58,481 bases of DNA from a virus: positions 1-58,481 of IMG/VR virus record IMGVR_UViG_3300025132_000042. One strand, 5' to 3'. Position numbers and translations under genes: made by a program. The notes under the pieces are model-generated. The model saw only the letters and a program-made list of their open reading frames with translations, was not told the DNA's origin and searched no databases. Below are positions 1 through 58,481 of this stretch, piece after piece. How positions within the stretch are numbered: position 1 is the first letter of the stretch; each line of letters begins with the position of its first letter.

Positions 1-873
1 GTCATTTGCCCAAGCCGTGCCCAAACAAAATTGCCCACTACCACCTAAATTAATATGTGTCCACTGGTTTCCGTCGGTGATATCGGTACTGCTGACTGAG
101 AGTTCTCTATCGCTGGATGCATTGCTCATAACGTAGACACCATTACCACTACCATTTTTTCCGTAAGCAACATCGAGCGCGGCGCCGTTGCCCGGTAATC
201 TATCGTAAAATGTCCAAGATGTTCTATCGCTGTTCGCAGCATAACCAACATCTCCTGTTCCCGATGCTGGGCCTACGACCCAGTGCGAGGCGGCGCTGAC
301 TGATGGTGTGTAGCTGTCGGCGCCGAAGCCATCTGGGTATCTAGAGTCTCTAAAAAGATAGGAGGAGCCGTCACTAGACCAATCGCCTCCACCATTAGAA
401 CTCCATTCCAAGGTCACGCTTCCGGTTCCTGTATCGTTTGCTGAAATTAGCGTTATGGCATACCAGTAGCCGGCCTTTAAGGAGGTGTTACCGGAAGTTA
501 CAGTTGTTGATGAGTGTGTTCCACCATTTTCAACAATTGCATCTGAACGATCTAGAGAGGCAACAGCTAGCTCTGCGTTTTCATCGAGCCATAAAAAGGA
601 ACCGTCCTTTGAAGTCGTCCTAAACTGCCAATTGTCGGAGTCGGAGTCGGCTTTAAAATAACCGCGCCAAACATAGGTTCTTGTTGTCGGAATTGTGAAG
701 CTGTTTATCACGCTCGATATACCAGCAACCGTCGTTAGACGCACGGATGTTAACTCGGACGGGTCTGGTTGGTTACTACTGCCAGCATAAACTGAATAGG
801 CTCTAAATTGTAGGCCGGACCGGTCGGCCCATCTCGGCGGGAGGCCGGGTGGAGCTATGTACTTGTAAGCCAT
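1..873 (-). CDS. PA14-like domain structural/fibre protein (3' part missing)
   Basis: An open frame runs from an ATG at 873 (preceded by GGAGG) to the left edge of the window without a stop, giving 291 residues of a longer protein. Residues ~60-145 look like a PA14 lectin-type sandwich: an aromatic strand with WRGYF, then TTSKDGSFLWLDE resembling the family's DDGS-x-LWLD core, then a LKAGYWYAITL strand. PA14 domains usually bind carbohydrate, so a receptor-binding fibre or virion decoration is likely. The rest is rich in Gly, Ser and Thr with no enzymatic motif. Its gene follows a small hypothetical gene by 2 nt, suggesting co-transcription. The PA14 assignment is by eye and moderately secure; the virion role is inferred. 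Confidence 0.6.
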   Translation of the reverse strand, partial: MAYKYIAPPGLPPRWADRSGLQFRAYSVYAGSSNQPDPSELTSVRLTTVAGISSVINSFTIPTTRTYVWRGYFKADSDSDNWQFRTTSKDGSFLWLDENAELAVASLDRSDAIVENGGTHSSTTVTSGNTSLKAGYWYAITLISANDTGTGSVTLEWSSNGGGDWSSDGSSYLFRDSRYPDGFGADSYTPSVSAASHWVVGPASGTGDVGYAANSDRTSWTFYDRLPGNGAALDVAYGKNGSGNGVYVMSNASSDRELSVSSTDITDGNQWTHINLGGSGQFCLGTAWAND

Positions 874-875
874 TT

Positions 876-1214
876 TTAACCTCCATCATATATAGTCTGT
901 TCGCCATCTTCAAAAGTAATAATTGTCTTGTTTGATGGATGAGGTTTTACATGAACCTTTAAAAAGTCTTCTAAAGAATCAAATATTGCAATACCGCCGC
1001 GCGGTGGGGGGTAAAGCCAGTGGACGATACAGTGTCCAGAGGCCAATTCTACTCCTTCGATGACGACTCCCTCACCGCTCACGCCGGTTTCATCAACCTG
1101 TCGACACACAGTAAAGGTCCGTATTCCACGGGGCGCGAGACGAGGTGGTGGTTTAGGCTTTAGGTCATCGGCCTCTTCGGATTGCACCATCTCTGTAATT
1201 TCGTCGTTACTCAT
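876..1214 (-). CDS. Hypothetical phage protein, 112 aa
   Basis: The ATG at 1214 is preceded by AAGGAG. The N-terminal ~40 residues are acidic and proline-rich (KPKPPPRLAPRG) and probably disordered. The rest forms a compact strand-rich domain: SGEGVVIEGVELASGHCIVHW, a WLYPPPRGGIAIFDSLEDF stretch, then a final strand. This pattern (a GVV-x-EGV-x-(F/L)-x-(D/S)G strand followed by a W and a 'DS-x-ED' segment) is one I recognise from small phage proteins of unknown function. It sits directly before the PA14 protein and overlaps the end of the upstream gene by 8 nt. No function can be assigned. Confidence 0.7.
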   Translation of the reverse strand: MSNDEITEMVQSEEADDLKPKPPPRLAPRGIRTFTVCRQVDETGVSGEGVVIEGVELASGHCIVHWLYPPPRGGIAIFDSLEDFLKVHVKPHPSNKTIITFEDGEQTIYDGG

Positions 1215-1425
1215 TTAATTCTCCTTGGGTTGTATACATCAATAAATCAGTTAACTCAGTTTGAACATTTTCAATTTCAGTCACTTCTTTAAGATTATTA
1301 CCTCTTTCAAGACTTTTCTTTATGTGTTCAATTTTAATGCCCATCTCAGCTAATTTATTTTCAATAGTTTTAATTTTATGAGTTATGTCATTATAACATT
1401 CTTTGTTTGGTTTCTTAAGTGTCAT
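1207..1425 (-). CDS. Small coiled-coil hypothetical protein, 72 aa
   Basis: A lysine/glutamate-rich, almost entirely helical protein. Residues ~12-60 carry a heptad-like spacing of I, L and M consistent with a short coiled coil. There are no catalytic motifs. It overlaps the next gene by 8 nt, so translation is probably coupled. It may be a small structural or assembly factor given its place before the PA14 protein, but that is only context. Confidence 0.55.
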   Translation of the reverse strand: MTLKKPNKECYNDITHKIKTIENKLAEMGIKIEHIKKSLERGNNLKEVTEIENVQTELTDLLMYTTQGELNE

Positions 1426-1479
1426 TTTAATAAAGTCTGCCTAATCTTATTTAATTAGTAGGTAAACTTCCCATTCATG

Positions 1480-2259
1480 TTATTGGTTGTTTAAAAAGAG
1501 AAAGCTCCAATCTACACGATAGCTTGGCACAACAAAGATAATGTTTTCCAAAACTTGAACACCAAACTCGGTGGCTCCAACGTCTATTGCGACTATATAT
1601 CCTATAAATTTTCCATTCTCGGAGAAGATCCCTGATCCGGAAGAACCCGACCAAGCATAAGAGTCTAAATAAATATACTCATCGGTTGTGAAGCCGGCGA
1701 TATTGCCCGAAAAACTTAGGGGGCCGGCCGTGTTGGGAAAACCCGTGTAGTAAACCTTTGTCATGACCGACAGGTTTTTTTTCCACTGTTTTCCACGGGG
1801 TATATCTCTCAAAACCCTGATTGGTTTGCGATTTAGAATTTGTTGATCTAACTTAATCACAGCATAGTCGTTGTACGAATCTAAAACTACAAATTTGCCA
1901 CAATCTATAAATTCTCCCTCGACTAATATTTTAGTATTCTCGCAGTCGCTTATGATCCCATGTTTCACTGTTAGGATATAGTTTTTTTTAAATGCGGTTA
2001 TGTATGTTCCCGTGGATGTTGCTATATTTCCTGTGTCTGGATTTATAGACAACACCCTCACCGTGCTTTGGCGAGACTTTTTAACAACAAGTCGTTGGCT
2101 AATCGCAAGACCCTTATTTATGTTGTCAAGAGCTGTTATTTCTCGGTGATTGGGTAGCTGGTAAGACTTGTACACGCTATACACGCCCAACATTGAGATC
2201 AGGAGCATCGCTGCCGTCAGAGGTATTGCAACTTTTAGTAATTTTAAAAATTTAATCAA
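1480..2259 (-). CDS. Membrane-anchored trypsin-like serine protease
   Basis: The protein has 259 aa. Residues ~8-30 form one hydrophobic transmembrane or uncleaved signal segment, so the enzyme domain is predicted to lie outside the cytoplasm. The chymotrypsin-fold triad is visible: His100 in LTVKHG, Asp131 in SYNDYAVIKL, and Ser207 in AWSGSSGSGIF followed by a GYIVAIDVG strand. Cys106 and Cys120 could form a disulphide. The start is a TTG at 2259, 9 nt after the GGGG of ACGGGGCCAACC; no ATG lies nearer than residue 19. It is immediately downstream of the 1197-aa protein. Roles could include defence against the host envelope, superinfection exclusion or virion maturation; none is shown by the sequence. 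Confidence 0.72.
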   Translation of the reverse strand: MIKFLKLLKVAIPLTAAMLLISMLGVYSVYKSYQLPNHREITALDNINKGLAISQRLVVKKSRQSTVRVLSINPDTGNIATSTGTYITAFKKNYILTVKHGIISDCENTKILVEGEFIDCGKFVVLDSYNDYAVIKLDQQILNRKPIRVLRDIPRGKQWKKNLSVMTKVYYTGFPNTAGPLSFSGNIAGFTTDEYIYLDSYAWSGSSGSGIFSENGKFIGYIVAIDVGATEFGVQVLENIIFVVPSYRVDWSFLFLNNQ

Positions 2260-2276
2260 GGTTGGCCCCGTAGTAA

Positions 2277-5200
2277 CTAGGCCTGCATCGCAAAATTATA
2301 TACTACGGGTATTTCTTCGAGCCCAGATTTATGGGCGAACCAGACAATATCCTCATTTTTTAACGATATATTCCCTCGGCGATCGATCGTCACATACACT
2401 GGCTCAGTGGCTCCATTTTTAATAAAGTGTTGATATTTGCCGTCAAAGGCATCTTTGGGGGCTCTATATTCTCTAGCGCAATAGGGCCACAACTCTTCTG
2501 TGGGCATCATGACGTGGTACCCCATAGAATTCGTTGTCATTACGGTGTCATAAGCCCTGACACCACCATTGACCCATTCATCTCTGACATCCCCAAGAGA
2601 TGCCCGAGGCGTAACCATCGGCTCCTGTTTACCCCTTAGCGATGCCATGTTATATACGTTTCCACCAAAGCCGCCGCTATACTCTTTGAGTGAACCAACT
2701 TCTTGTGGGGCGCTGTATCCGGCTTTGCCGATCTTTACGCCATTAACATTTCGCAAATAGGGTACAAGGACATTTTGCAAATACATCTTTCTGGAGCCTT
2801 GACCTTGTAATGCAAACTTTAATCTAAAAATGGCGCTCGTCCCCTCGATGCCAACGCGGGTGCTTATTGTTCCTAAAGTGGTGACACCCTCGCAGGCTCG
2901 AATGGTGTCTTTGTAATCTTCGATTGTTGATTGCGATGACGTGTCTAGCAATAGATCAATTTCCATTACGTATCTCCTAACGTCAACAAGTTCGTCGAGC
3001 ATATGTGATTGCTCCAATAACATTCTATCAATCCTGTCGATTTGTTCTTCAACACTTTCACGTACATCATCGGAGTAAGCATCAAAGTATGATGATTCGC
3101 CTGCTGGTGCGCCGGCTGGTCTTGGCGCTCCCATCCTACCCCTGATAGGGTCTTGCTTACGTGAGTCCACTTGTGAGCTTGTAGCGCCCATCTTTACAAG
3201 TTGTGTGCGAACCTCTTGATCAAAGTAATCAGGCTTGCCGGCATCGTCGCCGTCTGTCTGGATTGGGCCAATGCGAGCGATTTGCTGGTTGACGATTGGA
3301 CGTAGGTATTTGTAATAAGACACATACTTTTCAATCTCATCCATCTGCTCAAAGTTTTGGTTGATCCATGTAGCAATCATCATTCCTTTCATCGCTAAAT
3401 GGTTGGCCTCTACCTGTGCGCCCATCATACTCTCAATGCGCCTAATCTGAGCGTACGGCTGGCGGCCCGTTGAAATGTCATCCTTCCGAGCTTCTGCAAG
3501 TGCCAGTATACCACTCACCGCCTCTTCGATTGTTTTTTGCGCTGCTTGATTCATCATCTCGGGATTCTCGTTAAAAAAGTCCAAGATATCTTGTGTCGCT
3601 TGGATCTCCCCTTCGGACGTTCGGGAATTCATCCTAATTTTGTACAACCAATCGATTGGTTGCGTCGGGTATCTGCTGTTCTGTCCGACTGCGCTGTTGG
3701 TTCCTTGGATAATAAAGTGTGAGTCCTTAGCTAAAATTATTCTCGCAGCTTTCGCAGCATACTCAGGACCAAACCCCATTTGTTGTTGGTCGGGATTTTC
3801 TTGCTTGGCGCTATAAAGTTTCTCTAAGTTTCTCGCCATGTTGCGGTTTAAATCCACGTTCTCTAATCTAGGTGGATTCTTGTTGGTCATTGGGCTACCA
3901 AAGATTCTGCTGTATAGTTCACCTATATGCCTATCATAATCTTGCCCGTACATTTGAATCACTTGTGGGATTTGTCCGGCGTTGTTGATCACATTCTTCG
4001 TAGCACGGCCACCGATACTTGACCACGAAATCTCAAGCATTGCGCCCGAAGAATAAACGGACCAGTGTCGAAATGTTTTATCTTGCAGGCCCAATCGGGT
4101 CCTGTCATAGGGGGTCTTAAATGCATACTCGGCGTTTACCAATTCCGCCCTAAGTTCTTCGCGCATTTCGGTGTACTTTTCTTCATCCTCAAATTTTAAA
4201 AGTTCCCTAGTTTCATACCCAAACTCATCATCAACCTGATCTGGATTCGCGATGGCGAGCGTTTGGTCAGAACGTATGCTGACAAATAGGTGCGCGGTCT
4301 GTGGGATATCGACCATCGGGTCTTCGTCATCCGCCACAGCGCCCTGTGCCATTCTAACCTCGTAGCTAGATTCGTAATCATCACCGGGCATATCTTCTGC
4401 GATGTTGTCTATTCCGACTTCTTCTTCAAATCGGCCGGCGAGTGTTGTGTACGAATCTTCTGGGATTCCGTCATAGTTGTCGTCTGCCACATCTGAGTCT
4501 GCTTCGATGGCCGGGTATAGCAAGTCACCTTGTCTCACAATGCCGGGCCAACCTAAATTGATTGTAATGTCAAAGTTGTAGGAGGCGTAGACCCTAGCGT
4601 AGTCACCTTCGCCATAACCGTAGCCCTCGGGGTCTTCAACCGTAGCTTCTACTGATGTGAAATCTCCACGATAATCGCCAATAATATTGTTGAGCGCCTG
4701 TCGTATGCCGTCGGTGTCGGGGCCTGACATGGAAAATTCTACTGCGGGATTCTCTTCGCTGAGAAATTCTGTCATTCGCTCGAAACCCTCGACATCGTTT
4801 GAGTGCTCGCCGGTTTCGGCCACCTGTTCAACCTTCTGGTTCTTGATAAACCAGTCAATTTTGTCCCAGTATTTGTCATCCGGGGCATCATTAGCATAAC
4901 CTTTAATCTGGTATAGTATGCGTTCTGACGCGTTCCACGACATCGTAACTGACGAGTCGGATGTTCCCAGTCGCCGGCGATCTGAGACAGAAAGTTCAGC
5001 TTCTTCTTCTTCAGACATGGCTTTGCGTAACGACATGAGAGTGCCGCGATCATCGCCTCCGCAATGTCCCATTCGTTCGGCTTCGACGGCACAGCTATGT
5101 GTTTCAAGATCGTACCAGTAAAACCCGTCTTCAAATTGGTGCAGCACCTGATCGGGAGATTCGCTGCCTTCTAAATCTTCCTTAGCTATATTGTAGGCTT

Positions 5201-5870
5201 CATCGATGTTGTCTTCGCCCGCGATCATTTCATAGTTAGTAGCCTCATCGTCTAGCCAAGCAAACAATAGATCGTATTGGTTCCACCAATCCCGGAACTT
5301 GTACATGTTGATGCGGGCTAACTCATTTTTGACTACCTCTACTTTCTCGGAGGCCACTCCGGCCTTACTTAGAGCCTTAACAGCTTTCATAAAAACTTTA
5401 CGCCAAGTACCAGCTGGTTTGCCAAAAGCGTTCCTTACATTAAGGGTGATAAGGACAATGCGTTCGTTTTGTTTGACCGTTTCTTCGTCATACATCTTGC
5501 GCACGACTGGCTTGCCATCGACACCACCAACGTAATACGGAGTCATGGTTCTGGCGATAATCGGGCTTTTACCTACGTTCGCTCTTGCTTCTTGGTCGTT
5601 TTCATCCGAGGGCGCTTGAACTTGAACTTGGTCTTTAAAATTACGTTCAATGAAATTCTCCCAAGAATGCGCGGCTATCCTCTGTGACCCATAGGTCAGC
5701 GTGCGTTCTTTCCACCTATTGCCCACGTATGTTTTTGACTTCTCGGGAGCATTTGGCATGCCGTCTTCAATAAAGTCGACAATATCTTCAGGGAGACCAA
5801 TATCTCGCAAGCCCTCTGTTAAAACTTCTTCTCGAAGATAATCGAACCAACTGCCTGTAGAAATATCCAT
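2277..5870 (-). CDS. Very large PcfJ-like protein, probable virion/late protein
   Basis: The protein has 1197 aa with an acidic, mostly soluble composition. Residues ~255-345 carry a pattern recalled from PcfJ-like phage and plasmid proteins: a hydrophobic helix ending in MGHCGG (267-272), GTLMSLRK, a VTMSW strand, then LYQIKGYANDAPDDKYW. PcfJ proteins share this HC-G-(SLR)-(T-W)-(QI-G-N) order; their activity is poorly defined. The N-terminus contains a LTEGLRDIGLPEDIVDFIED segment seen in other large phage proteins of unknown function. The remaining ~850 residues match nothing I know. A copy of the ACTAYTTA late-gene motif lies 20-27 nt upstream of the ATG, so late expression and a virion role are inferred. 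Confidence 0.6.
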   Translation of the reverse strand: MDISTGSWFDYLREEVLTEGLRDIGLPEDIVDFIEDGMPNAPEKSKTYVGNRWKERTLTYGSQRIAAHSWENFIERNFKDQVQVQAPSDENDQEARANVGKSPIIARTMTPYYVGGVDGKPVVRKMYDEETVKQNERIVLITLNVRNAFGKPAGTWRKVFMKAVKALSKAGVASEKVEVVKNELARINMYKFRDWWNQYDLLFAWLDDEATNYEMIAGEDNIDEAYNIAKEDLEGSESPDQVLHQFEDGFYWYDLETHSCAVEAERMGHCGGDDRGTLMSLRKAMSEEEEAELSVSDRRRLGTSDSSVTMSWNASERILYQIKGYANDAPDDKYWDKIDWFIKNQKVEQVAETGEHSNDVEGFERMTEFLSEENPAVEFSMSGPDTDGIRQALNNIIGDYRGDFTSVEATVEDPEGYGYGEGDYARVYASYNFDITINLGWPGIVRQGDLLYPAIEADSDVADDNYDGIPEDSYTTLAGRFEEEVGIDNIAEDMPGDDYESSYEVRMAQGAVADDEDPMVDIPQTAHLFVSIRSDQTLAIANPDQVDDEFGYETRELLKFEDEEKYTEMREELRAELVNAEYAFKTPYDRTRLGLQDKTFRHWSVYSSGAMLEISWSSIGGRATKNVINNAGQIPQVIQMYGQDYDRHIGELYSRIFGSPMTNKNPPRLENVDLNRNMARNLEKLYSAKQENPDQQQMGFGPEYAAKAARIILAKDSHFIIQGTNSAVGQNSRYPTQPIDWLYKIRMNSRTSEGEIQATQDILDFFNENPEMMNQAAQKTIEEAVSGILALAEARKDDISTGRQPYAQIRRIESMMGAQVEANHLAMKGMMIATWINQNFEQMDEIEKYVSYYKYLRPIVNQQIARIGPIQTDGDDAGKPDYFDQEVRTQLVKMGATSSQVDSRKQDPIRGRMGAPRPAGAPAGESSYFDAYSDDVRESVEEQIDRIDRMLLEQSHMLDELVDVRRYVMEIDLLLDTSSQSTIEDYKDTIRACEGVTTLGTISTRVGIEGTSAIFRLKFALQGQGSRKMYLQNVLVPYLRNVNGVKIGKAGYSAPQEVGSLKEYSGGFGGNVYNMASLRGKQEPMVTPRASLGDVRDEWVNGGVRAYDTVMTTNSMGYHVMMPTEELWPYCAREYRAPKDAFDGKYQHFIKNGATEPVYVTIDRRGNISLKNEDIVWFAHKSGLEEIPVVYNFAMQA

Positions 5871-5889
5871 TATTTAAACTCCATCACTA

Positions 5890-5897
5890 TAAATAGT
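5890..5897 (-). promoter_or_regulatory. Candidate late promoter motif ACTATTTA
   Basis: The minus strand reads ACTATTTATAG about 20 nt upstream of the 1197-aa gene. The same ACTAYTTA octamer recurs before several structural genes of this window. Here the site is nearly palindromic (CTATTTATAG), so it also reads as a T4-type TATAAATA on the plus strand and the orientation is not certain. Confidence 0.4.
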
Positions 5898-5912
5898 TGT
5901 TTTTATCAGTAT

Positions 5913-6671
5913 CTACGCAAAAGCCTTGGTCTTTAATAGTTTCGCGGTATCTTCCCATTTTTCAACCTCGTATGCGGAGCCATTTGGGTGTTGTTCAAGA
6001 GCTACCGCTAGCGAATGATCATTGCCCGGAAAAGCTATTCTGTCCCCTACAAAAATCATCTCGTTTGATTCAAGGGCTTCGGCAAAATACTTTTCTATCA
6101 CTTGCGATTTATCATCACCTATTCTAAAAATATCTATACTTACGGCGCCACCAATAACAAAATCAATGCTGTCGTATTTTTGTTTTAGTTTTTCAACTAT
6201 CTTGGCTCGTTCGGCGTGTTCTAGATCATAATTTTCATATTGATGCCTTTCTTCTTTGTTGGCGTTTCGGCCAACAATTGAAAAGTTTACCATACCTATT
6301 CTTTCTTCATAATGATTACCAGTTTTAACGTAGTACTCTGATTCTTCAACCATTTGGCACAAGTCTTTATACAAGCCGCGCGGGGGTTTAAACTTATTCT
6401 CGTATACTATTTCCCAATCATCTGATCCGGTGGGATTTATACTTTCTATTGGTCTGTAAAATATGTTACCCATGCAAGCGAATACACCTTGTGTTTTGTT
6501 GATGACGTCAGTACCAAGCTGGTCCATGATTCTAACAAACGAGCCTCCCGAAACAATGTATACCTCTCGGTCTTCCATCCATACTAAAAGTTGTTTTCTA
6601 AACTTTTCATCTATTCTAGATTTAGCCGGCGTCAGGGTGCCATCGACGTCAAAAAGATATATTTTACTCAC
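5913..6671 (-). CDS. Phosphomannomutase-like HAD-family phosphatase/mutase
   Basis: The protein has 252 aa, the usual size of eukaryotic-type phosphomannomutases (HAD subclass IIB). It shows FDVDGTLTPA at the N-terminus (nucleophile Asp8, acid/base Asp10), YIVSGGSFVRIMDQLG matching the PMM GGSD-x-x-KI-x-EQLG motif, ERIGMVNFSIVGRNA matching the sugar-binding RNGMLNVSPIGR segment, IGGAVSIDIF matching IGGQISFDVF, and VGDRIAFPGNDH matching FGDKT-x-x-GGND. The predicted reaction is mannose-6-phosphate to mannose-1-phosphate (or a related sugar phosphate). A nucleotidyltransferase-like gene at 23.0-23.9 kb could use the product. It abuts the next gene, whose frame begins immediately after its stop. 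Confidence 0.82.
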   Translation of the reverse strand: MSKIYLFDVDGTLTPAKSRIDEKFRKQLLVWMEDREVYIVSGGSFVRIMDQLGTDVINKTQGVFACMGNIFYRPIESINPTGSDDWEIVYENKFKPPRGLYKDLCQMVEESEYYVKTGNHYEERIGMVNFSIVGRNANKEERHQYENYDLEHAERAKIVEKLKQKYDSIDFVIGGAVSIDIFRIGDDKSQVIEKYFAEALESNEMIFVGDRIAFPGNDHSLAVALEQHPNGSAYEVEKWEDTAKLLKTKAFA

Positions 6672-7025
6672 TTATTGCCTCCAAAATAATTGAACTCCAA
6701 TTATCAAAAATGATAAAAATACGCAAGTCATAGTTTTCGCAGTAAACATGCTTTCATTCAAAAAATACCACGTCAGAATCGGGAACGTAAGATACGACAT
6801 GCAAAAAATCATAAATCGGGGGCCCCATACCTCTCCCCACTCCTCATAACAAAGCTTTATGCCATACCAAAAACATATACCAGTGGGAACCGAGTATAGG
6901 ACTGCCGACAATATTGGCTTATCTTTCCACCAGTCCCACACAAATTGGGAGTTTAGCTGAAACCAGCCCAAAGTTTGCCCCAGAGCAAAAAGGAGGCACG
7001 CAAATATTATATTAAAAGTTGGCAA
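6672..7025 (-). CDS. Small four-helix membrane protein, DMT/SMR-like
   Basis: The protein has 117 aa with four hydrophobic segments at about residues 4-22, 38-56, 70-88 and 94-114, the layout of half a DMT/small multidrug resistance-type transporter. The last pair contains a LNESMFTAK segment then a glycine-containing helix, resembling the 'LGE-x(n)-IG-x-x-LI-x-x-GV' end of SMR/EamA repeats. The start is a TTG at 7025, preceded by GAGG at a 9-nt spacing. It overlaps the upstream gene by 14 nt and is followed without a gap by the phosphomannomutase-like gene. A sugar or metabolite carrier is conceivable, but no substrate can be read from the sequence. Confidence 0.6.
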   Translation of the reverse strand: MPTFNIIFACLLFALGQTLGWFQLNSQFVWDWWKDKPILSAVLYSVPTGICFWYGIKLCYEEWGEVWGPRFMIFCMSYLTFPILTWYFLNESMFTAKTMTCVFLSFLIIGVQLFWRQ

Positions 7026-7800
7026 TTATCATATCCTCGCTTTGTTTTATATCCGTTGTTGGTAGACCATACTTGTTGACCATTGTTATGTTATAGTCGG
7101 AGTACATTCGCCTTACTGAACCGTTATTCTTATATACCACTATCCACTTAATGTCTTTAACCCCATTAAGGAATTCAAACGTTTTTTTATGGTTAAAATA
7201 CTCCATGTCATAACCTTTTGGGTTTACGTCTGCGTAATAATCATGTACGTATCTTCTCATTGTCAGCATCAAATATCCATTTTTGTGACTTCTGACTTCT
7301 TCGACTGTTTTTTCCAACAAGCTCTGGGTGTCCTCGACCTGATGATACACTACATCAAATGGAATTTTTTCTAGGCGCATTTTTGAGAGTTGCGTGATAT
7401 AGTGAAAATCAAATTTTTCTTCGCTTAACTCGCCGGCGGAGGCCATATTTATACTAGAATGGCGGTTTAATAAAAATGTCAATGCGGCCCTCTGATCAGT
7501 GCCGTCAAACCAAGGCCAGTCCTCTTGATAACACTTAAACATAAAAGGTGTCGGGATAGGCGCTAAATCTAAAGCAATCTGAGCCACACTTTTTGGGTGA
7601 TGTCTGACCGCCTTCCAAAATTCATATATAAGCCAATTGGATGAGTGACCAAAAACCATCCTCCTATCAGAGGCTAGCTTTAGTTCTAGTTCGCCTGCGT
7701 ACAAGCCAACTGAATGGATGAACGAGTCTGGAGGTATCTTCTTTTTTATCTCTGATAGTGAGTTAAATACCGAAACATATTCTTTTAGTGGGCTGCGCAA
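7012..7800 (-). CDS. Dam (D12-class)-like protein with degenerate catalytic motifs
   Basis: The protein has 262 aa, typical of D12-class adenine methyltransferases, and the skeleton fits: residues 48-70 (VFGHSSNWLIYEFWKAVRHH) resemble the family's 'v-x-NDxN-x-LI-x-x-W-x-x-v-x-x-P' segment; RAALTFLLNRHSS (104-116) resembles 'AA-x-F-x-x-LNR-x-x'; and the C-terminal SEDMIIANF resembles the usual E-L-L-I-x-N-Y/F ending. The FxGGG SAM-binding loop reads GLYAGE, and the D-P-P-Y loop, expected near FDVVYHQVEDT (148-157), is absent. It may be an inactive or repurposed homologue. The TTG start at 7800 has GGAG 7 nt upstream. The homology is my pattern match and uncertain. Confidence 0.45.
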   Translation of the reverse strand: MRSPLKEYVSVFNSLSEIKKKIPPDSFIHSVGLYAGELELKLASDRRMVFGHSSNWLIYEFWKAVRHHPKSVAQIALDLAPIPTPFMFKCYQEDWPWFDGTDQRAALTFLLNRHSSINMASAGELSEEKFDFHYITQLSKMRLEKIPFDVVYHQVEDTQSLLEKTVEEVRSHKNGYLMLTMRRYVHDYYADVNPKGYDMEYFNHKKTFEFLNGVKDIKWIVVYKNNGSVRRMYSDYNITMVNKYGLPTTDIKQSEDMIIANF

Positions 7801-7802
7801 CT

Positions 7803-8363
7803 TTAATCTCCACTTTCAGGATTCTCTTTCATTTGATTAAATTTTTCGTTCAAACTTTCTTGCGTAAAGCCGCGAAATTTGCTCAGTTCTTCATCATCTA
7901 GAGTAGTAATCTTGTTAACAAGTCTTTCAAAAGCGTCTATGTTCTGTGTCATTTCAGACGCGATGTTTCTTGAGTGCGTATCTAGGGGTTGATCCTCAAA
8001 CTCGTGTTCGTACATTTCTGGAGTAGCCTCTGCTTCGTTGGGGCGCGCGTAGTTGTTGGACATTTCAGTTGGAGCGTTCGCTGCAGCCATTTGGGCTTCG
8101 AGTTGATAGTTTACGTAGCCACCTATTATATTCACTGCATCTCCCAAATTAAAATCTATGTCTGCGAGTCTTTGCCTGATCAGTGTCAGGTTGGCCGTTG
8201 TTTCTGAAGTAAACAAAGTGTTTTCTTTCTTAAAATCGCTACTCAGTGAGCTTAATTTATCTGCCGTGTCTGTGAGTTTTTTAACCGAGTTGTCGATTAA
8301 TCTCAACATCTCACTCTCAAATTCATCAGACTCAACTGAATATTGTATACTTATTCTTGACAT
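7803..8363 (-). CDS. Coiled-coil hypothetical protein, 186 aa
   Basis: Residues ~15-100 form a long helical region with repeated polar-hydrophobic spacing (LTDTADKLSSLSSDFKK, then TTANLTLIRQRLADIDF). A low-complexity acidic linker with several Glu/Pro residues (~105-135) and a second helical region (~140-180) follow. There are no enzymatic motifs and no transmembrane segment. It overlaps nothing and is spaced 2 nt from both neighbours, consistent with an operon running from groEL toward the Dam-like gene. Function unknown; a structural or oligomerising role fits the composition. Confidence 0.6.
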   Translation of the reverse strand: MSRISIQYSVESDEFESEMLRLIDNSVKKLTDTADKLSSLSSDFKKENTLFTSETTANLTLIRQRLADIDFNLGDAVNIIGGYVNYQLEAQMAAANAPTEMSNNYARPNEAEATPEMYEHEFEDQPLDTHSRNIASEMTQNIDAFERLVNKITTLDDEELSKFRGFTQESLNEKFNQMKENPESGD

Positions 8364-8364
8364 A

Positions 8365-8658
8365 TTATCCTCTTATTAATCCTTTTTTGTTATTTAATGA
8401 GCTTTCAATTACATGGGGAGCACCGACAACAACAATTTCTGTACCTGTCTGACCCCTGTTGATTGTCAGCTTAGTAAACTTATGGGCAGGGTCTAAGTTT
8501 TCTGCCAGCAAGCCTTGCTCGTTTAGTTGTTGCATCCTCGCTTCTTCTCTTATCATTACTACATGCTCGGGATTCACAAATACCTCGCGCAAGGTGTAGT
8601 CTTGTTTTGTTGTGAGGGCACTGTTGTGGCAAACCTCGGTTAATTTAACTAGCGGCAC
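8365..8658 (-). CDS. Hypothetical phage protein, 97 aa, GTG start
   Basis: The open frame extends to an ATG at 8718, but that start has no Shine-Dalgarno and would overlap the upstream gene by 74 nt. A GTG at 8658 is preceded by GGAGG at a 5-nt spacing and lies 11 nt before the upstream stop, so I prefer it. The product (VPLVKLTEVCHNS onward) has a central VNPEHVVMIREE strand-helix and a LTINRGQTGTEIVVVGAPH segment, suggesting a small alpha/beta fold. The strand pattern resembles small phage proteins of unknown function. If the longer start is used the product has 117 aa. Confidence 0.6.
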   Translation of the reverse strand: MPLVKLTEVCHNSALTTKQDYTLREVFVNPEHVVMIREEARMQQLNEQGLLAENLDPAHKFTKLTINRGQTGTEIVVVGAPHVIESSLNNKKGLIRG

Positions 8659-8860
8659 TCTGGCCTCCAATAGGGTAAACGTCCCTTCTTTTAAGTTTCC
8701 ACTCGTGGCCATTGGCATAAACTTGATAAATATGTTGGCTCATTTTATTCAAGTAAACGCCAACAGTTGGCCTTTCAGTCATCCGCAATCTCATTCCTTT
8801 TTCTGTCTCGCACCACAATTCAACTCCCTGCGGAATGTGTACTAAATCACCTTGCTGCAT
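8645..8860 (-). CDS. Hypothetical SH3-like small phage protein, 71 aa
   Basis: The ATG at 8860 overlaps the groEL stop as TGATG, implying translational coupling. The sequence is strand-rich: GDLVHIPQGVELW, then RPTVGVYL, then QHIYQVYANGHEWKLKRRDVYPI. The last part resembles the Y-x-V-x-x-x-G-x-x-W-x-V-x-x-x-DV ending of small SH3-like phage proteins. A GTG one codon upstream is also in frame, but the ATG fits the overlap better. No function is known. Its place right behind groEL might suggest a chaperonin partner, but it does not resemble GroES; a GroES-like gene lies at 26.4 kb. Confidence 0.6.
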   Translation of the reverse strand: MQQGDLVHIPQGVELWCETEKGMRLRMTERPTVGVYLNKMSQHIYQVYANGHEWKLKRRDVYPIGGQSAAS

Positions 8861-10449
8861 CACTTGATCTCCGTCTGTATGATGCCGAAATTAGTTGTTA
8901 TTAGTGTGCCAGCACAGCTCGCGGCGTTTTGTAGTGCTGAAATTGTAACCTTAACTGGATCAATGATACCAGCCTCATAGCAATCTACTAACACGCCGTC
9001 TCTAAAGTTCCATACAAATTCTGATTCCTCTTTCAAAACCGAATCGATTATCAAATCCGGTGATTCGCCGGCATTAAGGGCCATTTGCTTAATTGGCTCT
9101 TGGCATGCTTTTTTGACTATCACTGCTCCCACTATCTGATCTTGGTGATCTTCGCCGTGGACCGTGCTTATGGTCATCGTACGCGATGCTCTCAGGAGTG
9201 CACAGCCGCCGCCGGGTATGATACCCTGTTCTTGTGCCGAGCGTACAGCTTCTAGAGCATCTTCAATTCGGTGTTTCTTCTCGGTTACTTCGACTGCGGT
9301 TGCGCCGCCAACTCGAATCACCGCAACACCACTTGCGAGTCTGGCGATCCTCTCTTGAATTGCGGTAGCTGCGGTCAAGTCTTCTGTCGTTTTTACTTGT
9401 TCCTTTAGCGACTCAATGCGTTCCTCGATTGCCTCATAATTACAGGCTCCCCCGATAATGGTTGTGGAATATTTTGTGCTTTCAATACTCTTAGCAGAAC
9501 CCAAATCAGCTAGCCCGACTTGTTGTAGTTTTCTACCGCTTGTTCTAGTTACAAAATTAGCTCCTGTGGATGCTGCCAAGTCTTCCAGTATGCTACGACG
9601 CTCTTCGCCGTACATTGGAGCTTTTATTGCGGCCACTTTTAAGGTTCCCCTCATTGCGTTCATAATTATGGCTGCCAACGCCTGCCCCTCGATGTCTTCA
9701 CAAACTAATATTAGTGCGCGGGATTCTCTAGCAGCTAACTCAAGCACGGGCAGTATCTGATCGACCATGGTAATCTTGTGGTCAGTTACCAAAAACAATG
9801 GTTCATCGTATTGCATAGTAGCTCGGCGCTCGTCTGTCACAAAGGCGCTAGCGCAATAGCCAGCTTTGATTCGGAAACCTTCCATTATATCTAAATTTGT
9901 TTCAAGGGATCTAGACTCTTCGATAGTAATTGCGCCGTCTTGACCCACCTTATCTACAGCAGTAGAGATTAGGCGGCCGATACTCTTATCGTTGTTGGCA
10001 GAGATCGAAGCTACATCGGTTACTTCTTCGACAGTCTGAACTGGCTTAGCCATATCATTTAAATTTATGACTACCTCCTTGACTGCGAGGTGTACGCCTC
10101 TTTGAATCTCGATAGGAGATATACCAGAAGCAATATATTTTTGCGATTCTCTTAAAATAGCCCTAGCCAAAACAGTAGATGTTGTTGTGCCATCACCCGC
10201 ATTGTTGTTAGTTTCAATGGCCGCTTGTCTTATAATCTCGGCGCCCGCATTTTCAAACTCATCTTGTAGGGCAACAAAGTGGGCCACCGTGACACCATCT
10301 TTTGTTATGAACGGGGCGCCATCTTTCTCTTTTAGGAGGACGTTGCGGCCGCGAGGGCCAAGTGTTGAGCCAACGTTATCTGCAATCGCGTTGGCGCCGG
10401 TCATTATCCTTTTTTGAAGGCTTTGTTCATTATCATATTCTCTGCTCAT
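8860..10449 (-). CDS. groEL: Phage-encoded GroEL-type chaperonin
   Basis: The protein has 529 aa and is colinear with group I chaperonins. It shows LGPRGRNV (residues 30-37), ITKDGVTVA (~48-56), the nucleotide-binding GDGTTTSTVLA (85-95), a diverged apical domain (~190-375), VRVGGATAVEVTEKKHRIEDAL (~378-400) and GIIPGGG near residue 413. It is slightly shorter than the ~548 aa of E. coli GroEL and lacks the Gly-Gly-Met tail. It presumably folds capsid or other virion proteins, as chaperonins of other large phages are believed to do. A perfect sigma-70 promoter lies 25 nt upstream, and GAGG precedes the ATG. Confidence 0.97.
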   Translation of the reverse strand: MSREYDNEQSLQKRIMTGANAIADNVGSTLGPRGRNVLLKEKDGAPFITKDGVTVAHFVALQDEFENAGAEIIRQAAIETNNNAGDGTTTSTVLARAILRESQKYIASGISPIEIQRGVHLAVKEVVINLNDMAKPVQTVEEVTDVASISANNDKSIGRLISTAVDKVGQDGAITIEESRSLETNLDIMEGFRIKAGYCASAFVTDERRATMQYDEPLFLVTDHKITMVDQILPVLELAARESRALILVCEDIEGQALAAIIMNAMRGTLKVAAIKAPMYGEERRSILEDLAASTGANFVTRTSGRKLQQVGLADLGSAKSIESTKYSTTIIGGACNYEAIEERIESLKEQVKTTEDLTAATAIQERIARLASGVAVIRVGGATAVEVTEKKHRIEDALEAVRSAQEQGIIPGGGCALLRASRTMTISTVHGEDHQDQIVGAVIVKKACQEPIKQMALNAGESPDLIIDSVLKEESEFVWNFRDGVLVDCYEAGIIDPVKVTISALQNAASCAGTLITTNFGIIQTEIK

Positions 10450-10473
10450 TAATACCTCATGTGAATATACTAT

Positions 10474-10502
10474 ATTATAATCTCATTTAATAAATTTGTC
10501 AA
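10474..10502 (-). promoter_or_regulatory. Consensus sigma-70 promoter for groEL
   Basis: On the minus strand the -35 box TTGACA (10502-10497) and -10 box TATAAT (10479-10474) are both perfect matches, with a 17-nt spacer. The predicted start of transcription is near 10467, about 18 nt before the groEL ATG. This should be read by unmodified host RNA polymerase, so groEL and the genes after it are likely expressed early. Confidence 0.85.
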
Positions 10503-10503
10503 A

Positions 10504-12393
10504 TTATTTGTTGCGGGTTTTTTCAGTTTTCTTGACAATGTTTTCCGCATTCGTGACTGCTTGACCTGCTTCCGAGTCGTTTTTCAATCCGCCAGCAAAA
10601 TACGAGTTTAAACTCTCAGACAAACTCTTAAGATTTATAAATATCTCTGCTACTTTTTCATTTAAAACTTCCCGAACTTGGTTAATGGCTTGGGCTACAT
10701 ACCTTGTCCCAACATTGATTTCTCCAAGATAAATAGCGCCAGTTCCACCTGTCACGGTTTTTGGCTTTCTCGGGTTGGTGGGATTTGGTTCTTCCCGAGT
10801 CTGCCATGTCGGCTCTTCGGCGTTTGTTGCTTGCTTTTGGTTTAATGAAAAGTGTAAAGTCCTAAGATAACCCAGCGAGTTAAGTAATGCTATCTTTTTT
10901 TGTTCTGCGCTAAGTTGTTGGTAAATGCGTGCTGATTCGGATGGGGACAGGAATTCTCCTTCCTTCAAGTAGTCATCTAACATCCTGTTTCTTTCGCTTT
11001 TCTTTTCGGATGGCTTATATTTGTCCACAACCTGCTGGTTGGCTAATCGAATAGCCTTATCAAGTTGACCTTTAAACTCACGGGCTAGCTGGTTGCGTTG
11101 TTTTGCAGTAAAGCCGTCTTCGTCTGTGACCTGAAAAAGCGCTTGTTGTTGTTCGTCGTTCTCGATGCCGCCGTATTTGTTTTCAAGCCAAGATTTGACC
11201 GCTTTGCTAACCATCTTAGACTGACCACGAATAATTCCCTTATCGATAACCTGTGCTTCACCGGTTTCTGGGTCACTAACCTTGATCGTAATTGGGAAAA
11301 AAAGTGGGTCGCTACCATTTTGGGCCCATTGAAGATCGTTGATCAGATCGTTTTCTGCGTCTATCGTTATTCTATTAAAAAAGGATTGGGGTTGGGCCTG
11401 AGCATATGCTCTGATGTTATTTCTTAGAAACTCCGAAAATTCTTTTTCTAATTCTTCCGCCGGCGGGAATATTTCTTTCTCGGGAAGACCTAAGATGTTA
11501 TCGAGATCTCTCCGTTGGCCGCCTTGAAGGGTAGATATAACGCCGCGAGATAACCTAATGCATTCCTGAGACGTGGCCTTACTATTAGTTAAAATATTTA
11601 AAACGTTTTCTATGGTAAAATCAAATTGCCAAAATTTAATCTGACCTTCTTGTTCTAAGCCTTCACCTGACAAAACCTTGGTGCATATGACATATCTCAT
11701 CTTGTTTCCAAACTCTGGCCACTGCGGGCTTGTCAAGTCGTTCACTAGGTCTGTGTAGCTTCCGCCGACCTCTAATTGACCCTCTTTATACAGCTTGAGA
11801 CTAACCGGGATATCGGTACCGGTAGCTTTGTCGATATAGTCAGCAATAGTGCCAGTATTGGCCTTAATTTGCTCTCCGTCAACAAGGGCTGCTAAGAATG
11901 ACTCAAAACTAAAGCCGGCCGACGAGGCATTGAAATTTGTGATAATTTTTGTGAGAGTTTTATAAAAAACTAGATACGAAATTGTTTTAGCAATTAAATC
12001 CCCAGTATCTAAATTCGCCCCTTCATACAATCCGGAGCCTGATTGGTAAAAATTGGACACGGATTTAATTCTTTCAGCAAAATCATTACCTTCTACATTG
12101 CTCAAAAATTGAATTAACAGTTGTCTCTGGGGGCCGCTAATCGATGTTCCCTCTTCGCTGGTAGACACATCGGACCAGCCGATTTCGGACACCGCAATGT
12201 CCGGTATCATTCGGAGAATCATCTGTTGTGTTTCTTTGTCGTCGAGCTTGGACAAATCAGGGCTATCTAGTGCGGCTTCTTCATCTAAACCAACACCTAA
12301 AACTTCTTCAACCAGCTGTAGGAGTGTCTCAAAATTAGTGGAAGCACCTTTCTTTTTGTATTCCTCGTCTAGAATACTTTGTAAATCATACAT
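10504..12393 (-). CDS. Large hypothetical protein, 629 aa
   Basis: No family is recognised. The N-terminal ~150 residues are acidic and helical. Residues ~165-225 hold the most distinctive segment: GFSFESFLAALVDGEQI, TIADYIDK, IPVSLKLYKEGQLEVGGSY. Its Glu, then an isolated Asp, then the S-L-K strand vaguely recall a PD-(D/E)xK nuclease core, but this could be chance. The C-terminus is polar and helical with a TREEPNPTNPRKPK linker near residues 535-550. The ATG at 12393 has GAGG at 7 nt and follows the clpP-like stop by 9 nt, so it belongs to the clpP transcript. A virion or internal head protein is as likely as an enzyme. Confidence 0.6.
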   Translation of the reverse strand: MYDLQSILDEEYKKKGASTNFETLLQLVEEVLGVGLDEEAALDSPDLSKLDDKETQQMILRMIPDIAVSEIGWSDVSTSEEGTSISGPQRQLLIQFLSNVEGNDFAERIKSVSNFYQSGSGLYEGANLDTGDLIAKTISYLVFYKTLTKIITNFNASSAGFSFESFLAALVDGEQIKANTGTIADYIDKATGTDIPVSLKLYKEGQLEVGGSYTDLVNDLTSPQWPEFGNKMRYVICTKVLSGEGLEQEGQIKFWQFDFTIENVLNILTNSKATSQECIRLSRGVISTLQGGQRRDLDNILGLPEKEIFPPAEELEKEFSEFLRNNIRAYAQAQPQSFFNRITIDAENDLINDLQWAQNGSDPLFFPITIKVSDPETGEAQVIDKGIIRGQSKMVSKAVKSWLENKYGGIENDEQQQALFQVTDEDGFTAKQRNQLAREFKGQLDKAIRLANQQVVDKYKPSEKKSERNRMLDDYLKEGEFLSPSESARIYQQLSAEQKKIALLNSLGYLRTLHFSLNQKQATNAEEPTWQTREEPNPTNPRKPKTVTGGTGAIYLGEINVGTRYVAQAINQVREVLNEKVAEIFINLKSLSESLNSYFAGGLKNDSEAGQAVTNAENIVKKTEKTRNK

Positions 12394-12402
12394 TCAAAAA
12401 CC

Positions 12403-13062
12403 TCAAATAATTATATCAGCTATACCTAATTCTACAGCTTCTTCTGCTGATAAATAGACGTTAACTTTGCGTTCAAGCATATTTTTCAAAGTTGTTTTCG
12501 TCATTTTTGTTTCAGAAACCAAACAGTCGGTGTACATTTGCTGCAATTGTTCGATGGCACCCATTTCATTTACCAGATTGTGAAGTGAGCCGTGGTTGCC
12601 TCCGATAACTGAATGGATCATAACCCGGCAATTTTTACCTATCTTCCGCTTGCCTTTGGTACCGGCCGCCAACACTAACACTCCGGCAGACATGACCTTG
12701 CCAACTCCGTATGTGTGTATTTCAGTTGATTCGCGCACCTGTCTCATAATGTCATAAAGCGCAAACATGTCATCCGCGGAGCCACCGTAGGTGGATATGT
12801 AGAAATCAATCGGGTCTCGTTCCTTCTCTTCCTTCTCGGCATTGCTTAAATCTAAAAACAACAAAGATTGTACTAATTCAGCTACTTTCTCTTCATCCAC
12901 ATCCGAAAATAGCCCTATCGCCCTTAATTCAGCTGGGCCATCGTGGCCGCCTTCAGAGCCGATGGTGGCTGGATCTAGAATAACAATTTTTTGAGTTTTG
13001 CCGGCCGAAGTATCTTCGGCTTCAATCATAGAGCCAATGGCATCTTTTATTTTTTTTATCAT
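12403..13062 (-). CDS. ClpP-like serine protease (copy 1)
   Basis: The start is the ATG at 13062 (ATGA overlap with the upstream stop, AAGGGG ahead); the longer open frame before it is upstream coding sequence. The 219-aa product has FYISTYGGSADDMFALYDIM (oxyanion-side strand and helix), the nucleophile Ser125 in GKVMSAGVLVLAAG and His150 in CRVMIHSVIGG. The usual acidic member in ERDTERD is not obvious: the equivalent region reads LERKVNVYLSAEEA. ClpP family proteins degrade or process proteins, and in phages they are also found as prohead proteases. A second, clearly different paralogue lies at 18.6-19.2 kb. Whether this one matures the capsid or works with a host ATPase is open. Confidence 0.88.
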   Translation of the reverse strand: MIKKIKDAIGSMIEAEDTSAGKTQKIVILDPATIGSEGGHDGPAELRAIGLFSDVDEEKVAELVQSLLFLDLSNAEKEEKERDPIDFYISTYGGSADDMFALYDIMRQVRESTEIHTYGVGKVMSAGVLVLAAGTKGKRKIGKNCRVMIHSVIGGNHGSLHNLVNEMGAIEQLQQMYTDCLVSETKMTKTTLKNMLERKVNVYLSAEEAVELGIADIII

Positions 13063-13466
13063 TTGGTTCCCCTTGGTTGTAAAAATGTGTATGCAAAGTT
13101 TTTGTTTTCTTGCAAATATTTCATGGCACTTTCCCAATTATCAAATTTGCAAAAATTTCGGAACAGATCATTATAACAAAGCAGCAAAGTAGCTACCGCC
13201 GCTTCCTTATAAATTGTTATTTCGGTTTCAGAAGTTAGCTTGTACTTTTCAATCTTGCTATCGCTGAACCCAGCTTCCATTAGCTTCTTTAATTTGTGAT
13301 TAGCAGTAAATTCATAATTTTCAACTGAGCGGGCTAGCATAAGCAATGATATAAGCTCTGCGCATTTAATTACGCTCAAGCTAAGCCTAGCGGAACGCAG
13401 GAAGTAGAACGTCTGGCAAGTCACATAACCAAAAATAAAAACTAATAAATATAAAATCCAATTCAT
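13059..13466 (-). CDS. Hypothetical inner-membrane protein, 135 aa
   Basis: One N-terminal transmembrane helix (residues ~4-24) is followed by a mostly helical cytoplasmic or periplasmic domain. A long helical stretch (VIKCAELISLLMLARSVENYEF) and a second helix with NFCKFDNWESAMKYL are visible. It overlaps the ClpP-like gene by 4 nt (ATGA), so the two are likely translated together. It is the first gene after the sigma-70 promoter at 13517-13545. A membrane anchor or adaptor for the protease is conceivable but not supported by any motif. Confidence 0.65.
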   Translation of the reverse strand: MNWILYLLVFIFGYVTCQTFYFLRSARLSLSVIKCAELISLLMLARSVENYEFTANHKLKKLMEAGFSDSKIEKYKLTSETEITIYKEAAVATLLLCYNDLFRNFCKFDNWESAMKYLQENKNFAYTFLQPRGTK

Positions 13467-13486
13467 TTTTTCCTCTTATAAATAAA

Positions 13487-13515
13487 TAGCCACCGGCAAA
13501 ATTTACCAGTGGCTA
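13487..13515 (-). terminator. Hairpin just downstream of a promoter -10 box
   Basis: A 7-bp stem (13487-13493 with 13509-13515) encloses a 15-nt loop. On the minus strand it is followed by TTTATTTATAAG, a weak U-rich tail. It may end read-through transcription from the acidic-protein gene. It also covers the expected transcription start of the next promoter, so an operator role cannot be excluded. Confidence 0.5.
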
Positions 13516-13516
13516 T

Positions 13517-13545
13517 AGTATAACTTATCGTAAGATTACTGTCAA
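13517..13545 (-). promoter_or_regulatory. Sigma-70 promoter for the membrane protein-clpP unit
   Basis: The minus strand has TTGACA (13545-13540), a 17-nt spacer and TATACT (13522-13517), five of six matches in the -10 box. The expected start is near 13510, about 44 nt before the first gene of the membrane protein, ClpP-like and 629-aa gene cluster. Confidence 0.75.
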
Positions 13546-13548
13546 TCT

Positions 13549-14283
13549 TTATTTAGTGAGTCTATTTAATATCTTTTCAGTTAAATTTTCGATTAATTCT
13601 TGCTTGTTCTTGCCGTCTTGGAGTCGGCTAGCTACACGCTTGGCGACTTCAGCAACAATAGCATCTTCCTGCATTGCGCGCTTCGCGAACTTCGCGGCGT
13701 CGGGTCTGCGACCTTTAGCACGAGGGCCTCGCGGCGTTTCATCGTCGGCTGGATCTGTGGCGGGAAGCGTCTCTGGTGGTTCTTCAGGTGAGGCATAACC
13801 GCGTCTACCGCGGACGCTGCGGCCATGGGTTCGGGGTGGCTTGCCGAATGGGACCGTGCCGATCTCTTCAAGGTTCTCATCTTCACCCTCTTCAAGGTTT
13901 TCGTCGTCAGCTTCCATCATGGGCTCTTCGTCTTCAAGACCTTCGATATCGCCGAGATCGTCTTCGCCAGTTTCGTCCTCAACATCGACGTCAACACCAG
14001 CCATACCGGCCAGCTTCTCTAAGTCGTTGCTAATTGACACCACAAGATCTTCGGCACTCTCAGCGCCCATATCATCGGCACCCAATTCAGCGCCGAGATC
14101 ATCGGCGGGCTCGTCGTCGAGTTCAACTTCAACTTCGGGCGGAAGCTCATCTTCCATTTCTTCTTCAATGTCAGTGGCTGGAATTGCCATTTCCTCTAAT
14201 TGAGGCGCTCCAATATGTTTTAAGTTGGCCAACTTCATAAATGAGCGGATCTCTGATTCTGTTAATAAATTCTTACGAGCCAT
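13549..14283 (-). CDS. Highly acidic protein, possible prohead core/internal head protein
   Basis: The protein has 244 aa. Residues ~35-145 are extremely rich in Asp and Glu with few basic residues. A Gly/Arg/Pro-rich linker (~148-195) and a basic helical tail (~197-244) follow. This acidic middle plus basic ends resembles scaffold or internal head proteins. The first 20 residues (LLTESEIRSFMKLANLKHIG) are a helix resembling N-terminal segments of other phage structural proteins. An ACTAYTTA motif 30 nt upstream links it to the late genes, and AAGGAG precedes the ATG. No catalytic motif is present. The virion role is inferred from composition and regulation. Confidence 0.55.
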   Translation of the reverse strand: MARKNLLTESEIRSFMKLANLKHIGAPQLEEMAIPATDIEEEMEDELPPEVEVELDDEPADDLGAELGADDMGAESAEDLVVSISNDLEKLAGMAGVDVDVEDETGEDDLGDIEGLEDEEPMMEADDENLEEGEDENLEEIGTVPFGKPPRTHGRSVRGRRGYASPEEPPETLPATDPADDETPRGPRAKGRRPDAAKFAKRAMQEDAIVAEVAKRVASRLQDGKNKQELIENLTEKILNRLTK

Positions 14284-14312
14284 TATAATTTCTCCTTAAA
14301 TAAACTCACCAA

Positions 14313-14320
14313 TAAATAGT
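14313..14320 (-). promoter_or_regulatory. Candidate late promoter motif ACTATTTA
   Basis: The minus strand reads CACTATTTATTGG about 30 nt upstream of the acidic protein gene, in the 57-nt gap after the sigma-like gene. The octamer is the same as before the sheath, tube, core and neck genes. Confidence 0.45.
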
Positions 14321-14340
14321 GCTCATATTCCTTAAATACC

Positions 14341-14598
14341 TCAAAATAAAAAAGTATTCGCTAGCGGATTACTTTTTAGCTTCTTGAGTGCTGCTGTTTC
14401 TATCTGTTTTACTCTCGCAAACGACAAACCTATACGGTCTGCTATTTTTCTAAGAGTCATTGGGCCGTTCTCATATATCGCGATTAAACAACAATTGTGA
14501 TCTTCTTCAAAGTCTATCCAATGCCGGCATTCGCTAACGGGACAACTAACTTCCTTTAATCGACAAGCCCTTGAACAAGGTAACATTCCATCTTTCAT
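14341..14598 (-). CDS. Sigma-70 region 4-like regulator with cysteine-rich N-terminus
   Basis: The protein has 85 aa. Residues ~47-75 read GPMTLRKIADRIGLSFARVKQIETAALKKL, closely matching the helix-turn-helix of sigma region 4.2 (TLREIAERLGISRERVRQIE-x-xALKKL). The first 40 residues contain Cys8, Cys12, Cys19, Cys24, Cys36 and Cys37 with His and Trp, possibly a zinc site. It lacks regions 2 and 3, so it cannot be a complete sigma factor. It could recruit RNA polymerase to late promoters as small phage sigma-like factors do, or act as a repressor. Its ATG overlaps the preceding stop (ATGA). Confidence 0.72.
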   Translation of the reverse strand: MKDGMLPCSRACRLKEVSCPVSECRHWIDFEEDHNCCLIAIYENGPMTLRKIADRIGLSFARVKQIETAALKKLKSNPLANTFLF

Positions 14599-14921
14599 AA
14601 CTCCGGATGCTCCTCGGCAATTATGTCAAATATATCCGTTATTTCTTCATCGGAAAATCCTAACTGTTTAGTTTTCTCTTTCCCTGCTTGTGTTAATTTT
14701 TTGGATACAGCCTTGCGTACTTTTGACATATCTTTGTTTTCATCTATAAAAGATTGTATCCTTGCATCTCCGTTTAAATATCCACCAACAACTATACGAA
14801 AAAAATCGGATTGCGTCATATTATCGTGCCGGAGTCTTACTATTAACTGGGCGTGTCGATGGTCAGTGTCCGTGAATATTATTCTTTTTTTAGTTTTACC
14901 ATAATTTACTTGTTCGGACAT
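14595..14921 (-). CDS. Ribbon-helix-helix-like hypothetical protein
   Basis: The ATG at 14921 follows the upstream stop by 2 nt; a GTG three codons earlier is also open. The 108-aa protein starts with a strand (KKRIIFTDTDHRHAQLIVRL), then two helices separated by a turn (MTQSDFFRIVVGGYLNGD, then ARIQSFIDENK), which fits a ribbon-helix-helix DNA-binding fold. The rest is a basic helix (MSKVRKAVSKKL) and an acidic C-terminus. The pairing with the sigma-like gene by an ATGA overlap suggests a regulatory pair. The fold call is by eye. Confidence 0.55.
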   Translation of the reverse strand: MSEQVNYGKTKKRIIFTDTDHRHAQLIVRLRHDNMTQSDFFRIVVGGYLNGDARIQSFIDENKDMSKVRKAVSKKLTQAGKEKTKQLGFSDEEITDIFDIIAEEHPEL

Positions 14922-14923
14922 GT

Positions 14924-15955
14924 CTACCACTTTCTATTCAAAATATGAGTATGGCTCTCGCTCAAGCCCGAAGTGGTTTGTGTTACAAATTCTGATTTAT
15001 TTTGTAGCTCAGATATTGTGCGCGCGCCAGAATATGAAAGACCAGATGAAATGCCTCTCTTTAGATCCCGCAAAATTGCCCCTACGGAACCGCGGTACGG
15101 GATTGTGGTTGACACACCCTCGTCCGAAGAATATTTGCCCCTCCACTCAACTTGCGCCTCTTTGCTGGCCATACCTCTATAAATCTTCCATCGGTGGCCA
15201 TCTTTGTCTTGCATAATTTTTCCGGGTGATTCATCGGTACCCGCGAACAAAGAACCACACATGATCGCATCTGCCCCTGCTGCTATTGCCTTAACAATAT
15301 CTCCAGAGTTTCTAATTCCGCCGTCTGCGATTATTTTGACGTTTCGATCGGTTTTGGCGCAATCAATTATAGTTTGTAGCCCGGGCATACCATGGCCAGT
15401 TTGAATCCTAGTAGAACAAATGGAGCCACCACCAATGTTGCACCTTACAGAGTTGGCTCCCCAGTCTGCTAGATCGTTAATCCCTTGCAAGGTGGCGACA
15501 TTGCCGGCCATTATATGGATACCGTCCCCAAACTTCGTGCGTAACTGCTGGAGAGCCTCTTTCATGAGAATATGGTGTCCATGAGCCACGTCGACGCACA
15601 AGAAATCAACTTCAAGAGCCAGCATAACTGCGGCTCTATTTAGATAATCTCCCGTTATACCAATAGCTGCGCCCAATTTAATATTTGGATCCGCTGTTCT
15701 TGCAGTCGTTACAATATCCGCTTGCTGTTGGATCGTATTGTACCTATGGACTACTGCGGCGCCGCCATTATTAGATAATGCTATGGCCATGTTTGCTTCC
15801 GACACCGTATCCATTGGGGATGATAATACCGGCAGGTCTAGGACCACATCGCCACCTAAATCAATAGACATATCAATTTCCGTTCTTGAGCGTATGTCAG
15901 AATATTGAGGGACCAACAACACATCGTCATACGACAAAGCTTTATTCGTTTTCAT
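14924..15955 (-). CDS. IMP dehydrogenase/GMP reductase family enzyme without CBS domains
   Basis: The start is the ATG at 15955 (GAGGAA 4 nt ahead); the open frame before it is upstream coding sequence. The 343-aa TIM barrel has [18 protein letters not shown], the catalytic Cys180 in [46 protein letters not shown], the flap [10 protein letters not shown], and a C-terminus ([18 protein letters not shown]-x-GA) closer to IMPDH than to GMP reductase. The length matches GMP reductase and CBS-less IMPDH. It interconverts IMP and XMP, or GMP and IMP, with NAD(P). Absence of CBS domains would remove ATP/GTP allosteric control. Substrate direction cannot be fixed from the sequence alone. Confidence 0.88.
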
Positions 15956-15956
15956 A

Positions 15957-16385
15957 TTATTCCTCTTTCTTGCTCTTGCTTGTTGTCTTACGTGTAGCCT
16001 TCGTTTTTGTAGCTGTGGCGCGTCGGACCGAACTCTTAATCTTTTCTTTTTCAACTGCACGCTTATAGGTCGGCGAGTTTTCTTCTGTGACTCTTATGGG
16101 TGGTCCCGGGTCGGGCGTTGGGGTGGCCGGCATTGGGGGCTGTGGAGTCACTTGGGTAGGGGGTGAGGCCGGCTGCGGCTGCTTAGGCTCAAAGTACTGA
16201 TTTAGTGTTATCAAGGCGCCCTCATACATTGCTAATAGTTTAGCTGACTCAACCACCTTGTCAACAACTGTATCTGCTTCATTCCCGTGGGGAGCGTTGA
16301 GCAAAAGTTCAACGCTTGAAAGGCTTGACAATGCCTCTGCTCTAAGTTTCGTGCGAGCGGCTTCAAAAATTGTTTTATATTTCAT
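15957..16385 (-). CDS. Hypothetical protein with Pro-rich linker and basic tail, 142 aa
   Basis: Residues 1-68 form a helical domain (EALSSLSSVELLLNAP, AKLLAMYEGALITLNQYFEP). A Pro/Thr-rich linker (~69-98) and a Lys/Arg/Thr-rich tail (~110-142) resemble disordered nucleic-acid-binding tails. It overlaps the thioredoxin-like gene by 4 nt and is followed 2 nt later by the IMPDH-like start. No enzymatic motif is present and no family is recognised. Confidence 0.6.
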   Translation of the reverse strand: MKYKTIFEAARTKLRAEALSSLSSVELLLNAPHGNEADTVVDKVVESAKLLAMYEGALITLNQYFEPKQPQPASPPTQVTPQPPMPATPTPDPGPPIRVTEENSPTYKRAVEKEKIKSSVRRATATKTKATRKTTSKSKKEE

Positions 16386-16813
16386 TTAATCTCCTTGTTA
16401 AAAAAACTTTTAATGTCTGCTGGGTGATACCAAGTTTTCGGATCTGGTGATTCAGGATCCGGCAACACGGTTATTTTAGGTTTTCGCGAATTTGATCGTA
16501 TCATGACTATTGTAGGTGTGCCCTCAAAGCCAATGATAGTCTCCGCCTCAATGTAGTCTGCCATATTGAACGCAAAGAAATGCACGTCATTTCTACCGGT
16601 CTCGTTTAGGGCACCCTGCACCTCATAGGCAGCCTCCACATAATGCTGGCGCAGCTCATGGCACATTGGACAAGTATTTGAATAAAATTTTACAAAACAA
16701 GTCGAATTTCGCATAACTTTGCCAGATAGTATTTTTTGTAGTGCTTCTTTGGAAATTCTTTGCACTGTTGGTTGGTTGATGAATTGTTCATCCGCCTGTT
16801 GGTTCTCTGTCAT
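16382..16813 (-). CDS. Thioredoxin-fold protein with CPMC active site
   Basis: The protein has 143 aa. A strand (TCFVKFYSN) leads into T-CPMC-HELR (active-site cysteines 48 and 51), followed by a helix, a second strand (VHFFAFNMADY) and the cis-proline region EGTPTIVMI. This is the thioredoxin layout. CPMC is an unusual dipeptide compared with CGPC. It may supply electrons to the phage ribonucleotide reductase or act as an oxidoreductase. The ATG at 16813 has AAGGAG upstream and overlaps the preceding gene by 26 nt. Confidence 0.85.
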   Translation of the reverse strand: MTENQQADEQFINQPTVQRISKEALQKILSGKVMRNSTCFVKFYSNTCPMCHELRQHYVEAAYEVQGALNETGRNDVHFFAFNMADYIEAETIIGFEGTPTIVMIRSNSRKPKITVLPDPESPDPKTWYHPADIKSFFNKEIK

Positions 16814-17084
16814 TTTTTTGCTCCTTTATATTGTTTTTTTCTATAAAATCGTCAACCACTTCGTTTGCTTTTTTTACACACTCGGGACAGAATAAACGTA
16901 CCACCTCCTGCTTGACCATTACATTCCAGCTCTTAACCATCTCTTTGTTTGTTTTATCGAATGGCTCTTGGCAGGAGGAACACACTTCTGGCAATTTATG
17001 GAAGAGACTTAGTTGTTCTTGCATATTTTTATTTGCGTTTGCTCCGATCTTCTTTTGCAGAAGGCGACGTTGTTGCCTGTTCAT
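16788..17084 (-). CDS. Small zinc-ribbon hypothetical protein, 98 aa
   Basis: A basic N-terminal helix (MNRQQRRLLQKKIG) precedes two cysteine pairs: C-SS-CQEPFD (~35-38) and C-PE-C (~66-69), arranged like a zinc ribbon. The tail is charged and helical. Similar 'MNR-x-x-RR' plus Cys-pair proteins are recurrent small genes in T4-like marine phages, function unknown. It overlaps both neighbours (ATGA with the methyltransferase gene, 26 nt with the thioredoxin gene), showing a tight operon. A nucleic-acid-binding or protein-adaptor role is possible. Confidence 0.65.
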   Translation of the reverse strand: MNRQQRRLLQKKIGANANKNMQEQLSLFHKLPEVCSSCQEPFDKTNKEMVKSWNVMVKQEVVRLFCPECVKKANEVVDDFIEKNNIKEQKNDREPTGG

Positions 17085-17554
17085 CTGTTCATAGCTCCAA
17101 ATATTTGCTGACGATTGGTGCCGTCGAACACAACGACCGCTGATGGGAACGGGGCGCTATTTTCGCTATCACCAAACTTAAGGCGCCCTTTGACAAAATA
17201 TACCTCGTCGGCCTTCATGACATAGTTATGCCAGTATTTGGTGTCAGTACGCGCGGGGATCAACATAACAGCTTTTGTTCCTTCCTTTAGTGACTCTTCG
17301 TATGCTTTTTTGATCCACTTTTCAATGCCGCGGCCATAGGGAGGATTGATAAAACTTGTGAACCCCTCCCAACTCTTAGAGAGCCCATCTTCTGCCTCAG
17401 TAAAAAAATTTGCACACTTCGTATTCACACAGTCTGCACACGGATCCAGATCAAACGGACCGAATCTCCAATCAAGTTTGTCAAAAAACTCTTTTGGTGT
17501 GGCCCACTCACCTGTTTTTGACGAAAACATCACCATTTTTGTTTCATTATTCAT
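17081..17554 (-). CDS. Phage-type DNA N6-adenine methyltransferase
   Basis: The protein has 157 aa. It starts with EWATPKEFFDKLDWRFGPFDLDPCAD, the W-x-TP-x-x-(F/L)-(F/D) and DPCA pattern typical of the phage DNA N-6-adenine-methyltransferase family, then the catalytic FINPPYGRGIEKW (NPPY at ~70-73), and RTDTKYWH and FVKGRLKFG strands near the end. It transfers a methyl group from SAM to adenine N6, which can protect phage DNA from restriction. It overlaps its neighbours by 8 nt and 4 nt. All family blocks are present, so it should be active. Confidence 0.92.
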   Translation of the reverse strand: MNNETKMVMFSSKTGEWATPKEFFDKLDWRFGPFDLDPCADCVNTKCANFFTEAEDGLSKSWEGFTSFINPPYGRGIEKWIKKAYEESLKEGTKAVMLIPARTDTKYWHNYVMKADEVYFVKGRLKFGDSENSAPFPSAVVVFDGTNRQQIFGAMNR

Positions 17555-17801
17555 TTTCGGATCCGCCGCTAATCATTTCAAAATTTTCAACAACTTCATC
17601 GATGTTGTATTTTTGCTTGAACAGGCGATATGCTTTCACTGCTGCTCTGATTTCATCTGTGTTCAGCCAGCCATTCTCTCGGAATTCCGAACGAAGTTCT
17701 CGCTTTTGTTCCTGATATGGTTCGATACATTCTTCAATGGCTGCTAATGAGCGAATGTACTCTTTTACGTATTGTTTCTTTTGATCGTTTGTTGTGGCCA
17801 T
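17547..17801 (-). CDS. Hypothetical protein, GapR/DUF2312-like, 84 aa
   Basis: An all-helical, charged protein. EYIRSLAAIEECIEPYQEQKRELRSEFRENGWLNTDEIRAAVKAYRL resembles the GapR/DUF2312 pattern (a helix with I-x-x-LEE-x-K, then a G-(F/W) turn, then 'LR-x-V-x-R-x-R'). GapR-type proteins bind overtwisted DNA; that role here is only an inference. It is the first gene after a sigma-70 promoter, with AGGAGG at the start, and it heads the operon holding the adenine methyltransferase. Confidence 0.6.
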   Translation of the reverse strand: MATTNDQKKQYVKEYIRSLAAIEECIEPYQEQKRELRSEFRENGWLNTDEIRAAVKAYRLFKQKYNIDEVVENFEMISGGSENE

Positions 17802-17830
17802 GGGGCCCTCCTTTTGTTGGTTACTTTAAT

Positions 17831-17859
17831 AATATAATATATTCCGCTTGATAAGTCAA
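17831..17859 (-). promoter_or_regulatory. Sigma-70 promoter ahead of the methyltransferase operon
   Basis: The minus strand has TTGACT (17859-17854), a 17-nt spacer and TATATT (17836-17831). The predicted start is near 17824, ~23 nt before the ATG at 17801. It would drive the GapR-like, methyltransferase, zinc-ribbon, thioredoxin and IMPDH-like genes. Confidence 0.75.
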
Positions 17860-17871
17860 CTAATTTTCTTA

Positions 17872-18558
17872 TTAAATTCCAAAAAGTCTATTTAAAAATC
17901 TTCTAATTAGTTCATCCTTTTGCCAGTCGGGACATTCAGAAAAAATATAGTTATATGTACTCTTTTGAGATGCTATTAGGGCCTGCACCCTTGCTGACTC
18001 TCTTCTGAACCATTTTGATTGACGGCTATAATTGTCGGGAGGATATATTTCATATTTTTCTGCTACTTCTATGAGTACAAAATACTTCCTTTCATCATAC
18101 GCCTTTTTAGTCGACTTAAAAGTGTCTATCATTTCTTTAGCAAGGAACGGGCTTATATCTAGTGCGCTGACCTTATCGGGATGTAAGGCGATGGCTATTT
18201 TCTTAAAAAGTTTACTAAAAATTTCATGAATTTCTTTATCTTCTTCCGTGGGAGATGGCTCGGAGTCTTTTTTCGGGCTGTCAACGCATATCAAGCTACC
18301 CGGTGTGATCTCAGCCTCTCCCTCTCCATCTTCGATGGTTGGTACTTCAGCTTCTCCAAAAAGATTTGCCATTCTTTCGCTATTTTGTCTTTCAAGTTCG
18401 CCTATGTCCAAGCCGGTCCTTCCACAATATTCACGATAATACATCTCAAAATCACGACTAGCGTCCTTACAAGTTTGGGTTATAAGCTCTAATTCATTAT
18501 AAAGATACTTTAACTCATTTATGGAGCGGCGCCATTTAAGCTTTTTTGAGATGGACAT
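17872..18558 (-). CDS. J-domain (DnaJ-like) protein
   Basis: The protein has 228 aa. Residues ~108-172 hold a J-domain-like unit: a helix LFKKIAIALHPDK with the diagnostic HPD at 126-128, then a helix AKEMIDTFKSTKKAYDERKYFVLIEVAEKY. J proteins stimulate Hsp70 (DnaK) ATPase through HPD, so it likely recruits the host DnaK. The N-terminal ~95 residues are helical and then acidic; the C-terminal ~55 are helical and basic. It lacks the Gly/Phe and zinc regions of full DnaJ. It is the gene immediately after the ClpP-like copy 2. Confidence 0.78.
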   Translation of the reverse strand: MSISKKLKWRRSINELKYLYNELELITQTCKDASRDFEMYYREYCGRTGLDIGELERQNSERMANLFGEAEVPTIEDGEGEAEITPGSLICVDSPKKDSEPSPTEEDKEIHEIFSKLFKKIAIALHPDKVSALDISPFLAKEMIDTFKSTKKAYDERKYFVLIEVAEKYEIYPPDNYSRQSKWFRRESARVQALIASQKSTYNYIFSECPDWQKDELIRRFLNRLFGI

Positions 18559-18569
18559 AATATTGCTCT

Positions 18570-19175
18570 TTATTCAAAATCAAAGCTAACCTTAGCCTCA
18601 ATTTTTAATTCCGGAATTTTTAAATGGTTGGCTAAATTGTGCTTCTTGCATTCGTCAACCTCCAGAAACCAATCAGCATGTCCTTTTTCGTGAACTATGT
18701 CCAAGAAGTAATCTTTGTGGTGGCCACAATTTTCAGCCATCATGTTATATATCTTTTGATTAAGGCGCTCGGTCTCTTCTGCCGACGCTTTTATTTCTTC
18801 CACTTTTCCGCGTTCCATAGAACTTACATCGTGGATCATCACTGTCGCATCGGGGTCCATATATCTCATTCCTTCTGCTCCAAAACTAAACAAAATGGCG
18901 CCGCACGACATCGCCTTTCCTTGAACGATCGTGGCCACTGGAATTCGACTGTGCCTGATATCAGAGATCATAGACATTAGGCTATAAACTTGGCCGCCAT
19001 AACTATCGATTATAATAGGCAGCACGGGCTGGCCGGTGTTTTGTGCCTTGCTGACTAAAGACGAGAATTGTTTCGCTGCGTCCTCATCAAATTTCCGGAC
19101 TCTAATTGTCACCGGCAAGTTATCAATTAGTTTAGGTTCTTTCAATAGCGGGCTAAAATTTGTAATCACATTCAT
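18570..19175 (-). CDS. ClpP-like serine protease (copy 2)
   Basis: The protein has 201 aa. IIIDSYGGQVYSLMSMISDIRHS matches the ClpP glycine-rich strand and helix, the nucleophile Ser90 lies in GKAMSCGAILFSFGAEGMR, and His115 in TVMIHDVSSMERGK. It differs strongly from the copy at 12.4-13.1 kb, so the two are not a recent duplication. The N-terminus is short and there is no transit or signal sequence. The region HADWFLEVDECKKHNL takes the place of the RDRFLSAEEA segment. It may form its own oligomer, work with host ClpX/ClpA, or be a prohead protease. The ATG follows the QueF-like gene's stop directly. Confidence 0.87.
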   Translation of the reverse strand: MNVITNFSPLLKEPKLIDNLPVTIRVRKFDEDAAKQFSSLVSKAQNTGQPVLPIIIDSYGGQVYSLMSMISDIRHSRIPVATIVQGKAMSCGAILFSFGAEGMRYMDPDATVMIHDVSSMERGKVEEIKASAEETERLNQKIYNMMAENCGHHKDYFLDIVHEKGHADWFLEVDECKKHNLANHLKIPELKIEAKVSFDFE

Positions 19176-19589
19176 CTACCAGTCCTCCTTTTGACCAATC
19201 CAGTCTTTATAGTTTTCTTCTCCGCCGCGAGCCTTCCAGTCAGAGTCAATGGTAAGTTTGGAACTAATGCCGCCGCGGGCATTGCATATCATCACTAATC
19301 TCAATCTTTCTGGCTCGTATACTTTCATCATATCCTCAAAGACTACATTAATTAATCTTTCGTATGAATAAATACTACTTCGAAACTGATAAAAGTACTC
19401 CTTCATTGATTTTAGCTCAATAACTTTATCTTTTGGATAAAATGTGATGTACAGCAATGCGAAATCCGGCTGGCCGCGTACGCCCTCAAAGGTTATCTCT
19501 GGTGCCTTTAGCTTTATCTCATAAGCCTCCGAAGACGGATTTGGTATAGATTTTAATATACTGCTATCTGACCATATTTTTCTTTTCAT
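19176..19589 (-). CDS. QueF-like T-fold protein lacking the catalytic cysteine
   Basis: The protein has 137 aa. The QueF family core is clear: GQPDFALLYITFYPKDKVIELKSMKEYFYQFRSS, then YERLINVVFEDMMKVYEPERL and ARGGISSK, matching QPDF-x-x-I-x-YIP-x-x-x-x-(V/I)E-x-KS-x-K-x-Y-x-x-SFR and RGGI. QueF reduces preQ0 to preQ1 via a cysteine in TSLCP just before the GQPDF block; here that segment reads EITFEGVRGQPDF and has no Cys. A nitrile-reductase function is therefore unlikely. QueF-related phage proteins have been linked to 7-deazaguanine DNA modification. It sits between the DnaE polymerase and ClpP-like genes. Confidence 0.8.
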   Translation of the reverse strand: MKRKIWSDSSILKSIPNPSSEAYEIKLKAPEITFEGVRGQPDFALLYITFYPKDKVIELKSMKEYFYQFRSSIYSYERLINVVFEDMMKVYEPERLRLVMICNARGGISSKLTIDSDWKARGGEENYKDWIGQKEDW

Positions 19590-19592
19590 TCT

Positions 19593-22500
19593 TTATCCCA
19601 GTAATCTAAACGTTTTGCCAATGGCATATGTTGAAAATCCCCAGTTTTTATCATAGTTTAGTTTAGCCATGTATGGGCGATTAACGTGAATCCTGTCCTT
19701 TTCCGGCTTTACACCCCAGCACCTAATTCTAGTTGACTGGTTGTTTGAGTCGATCACTTCCACAATCCAGTAAAGTTTTCCATTCTTTGTTTTCCGCTCT
19801 GTTATTTTTCTAGGAATGAACCAACAGACTAACAACTCTTCATCAAACTCAGAAATGGGCGGGATGTATTTATCTTGTAGCTTTTGAACCGTTTCAGCCG
19901 ATATCACAAGATTAATCGGAAAAACCCCAGTAAGGTCTGTTTTAAACTGTATCACTTCTTCCTCGGAAAAATCACCCTCTGGGCGGTACAGTTCAACATT
20001 TTCTTTAAACTTTTTCTGGTTCTTGGGCCTATCCACTACACAGGCAGACCAAAAATGCTTTCGGCCCGTGAAGCGATCATCAACAATGCTGTCTAAAGCT
20101 CCGCCGCGACAAAGGGCGTCTAAAGACTTCTTGTTGAGCTTGCTGTATACAATCCCTTCGTTGAATAGAAGTGACTCGATATCAGTGAATGGGCGATGTT
20201 TCAGGACCTGCTCAATCGCCGCCATTCCGAGGCCCTTAATAGATGTCAAAGGTTGAATTAAAGTCTTACCATCATCACTAATCTCCCAGACAGTGCCTGA
20301 TTTATTGATATCCAGCGGGGCAATGTCGAACCCATAGTGTTTAGCAATATTGATAGCTTTTTCTTTCCGGCTTTCTGGCTCTTTATCCAAAAATGCAGCC
20401 ATCCATTCGGCTGGGTAATAATTAAACAGCCAAGCACATTGATATGAGATTATAGAATAGCTAACAGCATGAGATTTATTGAACCCATAGCCGGAGAAAT
20501 ATTCGAATTTATCCCATAGATTTTGTGCCTCATCTTTACCAATACCTTTGCTTGCGCAGCCTATGATAAACTTATCGTGCAGCTTGCTTTTAACGGAGCC
20601 CTTGCCTGTGCCCTTCTTAGTCAAGACCTTGCGTAGCATGTTGCCTTCATCGAGAGTTAGGTTACCAAGCTTGTGGGCTAGCAGCGCGATTTGTTCCTGA
20701 AAAATTAGAAACCCAAATGTTTCCTGAGTGATATCATGAGCATCATCATTCAGATAGCTGATGTAGTGCGGATTTTCTTTTGCTTCTACATAATCTGCAT
20801 CCACACCAGCCGACAGTGGGCCCGGCCGAAAGATAGAGGTAATAGCTGACACATCAATAATATTGTTAGGCTTCGCTCTTACACAAAATTGTTGGGCGCC
20901 TTGTTCCGTGAATTGAAAGATGCCAGCCCACTTCCCGGTATGAAAAATGTTTTCATATATTTTTGGATCGTTCATATCCAGTCGATCTGGGTGTAGCTTT
21001 TCTTCGTAATAATCTCTTATTTGTGAAAAGGTGGGATTTTCAACCCCATGGTGGCGCTTTAAGATATGATAAATTGCACCTTCCATCATTTTCAAAGTAG
21101 ACAAGCCAAGTAAGTCGAACTTAATAAACCCCATGGGCTCAAGATGTCGGACGTTTTGGCCCTCAGCCCAAGGTGCCTGTCGTACGCCACCCGAGTTGAT
21201 CAAAGGCATACTGGTATCAAGATTCTCTGCAATAACAACGCCGCCGGCATGACGGGAGCAAGAGCGAACTTGCCCAACAAGACCCTCAACGTGTGTTTTT
21301 ACCTCTGGGTATTTGTTGAGATACGCGCGCAGCGTAGGCGAATATTCCATCACCTCTTCCCATGTTGGAACATAGACGCCGGCTTTGATTCCATGCTTTT
21401 GCTTCGCCTCCGGTGTGGCCTCTCTAATCATAATAGATGTGACCGTATTGACTTCAGTAAATGGGATATTGTATAGTTTTGAAATGTCCTTGATTAAACT
21501 TTTCAGTTGCAACGTGTTCCAGTTAGATATTGGTGCCACGCAATCTTCGCCCCACATTTCGACTAACTTTTCTTTTAGTGACATGCTATCGGAAACATCG
21601 TAATCAATATCAGGATAATCTGTGGCATCAGATCTTAAAAACCGAGAGAACAGCAAGTCATACTTGATCGGGTCAACTTGCGTAATGTTTAGTGCGTAAG
21701 CCACCAACGAACCAGCGGCCGAACCGCGGCCCGGGCCTGTGAGCATCATATCAGTTGCAACATCTACGATAGATTTCATGGTAAGGAAGTATTTGGAAAA
21801 TCCCCGATCATCGATTACATTCAACTCAAGTCGCAAGCGGTCTGTGTATTCCTTGTTGGTGTGGAGGCCCTTATCTTTCAGACCTTCAAGTGCAAAATTT
21901 ACCAACGCTTGTGTGGCCGTAAAGCCGGCGGGTACCACAAATTCGGGGAGGCGGACTGTATTGTCGGGCAGGAATGACTCGATACGCTCGAAAGCGATCC
22001 GGTGAGACTCCTCAATACTTTTCAAGACTACCTCGTCATCATACTCAAACCCCGTGGATTGCGAGTACTCCTTGTAGCTTTCCCAGATCTGGTCACCATT
22101 TTTTGGATACAACTCGTACCCGATCTCTTCGACCCCTTCCGGCAGTTGAGATTCTTCCTCGGCCCACGAGGGACGTCCCTTGCCAAGCCAACCAAGACGT
22201 TTATAAAGCTCTCTGTCTTTCCAAGCGTCGGGATTGGGGTAATGGCTATCGGCTGTAGTGACCAGTCTAACGCCAAACTCTTGAGCAACCTGAATCACAT
22301 ATTGATTAAGTTCATGCTGCTCGCTAATGTTATTCCATTGTACTTCGGCATACCAGCGATCACCGAAAATATCGACCATGCGTTGTGTGGATTCGCGCAT
22401 TGCACCCAGTACTGCATCATCGCCGGCTTCTCGGTTCTCCCAATAGTTTCCGGCATACACGCCGCCAAGACAAGCGGAAGAAGCAATAATACCCTCGTTG

Positions 22501-23024
22501 TATTTCTTAAGAAGTGCATAGTCAATACGTGGGTATCGATAAAAATTCTCTGGCTGGTAGGACTCTGATACCAGTTTAAATAGGTTGTTCAGGCCTGTTT
22601 GGTTTTGTGCCAGCAAAACAAGGTGTCTGCGGCGGCGTAAAATATCTTGAGTTTTCTTAGAGGCACCTTCGTCCTCAACGGTTGCACCGGATGCTGCCGC
22701 GGCCTTTGCAGAACGGGCGCGCTTCTTATCCTCCATAGCAGCAGTGTATTCTTCTTTCCATTCACTTATAGATGGTATAAAATATGCCTCGCAACCAAAA
22801 ATAGGTTTAAAGTTGCGGCCGCTCTCCTTCATCTTTTTGGCATGTAAAACCTGATATGCTAGTCCGTTCATGTTCCCATGATCGGTTAGTGCCAAAGCAT
22901 CGCACCCATTTTCATAGGCAAAATCCATATGTGCCTGTGGGTACCCAATTGCGTCGAAAATAGAGCCGGCTACACTATGGGCATGCAGTCCAACAAACTT
23001 AATCTTAGAATCCTTTCGGTTCAT
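19593..23024 (-). CDS. dnaE: C-family replicative DNA polymerase (DnaE-like)
   Basis: The protein has 1143 aa. The PHP domain starts with GLHAHSVAG (His14, His16) and ALTDHGNMNG, with later TADSHY. The polymerase palm has TGPGRGSAAGSLVAY (429-443) and the metal-binding YPDIDYDVSD (470-479; Asp472, 474, 476), then the thumb/fingers with GVVIAENLD, FRPGPLSAG, and GYGFNKSHAVSYS. A helix-hairpin-helix region (IKGLGMAAIEQVL) and an OB-like C-terminus follow. It synthesises DNA during phage replication. A low-complexity insert (~98-125, Ala/Lys-rich) is phage-specific. AAGGAGG precedes the ATG. No clamp or clamp loader is seen in this window. Confidence 0.95.
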   Translation of the reverse strand: MNRKDSKIKFVGLHAHSVAGSIFDAIGYPQAHMDFAYENGCDALALTDHGNMNGLAYQVLHAKKMKESGRNFKPIFGCEAYFIPSISEWKEEYTAAMEDKKRARSAKAAAASGATVEDEGASKKTQDILRRRRHLVLLAQNQTGLNNLFKLVSESYQPENFYRYPRIDYALLKKYNEGIIASSACLGGVYAGNYWENREAGDDAVLGAMRESTQRMVDIFGDRWYAEVQWNNISEQHELNQYVIQVAQEFGVRLVTTADSHYPNPDAWKDRELYKRLGWLGKGRPSWAEEESQLPEGVEEIGYELYPKNGDQIWESYKEYSQSTGFEYDDEVVLKSIEESHRIAFERIESFLPDNTVRLPEFVVPAGFTATQALVNFALEGLKDKGLHTNKEYTDRLRLELNVIDDRGFSKYFLTMKSIVDVATDMMLTGPGRGSAAGSLVAYALNITQVDPIKYDLLFSRFLRSDATDYPDIDYDVSDSMSLKEKLVEMWGEDCVAPISNWNTLQLKSLIKDISKLYNIPFTEVNTVTSIMIREATPEAKQKHGIKAGVYVPTWEEVMEYSPTLRAYLNKYPEVKTHVEGLVGQVRSCSRHAGGVVIAENLDTSMPLINSGGVRQAPWAEGQNVRHLEPMGFIKFDLLGLSTLKMMEGAIYHILKRHHGVENPTFSQIRDYYEEKLHPDRLDMNDPKIYENIFHTGKWAGIFQFTEQGAQQFCVRAKPNNIIDVSAITSIFRPGPLSAGVDADYVEAKENPHYISYLNDDAHDITQETFGFLIFQEQIALLAHKLGNLTLDEGNMLRKVLTKKGTGKGSVKSKLHDKFIIGCASKGIGKDEAQNLWDKFEYFSGYGFNKSHAVSYSIISYQCAWLFNYYPAEWMAAFLDKEPESRKEKAINIAKHYGFDIAPLDINKSGTVWEISDDGKTLIQPLTSIKGLGMAAIEQVLKHRPFTDIESLLFNEGIVYSKLNKKSLDALCRGGALDSIVDDRFTGRKHFWSACVVDRPKNQKKFKENVELYRPEGDFSEEEVIQFKTDLTGVFPINLVISAETVQKLQDKYIPPISEFDEELLVCWFIPRKITERKTKNGKLYWIVEVIDSNNQSTRIRCWGVKPEKDRIHVNRPYMAKLNYDKNWGFSTYAIGKTFRLLG

Positions 23025-23900
23025 CTAATCCTCCTTATATGGTATCATAACATGTCTATGGGTGGCCGTCAAGGCCTTTGGCGGTGTTTCTATGGAATTA
23101 GGCGATCCAAGAAAATCGCAATATCCGCTCCAAGTAGAAATATCGCAATACCAATCGACACATACATTAAGAGCCTCTTCATCGTGAATCTCACCAAATA
23201 TGTCTTTTAATTCGAAATGGCGGGCTGACCATCGTTGTTCTATTCCCAGCCTTTCTGAAGGGTATTTTTCGTGTGCTGGGGGGGACAAAAATTCCTTTGT
23301 GGTCTTTTTGTTTATTTGTCTTCGACATCTTTTAAAATCTTCTCCTGTCATTGTAAATGGCAGAGGCACACTGTCTTTAACATTTTTACCATCGTGGGAT
23401 AGGAATAAATTGTTTATTCTAGACGAAATTGCTTGCCTATGTTCCCTCAATACATATATATCATAAGTTGACATGGGGAATGATATGAAATATTTTTCTG
23501 GGACCAGCCAGTGTGAAATATTGTATGCCACACGCCAAGCAGAATGTATACCATGTAAAATTGACCACCCATAAGAATCGCGGCGATCGCGGTCTTTGGG
23601 GTGAATCGGAACGTAATAAATAGGTATCTCTTTCCTTTCCTGCGATTTAAATTTAGACATTCTATTGTAGTACACTGGGTCATACACCCAATCACCCACA
23701 ACCTCTCTAATTATCGGAGCCACATCATCATTAGCAACAATCCAAATAGTGTTGCACCCAGCTAAGGCACATTCAAAAACTGATTTTTGAATCGCAGTAA
23801 AGCTGCTACCTATCGGCAACAAAACCTCCGGGGTCTTTAGCTCAAATTCAGTCTTAAGATTGGCTAGCGGTATTATGCCGGCTAAGTGTATGTTCTTCAT
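23025..23900 (-). CDS. Nucleotidyltransferase-like protein (sugar-NTP transferase fold)
   Basis: The protein has 291 aa. The N-terminal ~65 residues follow the Rossmann-like start of sugar-phosphate nucleotidyltransferases: LAGIIPLAN, then TPEVLLPIGSSFTAIQKSVFECALAGCNTIWIVAND, resembling 'PK-x-L-x-PI-x-x-x-P-(8)-A-x-x-AG-x-x-x-I-x-I'. The canonical GxGTRL-x-P loop is not preserved. The body has a DVAPIIREVVGDWVYDP segment seen in other phage homologues of unknown substrate. Together with the phosphomannomutase-like gene at 5.9-6.7 kb it hints at nucleotide-sugar synthesis. It overlaps the upstream gene by 47 nt. Confidence 0.6.
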   Translation of the reverse strand: MKNIHLAGIIPLANLKTEFELKTPEVLLPIGSSFTAIQKSVFECALAGCNTIWIVANDDVAPIIREVVGDWVYDPVYYNRMSKFKSQERKEIPIYYVPIHPKDRDRRDSYGWSILHGIHSAWRVAYNISHWLVPEKYFISFPMSTYDIYVLREHRQAISSRINNLFLSHDGKNVKDSVPLPFTMTGEDFKRCRRQINKKTTKEFLSPPAHEKYPSERLGIEQRWSARHFELKDIFGEIHDEEALNVCVDWYCDISTWSGYCDFLGSPNSIETPPKALTATHRHVMIPYKED

Positions 23901-24774
23901 AATTGCTTAAAAATCTATCGTAGGCCAAACAAGACGATGATAAATCTTGTAGCAAAGATTGTTCACTCTTTTCGCCAATCTCAATCTTGTCGGAGTTCGA
24001 CACACATTCATACTTTGGTTCACAGATTTCTCGTCTAATGTTTGAAGTTTTATGTTTGTAATATTTCGGTCTTCCTGTCTTGGAGTATCCATTAAAAGTT
24101 CCTTTCATTCCTCTTGATTCCATTTCGTGAACCAGTTTAAATCTTGCCATTGTTTCTGAAAAATTAAAGTCAGTGGCTGCAGCAGATTCGACAACAGATT
24201 TAACGCACGCATCTTTTACTTTAGTGTTGCCATCGATCCTATCTGATGGGTAAAACCACACCTCAGACACAAACTTGTCTCCCGTACTCAAATAGTCAAT
24301 TTCGTGCATACCACCTTTGTGAAACGCTACCCAATCATAACACACATGGTGGTCATTTGCAAGGCTTTTTATTATATCTAGATTGGCGATGTCACCATCA
24401 AAGTATATACATTTTTCAAAATTAACCTCTGCTATTTTTGAGTATTGGTTGGAGCACGTAATTTTTTCTCCGTCATATCTCATAGAGGTACACAAATTTG
24501 ACAAAGGAACATTGCCATCTAACGACAGTAAAAAAAGCAGCCTTTCCCATAACAACTCTTTAGGGTGTCCTACCATTTTTGCATCACCAAACGTCGTTAA
24601 ACTTTGCGGTGCCGGTGGCAGCTGCAGATACGATAAATCCACATCTGGCCCAAAGTGCTCAAACATAAAGGGTCTCTTGGTTTCTGAGAAAAATATCGGA
24701 TACTGATTTTTGAATGCGTACATAACCGCGACCAAAGAGCTTCCCAAAACAATATTTTTGTATTCAAAATTCAA
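23854..24774 (-). CDS. Hypothetical protein, 306 aa, dinucleotide-fold-like start
   Basis: Residues 5-30 (YKNIVLGSSLVAVMYAFKNQYPIFFSE) read like a Rossmann beta-alpha-beta start, but with G-S-S in place of GxGxxG. The remainder has no recognised motif; a basic GYSKTGRPKYYKHK stretch lies near residue 235. The start is a TTG at 24774. Its sigma-70 promoter places the transcript start only ~9 nt upstream, so the leader is very short and no clear Shine-Dalgarno fits in it. It overlaps the nucleotidyltransferase-like gene, suggesting a joint role. I do not recognise the family. Confidence 0.55.
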   Translation of the reverse strand: MNFEYKNIVLGSSLVAVMYAFKNQYPIFFSETKRPFMFEHFGPDVDLSYLQLPPAPQSLTTFGDAKMVGHPKELLWERLLFLLSLDGNVPLSNLCTSMRYDGEKITCSNQYSKIAEVNFEKCIYFDGDIANLDIIKSLANDHHVCYDWVAFHKGGMHEIDYLSTGDKFVSEVWFYPSDRIDGNTKVKDACVKSVVESAAATDFNFSETMARFKLVHEMESRGMKGTFNGYSKTGRPKYYKHKTSNIRREICEPKYECVSNSDKIEIGEKSEQSLLQDLSSSCLAYDRFLSNYEEHTLSRHNTASQS

Positions 24775-24789
24775 TTTTCTTTTTAATCT

Positions 24790-24818
24790 ATTATACCTGA
24801 TGACTTATCGGCTGTCAA
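24790..24818 (-). promoter_or_regulatory. Perfect consensus sigma-70 promoter
   Basis: The minus strand has TTGACA (24818-24813), a 17-nt spacer and TATAAT (24795-24790), perfect in both boxes. The -35 box touches the stop codon of the metzincin gene. It drives the 306-aa gene and probably the nucleotidyltransferase-like gene and dnaE after it. Confidence 0.85.
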
Positions 24819-25352
24819 CTATTTCTTCAGACCTTTCGAACCATAACCTCCTAAAAACCAGTTGGAGTTCATCATGTGGAATTTTTGATTATAGTGACTC
24901 CACCCGAAAGCGTGGCCTATTTCATGCTCCAGCACACGCTGCTTTCTAGCATTCCGAGGGGTTATAAAGATTTTTGCTTTTATTATAAAGCCGCTCTTAG
25001 TGTGAGTGTAAATCTTGGTGGCTGCCATGTGACTCGGGTCTAGTGTGCCGTCTGGCAAGGTTATCATTATTTCCCCATATCTGGGGTTCAAACATATCGG
25101 AGACGAGTCAACATAAATACTGTCGAACCTGTAGCCTAATTTTTCCCAGTACCTGCTAGCCTGCATGACTCTGAAATAATCTATTCCGGTGTCTTTGCAT
25201 ATCCTAAGCGAAGGGGGTGTCTCCCAAATAGCTTTTTGGTGTGGTGGCCCTATGACGAATGTTTGTAGTGCGACTGGCGCACTGACCCTCAGCACAGTGT
25301 GACTTGAAGCTAGTGCCGGCAGGCAAGCTAGCCAAAACAATAATATCCCCAT
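24819..25352 (-). CDS. Secreted metzincin-type zinc metalloprotease
   Basis: The protein has 177 aa. An N-terminal signal peptide (MGILLFWLACLPALASSHT, cleavage near residue 16-18) is followed by a small domain containing HEIGHAFGWSH (143-153), the HExxHxxGxxH zinc signature of metzincins, and a Met-turn at Met160/161. Cys52 and Cys87 could form a disulphide. Matrixin-like proteases cleave peptides outside the cytoplasm. It lies just downstream of the endolysin, which fits a lysis or envelope-degrading role, though this is inferred. The start context (TATAAGG directly before ATG) is weak. Confidence 0.85.
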   Translation of the reverse strand: MGILLFWLACLPALASSHTVLRVSAPVALQTFVIGPPHQKAIWETPPSLRICKDTGIDYFRVMQASRYWEKLGYRFDSIYVDSSPICLNPRYGEIMITLPDGTLDPSHMAATKIYTHTKSGFIIKAKIFITPRNARKQRVLEHEIGHAFGWSHYNQKFHMMNSNWFLGGYGSKGLKK

Positions 25353-25384
25353 ACCTTATATAGGTCATGAAGATATTATAGCGC

Positions 25385-26323
25385 TTATTGTGGATAGCTA
25401 TCTATAGGGCAGCTATTTTCTTCTTCTTCTTTCAGATCCTCTAGGATCGATGCGATGTCGAGACCAGCACAATCTATTTTTCTTTTACTTACGTGGTAAT
25501 GACTAACAAACCCACTAAAGTTACCGTAAGCCACATCTTGTTCGTATTTGGTAGATGTTTTGCCAAACTGGTTAGTAGGTGTCTCGTAAGGAATATCCGT
25601 GGCGTTCTTGATGGCTTTCCATAAAGATTTGAGCGCTTCGATCTGTTCTGGGTAAAAGCCAGTGAATTCACTCAATTTAGTTCCATGAACCCACGCATCT
25701 TCTATTATCGGTCGGGGGCCGAAACCATTCTTAACATACCAATCTTGATACTTTGGGTAATACGCATTACTTATTTCAACTCCGATTGACGGCCTGTTCG
25801 TACGTGCACTGCCGGCATGCCATGCAGCGTGCTGGACGTCTAGTGTTTGGTAGATGGTTCCATCATTGTCGATAAGAAAGTGTACGGATATTCCTCGCTT
25901 ATCTAAAATATTTTGGCAAGAGTGCGATGAAAGGCACACATCCCAGTGATTTACAAAATATCTCAATTTTCTCTTGGGGCGCCCCGAATAATCATAAAAA
26001 TGGCCTCGTTTTGCTTCGATGCCGCCCTTTTCAGACCATAAGACAAACTTATCCCAACCGATTGGATAAAAATCGCCGTTATAAACAATATAGTTCGAAT
26101 AATGGCAGTTTGATGGTTTAAAAGAATCTATCTCTGACTGCCTCTCGGTCCACAGCCTTCTAAAAGTCATCGGACCACAAAGACCATCAGCCTTGATTTC
26201 TCGTACTTGCTGCCATTTTTTAATAGCGCGCACAAGCTTGTCATCAAAATATTTTTCGCCAAACCAACTGGGCTCCCAACCTAATTTTTTGGCGGAAGCC
26301 TCGTTGTAAAAATGTTTATCCAT
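25385..26323 (-). CDS. N-acetylmuramoyl-L-alanine amidase endolysin
   Basis: The protein has 312 aa. Residues ~10-58 fit a peptidoglycan-binding domain (FDDKLVRAIKKWQQVREIKADGLCGPMTFRRL). Residues ~115-290 form an Amidase_2/PGRP domain: His126 in FVNHWDVC, HFLIDNDGTIYQTLDVQHAAWHAGS, SIGVEISN, and the second zinc ligand region SHYHVSKRKIDCAGLD (His275 or His277 with Cys285). It cleaves the amide bond between muramic acid and L-alanine in peptidoglycan. No signal peptide is visible, so a holin is presumably needed; none is recognised in the window. Confidence 0.92.
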   Translation of the reverse strand: MDKHFYNEASAKKLGWEPSWFGEKYFDDKLVRAIKKWQQVREIKADGLCGPMTFRRLWTERQSEIDSFKPSNCHYSNYIVYNGDFYPIGWDKFVLWSEKGGIEAKRGHFYDYSGRPKRKLRYFVNHWDVCLSSHSCQNILDKRGISVHFLIDNDGTIYQTLDVQHAAWHAGSARTNRPSIGVEISNAYYPKYQDWYVKNGFGPRPIIEDAWVHGTKLSEFTGFYPEQIEALKSLWKAIKNATDIPYETPTNQFGKTSTKYEQDVAYGNFSGFVSHYHVSKRKIDCAGLDIASILEDLKEEEENSCPIDSYPQ

Positions 26324-26360
26324 CCTGCTGCCTACTCTTCGCTATATTGGGTGCAACTTT

Positions 26361-26630
26361 TCAATCTTCTAGAATGCCCAAAATATAGTTTTCTAATATA
26401 ACATTATAAATAGTATGACCAACATAAATTTCCTCGATCATTGAGCGATCGACCACTATTTGCGTATTTTTTGTGAGCTGGTATTTAGAATCTTCAGCTG
26501 CAGCCAATACGGATACTACCGCGTGGGTACTATTCTTTGGCTGATAGCTTTCTGGCAAAATCACTAATGATTCTGTATCGTTTTCTAGTGGCATTTCAAT
26601 CAAAAGATGCCTATTGACGGGCTTGAACAC
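26361..26630 (-). CDS. GroES-like co-chaperonin (gp31-type)
   Basis: The start is a GTG at 26630 with GGAG 7 nt ahead. The 89-aa product begins FKPVNRHLLIEMPLE, as GroES-type proteins do (P-x-x-R/H-x-(L/V)-x(2-3)-P), has a mobile-loop-like region with VILPESYQPKNSTHAVV, and ends with LENYILGILED, matching the C-terminal strand. It is likely the partner of the phage GroEL, 16 kb away in another transcript. It overlaps the preceding gene by 20 nt. Family members in T4 (gp31) replace host GroES for capsid folding. Confidence 0.82.
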   Translation of the reverse strand: MFKPVNRHLLIEMPLENDTESLVILPESYQPKNSTHAVVSVLAAAEDSKYQLTKNTQIVVDRSMIEEIYVGHTIYNVILENYILGILED

Positions 26631-26871
26631 GTTTTCTCTCCTTGTTAATTTGTCTGGTTAGTATTTCCTCTTGATTTTTAAATTGTTCAGAGGTTAAAAA
26701 TACATCTTCTATTCTACCACAGTTTCTGCAGCATAGTGTAACATTTACATTATTACCTATCATAGAGCGTATATTGCCCGTGGGTACCCAATAGCAACTT
26801 TGGCTTTCATTTGGATACTTTCTGCATTTTTGCTTTATTTGTTTACCATCCAAGAGATGACTAAAGTTCAT
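26611..26871 (-). CDS. Small Cys-rich hypothetical protein, 86 aa
   Basis: The ATG at 26871 has AAGGAG upstream and is preferred over an earlier in-frame start at 26910 that overlaps the ribonucleotide reductase. It carries C-R-K-Y-P-N-x-x-x-x-C (~16-26) and LCCRNCGR (~46-53), a possible zinc site. The C-terminus is a basic helix (ILTRQINKERKRVQARQ). It is the link gene between the ribonucleotide reductase and the GroES-like gene. Function unknown. Confidence 0.6.
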   Translation of the reverse strand: MNFSHLLDGKQIKQKCRKYPNESQSCYWVPTGNIRSMIGNNVNVTLCCRNCGRIEDVFLTSEQFKNQEEILTRQINKERKRVQARQ

Positions 26872-26882
26872 TTTTTCTCCTT

Positions 26883-28850
26883 TTAAATAGTACAAGTATC
26901 GTTGGTGCAAAATTTAGATCCGGCGCCGCCTTCTTGGGTCGCGAATTTTACAACTGGGGTAATCTTTGACGCCATAGTTTTATATTGCTTTTTGGTTATC
27001 GGCTCGTATGGCGCTTGAACATACCCAGTCTCTTCATACTTCAGAAAAGACACTGCTTTAAGCCTCGTCTCATAAAGTTCTAAGGCCGACTTTATCTGAT
27101 CCGCTTCATCTGGCTTAAACGTTACCGTAATCGATACAGAATTGTCCGCCCAATAATGTTGGTATTGGGCGGCGATTTCAAGCTGCTCCCACATCGAAAC
27201 ATCTTTCTTTCCTTTTGTAAAATATGGTTCGTGGACCGGAAACTCTACTACTGTTGTGTTTGGCGTATACTCATCCGGCTCCATTCTATATCCGGCAGAC
27301 TTCAAAGGTTCCAGTAAGCTGGATGTGTTGGAAAATCTGATTCTGCGGATATAATATTCGTCTTCTGGGAAGTGAATACCGGGAGTTGATCCGTTCAATA
27401 AAGACACTGTTCCAGACGGCTTTATCGATGTCATCCTGATAGATTTGGGTATGCACAGCCAATTGGAATACTCTTCATCTAATTGTTTTACATAATCGTA
27501 GGCCCCATCACACATGCTATAGACTTCTCGGCGGCCAAACTTGTTGAATGCTTGTACAACGCCTGACTGCGAGAGTCCAATCCTGCGGTTTTTGAGCATC
27601 TTTGCATTTGTTTCAGGCCAATGAGTGTTGGAGAGGGTTATAGTTTTCCCATATAAATACGCTATCTTAAGCGTCTTCAGATAATCTTCTAGGTTTTCAT
27701 GCTTTGCAGGATAAGTTTCAACCAAACAACACAGTTCAGCGTCTTCTAGTTGTTGCTCAACGCAAGGGTTAAAGCCAGCAACGTTGACATCATCATACCG
27801 CAAGCCATCTTTAAACCTGCCCCGAGTTCTTGCGTTATCAAGCCATATGTATCCGGGTTCACCGTTTTTTTGGCTCTGTTTTGCATGCCATGTGTAATCC
27901 ATGCCCACTTCGGCATTAAAAGAGTTATTTGAGCCCCACCGATGATGGTACAACTTTTCTTGATCATTTTTCATCTCAAGATAACGAGTGTCATCGTGAC
28001 GGCCCATGGCTAAGGCTGCAGAACGCCTAACATTTCCTGATACCACACACCTGCCGATCAGGTTTTCAGTATCCACAATGTCGACTGATGTGATTGATTC
28101 TCCAATTTTTGAGGAGTACAGCTCAGTCAGGTTTTTGTGTAGTTCGATTAGGGGGCCCGGGCCGGAAGACGTGCCTCCGAAGCCCTTGATTAGGGCGCCT
28201 TCTTTTCGAATCGCGGAATAATCAAATTTAGGAACTTTGTCACCAAAAAAGAAGCCGTCCAAAAGAGCATGAACGGAATCAACCCAACCTTCCCGAGAAT
28301 CATCGATAACTAATGTGTCGTTGGTCCATTGTGGCTCTTGGATTGTCACAGTGGCGGCGCCCTCGGTATCGAATCCGACCCCGACGCCGACCATTAGTGC
28401 ATCCATCATCCAAGCAAATAGGTAGCCTCCCTTAGAGGCCAAGTCACGAGTAGAGCGGAAAGCGCAGTTAAATAAGCCAGCAGCTGTGCGTTCTTCGACA
28501 AACTTGGTGCCCATCATCCAAAGGCCGCGGCCGGGTGGCGTCCATTTTAATTCAAAAAGTCTATCAAAGGCATCCTTTGCTGTTTTCTGTGCCTTGTTGT
28601 CGTTCCATTCCAAGCCAAGCTGAAACACGTGTTGTTTTTGCATATTAAACATGCCCTCGATAACTCGACGACAAGTTTGCCACCATTCTTCAGAGCCATC
28701 AGCATCCGGCTCAAACTCACTTAAACGTCTAGAATATGTCCTCTTATAGGTCACATATCCCAAGGGGCCCCACGGCACTTTCTTGGTTTTGTATGGCTCA
28801 ATGAAAGTATCACTTAGCCGAAATCTGCGGATGTTTTGAATTGTTCTCAT
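26883..28850 (-). CDS. nrdJ: Adenosylcobalamin-dependent ribonucleoside-triphosphate reductase (class II)
   Basis: The protein has 655 aa, single-chain RTPR type. Motifs include GLFNCAFRST, NLIGRCVVSGNVRRSA, FNPCVEQQLEDAELCCLVETYP (the active-site cysteine region and radical site), IKPSGTVSLLNGSTPGIHFPE, and a C-terminal redox pair in FCTNDTCTI. It reduces NTPs to dNTPs with coenzyme B12 and thioredoxin-type reductants; the phage thioredoxin-fold protein at 16.4 kb is a candidate donor. Activity depends on host B12. It sits directly after the helicase gene, fitting the replication block. AAGGAA precedes the ATG. Confidence 0.92.
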   Translation of the reverse strand: MRTIQNIRRFRLSDTFIEPYKTKKVPWGPLGYVTYKRTYSRRLSEFEPDADGSEEWWQTCRRVIEGMFNMQKQHVFQLGLEWNDNKAQKTAKDAFDRLFELKWTPPGRGLWMMGTKFVEERTAAGLFNCAFRSTRDLASKGGYLFAWMMDALMVGVGVGFDTEGAATVTIQEPQWTNDTLVIDDSREGWVDSVHALLDGFFFGDKVPKFDYSAIRKEGALIKGFGGTSSGPGPLIELHKNLTELYSSKIGESITSVDIVDTENLIGRCVVSGNVRRSAALAMGRHDDTRYLEMKNDQEKLYHHRWGSNNSFNAEVGMDYTWHAKQSQKNGEPGYIWLDNARTRGRFKDGLRYDDVNVAGFNPCVEQQLEDAELCCLVETYPAKHENLEDYLKTLKIAYLYGKTITLSNTHWPETNAKMLKNRRIGLSQSGVVQAFNKFGRREVYSMCDGAYDYVKQLDEEYSNWLCIPKSIRMTSIKPSGTVSLLNGSTPGIHFPEDEYYIRRIRFSNTSSLLEPLKSAGYRMEPDEYTPNTTVVEFPVHEPYFTKGKKDVSMWEQLEIAAQYQHYWADNSVSITVTFKPDEADQIKSALELYETRLKAVSFLKYEETGYVQAPYEPITKKQYKTMASKITPVVKFATQEGGAGSKFCTNDTCTI

Positions 28851-28862
28851 TATTTAGGTTCC

Positions 28863-30242
28863 TTATTTTCTTTTTCTAAAATTCTTGTACTTATTATTCA
28901 ACAGCTCACGCTGTGTCTTAGTCTCTAATGTAACCGGGTTTAGCGGAATTGTTAAGCCGCCGGCCGGATTATTTACTTTTGGTAGTATCTTTATGTTTAC
29001 ATTGGAGGTATCCATAAAAATATTATATACCATTCCATCAGGTCCATTTCTATTTTTGGCAATAAAAATTTTACCTTCATTTTTCTGTTTATCTTCAATA
29101 GTTCTTGATACCGACATAATAAAATCAGCCACAAAGCATTTATTGAATGCTTCGGAAATCTGCTCCATGGTGATAACTTCGGCATTCAAGCCGGATCGGT
29201 TAGTCTGTGATGCAGTCCAAATTGGACACTTGAATTCTGCCGATAGGGCCCTCAATTCTTCGTAAATTGATTCTAGTTCATTTCTCTTTTCTTTCCTAAC
29301 TACTACCGGCTTTAAAAGATCGGCATAGTCAACTATAATTAAGCCGGGTTCTATCCCCCTTTTTTGTAATCTAGAAAGATGGTTCTTTATCGTATTGGTA
29401 GAAGCTGACTTGGTTGGATACTCTTTGACTATCAACTTGCCTTCCACATCCTTGACGGTATCGTAAATCTCTTCTTTGAAGCCAAGCAAGTCAGAAAGTG
29501 GATATCCAGTTATGCAGCTGTCGTATCGTGTGGCAATAATAGTGTCCTGCAACTCAAGAGTATAATGCACTACCGTACGACCTTCGAGGATTGCTGCGGC
29601 GCCTAGATGCACCAACACCATTGATTTTCCGGCCCCAGTGGGAGCGACCACCACACCAAGCTCGTTTTTCCCTAATCCGCCGCTCGTGATGGCATCGATG
29701 TCTTTCCATCCGGTTGTTGTCGGATTCCTGTGTTTCGGGATAAATCGTGTTTCAAAGTCTGCCAAGTAGTCGTAACCAAAATCAGTATTTGAGCCAAGTT
29801 TTAGGGCCTCGTTGATCACGGTGGATATTTCATCGAAACTGCAGTTCTGTAAAAGGTTTACGGACTTTAGCATCGCTTCTTTTAGATTTTGCTTTCGGCA
29901 AAAGTCTAAAGACGTTTCCTTGATATAAGATACATCAGACGGCTCCGTGTTGTGAATCTTATTAAAGTACTCACGAACCTGAGTCTGTAAAACCTGTTCC
30001 TCTGAATCAAGCTCCGTATTTAAGATCGTGTCAAATGCTGCCACAGAGGGGTGCACCTGATACTTTGTTCTATAGTCCACGATCTTCTGTAGTACAATTT
30101 TTAGATATTCAAGTTCCAAAAAATTAACATCAAGCACCTCTGTTATTTGATCGGCGAAGGGCCTATCTTGAAATATCAGCTGCACGAGACCTTCTTGGAA
30201 GGCTTTTCCATACCTTCCGAAATTAGCTTTTGCAGCTTGCAT
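28863..30242 (-). CDS. DnaB/T4 gp41-type replicative helicase
   Basis: The start is the ATG at 30242 with GAGG 6 nt ahead; a GTG two codons upstream is less likely. The 459-aa protein has an N-terminal helical domain (~1-160) and a RecA-like motor: Walker A APTGAGKSM (~211-219), VVHYTLELQD, Walker B LIIVDYADLL (~320), the SQTNRSG sensor, and EAFNKCFVADFIMSVSRT. It unwinds DNA 5' to 3' at the fork as a hexamer. No separate loader or primase is recognised here. The gene has its own sigma-70-type promoter. Confidence 0.92.
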   Translation of the reverse strand: MQAAKANFGRYGKAFQEGLVQLIFQDRPFADQITEVLDVNFLELEYLKIVLQKIVDYRTKYQVHPSVAAFDTILNTELDSEEQVLQTQVREYFNKIHNTEPSDVSYIKETSLDFCRKQNLKEAMLKSVNLLQNCSFDEISTVINEALKLGSNTDFGYDYLADFETRFIPKHRNPTTTGWKDIDAITSGGLGKNELGVVVAPTGAGKSMVLVHLGAAAILEGRTVVHYTLELQDTIIATRYDSCITGYPLSDLLGFKEEIYDTVKDVEGKLIVKEYPTKSASTNTIKNHLSRLQKRGIEPGLIIVDYADLLKPVVVRKEKRNELESIYEELRALSAEFKCPIWTASQTNRSGLNAEVITMEQISEAFNKCFVADFIMSVSRTIEDKQKNEGKIFIAKNRNGPDGMVYNIFMDTSNVNIKILPKVNNPAGGLTIPLNPVTLETKTQRELLNNKYKNFRKRK

Positions 30243-30266
30243 AATCACCCTCTTTTAGTATTAATA

Positions 30267-30294
30267 AGTATAGCATATTATATCGTAAAGTCAA
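30267..30294 (-). promoter_or_regulatory. Sigma-70 promoter for the helicase gene
   Basis: The minus strand has TTGACT (30294-30289), a 16-nt spacer and TATACT (30272-30267). The predicted start is near 30260, ~18 nt before the ATG. It lies in the gap after the flap nuclease gene. Confidence 0.65.
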
Positions 30295-30305
30295 GCCAAA
30301 AAACA

Positions 30306-31298
30306 TTAAGTTTGGTTTGCGGCGTCAACACACTCTCTGCTAATTCTGTTTAAGTTTGCACGTAGATCATCCCAATTTAATTCACCAAAATTGTCCTCGA
30401 TCATCATCTTAATCACGGCTGTTTTGTTAAAATCGCAATCAAAATTATTTATAGATTCTCGGATCATAGTCTTGCTTTGGATAGAGATCATCGGGCTATA
30501 TAGTTGCATCATTTTATAGTTATGCTCAATCACTGATTTATTCTCGACTATATTATCATAAATCTTAAGTTTGCTTTTTTCGCGAGCTTCTTCACAATGC
30601 TCGATAACCTCGTCTATTGTATAAGTTTTCTCTTCTGACAAGAAACCTAATCGTTTAGCGACTGTCCCAAATCCAACGCCTTTTACTCCGGGTAAGTTAT
30701 CGGAACTATCCCCGATAATTGCTCGCGCTAGCGCCATGTTGGTGGGGTGTACCCCCGTTGTTTCGATCACTCTGTCTTTGTTCATAATTTCGTTCTTTGT
30801 TGGTCTTAAAAGAATCGTTTCATTGTCGCAGATTTGCATAAAATCCTTATCGTTAGAAACCACAATTTTTTGCCACCCATCATATTTTGGCAGCCTCGTC
30901 AGGTAGGCAATAACATCGTCAGCCTCAATCTCGGGGATCATAAACTGTATAACTGGCATGTTGTTCAAAAATTCAATTATCCTGCTTTGTTGCCACATCT
31001 TATTGATTAGTTCTTGCTCATCGGTAAGATTGTGAAACGCCCTGTTAAGCCTGATTGGCTTTCGCCCTTCTTTATACGATTTATCAATCGATTTTCTTTT
31101 TTGAGATCCGTTGGGACCATCCCAGACTACCACAATCTCACTAGGAGCGCTTTCACGAACCAGCTTTTGTAGAATTTTTATAAATCCTTTGATGCCCCCG
31201 ATTGGATCGCCATTAAGCGAAATAGAAGGGTCTACGATATAAGCCCTTAGATATGCGTTTAGTGCGTCAACAATCAGCACTCTTTTTGTTTTACTCAT
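30306..31298 (-). CDS. 5'-3' exonuclease/flap endonuclease (T4 RNase H-like)
   Basis: The ATG at 31298 has AAGGAG upstream; an earlier in-frame start at 31352 lies inside the promoter-terminator hairpin. The 330-aa protein has the FEN-type acidic motifs: RVLIVDALNAYLRA, VVVWDGPNGSQKRKSI, PEIEADDVIAYLTR, IVVSNDKDFMQI and IIGDSSDNLPGVKGVGFGTVAKRL (helix-hairpin-helix). It removes RNA primers and flaps in lagging-strand synthesis. It lacks any polymerase domain; the separate family A polymerase at 35.4 kb could supply gap filling. Confidence 0.92.
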   Translation of the reverse strand: MSKTKRVLIVDALNAYLRAYIVDPSISLNGDPIGGIKGFIKILQKLVRESAPSEIVVVWDGPNGSQKRKSIDKSYKEGRKPIRLNRAFHNLTDEQELINKMWQQSRIIEFLNNMPVIQFMIPEIEADDVIAYLTRLPKYDGWQKIVVSNDKDFMQICDNETILLRPTKNEIMNKDRVIETTGVHPTNMALARAIIGDSSDNLPGVKGVGFGTVAKRLGFLSEEKTYTIDEVIEHCEEAREKSKLKIYDNIVENKSVIEHNYKMMQLYSPMISIQSKTMIRESINNFDCDFNKTAVIKMMIEDNFGELNWDDLRANLNRISRECVDAANQT

Positions 31299-31330
31299 TT
31301 TAACTCCTTTTTGAACAGGCGTATGCCAAT

Positions 31331-31370
31331 AAAAAATCCCCATCCATAACATATTATAATGGATGGGGAT
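31331..31370 (-). terminator. Rho-independent terminator after uvsX, overlapping a promoter
   Basis: A perfect 12-bp stem (31336-31347 with 31359-31370, 11-nt loop) is followed on the minus strand by TTTTT (31335-31331). It lies 18 nt past the uvsX stop. The loop contains the -10 box of the next promoter, so the terminator and promoter are superposed. Confidence 0.85.
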
Positions 31371-31381
31371 CGGTTTGTCAA
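31353..31381 (-). promoter_or_regulatory. Perfect sigma-70 promoter inside the terminator
   Basis: TTGACA (31381-31376), a 17-nt spacer and TATAAT (31358-31353), perfect in both boxes. The upstream arm of the terminator stem fills the spacer, the -10 box lies in the loop and the start site (~31346) falls in the downstream arm. It drives the flap nuclease gene, ~48 nt downstream. Confidence 0.8.
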
Positions 31382-31387
31382 GCCTTT

Positions 31388-32536
31388 TCAGCTATTAAGT
31401 GGCACTGTTAGATCACTCGGATCTTCGTAAAAGTTTTTTGCATCGCCTTGGCGCTTGTCGAACTTGCGAACTATTTCTTCATCCATAATCTGGATTACTC
31501 TGCTTTTAAACTCTTCGTCGCTAGATATAATATCAGTCCACTTTGATGGTTGAAATTTCTTTTCATAGCCATCTTCCGTCTTTAGTGTGTACCATGCGCC
31601 GGCGCTGCTAAGTGAGTCGGAGCCCTTAATCGCGTCGAACCACGACTCTTCATCTCTGATTCCAACTTCGTTCCCCCACAGTATGCGGAAAGCGCAGGAT
31701 CTGCCTTGTGTTCCAAAGCGTGATTTTTCAAGTTTTACCTTAACTTCAGATCCTATTCTAAATCCCTTGTCATCTTCAATATACGCTGATTTGGCTTTTC
31801 GGCCGGTGAGCCAGATCCTTAAGGAATAAGAATAGTGCATAGCTTTTCCACCGGGCGTGATGTATGGTGTTGTCATAGCAATCTGGCGCGCCATTGGGCC
31901 TTGCGGAATGTTTGTTTTAAGTTGATTTAAGACGATTAACGTAGCTTGCCTATCTGCTATTGGGATCACGAGCTTTGACATCCCCTTGGCCAAAATACGA
32001 GCCTTTACGGCCATGGATGATTGCGGGTTGAAGTCCCCTTCTACGTCAGAAATCGACGGTGTTAATGCCAACGAGTCCCATATAAATACAAGCTGTTCGT
32101 CAGTAGCGCCAAGCAACTCTTCAACTGTTTCTAAAACAAACTCTACCGATGAAGCTTGAATATACATTAATCGCTCTAAATCGCATCCTGCCTGTTCCAA
32201 GAACGCAGGGTCGATAGCTGATTCAGAATCAAAGTAAACGATAACCTTGCCCGTTTTCTGAGCGTTTGCAGCTATCTGTGCTGCCATGTATGACTTACCG
32301 GTAGCTTCAAGGCCTGCAATCTCAGTCACCTTGCCTACTGGTACGCCGGCTAACTGGCCTTTGCATATAATAGAGTCAAGCCAGCGGGAGCCAGTCGGGA
32401 TCCATTCTTTTACCGCGGTTGGGTTTTCGCCAGTCAAGTCATGGGCTACGTTACGGCCGGCCTTCTTGTTAACCAATTTCATCAAATCTTGCATCGGTAC
32501 GCGGCCGGCCTTAGATTTCGTTTTTGTTTTTGCCAT
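31388..32536 (-). CDS. uvsX: UvsX/RecA-type recombinase
   Basis: The protein has 382 aa. The core shows Walker A EIAGLEATGKSYMAA (~72-85), KVIVYFDSESAIDP, Walker B LVFIWDSLALTP (~147-158), and a VLNQLKTNI strand with the L2-like region YITPGGKAMHYSYSLRIWL. The length matches T4 UvsX (391 aa). It coats ssDNA and drives strand exchange in recombination-dependent replication. It belongs to the operon led by the gp32-like SSB and ends in a strong terminator. AAGGAGAG precedes the ATG, and a conserved hairpin lies in the preceding gap. Confidence 0.95.
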   Translation of the reverse strand: MAKTKTKSKAGRVPMQDLMKLVNKKAGRNVAHDLTGENPTAVKEWIPTGSRWLDSIICKGQLAGVPVGKVTEIAGLEATGKSYMAAQIAANAQKTGKVIVYFDSESAIDPAFLEQAGCDLERLMYIQASSVEFVLETVEELLGATDEQLVFIWDSLALTPSISDVEGDFNPQSSMAVKARILAKGMSKLVIPIADRQATLIVLNQLKTNIPQGPMARQIAMTTPYITPGGKAMHYSYSLRIWLTGRKAKSAYIEDDKGFRIGSEVKVKLEKSRFGTQGRSCAFRILWGNEVGIRDEESWFDAIKGSDSLSSAGAWYTLKTEDGYEKKFQPSKWTDIISSDEEFKSRVIQIMDEEIVRKFDKRQGDAKNFYEDPSDLTVPLNS

Positions 32537-32559
32537 CGTACTCTCCTTGTGAAAATGGC

Positions 32560-32582
32560 GGCAGACTTTATACCGGTCTGCC
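32560..32582 (-). repeat. Intercistronic hairpin, copy 1 (before uvsX)
   Basis: GGCAGAC (32560-32566) pairs with GTCTGCC (32576-32582) around a 9-nt loop, with a shared flank (minus strand CAGCCGCT) before the stem. It lies between the lipoprotein gene stop and uvsX, ~24 nt ahead of the uvsX start. Copy 2 at 32720 differs by one base in the loop. Confidence 0.8.
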
Positions 32583-32593
32583 AGCGGCTGTTT

Positions 32594-32701
32594 TTACTCT
32601 GCTGTGTCAGTAGAGCTAGCGGTGTCTGCCGCGGTGTCTTCATCCTTGTCTCCGCAAGCCATCATTAGGGTCACGGCAAGGACTGGTAGAACGAGTCTCA
32701 T
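32594..32701 (-). CDS. Small lipoprotein, 35 aa
   Basis: A 36-codon frame with ATG at 32701, preceded by GGAGAG, reads MRLVLPVLAVTLMMACGDKD then an acidic Asp/Thr/Ser/Ala tail. The charged N-terminus, hydrophobic core and LMMAC lipobox are those of a lipoprotein with Cys16 as the lipidated residue, followed by GD, which favours retention in the inner membrane rather than the outer one. It could be an o-spanin-like lysis protein, but the tail is short and lacks typical spanin features. It sits between the Thr-rich membrane protein and uvsX. Its size and lipobox support it as a real gene. Confidence 0.7.
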   Translation of the reverse strand: MRLVLPVLAVTLMMACGDKDEDTAADTASSTDTAE

Positions 32702-32719
32702 TTTCTCTCCTTAAAACAG

Positions 32720-32742
32720 GGCAGACTTTACACCGGTCTGCC
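32720..32742 (-). repeat. Intercistronic hairpin, copy 2
   Basis: GGCAGAC (32720-32726) pairs with GTCTGCC (32736-32742). The flank on the minus strand (AAGCCGCT) and loop match copy 1 except one base. It lies between the Thr-rich membrane protein gene and the lipoprotein gene. Confidence 0.8.
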
Positions 32743-32757
32743 AGCGGCTTTAGATTA

Positions 32758-40800: not shown

Positions 40801-41547
40801 ATTGCCTGCGCAGGTTTTCATTTGATCATAGGCGGTAAAGGCGCCGCTAGCGTGCTCTGTAAAGAACTTACCTCCGTTTTCATAGTCTTTTCTTATGAAG
40901 TCTACATATGCTCTTTGGGCCGGATTCATAGATGTCAATGCATCGTTGAGAATAGCGCTCTTGGGGGGCTTTGAGCCATCATAATTGGTAATGTCATAGG
41001 CTACCTCGTAACTACGCGTACCAGCGGACATCATGTGCTTAACTATTCTATTTTCATTGGTCTGTTTTAATAAATTATTGAGACTGCCATTTGTTGTGGC
41101 TGATGGTGTGCCTTCATGACGGTGGTTGCCTGTGACTGTTTTTGCCCATGCGCCTTCTATCTCTTCCTCTTCGCCCTTACGTTCACTGATAGCAGTAGAA
41201 ATTATGGAATCTTCTCCATCAGACATATAGCCCGGGCCCGATGAACCATATTTTCTGTCTGAAAAGCCAGTACTGCCACCCATTGATGCGCCCGTGCCGC
41301 CCGGATAGAACATATTGATTATGCTGTCCAATTCTTGTTGTTGAGCCGGTTCTAGATCATCGTAGGTTATCTCCTCCATAGGGGAGGCATCGGGGATGTA
41401 AGAGGCCAAAAGGGCATCCCGAAGTGGATCTTGCATAGCATCGTACCCAGCCATGCCATCGCGAATTTTTGGCCCACATTCGACAGCTGCTTCGAAACTT
41501 TCTAAGGCCTTCTGCGCTCTTGGGTCGTCTTGCTTGATCGCCCCCAT
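37849..41547 (-). CDS. Giant baseplate/virion structural protein, 1232 aa
   Basis: The protein has 1232 aa, is soluble and repeat-free, and lies in the tail gene block after the LysM-like baseplate gene. The C-terminal ~130 residues (TYIFVDPRGFAPTLSYNMNQ, FEDLTDYGLGGYYMVITSEHSFGPGYANTKINAKWTHQ) resemble the end domain of baseplate hub/tail proteins, where a 'Y-x-I-x-x-(I/V)-x-H-x-F-x-x-G-x-(Y/A)-x-T-x-(L/I)-x-A' strand pair occurs. The middle is unmatched. It may be a baseplate hub or spike-associated protein; the exact position in the tail is unknown. Confidence 0.6.
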   Translation of the reverse strand: MGAIKQDDPRAQKALESFEAAVECGPKIRDGMAGYDAMQDPLRDALLASYIPDASPMEEITYDDLEPAQQQELDSIINMFYPGGTGASMGGSTGFSDRKYGSSGPGYMSDGEDSIISTAISERKGEEEEIEGAWAKTVTGNHRHEGTPSATTNGSLNNLLKQTNENRIVKHMMSAGTRSYEVAYDITNYDGSKPPKSAILNDALTSMNPAQRAYVDFIRKDYENGGKFFTEHASGAFTAYDQMKTCAGNIKRRDDEYQKAIEAARDRNLQGLPADASSWDYFAAAGKELLGLSDVDDDLAKELFNTSNQSSTTELALTALGIDMNYKEQCYLLAKIIQLAEYKARIVDEGKDRGSPSKKPLPYVGKSGNASIMVNGDPFGFINKLTQSGKFEKFFDIRTSELSELQPYIRLYKVERNYKTGKEFENRISFDSTESPERLSDFFKKKEARGFGVGIKDFTFKYEGSNPFAVKKSISAKLTIHANTFDELIALRTGTAAKYRYLDLCLKTGDVERKKDQTYDDYVGKAMQRIQDSKNYKLDFRLKAVVGWSTPKAQGGVTVQRAIDKQALMDAIDESYITLNLTPTTHEFNIGDDGRVEFVINYLAYVDELFDQPNYNVFGTADLNAAAFLSEIEKKDALVSCNKGISRSAKADEGTLSTWMEELKTSSLQGLIEKLSSRKRIFYARIPRNQLALFTSEGPFYERGGATLNINASESLRKSLKKDLDQLIRPLDGKWKEVLNDEGKATGVDAEGLTFSEWDHIQKEKLMFSTSAINWDEEHVAFFFLSDLIDAVLSNIEEGIDNFETSLNKYMETPRTAGNPPFPTASPSQGEVKLELERFERLKQQFKKLRVVLGPIEIVNPTDEIGTTFLSLGDIPISVKYFVEWLSSKVVGKSSTSYPLSSFLSSFMNNMLRDFLNSNTCFAKRSFQKLRLFNTTITDYELLGTGYDSLTNLAEVLEARRVFLGGSVTDGGDEADEAMVVLGGQTRILNISGPEKGTKGPIDSERNYLIFHAGRTSPTEKMRGIRAVDQSRGIFHYLLGRDRGLIKNISLQRTSTAGHKEVRFEQEGYDGLQQLREVYDVEIDSFANINAWPGTYIFVDPRGFAPTLSYNMNQEGFNFEDLTDYGLGGYYMVITSEHSFGPGYANTKINAKWTHQIDQKADRPAAGGDVMEGFQADDTSTIPNLQNGKGKCSSERKARMKETFTGTEDSGFLSSFMKALGHDDEVSKKPKG

Positions 41548-41548
41548 C

Positions 41549-41878
41549 TTATTGACCCAAGACCCTTAAAACAGCCTCTAGTTCTAGTGGTATTTCAATA
41601 GGTGTTCCGCGCTCTAAGTGAGCCTCTGTGGGCACACCGTTGTACCACGCGATAACCCACCAATATCTAACGTCGGAATAATATGTATTTGCTAATTTGT
41701 AGAATCTGTCTCCAACGGTCCATATATGAGTGGTGCTACTGATCAACGCTCTGGTGGCTGGGCCCGGGTTGGCCAATATCGGTGTTTCAAAGTGTCTGAT
41801 TGTTTTTTGGCCGCGGCGAATTGGTTTATAATATTCGCTACTGTTTCTAAATATTCTATCTGTTTTATATCTTGCCAT
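41549..41878 (-). CDS. LysM-like baseplate protein (gp53-type)
   Basis: The protein has 109 aa. Residues ~50-100 match the LysM/gp53 baseplate wedge pattern: IWTVGDRFYKLANTYYSDVRYWWVIAWYNGVPTEAHLERGTPIEIP, i.e. 'GD-x-(F/L)-x-x-(I/L)A-x-x-x-Y-x-x-x-x-x-W-x-x-I-x-x-x-N ... G-x-x-(I/L)-x-(I/V)P'. Short LysM-like proteins in myophages anchor the baseplate or tail tube. Its neighbours are two other tail proteins. The gene ends next to the start of the 1232-aa gene. Confidence 0.75.
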   Translation of the reverse strand: MARYKTDRIFRNSSEYYKPIRRGQKTIRHFETPILANPGPATRALISSTTHIWTVGDRFYKLANTYYSDVRYWWVIAWYNGVPTEAHLERGTPIEIPLELEAVLRVLGQ

Positions 41879-41936
41879 AATTTATTTGTCGCCTTTCTCC
41901 GCTGATCATTCGGCGGGTCTTTTTTGTTTTCACCCG

Positions 41937-43091
41937 TCAATAGTGGAACATAACGTTGCCATCACGGTCCCTGATGACATATTGACCTGAGTCCGTATCC
42001 GCCACCGGGGTGCCTGTGCCCAGATCATGATCTGAGCCTATCCCCTGTACTGCATCCCCTAGTGCGTTAGCTTTTTTCATAGCCCGGGCCGTTTGTCGCG
42101 AACTGCGGCGATTAGCTACGGCATCTCTTTCGCTATCGCTAAGGCCCCATATTGCTTTGTTTTTCTTGGCTTTGGCGTTATCAATGCGGGCTTGAGGTGG
42201 ATTAGCGGCATCTATTATGGACTGTACATCATTTTTACCGTCAGCAAACGTACTGAAAGGATCACTAGCGATCGCATTGTACGGGAAGTTTTCATCATAA
42301 AAATCGGCGCCGCGGCGTGTTTTTTGCCAACCAAGAGGCTGCTCGTGGATTACTGAGAATTCTAGGTTGATTTCAAACAGTTTTGGTAATATGGTGTTTT
42401 CTGCCTTCATAAAAGCCCCGTCTTCACCTTCCAAGTTGTGCTGTATTGTCAAATTTGTTATTGCCCCCAATAGACCACCGGATGATTGATGATTACTTCG
42501 ATAATTTCTAAAGTGCTGCTCAGGGCTTTGAGTTTGACGGGCAGAGTTGGTCATAGTTGTTCCTTCGACCGCCACACGGCCGGGATTTGGATTAGATTTT
42601 TGTGCCAAGTTCATAACTTTAAGCCTAATCAGTGGAGATTGCGCAATTGTCTCAGCATCTCCTACGTTTTTATAATTTGGATATAAGAATTGAGCCAATT
42701 GCTGGATTTTAGTTAGATTTTCGTATGCTTCACCTTCAGTTCCTGCTGGTATTTTAAAGGCCAGCGTAATTCTCCGAGATGTATTTTTAAAAAGAATTAT
42801 TGGGTCTGCACGGCCATAGACCTTCTCATCTACCCAGTCTGAATTATAAGTTTCATTAAAAGCTGTTATGAACGATTTGAAGAAAATAGATCTACCAGAA
42901 GGCACATGCTGAAAAGATATCATCATCTTTCGCTTGTTTGCAAGGTAATCGCTACCATCAACAAAGTTTCTTACTTCTTTTTGCAATCGGCGCCCAACAG
43001 TAGGCGTCTTGTATCTTTTAGAGTCAAAGTGCGAATTAAAAAAATCGTGCGCTACGCTTATGTCTCCTGCGATTGAATCATCTTCAGCCAT
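41937..43091 (-). CDS. Tail/baseplate protein, 384 aa
   Basis: The protein has 384 aa. The core (FKSFITAFNETYNSDWVDEKVYGRADPIILFKNTSRRITLAFKIPAGTEGE) has the 'W-x-x-x-x-x-YGR-x-DPI-x-x-(F/Y)-x-x-T-x-R' pattern of phage tail-tube-initiator/baseplate proteins, followed by helix KIQQLAQFLYPNY. The C-terminus (NAKAKKNKAIWGLSDSERDAVANRRSSRQTARAMKK) is basic and helical. It sits after the tape measure gene, a position typical of the tube cap or baseplate hub. Function is inferred from family pattern and gene order. Confidence 0.65.
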   Translation of the reverse strand: MAEDDSIAGDISVAHDFFNSHFDSKRYKTPTVGRRLQKEVRNFVDGSDYLANKRKMMISFQHVPSGRSIFFKSFITAFNETYNSDWVDEKVYGRADPIILFKNTSRRITLAFKIPAGTEGEAYENLTKIQQLAQFLYPNYKNVGDAETIAQSPLIRLKVMNLAQKSNPNPGRVAVEGTTMTNSARQTQSPEQHFRNYRSNHQSSGGLLGAITNLTIQHNLEGEDGAFMKAENTILPKLFEINLEFSVIHEQPLGWQKTRRGADFYDENFPYNAIASDPFSTFADGKNDVQSIIDAANPPQARIDNAKAKKNKAIWGLSDSERDAVANRRSSRQTARAMKKANALGDAVQGIGSDHDLGTGTPVADTDSGQYVIRDRDGNVMFHY

Positions 43092-43145
43092 CTATCTTGG
43101 CTCCTTTACTATAAGTATCTAACGGACACATTTTTTATTGTTATA

Positions 43146-45734
43146 TTATGCAATCGGAGAAGCGAGTCCATTTATGGCCGCGGCGATTTTTTCACCCAAG
43201 CTCTTGTCCGTAACTCTTCCGATTTCTCTTCCATCCATGTGGACAACGTTATCAATCACTATCTTGGTGGCCATACGTTTTTGAGCCGATCTATACTGGC
43301 CAGCATTCATCTCTGGTCTTTGGGCGCCAGTGGCGACGGCTGCTACTGCTGCAGCAGATGCTATTTCTGCCACTGCTTCAGTATCTATAGCTGCTTGCGC
43401 TGCAGCACGATTTGTGGTTATAGCTTCAAGATTGCCGGCTGTTTCCATTACTTCAGGGGTGCCAATCTGCACTGTTTTGATTAGTCTTGTCAGCGCAATC
43501 GTCTTATTGGTATTTAAATCTTCCATAGCCTCGCCAATCTCTTCAATGGCATCCGCTATCTTGGACATGTTTTCTACTGTGTTGCTGAATTTATCAAACT
43601 CAGTTAGGAGATTAGTCATGTTGGTTGTATCCATACTTTGCAAGGTTTCATTAAACATAGCAAAGCTTTTTGCCGTCATTAACATCCCGGCGCCAATTAA
43701 GGCTATTCCACCACCCAGATAAAGGAGAGCAGAGCCTGCGACGGCGGCCACGGGTGCTGTCTTGGCTAGAACGAAGATCATTAATGTAAACGCTAGTGTA
43801 AAGCCAATTATTGCTGCAGCGGCTGGCCATGCTGCGTCCCCTAAGCCTCCAAAGCTCTGAGCCATGAATCCTAAGCCAATGGCGCCGGCGGCGACGCCCA
43901 GCCCAATGAGAAGGACTGCAGCGCCAAAGGCAAACATGAGCGGTGTCAATTTAGCTAAAGAGACGGCGGTTGCATCAGACAACAGTATGGATTCTTTAGT
44001 TACTTCATTTTTAGTTTTTTCTGCGCCGGCAAGCCCCAAAAGCCCTATGGCACGGAGGCTTTCTATTACAAACAGCCCCATCATTGTAGCTTTATAAAGA
44101 ACAAAGGCGCCAACAAGAGCCATTATCACATAGCCCAAGCCAGTCGCGAACCCTTTATTCGTTGCGAGGAAGTCACCAAATTTCTGCAGTAAGTCGATTG
44201 CTGGCTCAAGAACTACAATAAGACTCCGCATAGCGCCGTTAAACTTTTCTTGAACTTTTGTTGCTTCCGCTGCTTTTTTCTCTAATTCAACAATTTCGGC
44301 TTGGCTTAATTGTGCTGAATCTGCTAAGCCTTCTAAATTGCCAGACATCAACATTGCTAGTTCATTCGGGCTATCAAGACCTACTGACTCAGCAATGAAT
44401 TTTCTTTGGTAGTATCCCATGGTGTCATATTCTAGCCCTGCAGCCGATAGCGAGTCTCTGATCATTTCAAAACGTTCAACAGGATCAGTTGCCATCATAA
44501 GATCCATAGCATTAACAAAGTTTCCGCCTAGCGCCGCATTAAGCTTACCGGCTTGGGTGGCTGCTCCGTCAAACGTATCGAATGCTTCTGATATCTTGAT
44601 TATCTTGTTGATTTCAAGGCCTGTTTTCTTGAAAGCGAATGCAAGCCTAGCAAATGCCATTGGGCCATCTTTACCCAGTTTAGCTAAAGCTCCGCTAGAG
44701 GCTTGAAACTCTTTTGCCATCATTTGGGGTGGTATCTGTAGCTTGGACGCCAAAGCTTCAAGTTGCATGGCTGTCTGAGCGGCCTGTGGGCCCGTTTGGC
44801 CGAAAGCTTTGTTAGATGCTTGCACACCAGCAGCAAAGTCTTTGAAGTCTACTCCACGGCGTCCTAAGAGTGCACCAATTTTGCCGATTTCGTCTCTTGT
44901 TTCTGGGCTTAAAGTAGTAAAATCAGTGAATGTGGTATAAAGTGCTGCGTTCGCGTCGGAAACCTCAGATATCTGAACCCCAAGTTGCCGCAAGTCTTCA
45001 TACTGTCCGCGAATTGATTTAGCAAACTCTCTCGACGAGCCGGTGGTTTTGATAAAATTAGCTTCTGCTTCTTCAAGGGCAAAAACGAGACCTACAACAG
45101 AGTCGAGATAAGACCTTACCGCCGCGGCGCCTAATGCTTTTGCCATACCTTGGAGTGCGATCCGACCACCCTTGAATGCCTTTGTTAATTTTTCTGCGTT
45201 TTCAACATTAAAAAATTTATTCTTCTCATATACAGCGAAAACCGTGCCAAGGGTTTTACCAATTTCTTTTGCTACCGTTAGTTGTTCTTTATATGCCTCG
45301 TTTTGTTTTCTGAGTTGATCGACTTTTTCTTTTTGTTTTAAAACTTCTTCGTCAGTTACTGACTTAGTTTCAAGTAAAATTTGAAGTTGTTTTTGTTCAA
45401 CTGCTAGTTGGGCGTCTAAAACTTCCTGTTTGTACCTTCCGCTTGTATTTATATTTTGGTACGCTACGAGTTGCTGCTTTAAGACCTCTAGCTCTTCGAA
45501 CAATGCAGCTTTTGAATTCCTGCGTTGACGAATCATGTCTTGGGTTATAGAGCGCTGGTCTGATATCGCAGCTTTGATGTTACCGTGTTCGCGAAGGGCT
45601 GCAGCTAATAAAGCTTTTTGTTCTTCATCGAGAGTTTTTCCAAGACTCTGAAGCCTTTGAATCTCTTTTAAGCCTTCAATGATCTCTTCTTGGATCTGTA
45701 AATCTTCTCTGGTGTATTTTATGCCGTCAGCCAA
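43146..45734 (-). CDS. Tail tape measure protein
   Basis: The protein has 862 aa. The first ~160 residues are a charged coiled coil (LQIQEEIIEGLKEIQRLQSLGKTLDEEQ...). Residues ~170-520 are helical and Ala/Leu-rich. Three to five hydrophobic segments follow at about 525-700 (FATGLGYVIMALVGAFVLYKA, LMFAFGAAVLLIGLGVAAGAI, AAAIIGFTLAFTLMIFVLA and others). This mix of coiled coil, Ala-rich helix and membrane segments after tube and chaperone genes is characteristic of tape measure proteins, which set tail length and help DNA pass the inner membrane. The start is TTG at 45734 with GGGAG upstream; no ATG is nearby. Confidence 0.87.
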   Translation of the reverse strand: MADGIKYTREDLQIQEEIIEGLKEIQRLQSLGKTLDEEQKALLAAALREHGNIKAAISDQRSITQDMIRQRRNSKAALFEELEVLKQQLVAYQNINTSGRYKQEVLDAQLAVEQKQLQILLETKSVTDEEVLKQKEKVDQLRKQNEAYKEQLTVAKEIGKTLGTVFAVYEKNKFFNVENAEKLTKAFKGGRIALQGMAKALGAAAVRSYLDSVVGLVFALEEAEANFIKTTGSSREFAKSIRGQYEDLRQLGVQISEVSDANAALYTTFTDFTTLSPETRDEIGKIGALLGRRGVDFKDFAAGVQASNKAFGQTGPQAAQTAMQLEALASKLQIPPQMMAKEFQASSGALAKLGKDGPMAFARLAFAFKKTGLEINKIIKISEAFDTFDGAATQAGKLNAALGGNFVNAMDLMMATDPVERFEMIRDSLSAAGLEYDTMGYYQRKFIAESVGLDSPNELAMLMSGNLEGLADSAQLSQAEIVELEKKAAEATKVQEKFNGAMRSLIVVLEPAIDLLQKFGDFLATNKGFATGLGYVIMALVGAFVLYKATMMGLFVIESLRAIGLLGLAGAEKTKNEVTKESILLSDATAVSLAKLTPLMFAFGAAVLLIGLGVAAGAIGLGFMAQSFGGLGDAAWPAAAAIIGFTLAFTLMIFVLAKTAPVAAVAGSALLYLGGGIALIGAGMLMTAKSFAMFNETLQSMDTTNMTNLLTEFDKFSNTVENMSKIADAIEEIGEAMEDLNTNKTIALTRLIKTVQIGTPEVMETAGNLEAITTNRAAAQAAIDTEAVAEIASAAAVAAVATGAQRPEMNAGQYRSAQKRMATKIVIDNVVHMDGREIGRVTDKSLGEKIAAAINGLASPIA

Positions 45735-45787
45735 GGTATAGTTCTCCCATGCTATAAATGTACTCTAAGATTAATTAGTTATACAAG

Positions 45788-45811
45788 AAAAAAGACGGAG
45801 TTAACCGTCTT
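45788..45811 (-). terminator. Rho-independent terminator between hub gene and tape measure
   Basis: A 7-bp stem (45792-45798 with 45805-45811, 6-nt loop) is followed on the minus strand by a run of five to six T. It overlaps the stop codon of the gp26-partner gene. It may attenuate transcription into the tape measure gene. Confidence 0.7.
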
Positions 45812-46077
45812 TACATATTCTCAAACTGTGCCGGCAGATGAGGCTGGTTTGCTTCCGATAAAACCTGCGAGTTACGACCGCCACCTTTTTGAGCCGTTTC
45901 AATTGCTTCTTTTTCGGCCTCTAGTTGTCTCACAAGTCTTTCAACAAACCACTTTCGTAATCCAACAGGCAAGTTATATGCTTCAGAAAACGACCAGCCA
46001 CCTGAATACTTCAGGAAAAAGAATTGCTCATATATGTTTTCCATATACTCATCGGTCAGGCCAAAAAAAGTCCGCAT
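45811..46077 (-). CDS. Small tail assembly (hub chaperone-like) protein, 88 aa
   Basis: The ATG at 46077 follows GGAGG at a 9-nt spacing, inside the end of the gp26-like gene. The product, MRTFFGLTDEYMENIYEQFFFLKYSGGWSFSEAYNLPVGLRKW and on, has the small soluble helical look of tail assembly chaperones that precede tape measure genes. The open frame extends further upstream in the same frame, within the gp26-like gene, allowing a frameshift fusion. Its stop overlaps the terminator stem. Gene order matches the hub assembly genes of T4-like phages. Confidence 0.7.
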   Translation of the reverse strand: MRTFFGLTDEYMENIYEQFFFLKYSGGWSFSEAYNLPVGLRKWFVERLVRQLEAEKEAIETAQKGGGRNSQVLSEANQPHLPAQFENM

Positions 46078-46906
46078 TAAGCGGGACCTCCATGTCCTGC
46101 TCGTGATCGCACTCGCCACAAGCAAATATCTGAGTTAAATCTATGTTAGGAGAGGCGGCTTTGTAAGCTGCTCTCAAGTGCCTAGCATCAATTGCTGGTA
46201 TGTTTTCAACAAAATATTGAATTGCTTCTTTTGAAGAATCTCCGTTTACTGCCAATACCATGAATGCGATTTGTCTGGTTATATTTCTTTCGTGGGACTT
46301 GGATTTTTTGTCTTTTTCCATACCATTCAGCAAGAGCTTTTCATCATGACCAGTAAGCAACCTGAAAGTGACCCCAACCTTGGTTTTTGGCAATGTGACG
46401 TCAAAGGTGCCATTTTCATTATTCGTAACCCCCAAAGATTCACAGTCCTCTCCCGAATATACAGTAGCCGTTCTTAAATCAAAAGAATATTTTTGATTTG
46501 CTCCGCAAGTAGGACACACTACTGTGGTATTGTAGTCACTGCCATATCCGGATATTCTAGTTGCCACAATGATTGCATTTTTGTCTGCAACATATAAAGT
46601 ATCGGTATTGATGTTTTTATCCAGAATTAAACTAGATAATACTCGCTCCAAAGCAATACCTTTTCGCAACAGCGTTTGAGACGTTAGCATGTCTTCTTCT
46701 TTCGCTGTCATTTGTTTTATTTCGATACTTGTCTGCTTGTGCAGAGGGTGACCTTCTGGGTAGTATCTACCCCCTGTTGGCAGCTCCACAAACTCGCTGG
46801 GCACGACAAAAGAAAATCCGGGATTTTCATTTTGCATAACTTGTGAAGGTGCGGGACTAGTGTCCTGTTGATGAGCGCCTAAGCGATCATTGTTGTTTCT
46901 CGACAA
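46049..46906 (-). CDS. Baseplate hub protein, T4 gp26-like
   Basis: The protein has 285 aa. Residues ~30-130 match the T4 baseplate family pattern: FVELPTGGRYYPEGHPL, MTAKEEDMLTSQTLLRKGIALERVLSSLI, DKNAIIVATRISGYGSDYNTTVVCPTCG. The Cys pair (CPTC ~131-134) and the second pair FACGECD (~266-271) could bind zinc. The start is a TTG at 46906 with AGAGGTG upstream. It lies between the tail tube gene and the tape measure, as in T4-like phages, and overlaps the next gene by 29 nt at a T7 run. Confidence 0.82.
   Translation of the reverse strand: MSRNNNDRLGAHQQDTSPAPSQVMQNENPGFSFVVPSEFVELPTGGRYYPEGHPLHKQTSIEIKQMTAKEEDMLTSQTLLRKGIALERVLSSLILDKNINTDTLYVADKNAIIVATRISGYGSDYNTTVVCPTCGANQKYSFDLRTATVYSGEDCESLGVTNNENGTFDVTLPKTKVGVTFRLLTGHDEKLLLNGMEKDKKSKSHERNITRQIAFMVLAVNGDSSKEAIQYFVENIPAIDARHLRAAYKAASPNIDLTQIFACGECDHEQDMEVPLNADFFWPDR
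46063..46069 (-). promoter_or_regulatory. T7 run, possible frameshift site in hub gene overlap
   Basis: Seven consecutive T on the minus strand lie in the 29-nt overlap of the gp26-like gene and the 88-aa gene. The downstream frame is +1 (equivalently -2) to the upstream one, and both frames read TTT TTT across it. A stop follows 12-18 nt later. Frameshifts at such runs produce chaperone fusions before the tape measure gene in many phages. Confidence 0.45.
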
Positions 46907-46938
46907 TTTACACCTCTCGTTTTATTTTGTCTTTGTTA

Positions 46939-47526
46939 TTATACTCTAAAGAACTCTTGACCTTGAGTACCATTGACTGAAGAAGACGGTCTAGCGGTTT
47001 CAACGCGAGCCCAATCATATTTAATGGTGACGGCCATTTCGACCAATTCATCATCGCCATAAGCCAAGTCGCCATATTTGACTTCAGTAAGGAATGAGTT
47101 CCAGAGTGTCCAAGTTTCAAGTGGGTTGCCTTCAGCATCAATTTGAGTAATAATAATAGTTCCGAGCGCGCCGGCGGCCTTTGCTTTAGACATAGTGCCT
47201 AACGAGTTGCTGTCAGTGGGCGGGGAATAACCTGATTGTACCACAATGTCGGAAAAAGTTGCAGTTGCGTCTGGGTCAACTGGATCAACAAGAGTTAATG
47301 ATACGTCCTGCCAAGTGACAGAGCCGGGATAATAAAATGTGTGATTTAAAAATTTGTGCTCCGAAGAAGCAATCTGAAAAGAGGGCTTGGATACGGTCTT
47401 GGCATACCATACGGTAGCACCGCCGATTGGCGAATCAATCCCTTGAAATTCGACTGTAAATCTAAATTTTCTTTTTGGGTCTTTTAAAGTTGTGTCTTGA
47501 CTAAAATCTGTTGACCAGAATGGCAT
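46939..47526 (-). CDS. Tail tube protein (gp19-like)
   Basis: The protein has 195 aa with a beta-rich sandwich: FRFTVEFQGIDSPIGGATVWYAKTVSKPSFQIASSEHKFLNHTFYYPGSVTWQDVSLTLVDP, then IIITQIDAEGNPLETWTLWNSFLTEVKYGDLAYGDDELVEMAVTIKYDWARVE. The Y-P-G-x-V-x-W and 'DEL-x-x-x-x-x-T-(I/L)-x-YDWA' patterns are those of T4-type tail tubes. It polymerises inside the sheath. The gene follows the sheath gene directly and carries an ACTAYTTA motif 36 nt upstream. Confidence 0.93.
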   Translation of the reverse strand: MPFWSTDFSQDTTLKDPKRKFRFTVEFQGIDSPIGGATVWYAKTVSKPSFQIASSEHKFLNHTFYYPGSVTWQDVSLTLVDPVDPDATATFSDIVVQSGYSPPTDSNSLGTMSKAKAAGALGTIIITQIDAEGNPLETWTLWNSFLTEVKYGDLAYGDDELVEMAVTIKYDWARVETARPSSSVNGTQGQEFFRV

Positions 47527-47561
47527 GGTTTAGGTACTCCTGTTAGTGTTTATCCTATTTT

Positions 47562-47569
47562 TAAGTAGT
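47562..47569 (-). promoter_or_regulatory. Candidate late promoter motif ACTACTTA (tube gene)
   Basis: The minus strand reads AACTACTTAAAAATAGG, 36 nt before the tail tube ATG and directly after the hairpin at 47573-47590. It is one of the exact ACTAYTTA copies placed 20-55 nt before structural genes. Confidence 0.45.
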
Positions 47570-47572
47570 TGC

Positions 47573-47590
47573 GCGGGGGAAATCCCCCAC
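47573..47590. terminator. GC-rich hairpin between sheath and tube genes
   Basis: GCGGGGGA (47573-47580) pairs with TCCCCCAC (47583-47590) with one mismatch and a 2-nt loop. On the plus strand it is followed by CTTTTTT; on the minus strand the T-run is before the stem, so classical termination of minus-strand transcripts is doubtful. It may stabilise or process the sheath mRNA end. Confidence 0.45.
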
Positions 47591-47597
47591 GACTTTT

Positions 47598-50500
47598 TTA
47601 ATCATCAAATGATGCACCGGAAGATGCAATCACGAAGTCGATTGCGATGAATTCGATTGCGCGGGCCGGCTTGACCATAATCTTCGCGTAGAGGATGTTT
47701 TGGTCAATAAGGTCCGGAGTCGTGGTTGTTTCATCAAGAATCAGACGATAATCAGTGATACCGAACTGAACTTTAACGTTCGCGAGGAACGGCTCAACCA
47801 AGGACTTGAATCGATTCCAAGTTGATTGTACGTTTTGTTCGAAGAGCACCTGCGAAGATATAATCGAGATTTGCTTCTTCAAGTAAATAACCAATCTACG
47901 GACATTGATTCTGTCGAGGGCACTTTGGCGCTCTTGGAGAGTCTTCTGGCCGAATACTACGATTCCGGTTGATGGGAATGAAGCAATTGGGTTAATGTTA
48001 CTGTCGTAGAGTGTATCGCGCTGCTTACTCGTAAGCTTTTCGGTAACTCCGATAATTGGAATACCGGCTGCTCCATCGGTCAGGCCACCGCGGTTAAATC
48101 CGGCGGGAGCAAACCAAACATCGGTTTTAGCTTGTGAGCTTGCAAGAACACCAAGCATCGCAACAGTTGGCGGAATCCAAACGTTGGCGCCTGTGTTGTC
48201 ATCGCGTGTTTGAACCCACGGATAGAACGTTGCACCATAGCTTGAGTCAATTCTGCGAGTGCGGAGCGCTTCAGCTGCCCTAACTGGTGTAGTTTGAAGT
48301 GCAGCCGATTTGTCCGAGTTATATGACTCATGGTTTGGCACATAGACGCTTGGAAGGTCTATAAGAGCCATGGCATCGCCGCGGTTTTCACAGACATTAA
48401 TCGCATGTTCAGTCAGTGCATTATTCGTGAGGCCCGGAACAGTTAACAAGTTCATGTCGACTACTTCGGGATCTGAAACCGTATCAATAGCTCTGCGATA
48501 CGTGTGGTAGATGTAGCTTGTATCTTCGGTAGATGTCGTAGACATTCCTGCATTATATAACGGATCTGGCTTGAAGATATCGAACCCATCGAAACCACCG
48601 TAGAACGGAGCGGTGAAGTTACCGTATCCCGCATTCAAGAGACCATCAATAGAGCCCGAAGTGACGGATCCATTAGCAATTCCTGCTGTAAGACTGTCGG
48701 CATCCTCAAGCTTGACATTAGAGCGAGATCCTGACTGATAGTAGTAGTTACCGTTGGGATCAAGGACAACATCATTGAGACTGAATACGTATGAATAAGC
48801 ATCAACACCGGGGTATGAAGTTGGGTTTAACTCCGGAGTACCGGTGTTTGCAGTAATATCATCCGGGAAGCCACCATATAACAAGTTGTGGGTATCAAGG
48901 ACGCTAGCATCTGCGCGAGTAGAACCGCTTGTTCTCGTAGTTGAGATACCAAAGTAAGAGTCGGTTGGATCTGATTGTCCACCGGCACTGGCTGATACCC
49001 GCAAGCGATCTTTCGGGAAGAAAAACGAGGCTGTAGCTGCTTGAACTGGGACGAACAAGTCGGCCGGGCCGCATCCAGTCTTGCCTCCTGCAACATTGAG
49101 TGCGAATCGGACGCCGGCTCCTTGGGCGCCGCCGACTGTGAGCGCTCCACCACTCATCGGGGTTGCACCAGCAACGTTGCCACTACCGCTCAGCCCTTGT
49201 GCGTTGATAATAAATGTGTTTGCAAACTGGTGACCGACACTGGCGCTGATCAAGTTTCTGAACTTGGGAGGCCCGAAGTAACCGAATGGGAGCAGCGAAG
49301 GTTCGGCACCACCTTCATCAACTTTATCATTCATGTCTACCCAGACATATTTCGATTGGTTGTCATAGTTGCCGTACTCTTTGAGTCTGCGTTCGTTGGA
49401 GTCCCATTCAACATATTTGTCACCGATTACTCGTGCAATATAGTTTGGAGATTTGGGATCAAGGCTGCAGTTGTCGAATCTTTCAAAAACAGTGACATTG
49501 TTGTCAGTGTCGTTAATATCACGGAGCAATACTGTGAAAGTTCCGTAATCCGTAAGCGTTGTGTTCGATTTCCTAATGTTGGTAATCGATACCTTGATGT
49601 TTTTGTGTAACCATCCGCCGTGGCCGCGGCCCTTGAGTCGGAAAAGCTTTTGTTGAGCTTGTGGCTCAAAACCTCTGGTGACTCCGTTAATTTCTTGGCC
49701 AATAATCCAACCAGTTCTGGCTTCTGTTGAGGCCTGACCTTCAAACGCATGAGGGCCAGTAGTGGCTGTTCCACTTAAGGCCAGTCCGAGAACAACACCA
49801 TGTAGATTAGTCAAGCTGTCCATACCGCGATCGCGCAGTTCTTGTTCAAAAGATTCACCCAGAACAATATCATCTGCCGCTGATTGTGGATAAAAAGCGC
49901 CAGCTGTTGAAAGCAATGTTGGGTTTGTGTTGACCCGACGACGAATAAACTTATCACTTGAGTCATCAAAATTAAACTTAATTCTTCGAGAACCCTTGTT
50001 AGAGCCACTGACACATAGTGTAAACAGGCCGTCGGTTCCCATTGATACAACTGCGCCGGCGGCTTCTACGACTTTACCCACAGAGGCAGTACATCCGGTC
50101 CCTTCATCATCACCTTGACGAATGGTGCCTCGAAGCTGAACCGAGCCAGTGTTCATGTAGAATACAGCCGCTAAGTGAAGGGCCCCAGAAGTTTCTCCAA
50201 GAAGATCCATTGAAGATCCTGACTTGGCCACAAAAAGACCGTACGCGCCGCCATTTGCACTAGACTTGGAGGCCGCGGCAGTTCCTAAGTTCTGGGTTGT
50301 TTTGTAGCCTGCTGCAGCAGCGCCGCCGGCAGAACTACCAGCATTAGTTTGCTGGCCCAAAAGTCTTATGTAAGTGAGGGGAGCGACGTTTGCACGCAAG
50401 AATGCTTTTGCTGCGTAAGTTCCGTACATTGGTGACTGAAAGTTTCCATAGCGGTAGACGTCTCCGCCGCCGTTACCGGGAACGGTATCGCCGAACAATT

Positions 50501-50669
50501 CAACAAATTTTGAATAGGACTCGATTTTTGTTGGCGTCATCGCCAAGCCGCGCGCTGATCGACCAATTACTACTGGTCCTATTGCGTCTGCTGACTTAGG
50601 TATAAAGGAGTTATCAATTTCATTGATAAATACTCCGGGAGATACGAATTTGAATTTTTTGACTGACAT
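47598..50669 (-). CDS. Contractile tail sheath protein (gp18-like), extended
   Basis: The protein has 1023 aa, much longer than T4 gp18 (659 aa). The N-terminus FVSPGVFINEIDNSFIP and the C-terminus FEQNVQSTWNRFKSLVEPFLANVKVQFGITDYRLILDETTTTPDLIDQNI with VKPARAIEFIAIDFVI are typical sheath ends. The middle carries extra Gly/Ser/Thr-rich regions (~100-700) that probably form surface domains. The sheath contracts to drive the tube through the envelope. A late motif lies 51-58 nt upstream. Confidence 0.95.
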   Translation of the reverse strand: MSVKKFKFVSPGVFINEIDNSFIPKSADAIGPVVIGRSARGLAMTPTKIESYSKFVELFGDTVPGNGGGDVYRYGNFQSPMYGTYAAKAFLRANVAPLTYIRLLGQQTNAGSSAGGAAAAGYKTTQNLGTAAASKSSANGGAYGLFVAKSGSSMDLLGETSGALHLAAVFYMNTGSVQLRGTIRQGDDEGTGCTASVGKVVEAAGAVVSMGTDGLFTLCVSGSNKGSRRIKFNFDDSSDKFIRRRVNTNPTLLSTAGAFYPQSAADDIVLGESFEQELRDRGMDSLTNLHGVVLGLALSGTATTGPHAFEGQASTEARTGWIIGQEINGVTRGFEPQAQQKLFRLKGRGHGGWLHKNIKVSITNIRKSNTTLTDYGTFTVLLRDINDTDNNVTVFERFDNCSLDPKSPNYIARVIGDKYVEWDSNERRLKEYGNYDNQSKYVWVDMNDKVDEGGAEPSLLPFGYFGPPKFRNLISASVGHQFANTFIINAQGLSGSGNVAGATPMSGGALTVGGAQGAGVRFALNVAGGKTGCGPADLFVPVQAATASFFFPKDRLRVSASAGGQSDPTDSYFGISTTRTSGSTRADASVLDTHNLLYGGFPDDITANTGTPELNPTSYPGVDAYSYVFSLNDVVLDPNGNYYYQSGSRSNVKLEDADSLTAGIANGSVTSGSIDGLLNAGYGNFTAPFYGGFDGFDIFKPDPLYNAGMSTTSTEDTSYIYHTYRRAIDTVSDPEVVDMNLLTVPGLTNNALTEHAINVCENRGDAMALIDLPSVYVPNHESYNSDKSAALQTTPVRAAEALRTRRIDSSYGATFYPWVQTRDDNTGANVWIPPTVAMLGVLASSQAKTDVWFAPAGFNRGGLTDGAAGIPIIGVTEKLTSKQRDTLYDSNINPIASFPSTGIVVFGQKTLQERQSALDRINVRRLVIYLKKQISIISSQVLFEQNVQSTWNRFKSLVEPFLANVKVQFGITDYRLILDETTTTPDLIDQNILYAKIMVKPARAIEFIAIDFVIASSGASFDD

Positions 50670-50719
50670 GTTTTAACTTCCCCTCGATAAATTAGATATG
50701 TGATAGTGCAATCATACTT

Positions 50720-50727
50720 TAAATAGT
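50720..50727 (-). promoter_or_regulatory. Candidate late promoter motif ACTATTTA (sheath gene)
   Basis: The minus strand reads AACACTATTTAAAGTATG 51-58 nt before the sheath ATG. It lies just after the hairpin at 50743-50757, i.e. between the end of the preceding transcription unit and the sheath gene. Confidence 0.45.
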
Positions 50728-50742
50728 GTTTTTAAACCCAAA

Positions 50743-50757
50743 AGGCTTCAAAAGCCT
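50743..50757 (-). terminator. Small hairpin after the sheath-completion gene
   Basis: AGGCTT (50743-50748) pairs with AAGCCT (50752-50757) around CAA. Downstream on the minus strand is TTTTGGG, a weak U-rich tail. It may be a weak terminator before the sheath gene. Confidence 0.4.
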
Positions 50758-50801
50758 GTTCAGGAACTAATAAAAAGATCTGGTATTCTTCTCAGGAACC
50801 A

Positions 50802-51707
50802 TTATTTTAAGTCACCGAAGAAGTTCATCTCGCCGGCGGGGGCCTCTCTTTCTTGCGGATAGGATACTTCTACAACGTTTTCGTCTATTCTAACAATCGG
50901 TCTGTCATCGTTTTTACCTTCGCCAATTAAGTATCCTAAAACTTTTATGTTTATTTCAGTTTGGAACAACCGAGTATCTTCACTTAAATTTGCAACATTG
51001 TTGTTTTGTGCAAAGTTTTGCTCGATAAATGCTTCATACAGATGCCCGTCACGCTTCAAAACAAAAGAATTTATTTGGCCAGTTCTGGTTATGAATGGTG
51101 CTATTAAGTCGTTCATCTGTTGTTGGTACTCAGTTTTCATTATAATCTTATAATCAATATTCACATATACCGGGATCGGAATAGATAAAGATTGTATTAC
51201 TACTTTGGAATTTTTCCTTGGGTACCACAGTTGCCTTTTTTTGTCCGAAGGTTTGGCGGCGATTCCATTTGGATCTATGCGAGCACCAGAAGCAACTGCA
51301 AAGTTTCTAGTCTTATCTTCTACTATCCTTTTTGCTATTACTATTCTGCCTGTTCGGCCATCTTTATTTTTAGAATACAGGTGAGCTTGAAACCCGCCTT
51401 TTCTATTGGGATCTTTTGTCATTGCGGTTCTTTGAATTGAGATTACTGGCAATTTAAGGGCGCCATCATCATCCCTTAGTTCTTTCGCATTCTTTATTTG
51501 AAACGATCGCTCGGGAGATTGCCACAAAACTGGTATTCTTCTTGAACCTTCGTTGGTTATGGCTGATAATTTTAAATCTTCTTTTAACCAAGATACCATA
51601 GCGTAATCAATCGTCTCTATCGTCGATGAAAGCATGCCAATTTCTTTTAATGTAGCTTTTGACGCACCGGAGGGCAGTAAAGCAAAGTCAAAATTGTCAG
51701 GAAGCAT
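50802..51707 (-). CDS. Neck/tail sheath-completion protein (gp15-like)
   Basis: The protein has 301 aa, near the length of T4 gp15 (272 aa). The most conserved part is VVIQSLSIPIPVYVNIDYKIIMKTEYQQQMNDLIAPFIT, followed by INSFVLKRDGHLYEAFIEQNF and FQTEINIKVLGYLIGEGKN. Such a 'PVYV-(N/T)-x-x-YKI-x-x-x-(T/A)-x-Y-x-QQ-x-N-x-L' block is found in tail completion/sheath stabiliser proteins. It sits between a connector gene and the sheath gene, the position of gp15/gp3 functions. It overlaps the preceding gene by 11 nt; AGAGGA precedes the ATG. Confidence 0.65.
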   Translation of the reverse strand: MLPDNFDFALLPSGASKATLKEIGMLSSTIETIDYAMVSWLKEDLKLSAITNEGSRRIPVLWQSPERSFQIKNAKELRDDDGALKLPVISIQRTAMTKDPNRKGGFQAHLYSKNKDGRTGRIVIAKRIVEDKTRNFAVASGARIDPNGIAAKPSDKKRQLWYPRKNSKVVIQSLSIPIPVYVNIDYKIIMKTEYQQQMNDLIAPFITRTGQINSFVLKRDGHLYEAFIEQNFAQNNNVANLSEDTRLFQTEINIKVLGYLIGEGKNDDRPIVRIDENVVEVSYPQEREAPAGEMNFFGDLK

Positions 51708-52185
51708 TGAAAAGTCCTCTTCTAGCTCTTCTGCATCTTGCAGCTATTTCAAAATCTTGGCCGGCCTGACCAAAAAGCAAGCGTGGCTCGCTGAGTTTGA
51801 CTATCTCATAGTAACTATCGTTGTAAAGTACAAAATCACCTTCTCTGACATATAAGTCTTGATCTTCTTCCAATCTTCTTTTGTGAAAATGCACCATAAT
51901 CTCCCAACTTTTATCAATACCAACATCTTCCATATAATCAGTAGAGAAGTCGGTGTATTCAATTAACGCATATACTCGTATTGGCGGTAAAAACGTTTTT
52001 TCAACAGCTTCGCCGTATAATTCGTGAAAATTGGTCGTTGATAAATCGATAGAATAATAAAGTATTTGTTGACCAATTATTTTTTCTATTAATTCGTCGT
52101 TAACTTGTTTTACAAGGTCTCTTTCTTTTTTCCCAAGAAACAAGGGTGGCGGCGGGGCATCTGGCTTTTTCCAATCATTAGACAT
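51697..52185 (-). CDS. Neck/head-tail connector protein, 162 aa
   Basis: The protein has 162 aa. The N-terminus is proline-rich (KPDAPPPPLFLGKKERDL). The rest is a strand-helix fold ending in GDFVLYNDSYYEIVKLSEPRLLFGQAGQDFEIAARCRRARRG, a strand pattern common to head-completion or neck proteins ('GD-(F/L)-(V/I)-x-(Y/F)-x-x-x-(F/Y)-Y-E-I'). It sits between the gp13-like and gp15-like genes, as T4 gp14 does, though the resemblance to gp14 itself is not shown. Function is inferred from order. Confidence 0.6.
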   Translation of the reverse strand: MSNDWKKPDAPPPPLFLGKKERDLVKQVNDELIEKIIGQQILYYSIDLSTTNFHELYGEAVEKTFLPPIRVYALIEYTDFSTDYMEDVGIDKSWEIMVHFHKRRLEEDQDLYVREGDFVLYNDSYYEIVKLSEPRLLFGQAGQDFEIAARCRRARRGLFNAS

Positions 52186-52193
52186 TCTTCAAG

Positions 52194-53486
52194 TTATCCT
52201 ACAAATATTGGCAGCGGTGAGTTTTTCAAAGTGGCCGTTGCTGCATCAGCTTTTTCTTGATCAGTCTTCATTAGTGCTGGATATTCCATTTCTTTGAGCA
52301 TTTCTTTTAGCTTGTCTCTGAGTTCAAGTTGTTCTTCTTTAGCTTGTGATAATAGTTCGCTATAGTTTAGTGTTACACTTTCGCCGGGAATTGGAACAGT
52401 CGTAAACTTACCGCGGATCTGGCCGAGCATCTCTTTGCAAAGTGCCAACGAATATTTTCTAATCCATTGTTTACCGATGGAGTTGATGTTGTTGTATGGG
52501 ATGTTTGCAAAAGGAAGTGTGTTCATGTTGTTAATACCATTTACGCCGGATTCAAATGCATCAGTTTCATCCCACGCATTTTCTTCTATATAAAACCTGA
52601 AGAAGATCCTGTCGTCCGGACCAAACGAATAATCGCTCGGTGTGGGGTACAATCTTAATCGATTTGCTATTATTTCGTAGGAGTAATGAGACGTTCTTGT
52701 ATAGATTGAGTCTTCATACATAATTGCCTGCATTTTATTTTGCCACGTTGGTACAATTTCGAAAGTTGAATCATCTGCGAACTGTCCGTATGTGGAATAA
52801 TTACCAACGACTCCGATTCCGCCATAATAACCATAAAATCTCCACATAGCTCTTGGGGATTTATAAAAAACTTTGGTTACAATTATCCTTTTGTTATCTA
52901 CTTTGCCAGAAAAACCTATATTGTTCCCAGAATCGTCTTTTCCGCTGGCTGAGGCGGTTTCTACGATTGTTTGTAGATCATAATCCTGCATATTGGTCAC
53001 TGGGGCGAATGAAGCTGAATACTGTCTTTGGGTACCGCCCATACCACTGATTGAAGATAACCCATCTCCGACTTTTTTGGCAATTGAAAAATGCATTTTT
53101 GGCATTTTTAATTCAACGTGAGTACCTCCCAAACTAGAAGATAGTGAACCAGACTTCATATTACCTAAATGGTCAAAGGTGCCTGTAGCGTTACCTATAT
53201 AATCTGAGAGGACATTTTTGCTTTGGTGTAAATTTACAATATACGAATATTCTAGGACCGCCTCTTCATAGGCTGAGTAAACATTTGCTGGTGTTAACTC
53301 AATATCTATGACATCACCACCCAGCTTTTTATAAACGTAATTAACTTGTAGGGCGGCGCCGCTTAGGAAATCAATCGAACCAGTATACATCCCAAATGGC
53401 ACGGCTGCAGCTACTTTGTCTGCACTGCCTGTTGAGGTTAGGACTATGGCGCTTGTTTGTGAAATTGGATTTAAATCGGTTGGCAT
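52194..53486 (-). CDS. Neck/head completion protein (gp13-like)
   Basis: The protein has 430 aa. The C-terminal ~110 residues (IGKQWIRKYSLALCKEMLGQIRGKFTTVPIPGESVTLNYSELLSQAKEE) form the helical pattern I recall in phage neck/connector proteins next to the capsid gene. It also holds IFFRFYIEENAWDE near residue 300 and a YEEAVLEYSYIVN helix near residue 75. No catalytic motif. It follows the major capsid gene and its terminators, and has an ACTAYTTA motif 30-37 nt upstream. AAAGGAA precedes the ATG. Confidence 0.65.
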   Translation of the reverse strand: MPTDLNPISQTSAIVLTSTGSADKVAAAVPFGMYTGSIDFLSGAALQVNYVYKKLGGDVIDIELTPANVYSAYEEAVLEYSYIVNLHQSKNVLSDYIGNATGTFDHLGNMKSGSLSSSLGGTHVELKMPKMHFSIAKKVGDGLSSISGMGGTQRQYSASFAPVTNMQDYDLQTIVETASASGKDDSGNNIGFSGKVDNKRIIVTKVFYKSPRAMWRFYGYYGGIGVVGNYSTYGQFADDSTFEIVPTWQNKMQAIMYEDSIYTRTSHYSYEIIANRLRLYPTPSDYSFGPDDRIFFRFYIEENAWDETDAFESGVNGINNMNTLPFANIPYNNINSIGKQWIRKYSLALCKEMLGQIRGKFTTVPIPGESVTLNYSELLSQAKEEQLELRDKLKEMLKEMEYPALMKTDQEKADAATATLKNSPLPIFVG

Positions 53487-53515
53487 TAAAAATGGTTCCT
53501 TTGACGTCTATAAGT

Positions 53516-53523
53516 TAAATAGT
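53516..53523 (-). promoter_or_regulatory. Candidate late promoter motif ACTATTTA (neck gene)
   Basis: The minus strand reads AAACTATTTAACTTATAG, 30-37 nt before the ATG of the gp13-like gene, directly after the third dyad of this gap. It is an exact copy of the recurrent octamer. Confidence 0.45.
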
Positions 53524-53603
53524 TTTTCATAATACAAAAAATGAAAATCTCAAAAATTTACCGGCGAAAAAATTTGAGAAATCAACTTTTTGGCAGTTAG
53601 CTA

Positions 53604-53639
53604 GCAAAATAAAGCCCCGTGTCCTTTTGGAACGGGGCT
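53604..53639 (-). terminator. Strong rho-independent terminator
   Basis: AGCCCCGT (53613-53620) pairs with ACGGGGCT (53632-53639). Additional TCC/GGA pairs close the loop with one bulged base. On the minus strand it is followed by TTTATTTTG. It lies ~60 nt after the ACTACTTA motif at 53682, so it could end a short transcript. Confidence 0.85.
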
Positions 53640-53676
53640 CTAATCCTTTGTTGAATAATGATGCGTCGTATTTGCT
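53604..53676 (-). ncRNA. Candidate late small RNA (hypothetical)
   Basis: A possible transcript starts after the ACTACTTA motif (53689-53682) and ends at the strong terminator at 53604-53639, giving about 65-75 nt. No reading frame of useful length with a ribosome site is seen in it. Its existence rests on the motif being a promoter. The start position given is approximate. Confidence 0.3.
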
Positions 53677-53681
53677 GTTTA

Positions 53682-53689
53682 TAAGTAGT
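53682..53689 (-). promoter_or_regulatory. ACTACTTA motif without a gene
   Basis: The minus strand reads CACTACTTATAAACAGC. Unlike the other copies it does not lie 20-55 nt before a coding start, but before a terminator, which raises the small-RNA possibility. Confidence 0.4.
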
Positions 53690-53722
53690 GGCAATAATGA
53701 CTAAAATACTCCAAGGCTACAT

Positions 53723-53757
53723 AAAAACAAAAACCCCCGCCACCGAGGTGACAGGGG
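53723..53757 (-). terminator. Strong rho-independent terminator of the capsid gene
   Basis: An 11-bp stem with three G-U pairs (53734-53744 with 53747-53757, 2-nt loop) is followed on the minus strand by TTTTTGTTTTT. It lies 39 nt after the capsid stop, so it likely separates high-level capsid transcription from the neck and tail genes. Confidence 0.9.
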
Positions 53758-53795
53758 AGTTTGTTCGTTAGCGACTATAAGTCTGATCCGTTAGA

Positions 53796-55610
53796 TCATC
53801 CTCCAGATTCGCCGGTCAATCCACGCACGATAACAATACCGTACATATCGGGACGTACCATCTTCTTCGCATAACGAGTCATCACGCCCTTGCGAGGCAC
53901 GAAGTCTTCTGGTCCGAAGATAGTAGGTGTGGTTTGCAGTGGCACGTATGGTGCGTACACATATCCGCTTTCAAGGAAAGAGGATCCGCGACGTCCAACG
54001 AGCAGCACGTTACGCAAGAAGTATGGGTCAACGATAACGTCGAACTTCTTGTTTAGCGCACCAACCTTAACCGCTCCGATATCACCAGTTTCTGCATCAG
54101 CTGTGACGCTAGCGCGGAATCCAGAGGTGAACTCAAGGATGTTAGCGACTTCGGGTCCGCAGACGACGAAGTTAGCGCCACCGCGAAGAGTCTTGCGGTG
54201 AATAGCAGCAGAAACATCATTGATGGTTTCAATGAGAGTTTCGTACCACTCGGAGACAGTACCCGTGAAGTCGGGTGCCTTGGAACTAGCGCCAATCTCA
54301 GCACCGGTGTCGCGGTTAACGAATAGACCCGGAGAACGGGACCAGTATTGAGTTGCAGCGGTAGCACCATTAACCAAGTCAGCTAAGATTTCACGATCGA
54401 TTTCAAGAGCAATTTGCTCCGAAAGGATCGATGTAAGCTCGACCTCTGCATCAAGGTTGTGGTAGGCGTTAAGGTCTTGACCTAACTCCGGAGTCCACTT
54501 AGCCTTGAGCTTCTTGGTTTGCGCGGTGATCGCGATTGAATCGACCTTGATGTCGATCTCTGGGATGTCAGCTTCGCCTTCAAGTCCCCACTCGGTTTGA
54601 CCAACAACGGCACCAAGCGCAGCTGCGTTAGTGATGTCATCAGTTTGCGCATACGAAACAGTCGTGTGAGACGACGTAAGCGTTTTGAGCAATTTGTCCG
54701 AAAGGTTCTTTGGAAGGTGGGCTCCACCACCATCAGAACCAGTACTTACGAACACCAACTTAAGACGTGGTGTGGACGAAGCACTGACAAGGGTGGTGTG
54801 ACGACGAAGAAGGCGCGCCATTGGCACGTTTAACGCGGCGTCTGGACTGAGCACTACTCCGTTACCACCAGAACTCGAAACGTTAAACGATTGAGGACCG
54901 ATGTTTTGCACATCAACTTGGTCAAGGCCCGAAAGAAGGACCGTGACCTCAGCAACAAGAGTAGAACCTGATACTAGATCTGGATCGAATTCGATTGCCT
55001 TGTGAAGATGCGATGCCGAAGCTTCTTGGGAACCCCAGCGACCGTAAGGGCCTGCTGCTGGAGTAAGTGTAATCCCGTTGGCAAGAGCCGAACCAGTTGG
55101 AGACGAGTAACCGTTATTAAGGTTATATGCGCCACCAGCAAGGCCAACACCGTGCTCATCGAGATCAACACCACCAGTGATTGTGGAACCAACGCGGTTA
55201 CCACCATAGAGCGAGCTACTAATCTTGTAACCCAAACGGTCAGTGGTAATGGCGTGGCCGCCGGCTTCTTGGCTGACCGTGAAGTCAAGGAAGAAGATGA
55301 GTCCACTTGGGAGACTCATTGGTTGAACGGAAACGAGATCGTTTGCGATCAGACCTGCGAAAACGCGTCGGACGATTGGGAATGCAACTGCTGCAAAACC
55401 CTCAACGTCGCCACCAGCCATGCTGGAGCTTTCGCGGAGTAGTTCTTTTGCTTGGTTTTCAAGCAAGCGAGCCATGGACGAACGTTTACGGCTATCATCT
55501 AAGCCTTCAAGAAGTCCGGTCTTTTCCCACTTTGAGAGTAGGGCATGACCTTCGGCGCGCATATCTCGATTAACCATACCTTCGGTTAATCGTTCTATGA
55601 TACTAGACAT
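53796..55610 (-). CDS. Major capsid protein (gp23-like)
   Basis: The protein has 604 aa, larger than T4 gp23 (521 aa). Residues ~45-120 contain MARLLENQAKELLRESSSMAGGDVEGFAAVAFPIVRRVFAGLIANDLVSVQPMSLPSGLIFFLDF, the HK97-fold N-arm region typical of T4-type capsid proteins. The C-terminus (NKKFDVIVDPYFLRNVLLVGRRGSSFLESGYVYAPYVPL and RKGMMTRYAKKMV-like end) is the usual P-domain. An inserted region (~140-300) is Gly/Ser-rich. The N-terminal ~65 residues are probably removed by a prohead protease. AAGGAGGT precedes the ATG, the strongest ribosome site in the window. Confidence 0.95.
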   Translation of the reverse strand: MSSIIERLTEGMVNRDMRAEGHALLSKWEKTGLLEGLDDSRKRSSMARLLENQAKELLRESSSMAGGDVEGFAAVAFPIVRRVFAGLIANDLVSVQPMSLPSGLIFFLDFTVSQEAGGHAITTDRLGYKISSSLYGGNRVGSTITGGVDLDEHGVGLAGGAYNLNNGYSSPTGSALANGITLTPAAGPYGRWGSQEASASHLHKAIEFDPDLVSGSTLVAEVTVLLSGLDQVDVQNIGPQSFNVSSSGGNGVVLSPDAALNVPMARLLRRHTTLVSASSTPRLKLVFVSTGSDGGGAHLPKNLSDKLLKTLTSSHTTVSYAQTDDITNAAALGAVVGQTEWGLEGEADIPEIDIKVDSIAITAQTKKLKAKWTPELGQDLNAYHNLDAEVELTSILSEQIALEIDREILADLVNGATAATQYWSRSPGLFVNRDTGAEIGASSKAPDFTGTVSEWYETLIETINDVSAAIHRKTLRGGANFVVCGPEVANILEFTSGFRASVTADAETGDIGAVKVGALNKKFDVIVDPYFLRNVLLVGRRGSSFLESGYVYAPYVPLQTTPTIFGPEDFVPRKGVMTRYAKKMVRPDMYGIVIVRGLTGESGG

Positions 55611-55642
55611 TTTAAAATACCTCCTTTAAATTATATGTATTT

Positions 55643-56821
55643 TTAGTTTATACCTGCTAGTTTTTTCATTCTCTCGGAGAATGAGTCGGTTTGCACAGTC
55701 TCTTGACGAGATGCGCGTATAACAGAGGTAGGACGGGTAATAGCCTCGCTCAGTGATTTGGGTGTCTTGTTTGGTATAGACTCCACTGCGCTTTCAAGGG
55801 TTTTAAATATTGTCCTCGCTTCTGTTACTGAACCAGCGCTAGAAATCGCTTCGACAATTTTATCTTTTTGTCGCTCATTTAAGGAGGTATTTCTTAATAC
55901 TCGGTTCGTGTAAAGCAAACGTGCGTTTGAAAGATTTACATCTTCAAGATTCTCTTTCATTTCATAAAACGCTTGCTTGTACTTATCAGCTTCTGAGGAT
56001 GCCTGTTTATTTTCTAAAACTAGGTCCTCAAGAGCTTGTTTAAGATCTTGTAATTCTTCTTGCACATCAGTACTACGACGATGTGCTAATTCTCTTTCTG
56101 TTTCGTGTATGACGTCTTCGGCAGAGCGGCCGGCCCAGCCTCCAAGCTCGCCACGTACATCAACTGTTAATTTTTCCATGATTGCGGCGAGCAGTGCGTC
56201 TTCATCAAGTCCTGAGTCGACAGACTCTGCGGCAATTGCAGAAATTTGGGCTAAATCTCCCATCCGATCAGCTGCTTCTCCAGCCTTCTCGTCTTCAATT
56301 TGGCCGGCATACGAGACTTTATCGGTTGTATCAGTAAGAGAGCCTTCCTCAAGCTCATCTTCTTCCTCTATAGTCTCCTCTTCCTCTTCAATAGTTTCAT
56401 CGTCACCTTCCAAAATACTTTCAAGGTCAGCTAATTCAACTTCTTGCTCATCAAGTTCTGCTGCAAAGGCTTTTACCGCCTCTTCAAGCGCTGGGAGATC
56501 TAAGTTAATCTCGACAGACTCTCCGTCTTCGATCGAATCTGTGATTTCGCCTTCCTCTTCTGCTAAATCATCGGCGGCCGCTAAGGGCACGTCTTCAACT
56601 ACATCGTCAGATGAAATTGAAGGCCCAGTTTCCATACCCATGTCTTGGGTCATAGAATCGAGGCCTTGTGGTACTCCTAAATCTTCTTGTTCTAAGATTT
56701 TATCAAGCGTTTTTCTTACTTCATCCGAATATTTCTCGATAATCGAGGACTCGGCGGTCCTAAGCGCTGTTTCACGTAGTGCTTTTGCGTCGACAATAGC
56801 TTCTTTTAATAAGTTTGACAT
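55643..56821 (-). CDS. Prohead core/scaffold protein (gp22-like)
   Basis: The protein has 392 aa and is very acidic (clusters of Glu/Asp at ~75-165) and helical, with a long coiled coil around residues 240-310. The start (SNLLKEAIVDAKALRETALRTAESSIIEKY) and the end (FSERMKKLAGIN) are typical of T4-type core proteins. It immediately precedes the capsid gene, as gp22 does before gp23. The core guides capsid assembly and is degraded by the prohead protease. An ACTAYTTA motif lies 35-42 nt upstream and AGGAG precedes the ATG. Confidence 0.85.
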   Translation of the reverse strand: MSNLLKEAIVDAKALRETALRTAESSIIEKYSDEVRKTLDKILEQEDLGVPQGLDSMTQDMGMETGPSISSDDVVEDVPLAAADDLAEEEGEITDSIEDGESVEINLDLPALEEAVKAFAAELDEQEVELADLESILEGDDETIEEEEETIEEEDELEEGSLTDTTDKVSYAGQIEDEKAGEAADRMGDLAQISAIAAESVDSGLDEDALLAAIMEKLTVDVRGELGGWAGRSAEDVIHETERELAHRRSTDVQEELQDLKQALEDLVLENKQASSEADKYKQAFYEMKENLEDVNLSNARLLYTNRVLRNTSLNERQKDKIVEAISSAGSVTEARTIFKTLESAVESIPNKTPKSLSEAITRPTSVIRASRQETVQTDSFSERMKKLAGIN

Positions 56822-56855
56822 TCATTTGCTCCTAAATGGCAGTTATATACAAAAA

Positions 56856-56863
56856 TAAATAGT
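56856..56863 (-). promoter_or_regulatory. Candidate late promoter motif ACTATTTA (core gene)
   Basis: The minus strand reads GATACTATTTATTTTTG, 35-42 nt before the core protein ATG. It follows a weak A/T hairpin with TTTTTG after the fibre gene. Confidence 0.45.
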
Positions 56864-56912
56864 ATCCTTTGTCTCAAAAACCCGCTTTTTTGGTAACTAT
56901 ACTGTTTGCTAA

Positions 56913-58481
56913 CTACGAAGCATCATATAGGTGGAGTGTCGCCCAGTCATAACCGCCGCCAATCGGGAATGCAACTAATTGTATGCAGTCACCTTGTGAC
57001 AGGGCCACACCAACTGAGACTCCATCAATATTTTGGGCCGGATCGTCGTCACCAATAACACGAACATTAGCTGAGCCAATGTTTTTGACTGTGAAAGTGG
57101 TGCCTTCCATGCCAGCAACTATTGTTGGCAATGATGCTGTTGTTACCGATGAGTGATTGAAGATAATTATACTGTCATCAACTGTAAGCGAATAGTTAGC
57201 TGTTTTGACCGCGATTGGATACCGCACGGATCCACTCAGGTGAGTTGTGCCGTTGACCGAGAAGGTATTAGCTGGGGTTGCTGTGTTGATTCCAACTTTC
57301 TCGGTGCTACCGTCGACAAACAACATGTGCGTGTTGTTATTGCTTTCAACTCTAAAATCCACTAAAGAATCTGACCCTTGGTTGACTACCACTTCTGGTA
57401 TAGCGCCGTCGATGCGGAATCCTTCTCGCAGAGTACCCGCATCATTAGCTTTAAAGACGATATGCTTGTTTGTCGTATTGTTTTGGATCAGTATATTGTC
57501 TGACGAATTGATCCCGACTTGGCCTAGATTGGCGCCAGCACTTGAACTAAAATGAATTGTGGGTTCGATGCTATTTAAAGTAAGTGAGCCAGAAAGATAT
57601 GCTTTGCCGCTGCCGCTTACAGCAAATATATTGCCGCTATCAGCCTTCACACTAATTAATTTTTCAATATTAGAACCGCTAACATTAAACACTCCGCCAA
57701 GGTGCGCTCCGCCTGCTAAAACTTGACCTGAACCTGAGACTGCAAAACAAATTCTGTTTCCCTCTGATTCTTTTGCTTGCATGAATGCCAATACTCTGTT
57801 GCTTGTGTCAGATGGTCTTATGAACAACATTCCACCATTAGGGGTGGGATCCCCCTCATCACCAATTGACAGCTTTGGATTAGAACCAGTAACATGTACG
57901 CCTCCTACGGGATTTAGAGTAATATCCCCATCAACATTAAATGTAAGATGAGCGGCTGCAGCATTGTCATCAACTGTTGTGATTGTAGTTGCGCCGGCGG
58001 TGGTGGTTTGAATCTGGAAGTAATCGCCATTATCGACTGAACTTTCAATTCTAAGATCGACACCTCCGTCCTCAACGTCAAGCTGGAGTCCGTAGTTGAT
58101 ATCTCCGCCGCCTGCTTCGATTCTTGCACCTTGGACGAGGCTGCCGCCGTTTGTTCCGCCTTGTGCATTGATAAGCGCACCGTATACAACGGGAGTTCCG
58201 GCATTAGCGGCGTGTGTAAGCGTTGGCGTTACATACAAGCCATACATGGTGTTCAGGCCATTGGTGGCTGTGGTATTATCCATGTCAAGATAGATGCCAT
58301 ACATGTTGTTGTCTGACGTGGAGGCGCCGGTTTTGTCATAATCTATTTCTAAGCCGATTATTGAAGCCTCAGTGGTGTCTGAGTAATTCTTGTCTAGCTT
58401 TATTCCTGTTTTGCCACCGTCTGACTGAGCATGCAGCGCTGTTGCGTTAACTGCCGCGGCATTATTCTGAATCACCATTGC
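56913..58481 (-). CDS. Fibre-like structural protein, 5' end missing
   Basis: The frame stays open to the right edge, where it begins in mid-frame, so at least 522 residues of a longer protein are present. The sequence is low in charge and rich in Gly, Ser, Thr and Asn with a repeated SGSG pattern (NVSGSNIEKLI, AVSGSGKAYLSGSLTL, VTGSNPKLSIGD). A recurrent beta-strand spacing suggests a trimeric beta-helix or fibre shaft. The C-terminal ~90 residues (HLSGSVRYPIAVKTANYSLTVDDSIIIFNHSS, VKNIGSANVRVIGDDD) form the tip or cap. It is likely a tail fibre or virion decoration; receptor binding is inferred. Confidence 0.6.
   Translation of the reverse strand, partial: AMVIQNNAAAVNATALHAQSDGGKTGIKLDKNYSDTTEASIIGLEIDYDKTGASTSDNNMYGIYLDMDNTTATNGLNTMYGLYVTPTLTHAANAGTPVVYGALINAQGGTNGGSLVQGARIEAGGGDINYGLQLDVEDGGVDLRIESSVDNGDYFQIQTTTAGATTITTVDDNAAAAHLTFNVDGDITLNPVGGVHVTGSNPKLSIGDEGDPTPNGGMLFIRPSDTSNRVLAFMQAKESEGNRICFAVSGSGQVLAGGAHLGGVFNVSGSNIEKLISVKADSGNIFAVSGSGKAYLSGSLTLNSIEPTIHFSSSAGANLGQVGINSSDNILIQNNTTNKHIVFKANDAGTLREGFRIDGAIPEVVVNQGSDSLVDFRVESNNNTHMLFVDGSTEKVGINTATPANTFSVNGTTHLSGSVRYPIAVKTANYSLTVDDSIIIFNHSSVTTASLPTIVAGMEGTTFTVKNIGSANVRVIGDDDPAQNIDGVSVGVALSQGDCIQLVAFPIGGGYDWATLHLYDAS

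Follow-up and report, generated by a model that had tools for sequence, protein, structure and literature searches.

The window, i.e. the whole stretch of DNA analysed here, is a complete IMG/VR record of 58,481 bases, so that the rest of the phage has to be judged from its relatives. At positions 19176-19589 on the minus strand it carries an intact 137-codon gene with an ATG start. The open reading frame, its Pfam match, the alignment and a structure model describe the 137 aa product as a QueF-family protein without the catalytic cysteine, for which we propose the function of a T-fold methylenetetrahydrofolate reductase. Immediately upstream on the same strand, with 3 bases between, lies the gene for DNA polymerase III alpha, DnaE (19593-23024; Pfam DNA_pol3_alpha), as the initial annotation of this DNA had stated. 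The same gene order recurs elsewhere in the window clade. A ClpP-like protease gene (18570-19175, minus strand; Pfam CLP_protease) follows downstream without a gap. Also on the minus strand are a Dam-type DNA N6-adenine methyltransferase (17081-17554; Pfam Dam, 107.7 bits), a SAM consumer located 1.6 kb from the QueF-type gene, and a B12-dependent (class II) ribonucleotide reductase (26883-28850; Pfam RNR_Alpha and RNR-II insertion domain).

The Pfam matches of the protein are QueF models only, with PF14489 at an E value of 3.1e-18 and 66.2 bits (cut-off 27.3). The solved structures closest by sequence are those of B. subtilis QueF (4fgc, 4f8b and 5udg, E ~1e-14). Where canonical QueF reads PEFTSLCPKTGQPDF, the window protein reads PEITFEGVRGQPDF. 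In the alignment, Gly36 takes the column of the catalytic Cys, and the loop is shortened by one residue. The Asp of PDF (Asp42) and the Glu of SYER (Glu77; FHE in B. subtilis QueF) are retained. The initial annotation had described a QueF-family protein with all conserved blocks present except the Cys that attacks the nitrile. The family assignment is borne out by PF14489, by the structure matches and by the modelled fold, and the loss of the Cys by Gly36 and the shortened loop. The Cys is, however, not the sole change, since the C-terminal block is also altered compared to QueF (RGGISSKLTIDSDW...GG). The QueF motif is E(S/L)K(S/A)hK(L/Y)(Y/F/W), and ELKSMKEY of the window protein fits it at every position but the seventh (Glu).

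The NCBIfam equivalog model for preQ1 synthase, TIGR03139, gives the window protein 86.1 bits, just below the cut-off of 86.9. This cut-off is passed by two of five family members tested (95.3 and 93.7 bits), so that databases will label part of the Cys-less family as QueF. Purifying selection on the gene is strong: in comparison with six relatives, pN is 0.05-0.12 and pS 0.72-0.93, with silent sites near saturation and few replacements.

A family without the catalytic cysteine

In the following, Q denotes the Cys-less QueF gene, and Q+ and Q- denote genomes with and without it. A first scan of viral contigs yielded 12 close relatives with 71-91% identity and a profile scan yielded 47 loci. 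From a third viral scan 80 of 172 relatives were kept, 39 of them new. In bacterial and archaeal genomes, 206 relatives were found, the best 80 of which were studied. These 80 are 59-73% identical to the window protein and come from Bacteroidota, Deltaproteobacteria, Gammaproteobacteria, Nitrospirota, Zixibacteria and others. The catalytic position is occupied by a Cys in 0 of 48 and 0 of 120 family proteins in two alignments (167 proteins together, the window protein being in both) and in 20 of 20 canonical QueF proteins from Bacteroidota genomes. With none of 167 proteins carrying it, the absence of the Cys is neither a mutation of a single isolate nor a sequencing slip. It is also not produced by the search, as the third viral scan used C-terminal patterns only.

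Among the residues invariant in 22 diverse members are Glu31, Gly36, Asp42, Glu58, Lys60 and Lys63, as well as Ser75-Tyr76-Glu77-Arg78, the RGGI block and Asp115-Ser116-Asp117-Trp118. In a FastTree phylogeny, 34 Cys-less proteins form a clade apart from 20 Bacteroidota QueF proteins (support 0.709, long stem). An exchange of His to Tyr beside the kept Glu was considered as a second signature of the family and dropped, because canonical Bacteroidota QueF proteins vary at this position too. Of 247 Bacteroidota genomes drawn across the phylum, the Cys-less type was found in the centre genome only, that of Crocinitomix algicola (G055), with 224 bits compared to at most 85.4 bits in the others. The Cys-less QueF is the sole QueF match in this genome, where no ordinary QueF was found. 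In a record of 332 kb (G005), the frame of Q at locus L013 breaks near the RGG block at about 10310-10345 and the tblastn similarity runs on; this is possibly a sequencing slip.

The structure model was built from 22 family sequences and has a mean pLDDT of 82. Its best match is 4fgc (Z 16.0, rmsd 3.5, 125 aligned residues), and 4f8b is matched with Z 16.0, rmsd 4.3 and 135 aligned residues; 4f8b and 5jyx are thioimide structures. Lower matches are archaeosine synthase QueF-L, GTP cyclohydrolase I (FolE) and dihydroneopterin aldolase. As modelled, the window protein has a QueF-type T-fold.

Neighbouring genes and the distribution of MetF

Among the 80 bacterial loci (best 80 of 206), MetH is located within 5 kb of Q in 18, MetE in 1, MetY in 16, homoserine dehydrogenase in 17 and ThyX in 10, the last always within 300 bases. 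At least one of MetH, MetE, MetK, AhcY, MetY, ThyX and homoserine dehydrogenase is found within this distance in 47/80. The arrangements differ between lineages. In Crocinitomix and others, MetH is split, and Q separates its homocysteine-methyltransferase part from the remainder. Pleionea and other Gammaproteobacteria have Q in divergent orientation to a full MetH. Chitinophagaceae show the gene order MetY-Q-homoserine dehydrogenase and Deltaproteobacteria the order ThyX-Q.

Methionine and SAM genes also accompany Q in phages. Within 5 kb of Q, the 86 viral loci, many of which are short or redundant, contain MetK in 15, AhcY in 8, MetE in 2 and MetH in 1 case, and at least one of these genes is present in 18 of the 86. 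The record G019 of 273 kb contains an operon MetK-Q-MetH-AhcY with a full-length MetH (L057, 8962-15250) and thereby a nearly complete activated-methyl cycle within a single phage operon. The operon Q-MetK-AhcY is found in L063 and its relatives L065, L067, L068 and L252. The order Apt-MetK-Q-Pfs occurs in L282 (265-2703) and its relatives, and Pfs-MetK-Q-MetE with an intact MetE in L287 (6503-11674); Apt, MetK and a Pfs-type nucleosidase were noted around Q in both L282 and L287. L277 has Apt and Pfs only beside Q. In total, Pfs-like genes cluster in 8 loci and Apt-like genes in 7. Pfam confirms the domains of representative operons, among them those for pterin binding and activation in the phage MetH. 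Apart from their requirement for 5-methyl-THF, MetH and MetE have little in common, so their occurrence as neighbours points to a supply of 5-methyl-THF. MetF gave no tblastn match in any of 11 nearly whole viral records. In L074 and L077, Q is located near ribonucleotide reductase.

In some phage loci, Q is associated with a ferredoxin-like gene (Fer4_13). This gene lies between Q and AhcY in L059 (10348-10677) and L069 (10380-10613) and after Q in L056, L058, L061 and L076.

MetF was tested in 79 of the best 80 (of 206) Q+ genomes. Left out was L170, from a Methylococcaceae MAG, which carries MetK-Q-MetH-AhcY and looks like a phage contig. As Q- controls for both MetF and MetH, we used the same 41 genomes with a completeness of at least 95% out of the 246 other genomes from the Bacteroidota draw. 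MetF (PF02219) is absent in 34 of the 79 Q+ genomes (11/40 and 23/39; from the best 80 of 206) and in 1 of the 41 Q- Bacteroidota. The Fisher p value of 5e-7 for this comparison is too small, as is the one given below, since Q+ genomes of any completeness were compared, the controls are Bacteroidota only and relatives are non-independent. Of the 34 MetF-less Q+ genomes, 26 contain the MetH activation domain, and L215 and L240 have the MetH core next to Q. In the controls, MetH is found in 37/41, all 37 with MetF, and the sole MetF-less control has no MetH. Within the Q+ set, 14/18 genomes lack MetF where Q lies beside MetH or MetE, compared to 20/61 otherwise (p 0.001). Crocinitomix algicola and Pleionea sediminis, both of them named isolates, belong to the MetF-less, MetH-positive genomes, which argues that the loss of MetF is not just due to incomplete MAGs.

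Proposed reaction and competing explanations

Members of the tunnelling fold bind purines or pterins via a conserved Glu. QueF performs two hydride steps on a nitrile: its Cys, essential for nitrile reduction, forms a thioimide for the first step, and the second step reduces the imine. Because the Cys serves the nitrile-to-thioimide step only, its loss fits a switch from a nitrile to an iminium substrate. A protein that has retained the ring-anchoring Glu, the acidic Asp and the greater part of the QueF motif and has lost only the nucleophile is what would be expected of a pterin enzyme restricted to the imine step. The changed reaction suggested in the initial annotation thus gains support, by inference, from a QueF fold that is devoid of its nucleophile. 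MetF, Mfr and Mer reduce methylene-tetrahydropterins via an acid-formed 5-iminium cation followed by transfer of one hydride, and the mycobacterial Mfr is a flavin-free MTHFR that takes its hydride directly from NADH (both as described in an excerpt of PMC11094777).

A role of some kind in folate or methionine metabolism is very likely for the Cys-less QueF. Regarding substrate, cofactor and reaction, we infer that it is probably a flavin-free, NADPH-dependent 5,10-methylenetetrahydrofolate (CH2-THF) reductase. In the proposed mechanism, Glu77 would anchor the 2-amino-4-oxo-pyrimidine ring of the pterin in the way QueF holds preQ0 by its Glu. Asp42 or another acid would protonate the folate so that the 5-iminium form opens, and NADPH would then hand one hydride to the carbon of CH2=N5+. 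This hydride step would correspond to the chemistry of the second QueF step, imine to amine, which requires no thiol. The shorter Gly loop may provide the space required by N10 and by the p-aminobenzoyl-glutamate tail. The product, 5-methyl-THF, would serve methionine synthase (MetH or MetE) and thereby the methionine/SAM cycle.

In many bacteria, the Cys-less QueF would take the place of the unrelated MetF. In phages, it would act as an auxiliary metabolic gene that sustains the methyl flow to SAM, for instance for DNA methylation. For the window phage, we propose that it may feed the methionine synthase of the host, with the Dam-type methyltransferase as one SAM consumer. Taken more broadly, the favoured picture is that Cys-less QueF paralogues represent an MTHFR on a fold from which this reaction is not known, substitute for MetF in several bacterial lineages and complete the methionine/SAM cycles that large phages encode with MetK, MetH or MetE, and AhcY or Pfs, and that some proteins labelled as preQ1 synthases are makers of 5-methyl-THF.

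Several findings stand against the assignment as an MTHFR. MetF is also present in 45 of the 79 Q+ genomes (from the best 80 of 206), among them every Chitinophagaceae isolate tested with the order MetY-Q-homoserine dehydrogenase, and in Marinoscillum (L178) it lies 2.7 kb from Q. The Deltaproteobacteria with ThyX as neighbour keep MetF, and DHFR is missing in 6/6 of those tested. Finally, Q follows dnaE in the window clade, where MetH, MetE, MetK and AhcY were not found by tblastn; the 196-kb relative G002 gave no match to MetH, MetE, MetK, AhcY, ThyX, ThyA or DHFR.

The main rival substrate is dihydrofolate. The reduction of another folate or pterin, above all of dihydrofolate as a DHFR substitute, or of several folate substrates, is in our view unlikely, but it has points in its favour. 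Dihydrofolate has an imine in its N5=C6 bond, which would be open to QueF-type chemistry. The position of ThyX within 300 bases of Q in 10/80 bacterial loci (best 80 of 206) fits a DHFR substitute, and so may the absence of DHFR in all six ThyX-linked Q+ genomes tested. Such a reaction would also be compatible with dnaE and ribonucleotide reductase as neighbours. However, 32 of the 40 Q+ genomes tested possess DHFR, including 9 of the 11 that are MetF-less, the phage record G045 combines a FolA-like match with ThyA and Q, and the strongest neighbours of Q are the methionine synthases.

With its sole covalent catalyst lost, the protein could also have become a T-fold ring devoid of catalysis, with a folate or purine as ligand and a role as regulator or chaperone of methionine synthase or of the SAM cycle. 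The tight linkage to MetH, including the position between the split MetH parts, agrees with such a role. We regard it as rather improbable, as Q is linked to MetE, MetK, Pfs and ThyX as well, the loss of MetF tracks Q and thus calls for catalysis, and Asp, Glu and the greater part of the QueF motif are invariant in the 22 diverse members.

The initial annotation had pointed to phage DNA modification with 7-deazaguanine, i.e. to an enzyme similar to DpdL that alters the 7-substituent. DpdL was proposed as a CDG decarboxylase and may be a relative of QueF that lacks the Cys. The QueF fold, the kept guanine-anchoring Glu and the lost nitrile-attacking Cys of the window protein would be compatible with a reaction such as CDG decarboxylation. 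The gene content, however, makes this explanation very improbable. None of 48 records (the window and 47 others) gave a match to TGT/DpdA (PF01702). QueC (PF06508) above the cut-off was found in 0/47, FolE (PF01227) in 0/12 and QueD-type PTPS in 0/13 records. When the window and 11 related viral records with sizes of 75 to 338 kb were searched by tblastn, the DpdA, FolE, QueD, Gat-QueC and QueE proteins of phage 9g had no match; ten of these 11 records are complete and one (G022) is complete bar the last 346 bases. Records in the domain searches may be fragments, and a divergent DpdA could escape both the PF01702 search and tblastn. The earlier statement that the window contains no pathway gene agrees with this, as neither PF01702 nor any of the five 9g proteins has a match there. 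FolE, QueD, QueE, QueC and DpdA, proposed for a search of the rest of the genome, were found in none of the related records searched either, the genetic half of the outcome that the initial annotation itself had named as speaking against its proposal. Known phage deazaguanine systems carry several pathway genes together (excerpt of PMC6884629). In contrast, the neighbours of Q are methionine, SAM and folate genes, and in bacteria the Cys-less family commonly occurs next to methionine genes, so that the proposed link to deazaguanine modification was not upheld. Two weak QueC matches (G022 and G033) were taken to be TilS-like PP-loop proteins, as judged by eye from their motifs.

It is scarcely credible that the protein is a thiol-free nitrile reductase (preQ1 synthase) in organisms without ordinary QueF: Crocinitomix algicola (G055), with a Cys-less protein and no other QueF match, and the NCBIfam assignment of 2/5 members tested to preQ1 synthase would agree with it, but the Cys is essential in QueF nitrile reduction, searches of the phage records found no queuosine genes and the neighbours are methionine genes.

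Known enzymes and further genes of the window

QueF-II of the B. subtilis type (TIGR03139) shares with the Cys-less family the fold, the length, ELKS.K, the Asp of PDF, the Glu of FHE/SYER and the RGGI block. The Cys-less family differs from it by the exchange of Cys to Gly, the loop shorter by one residue, SYER and the C-terminal DSDW..GG, and it forms a separate clade. It is found in a methionine/SAM context, and in phages no queuosine genes were detected with it. With MetF (PF02219), the Cys-less QueF would share the predicted reaction and the slot in the pathway. The window protein is not a member of the MetF family according to Pfam and the modelled T-fold, and MetF, a beta-alpha barrel with FAD (excerpt of PMC11094777), is unrelated to it in fold and sequence. 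With Mfr, the predicted common feature is that NAD(P)H would pass its hydride directly to the 5-iminium, without a flavin. Mfr is also a beta-alpha barrel and, in the same excerpt of PMC11094777, is reported from mycobacteria only, in contrast to a T-fold protein in phages, Bacteroidota, Proteobacteria and others.

A QueF homologue in a phage is also known from 7-deazaguanine DNA modification, which involves phage QueF and archaeal QueF-L (excerpt of PMC6884629). According to this excerpt, the phage QueF is accompanied by DpdA, FolE, QueD, QueE and QueC, none of which was found in the records searched for the Cys-less family. The lack of detected deazaguanine genes would also distinguish the Cys-less QueF from DpdL. 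In the open-licence literature, we found neither a link between QueF and methylenetetrahydrofolate reductase nor a description of a QueF paralog without the catalytic cysteine; an earlier publication elsewhere is possible.

If the assignment as CH2-THF reductase is correct, it provides a named candidate for the one-carbon gap in bacteria that have a methionine synthase dependent on methyl-folate and no MetF. A nitrile reductase would have been turned into a folate reductase by the loss of one residue, which is conceivable because the second half-reaction of QueF already reduces an imine. Annotation pipelines would then misassign the function of a widespread family, at least in part, and some phages would hold close to a full activated-methyl cycle.

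Further genes of the window were noted. An IMP dehydrogenase/GMP reductase-type enzyme of 343 aa (14927-15955, minus strand), in which only the catalytic domain was found, is kept in the window clade. A similar gene adjoins a TilS-like gene, recognized by eye, in the phage record G022 (L086). Pfam identifies two ClpP-like proteases in the window, at 12403-13137 and at 18570-19175 (both on the minus strand). The product of 17872-18558 (minus strand) has no Pfam family and contains an HPDK stretch that recalls a J-domain. At 8860-10449 (minus strand), a GroEL-like chaperonin was recognized by eye. Upstream of dnaE, at 23025-24774 (minus strand), are two overlapping genes for conserved phage proteins of 291 and 306 aa without a Pfam match, and this pair is found in 9 loci including the window.
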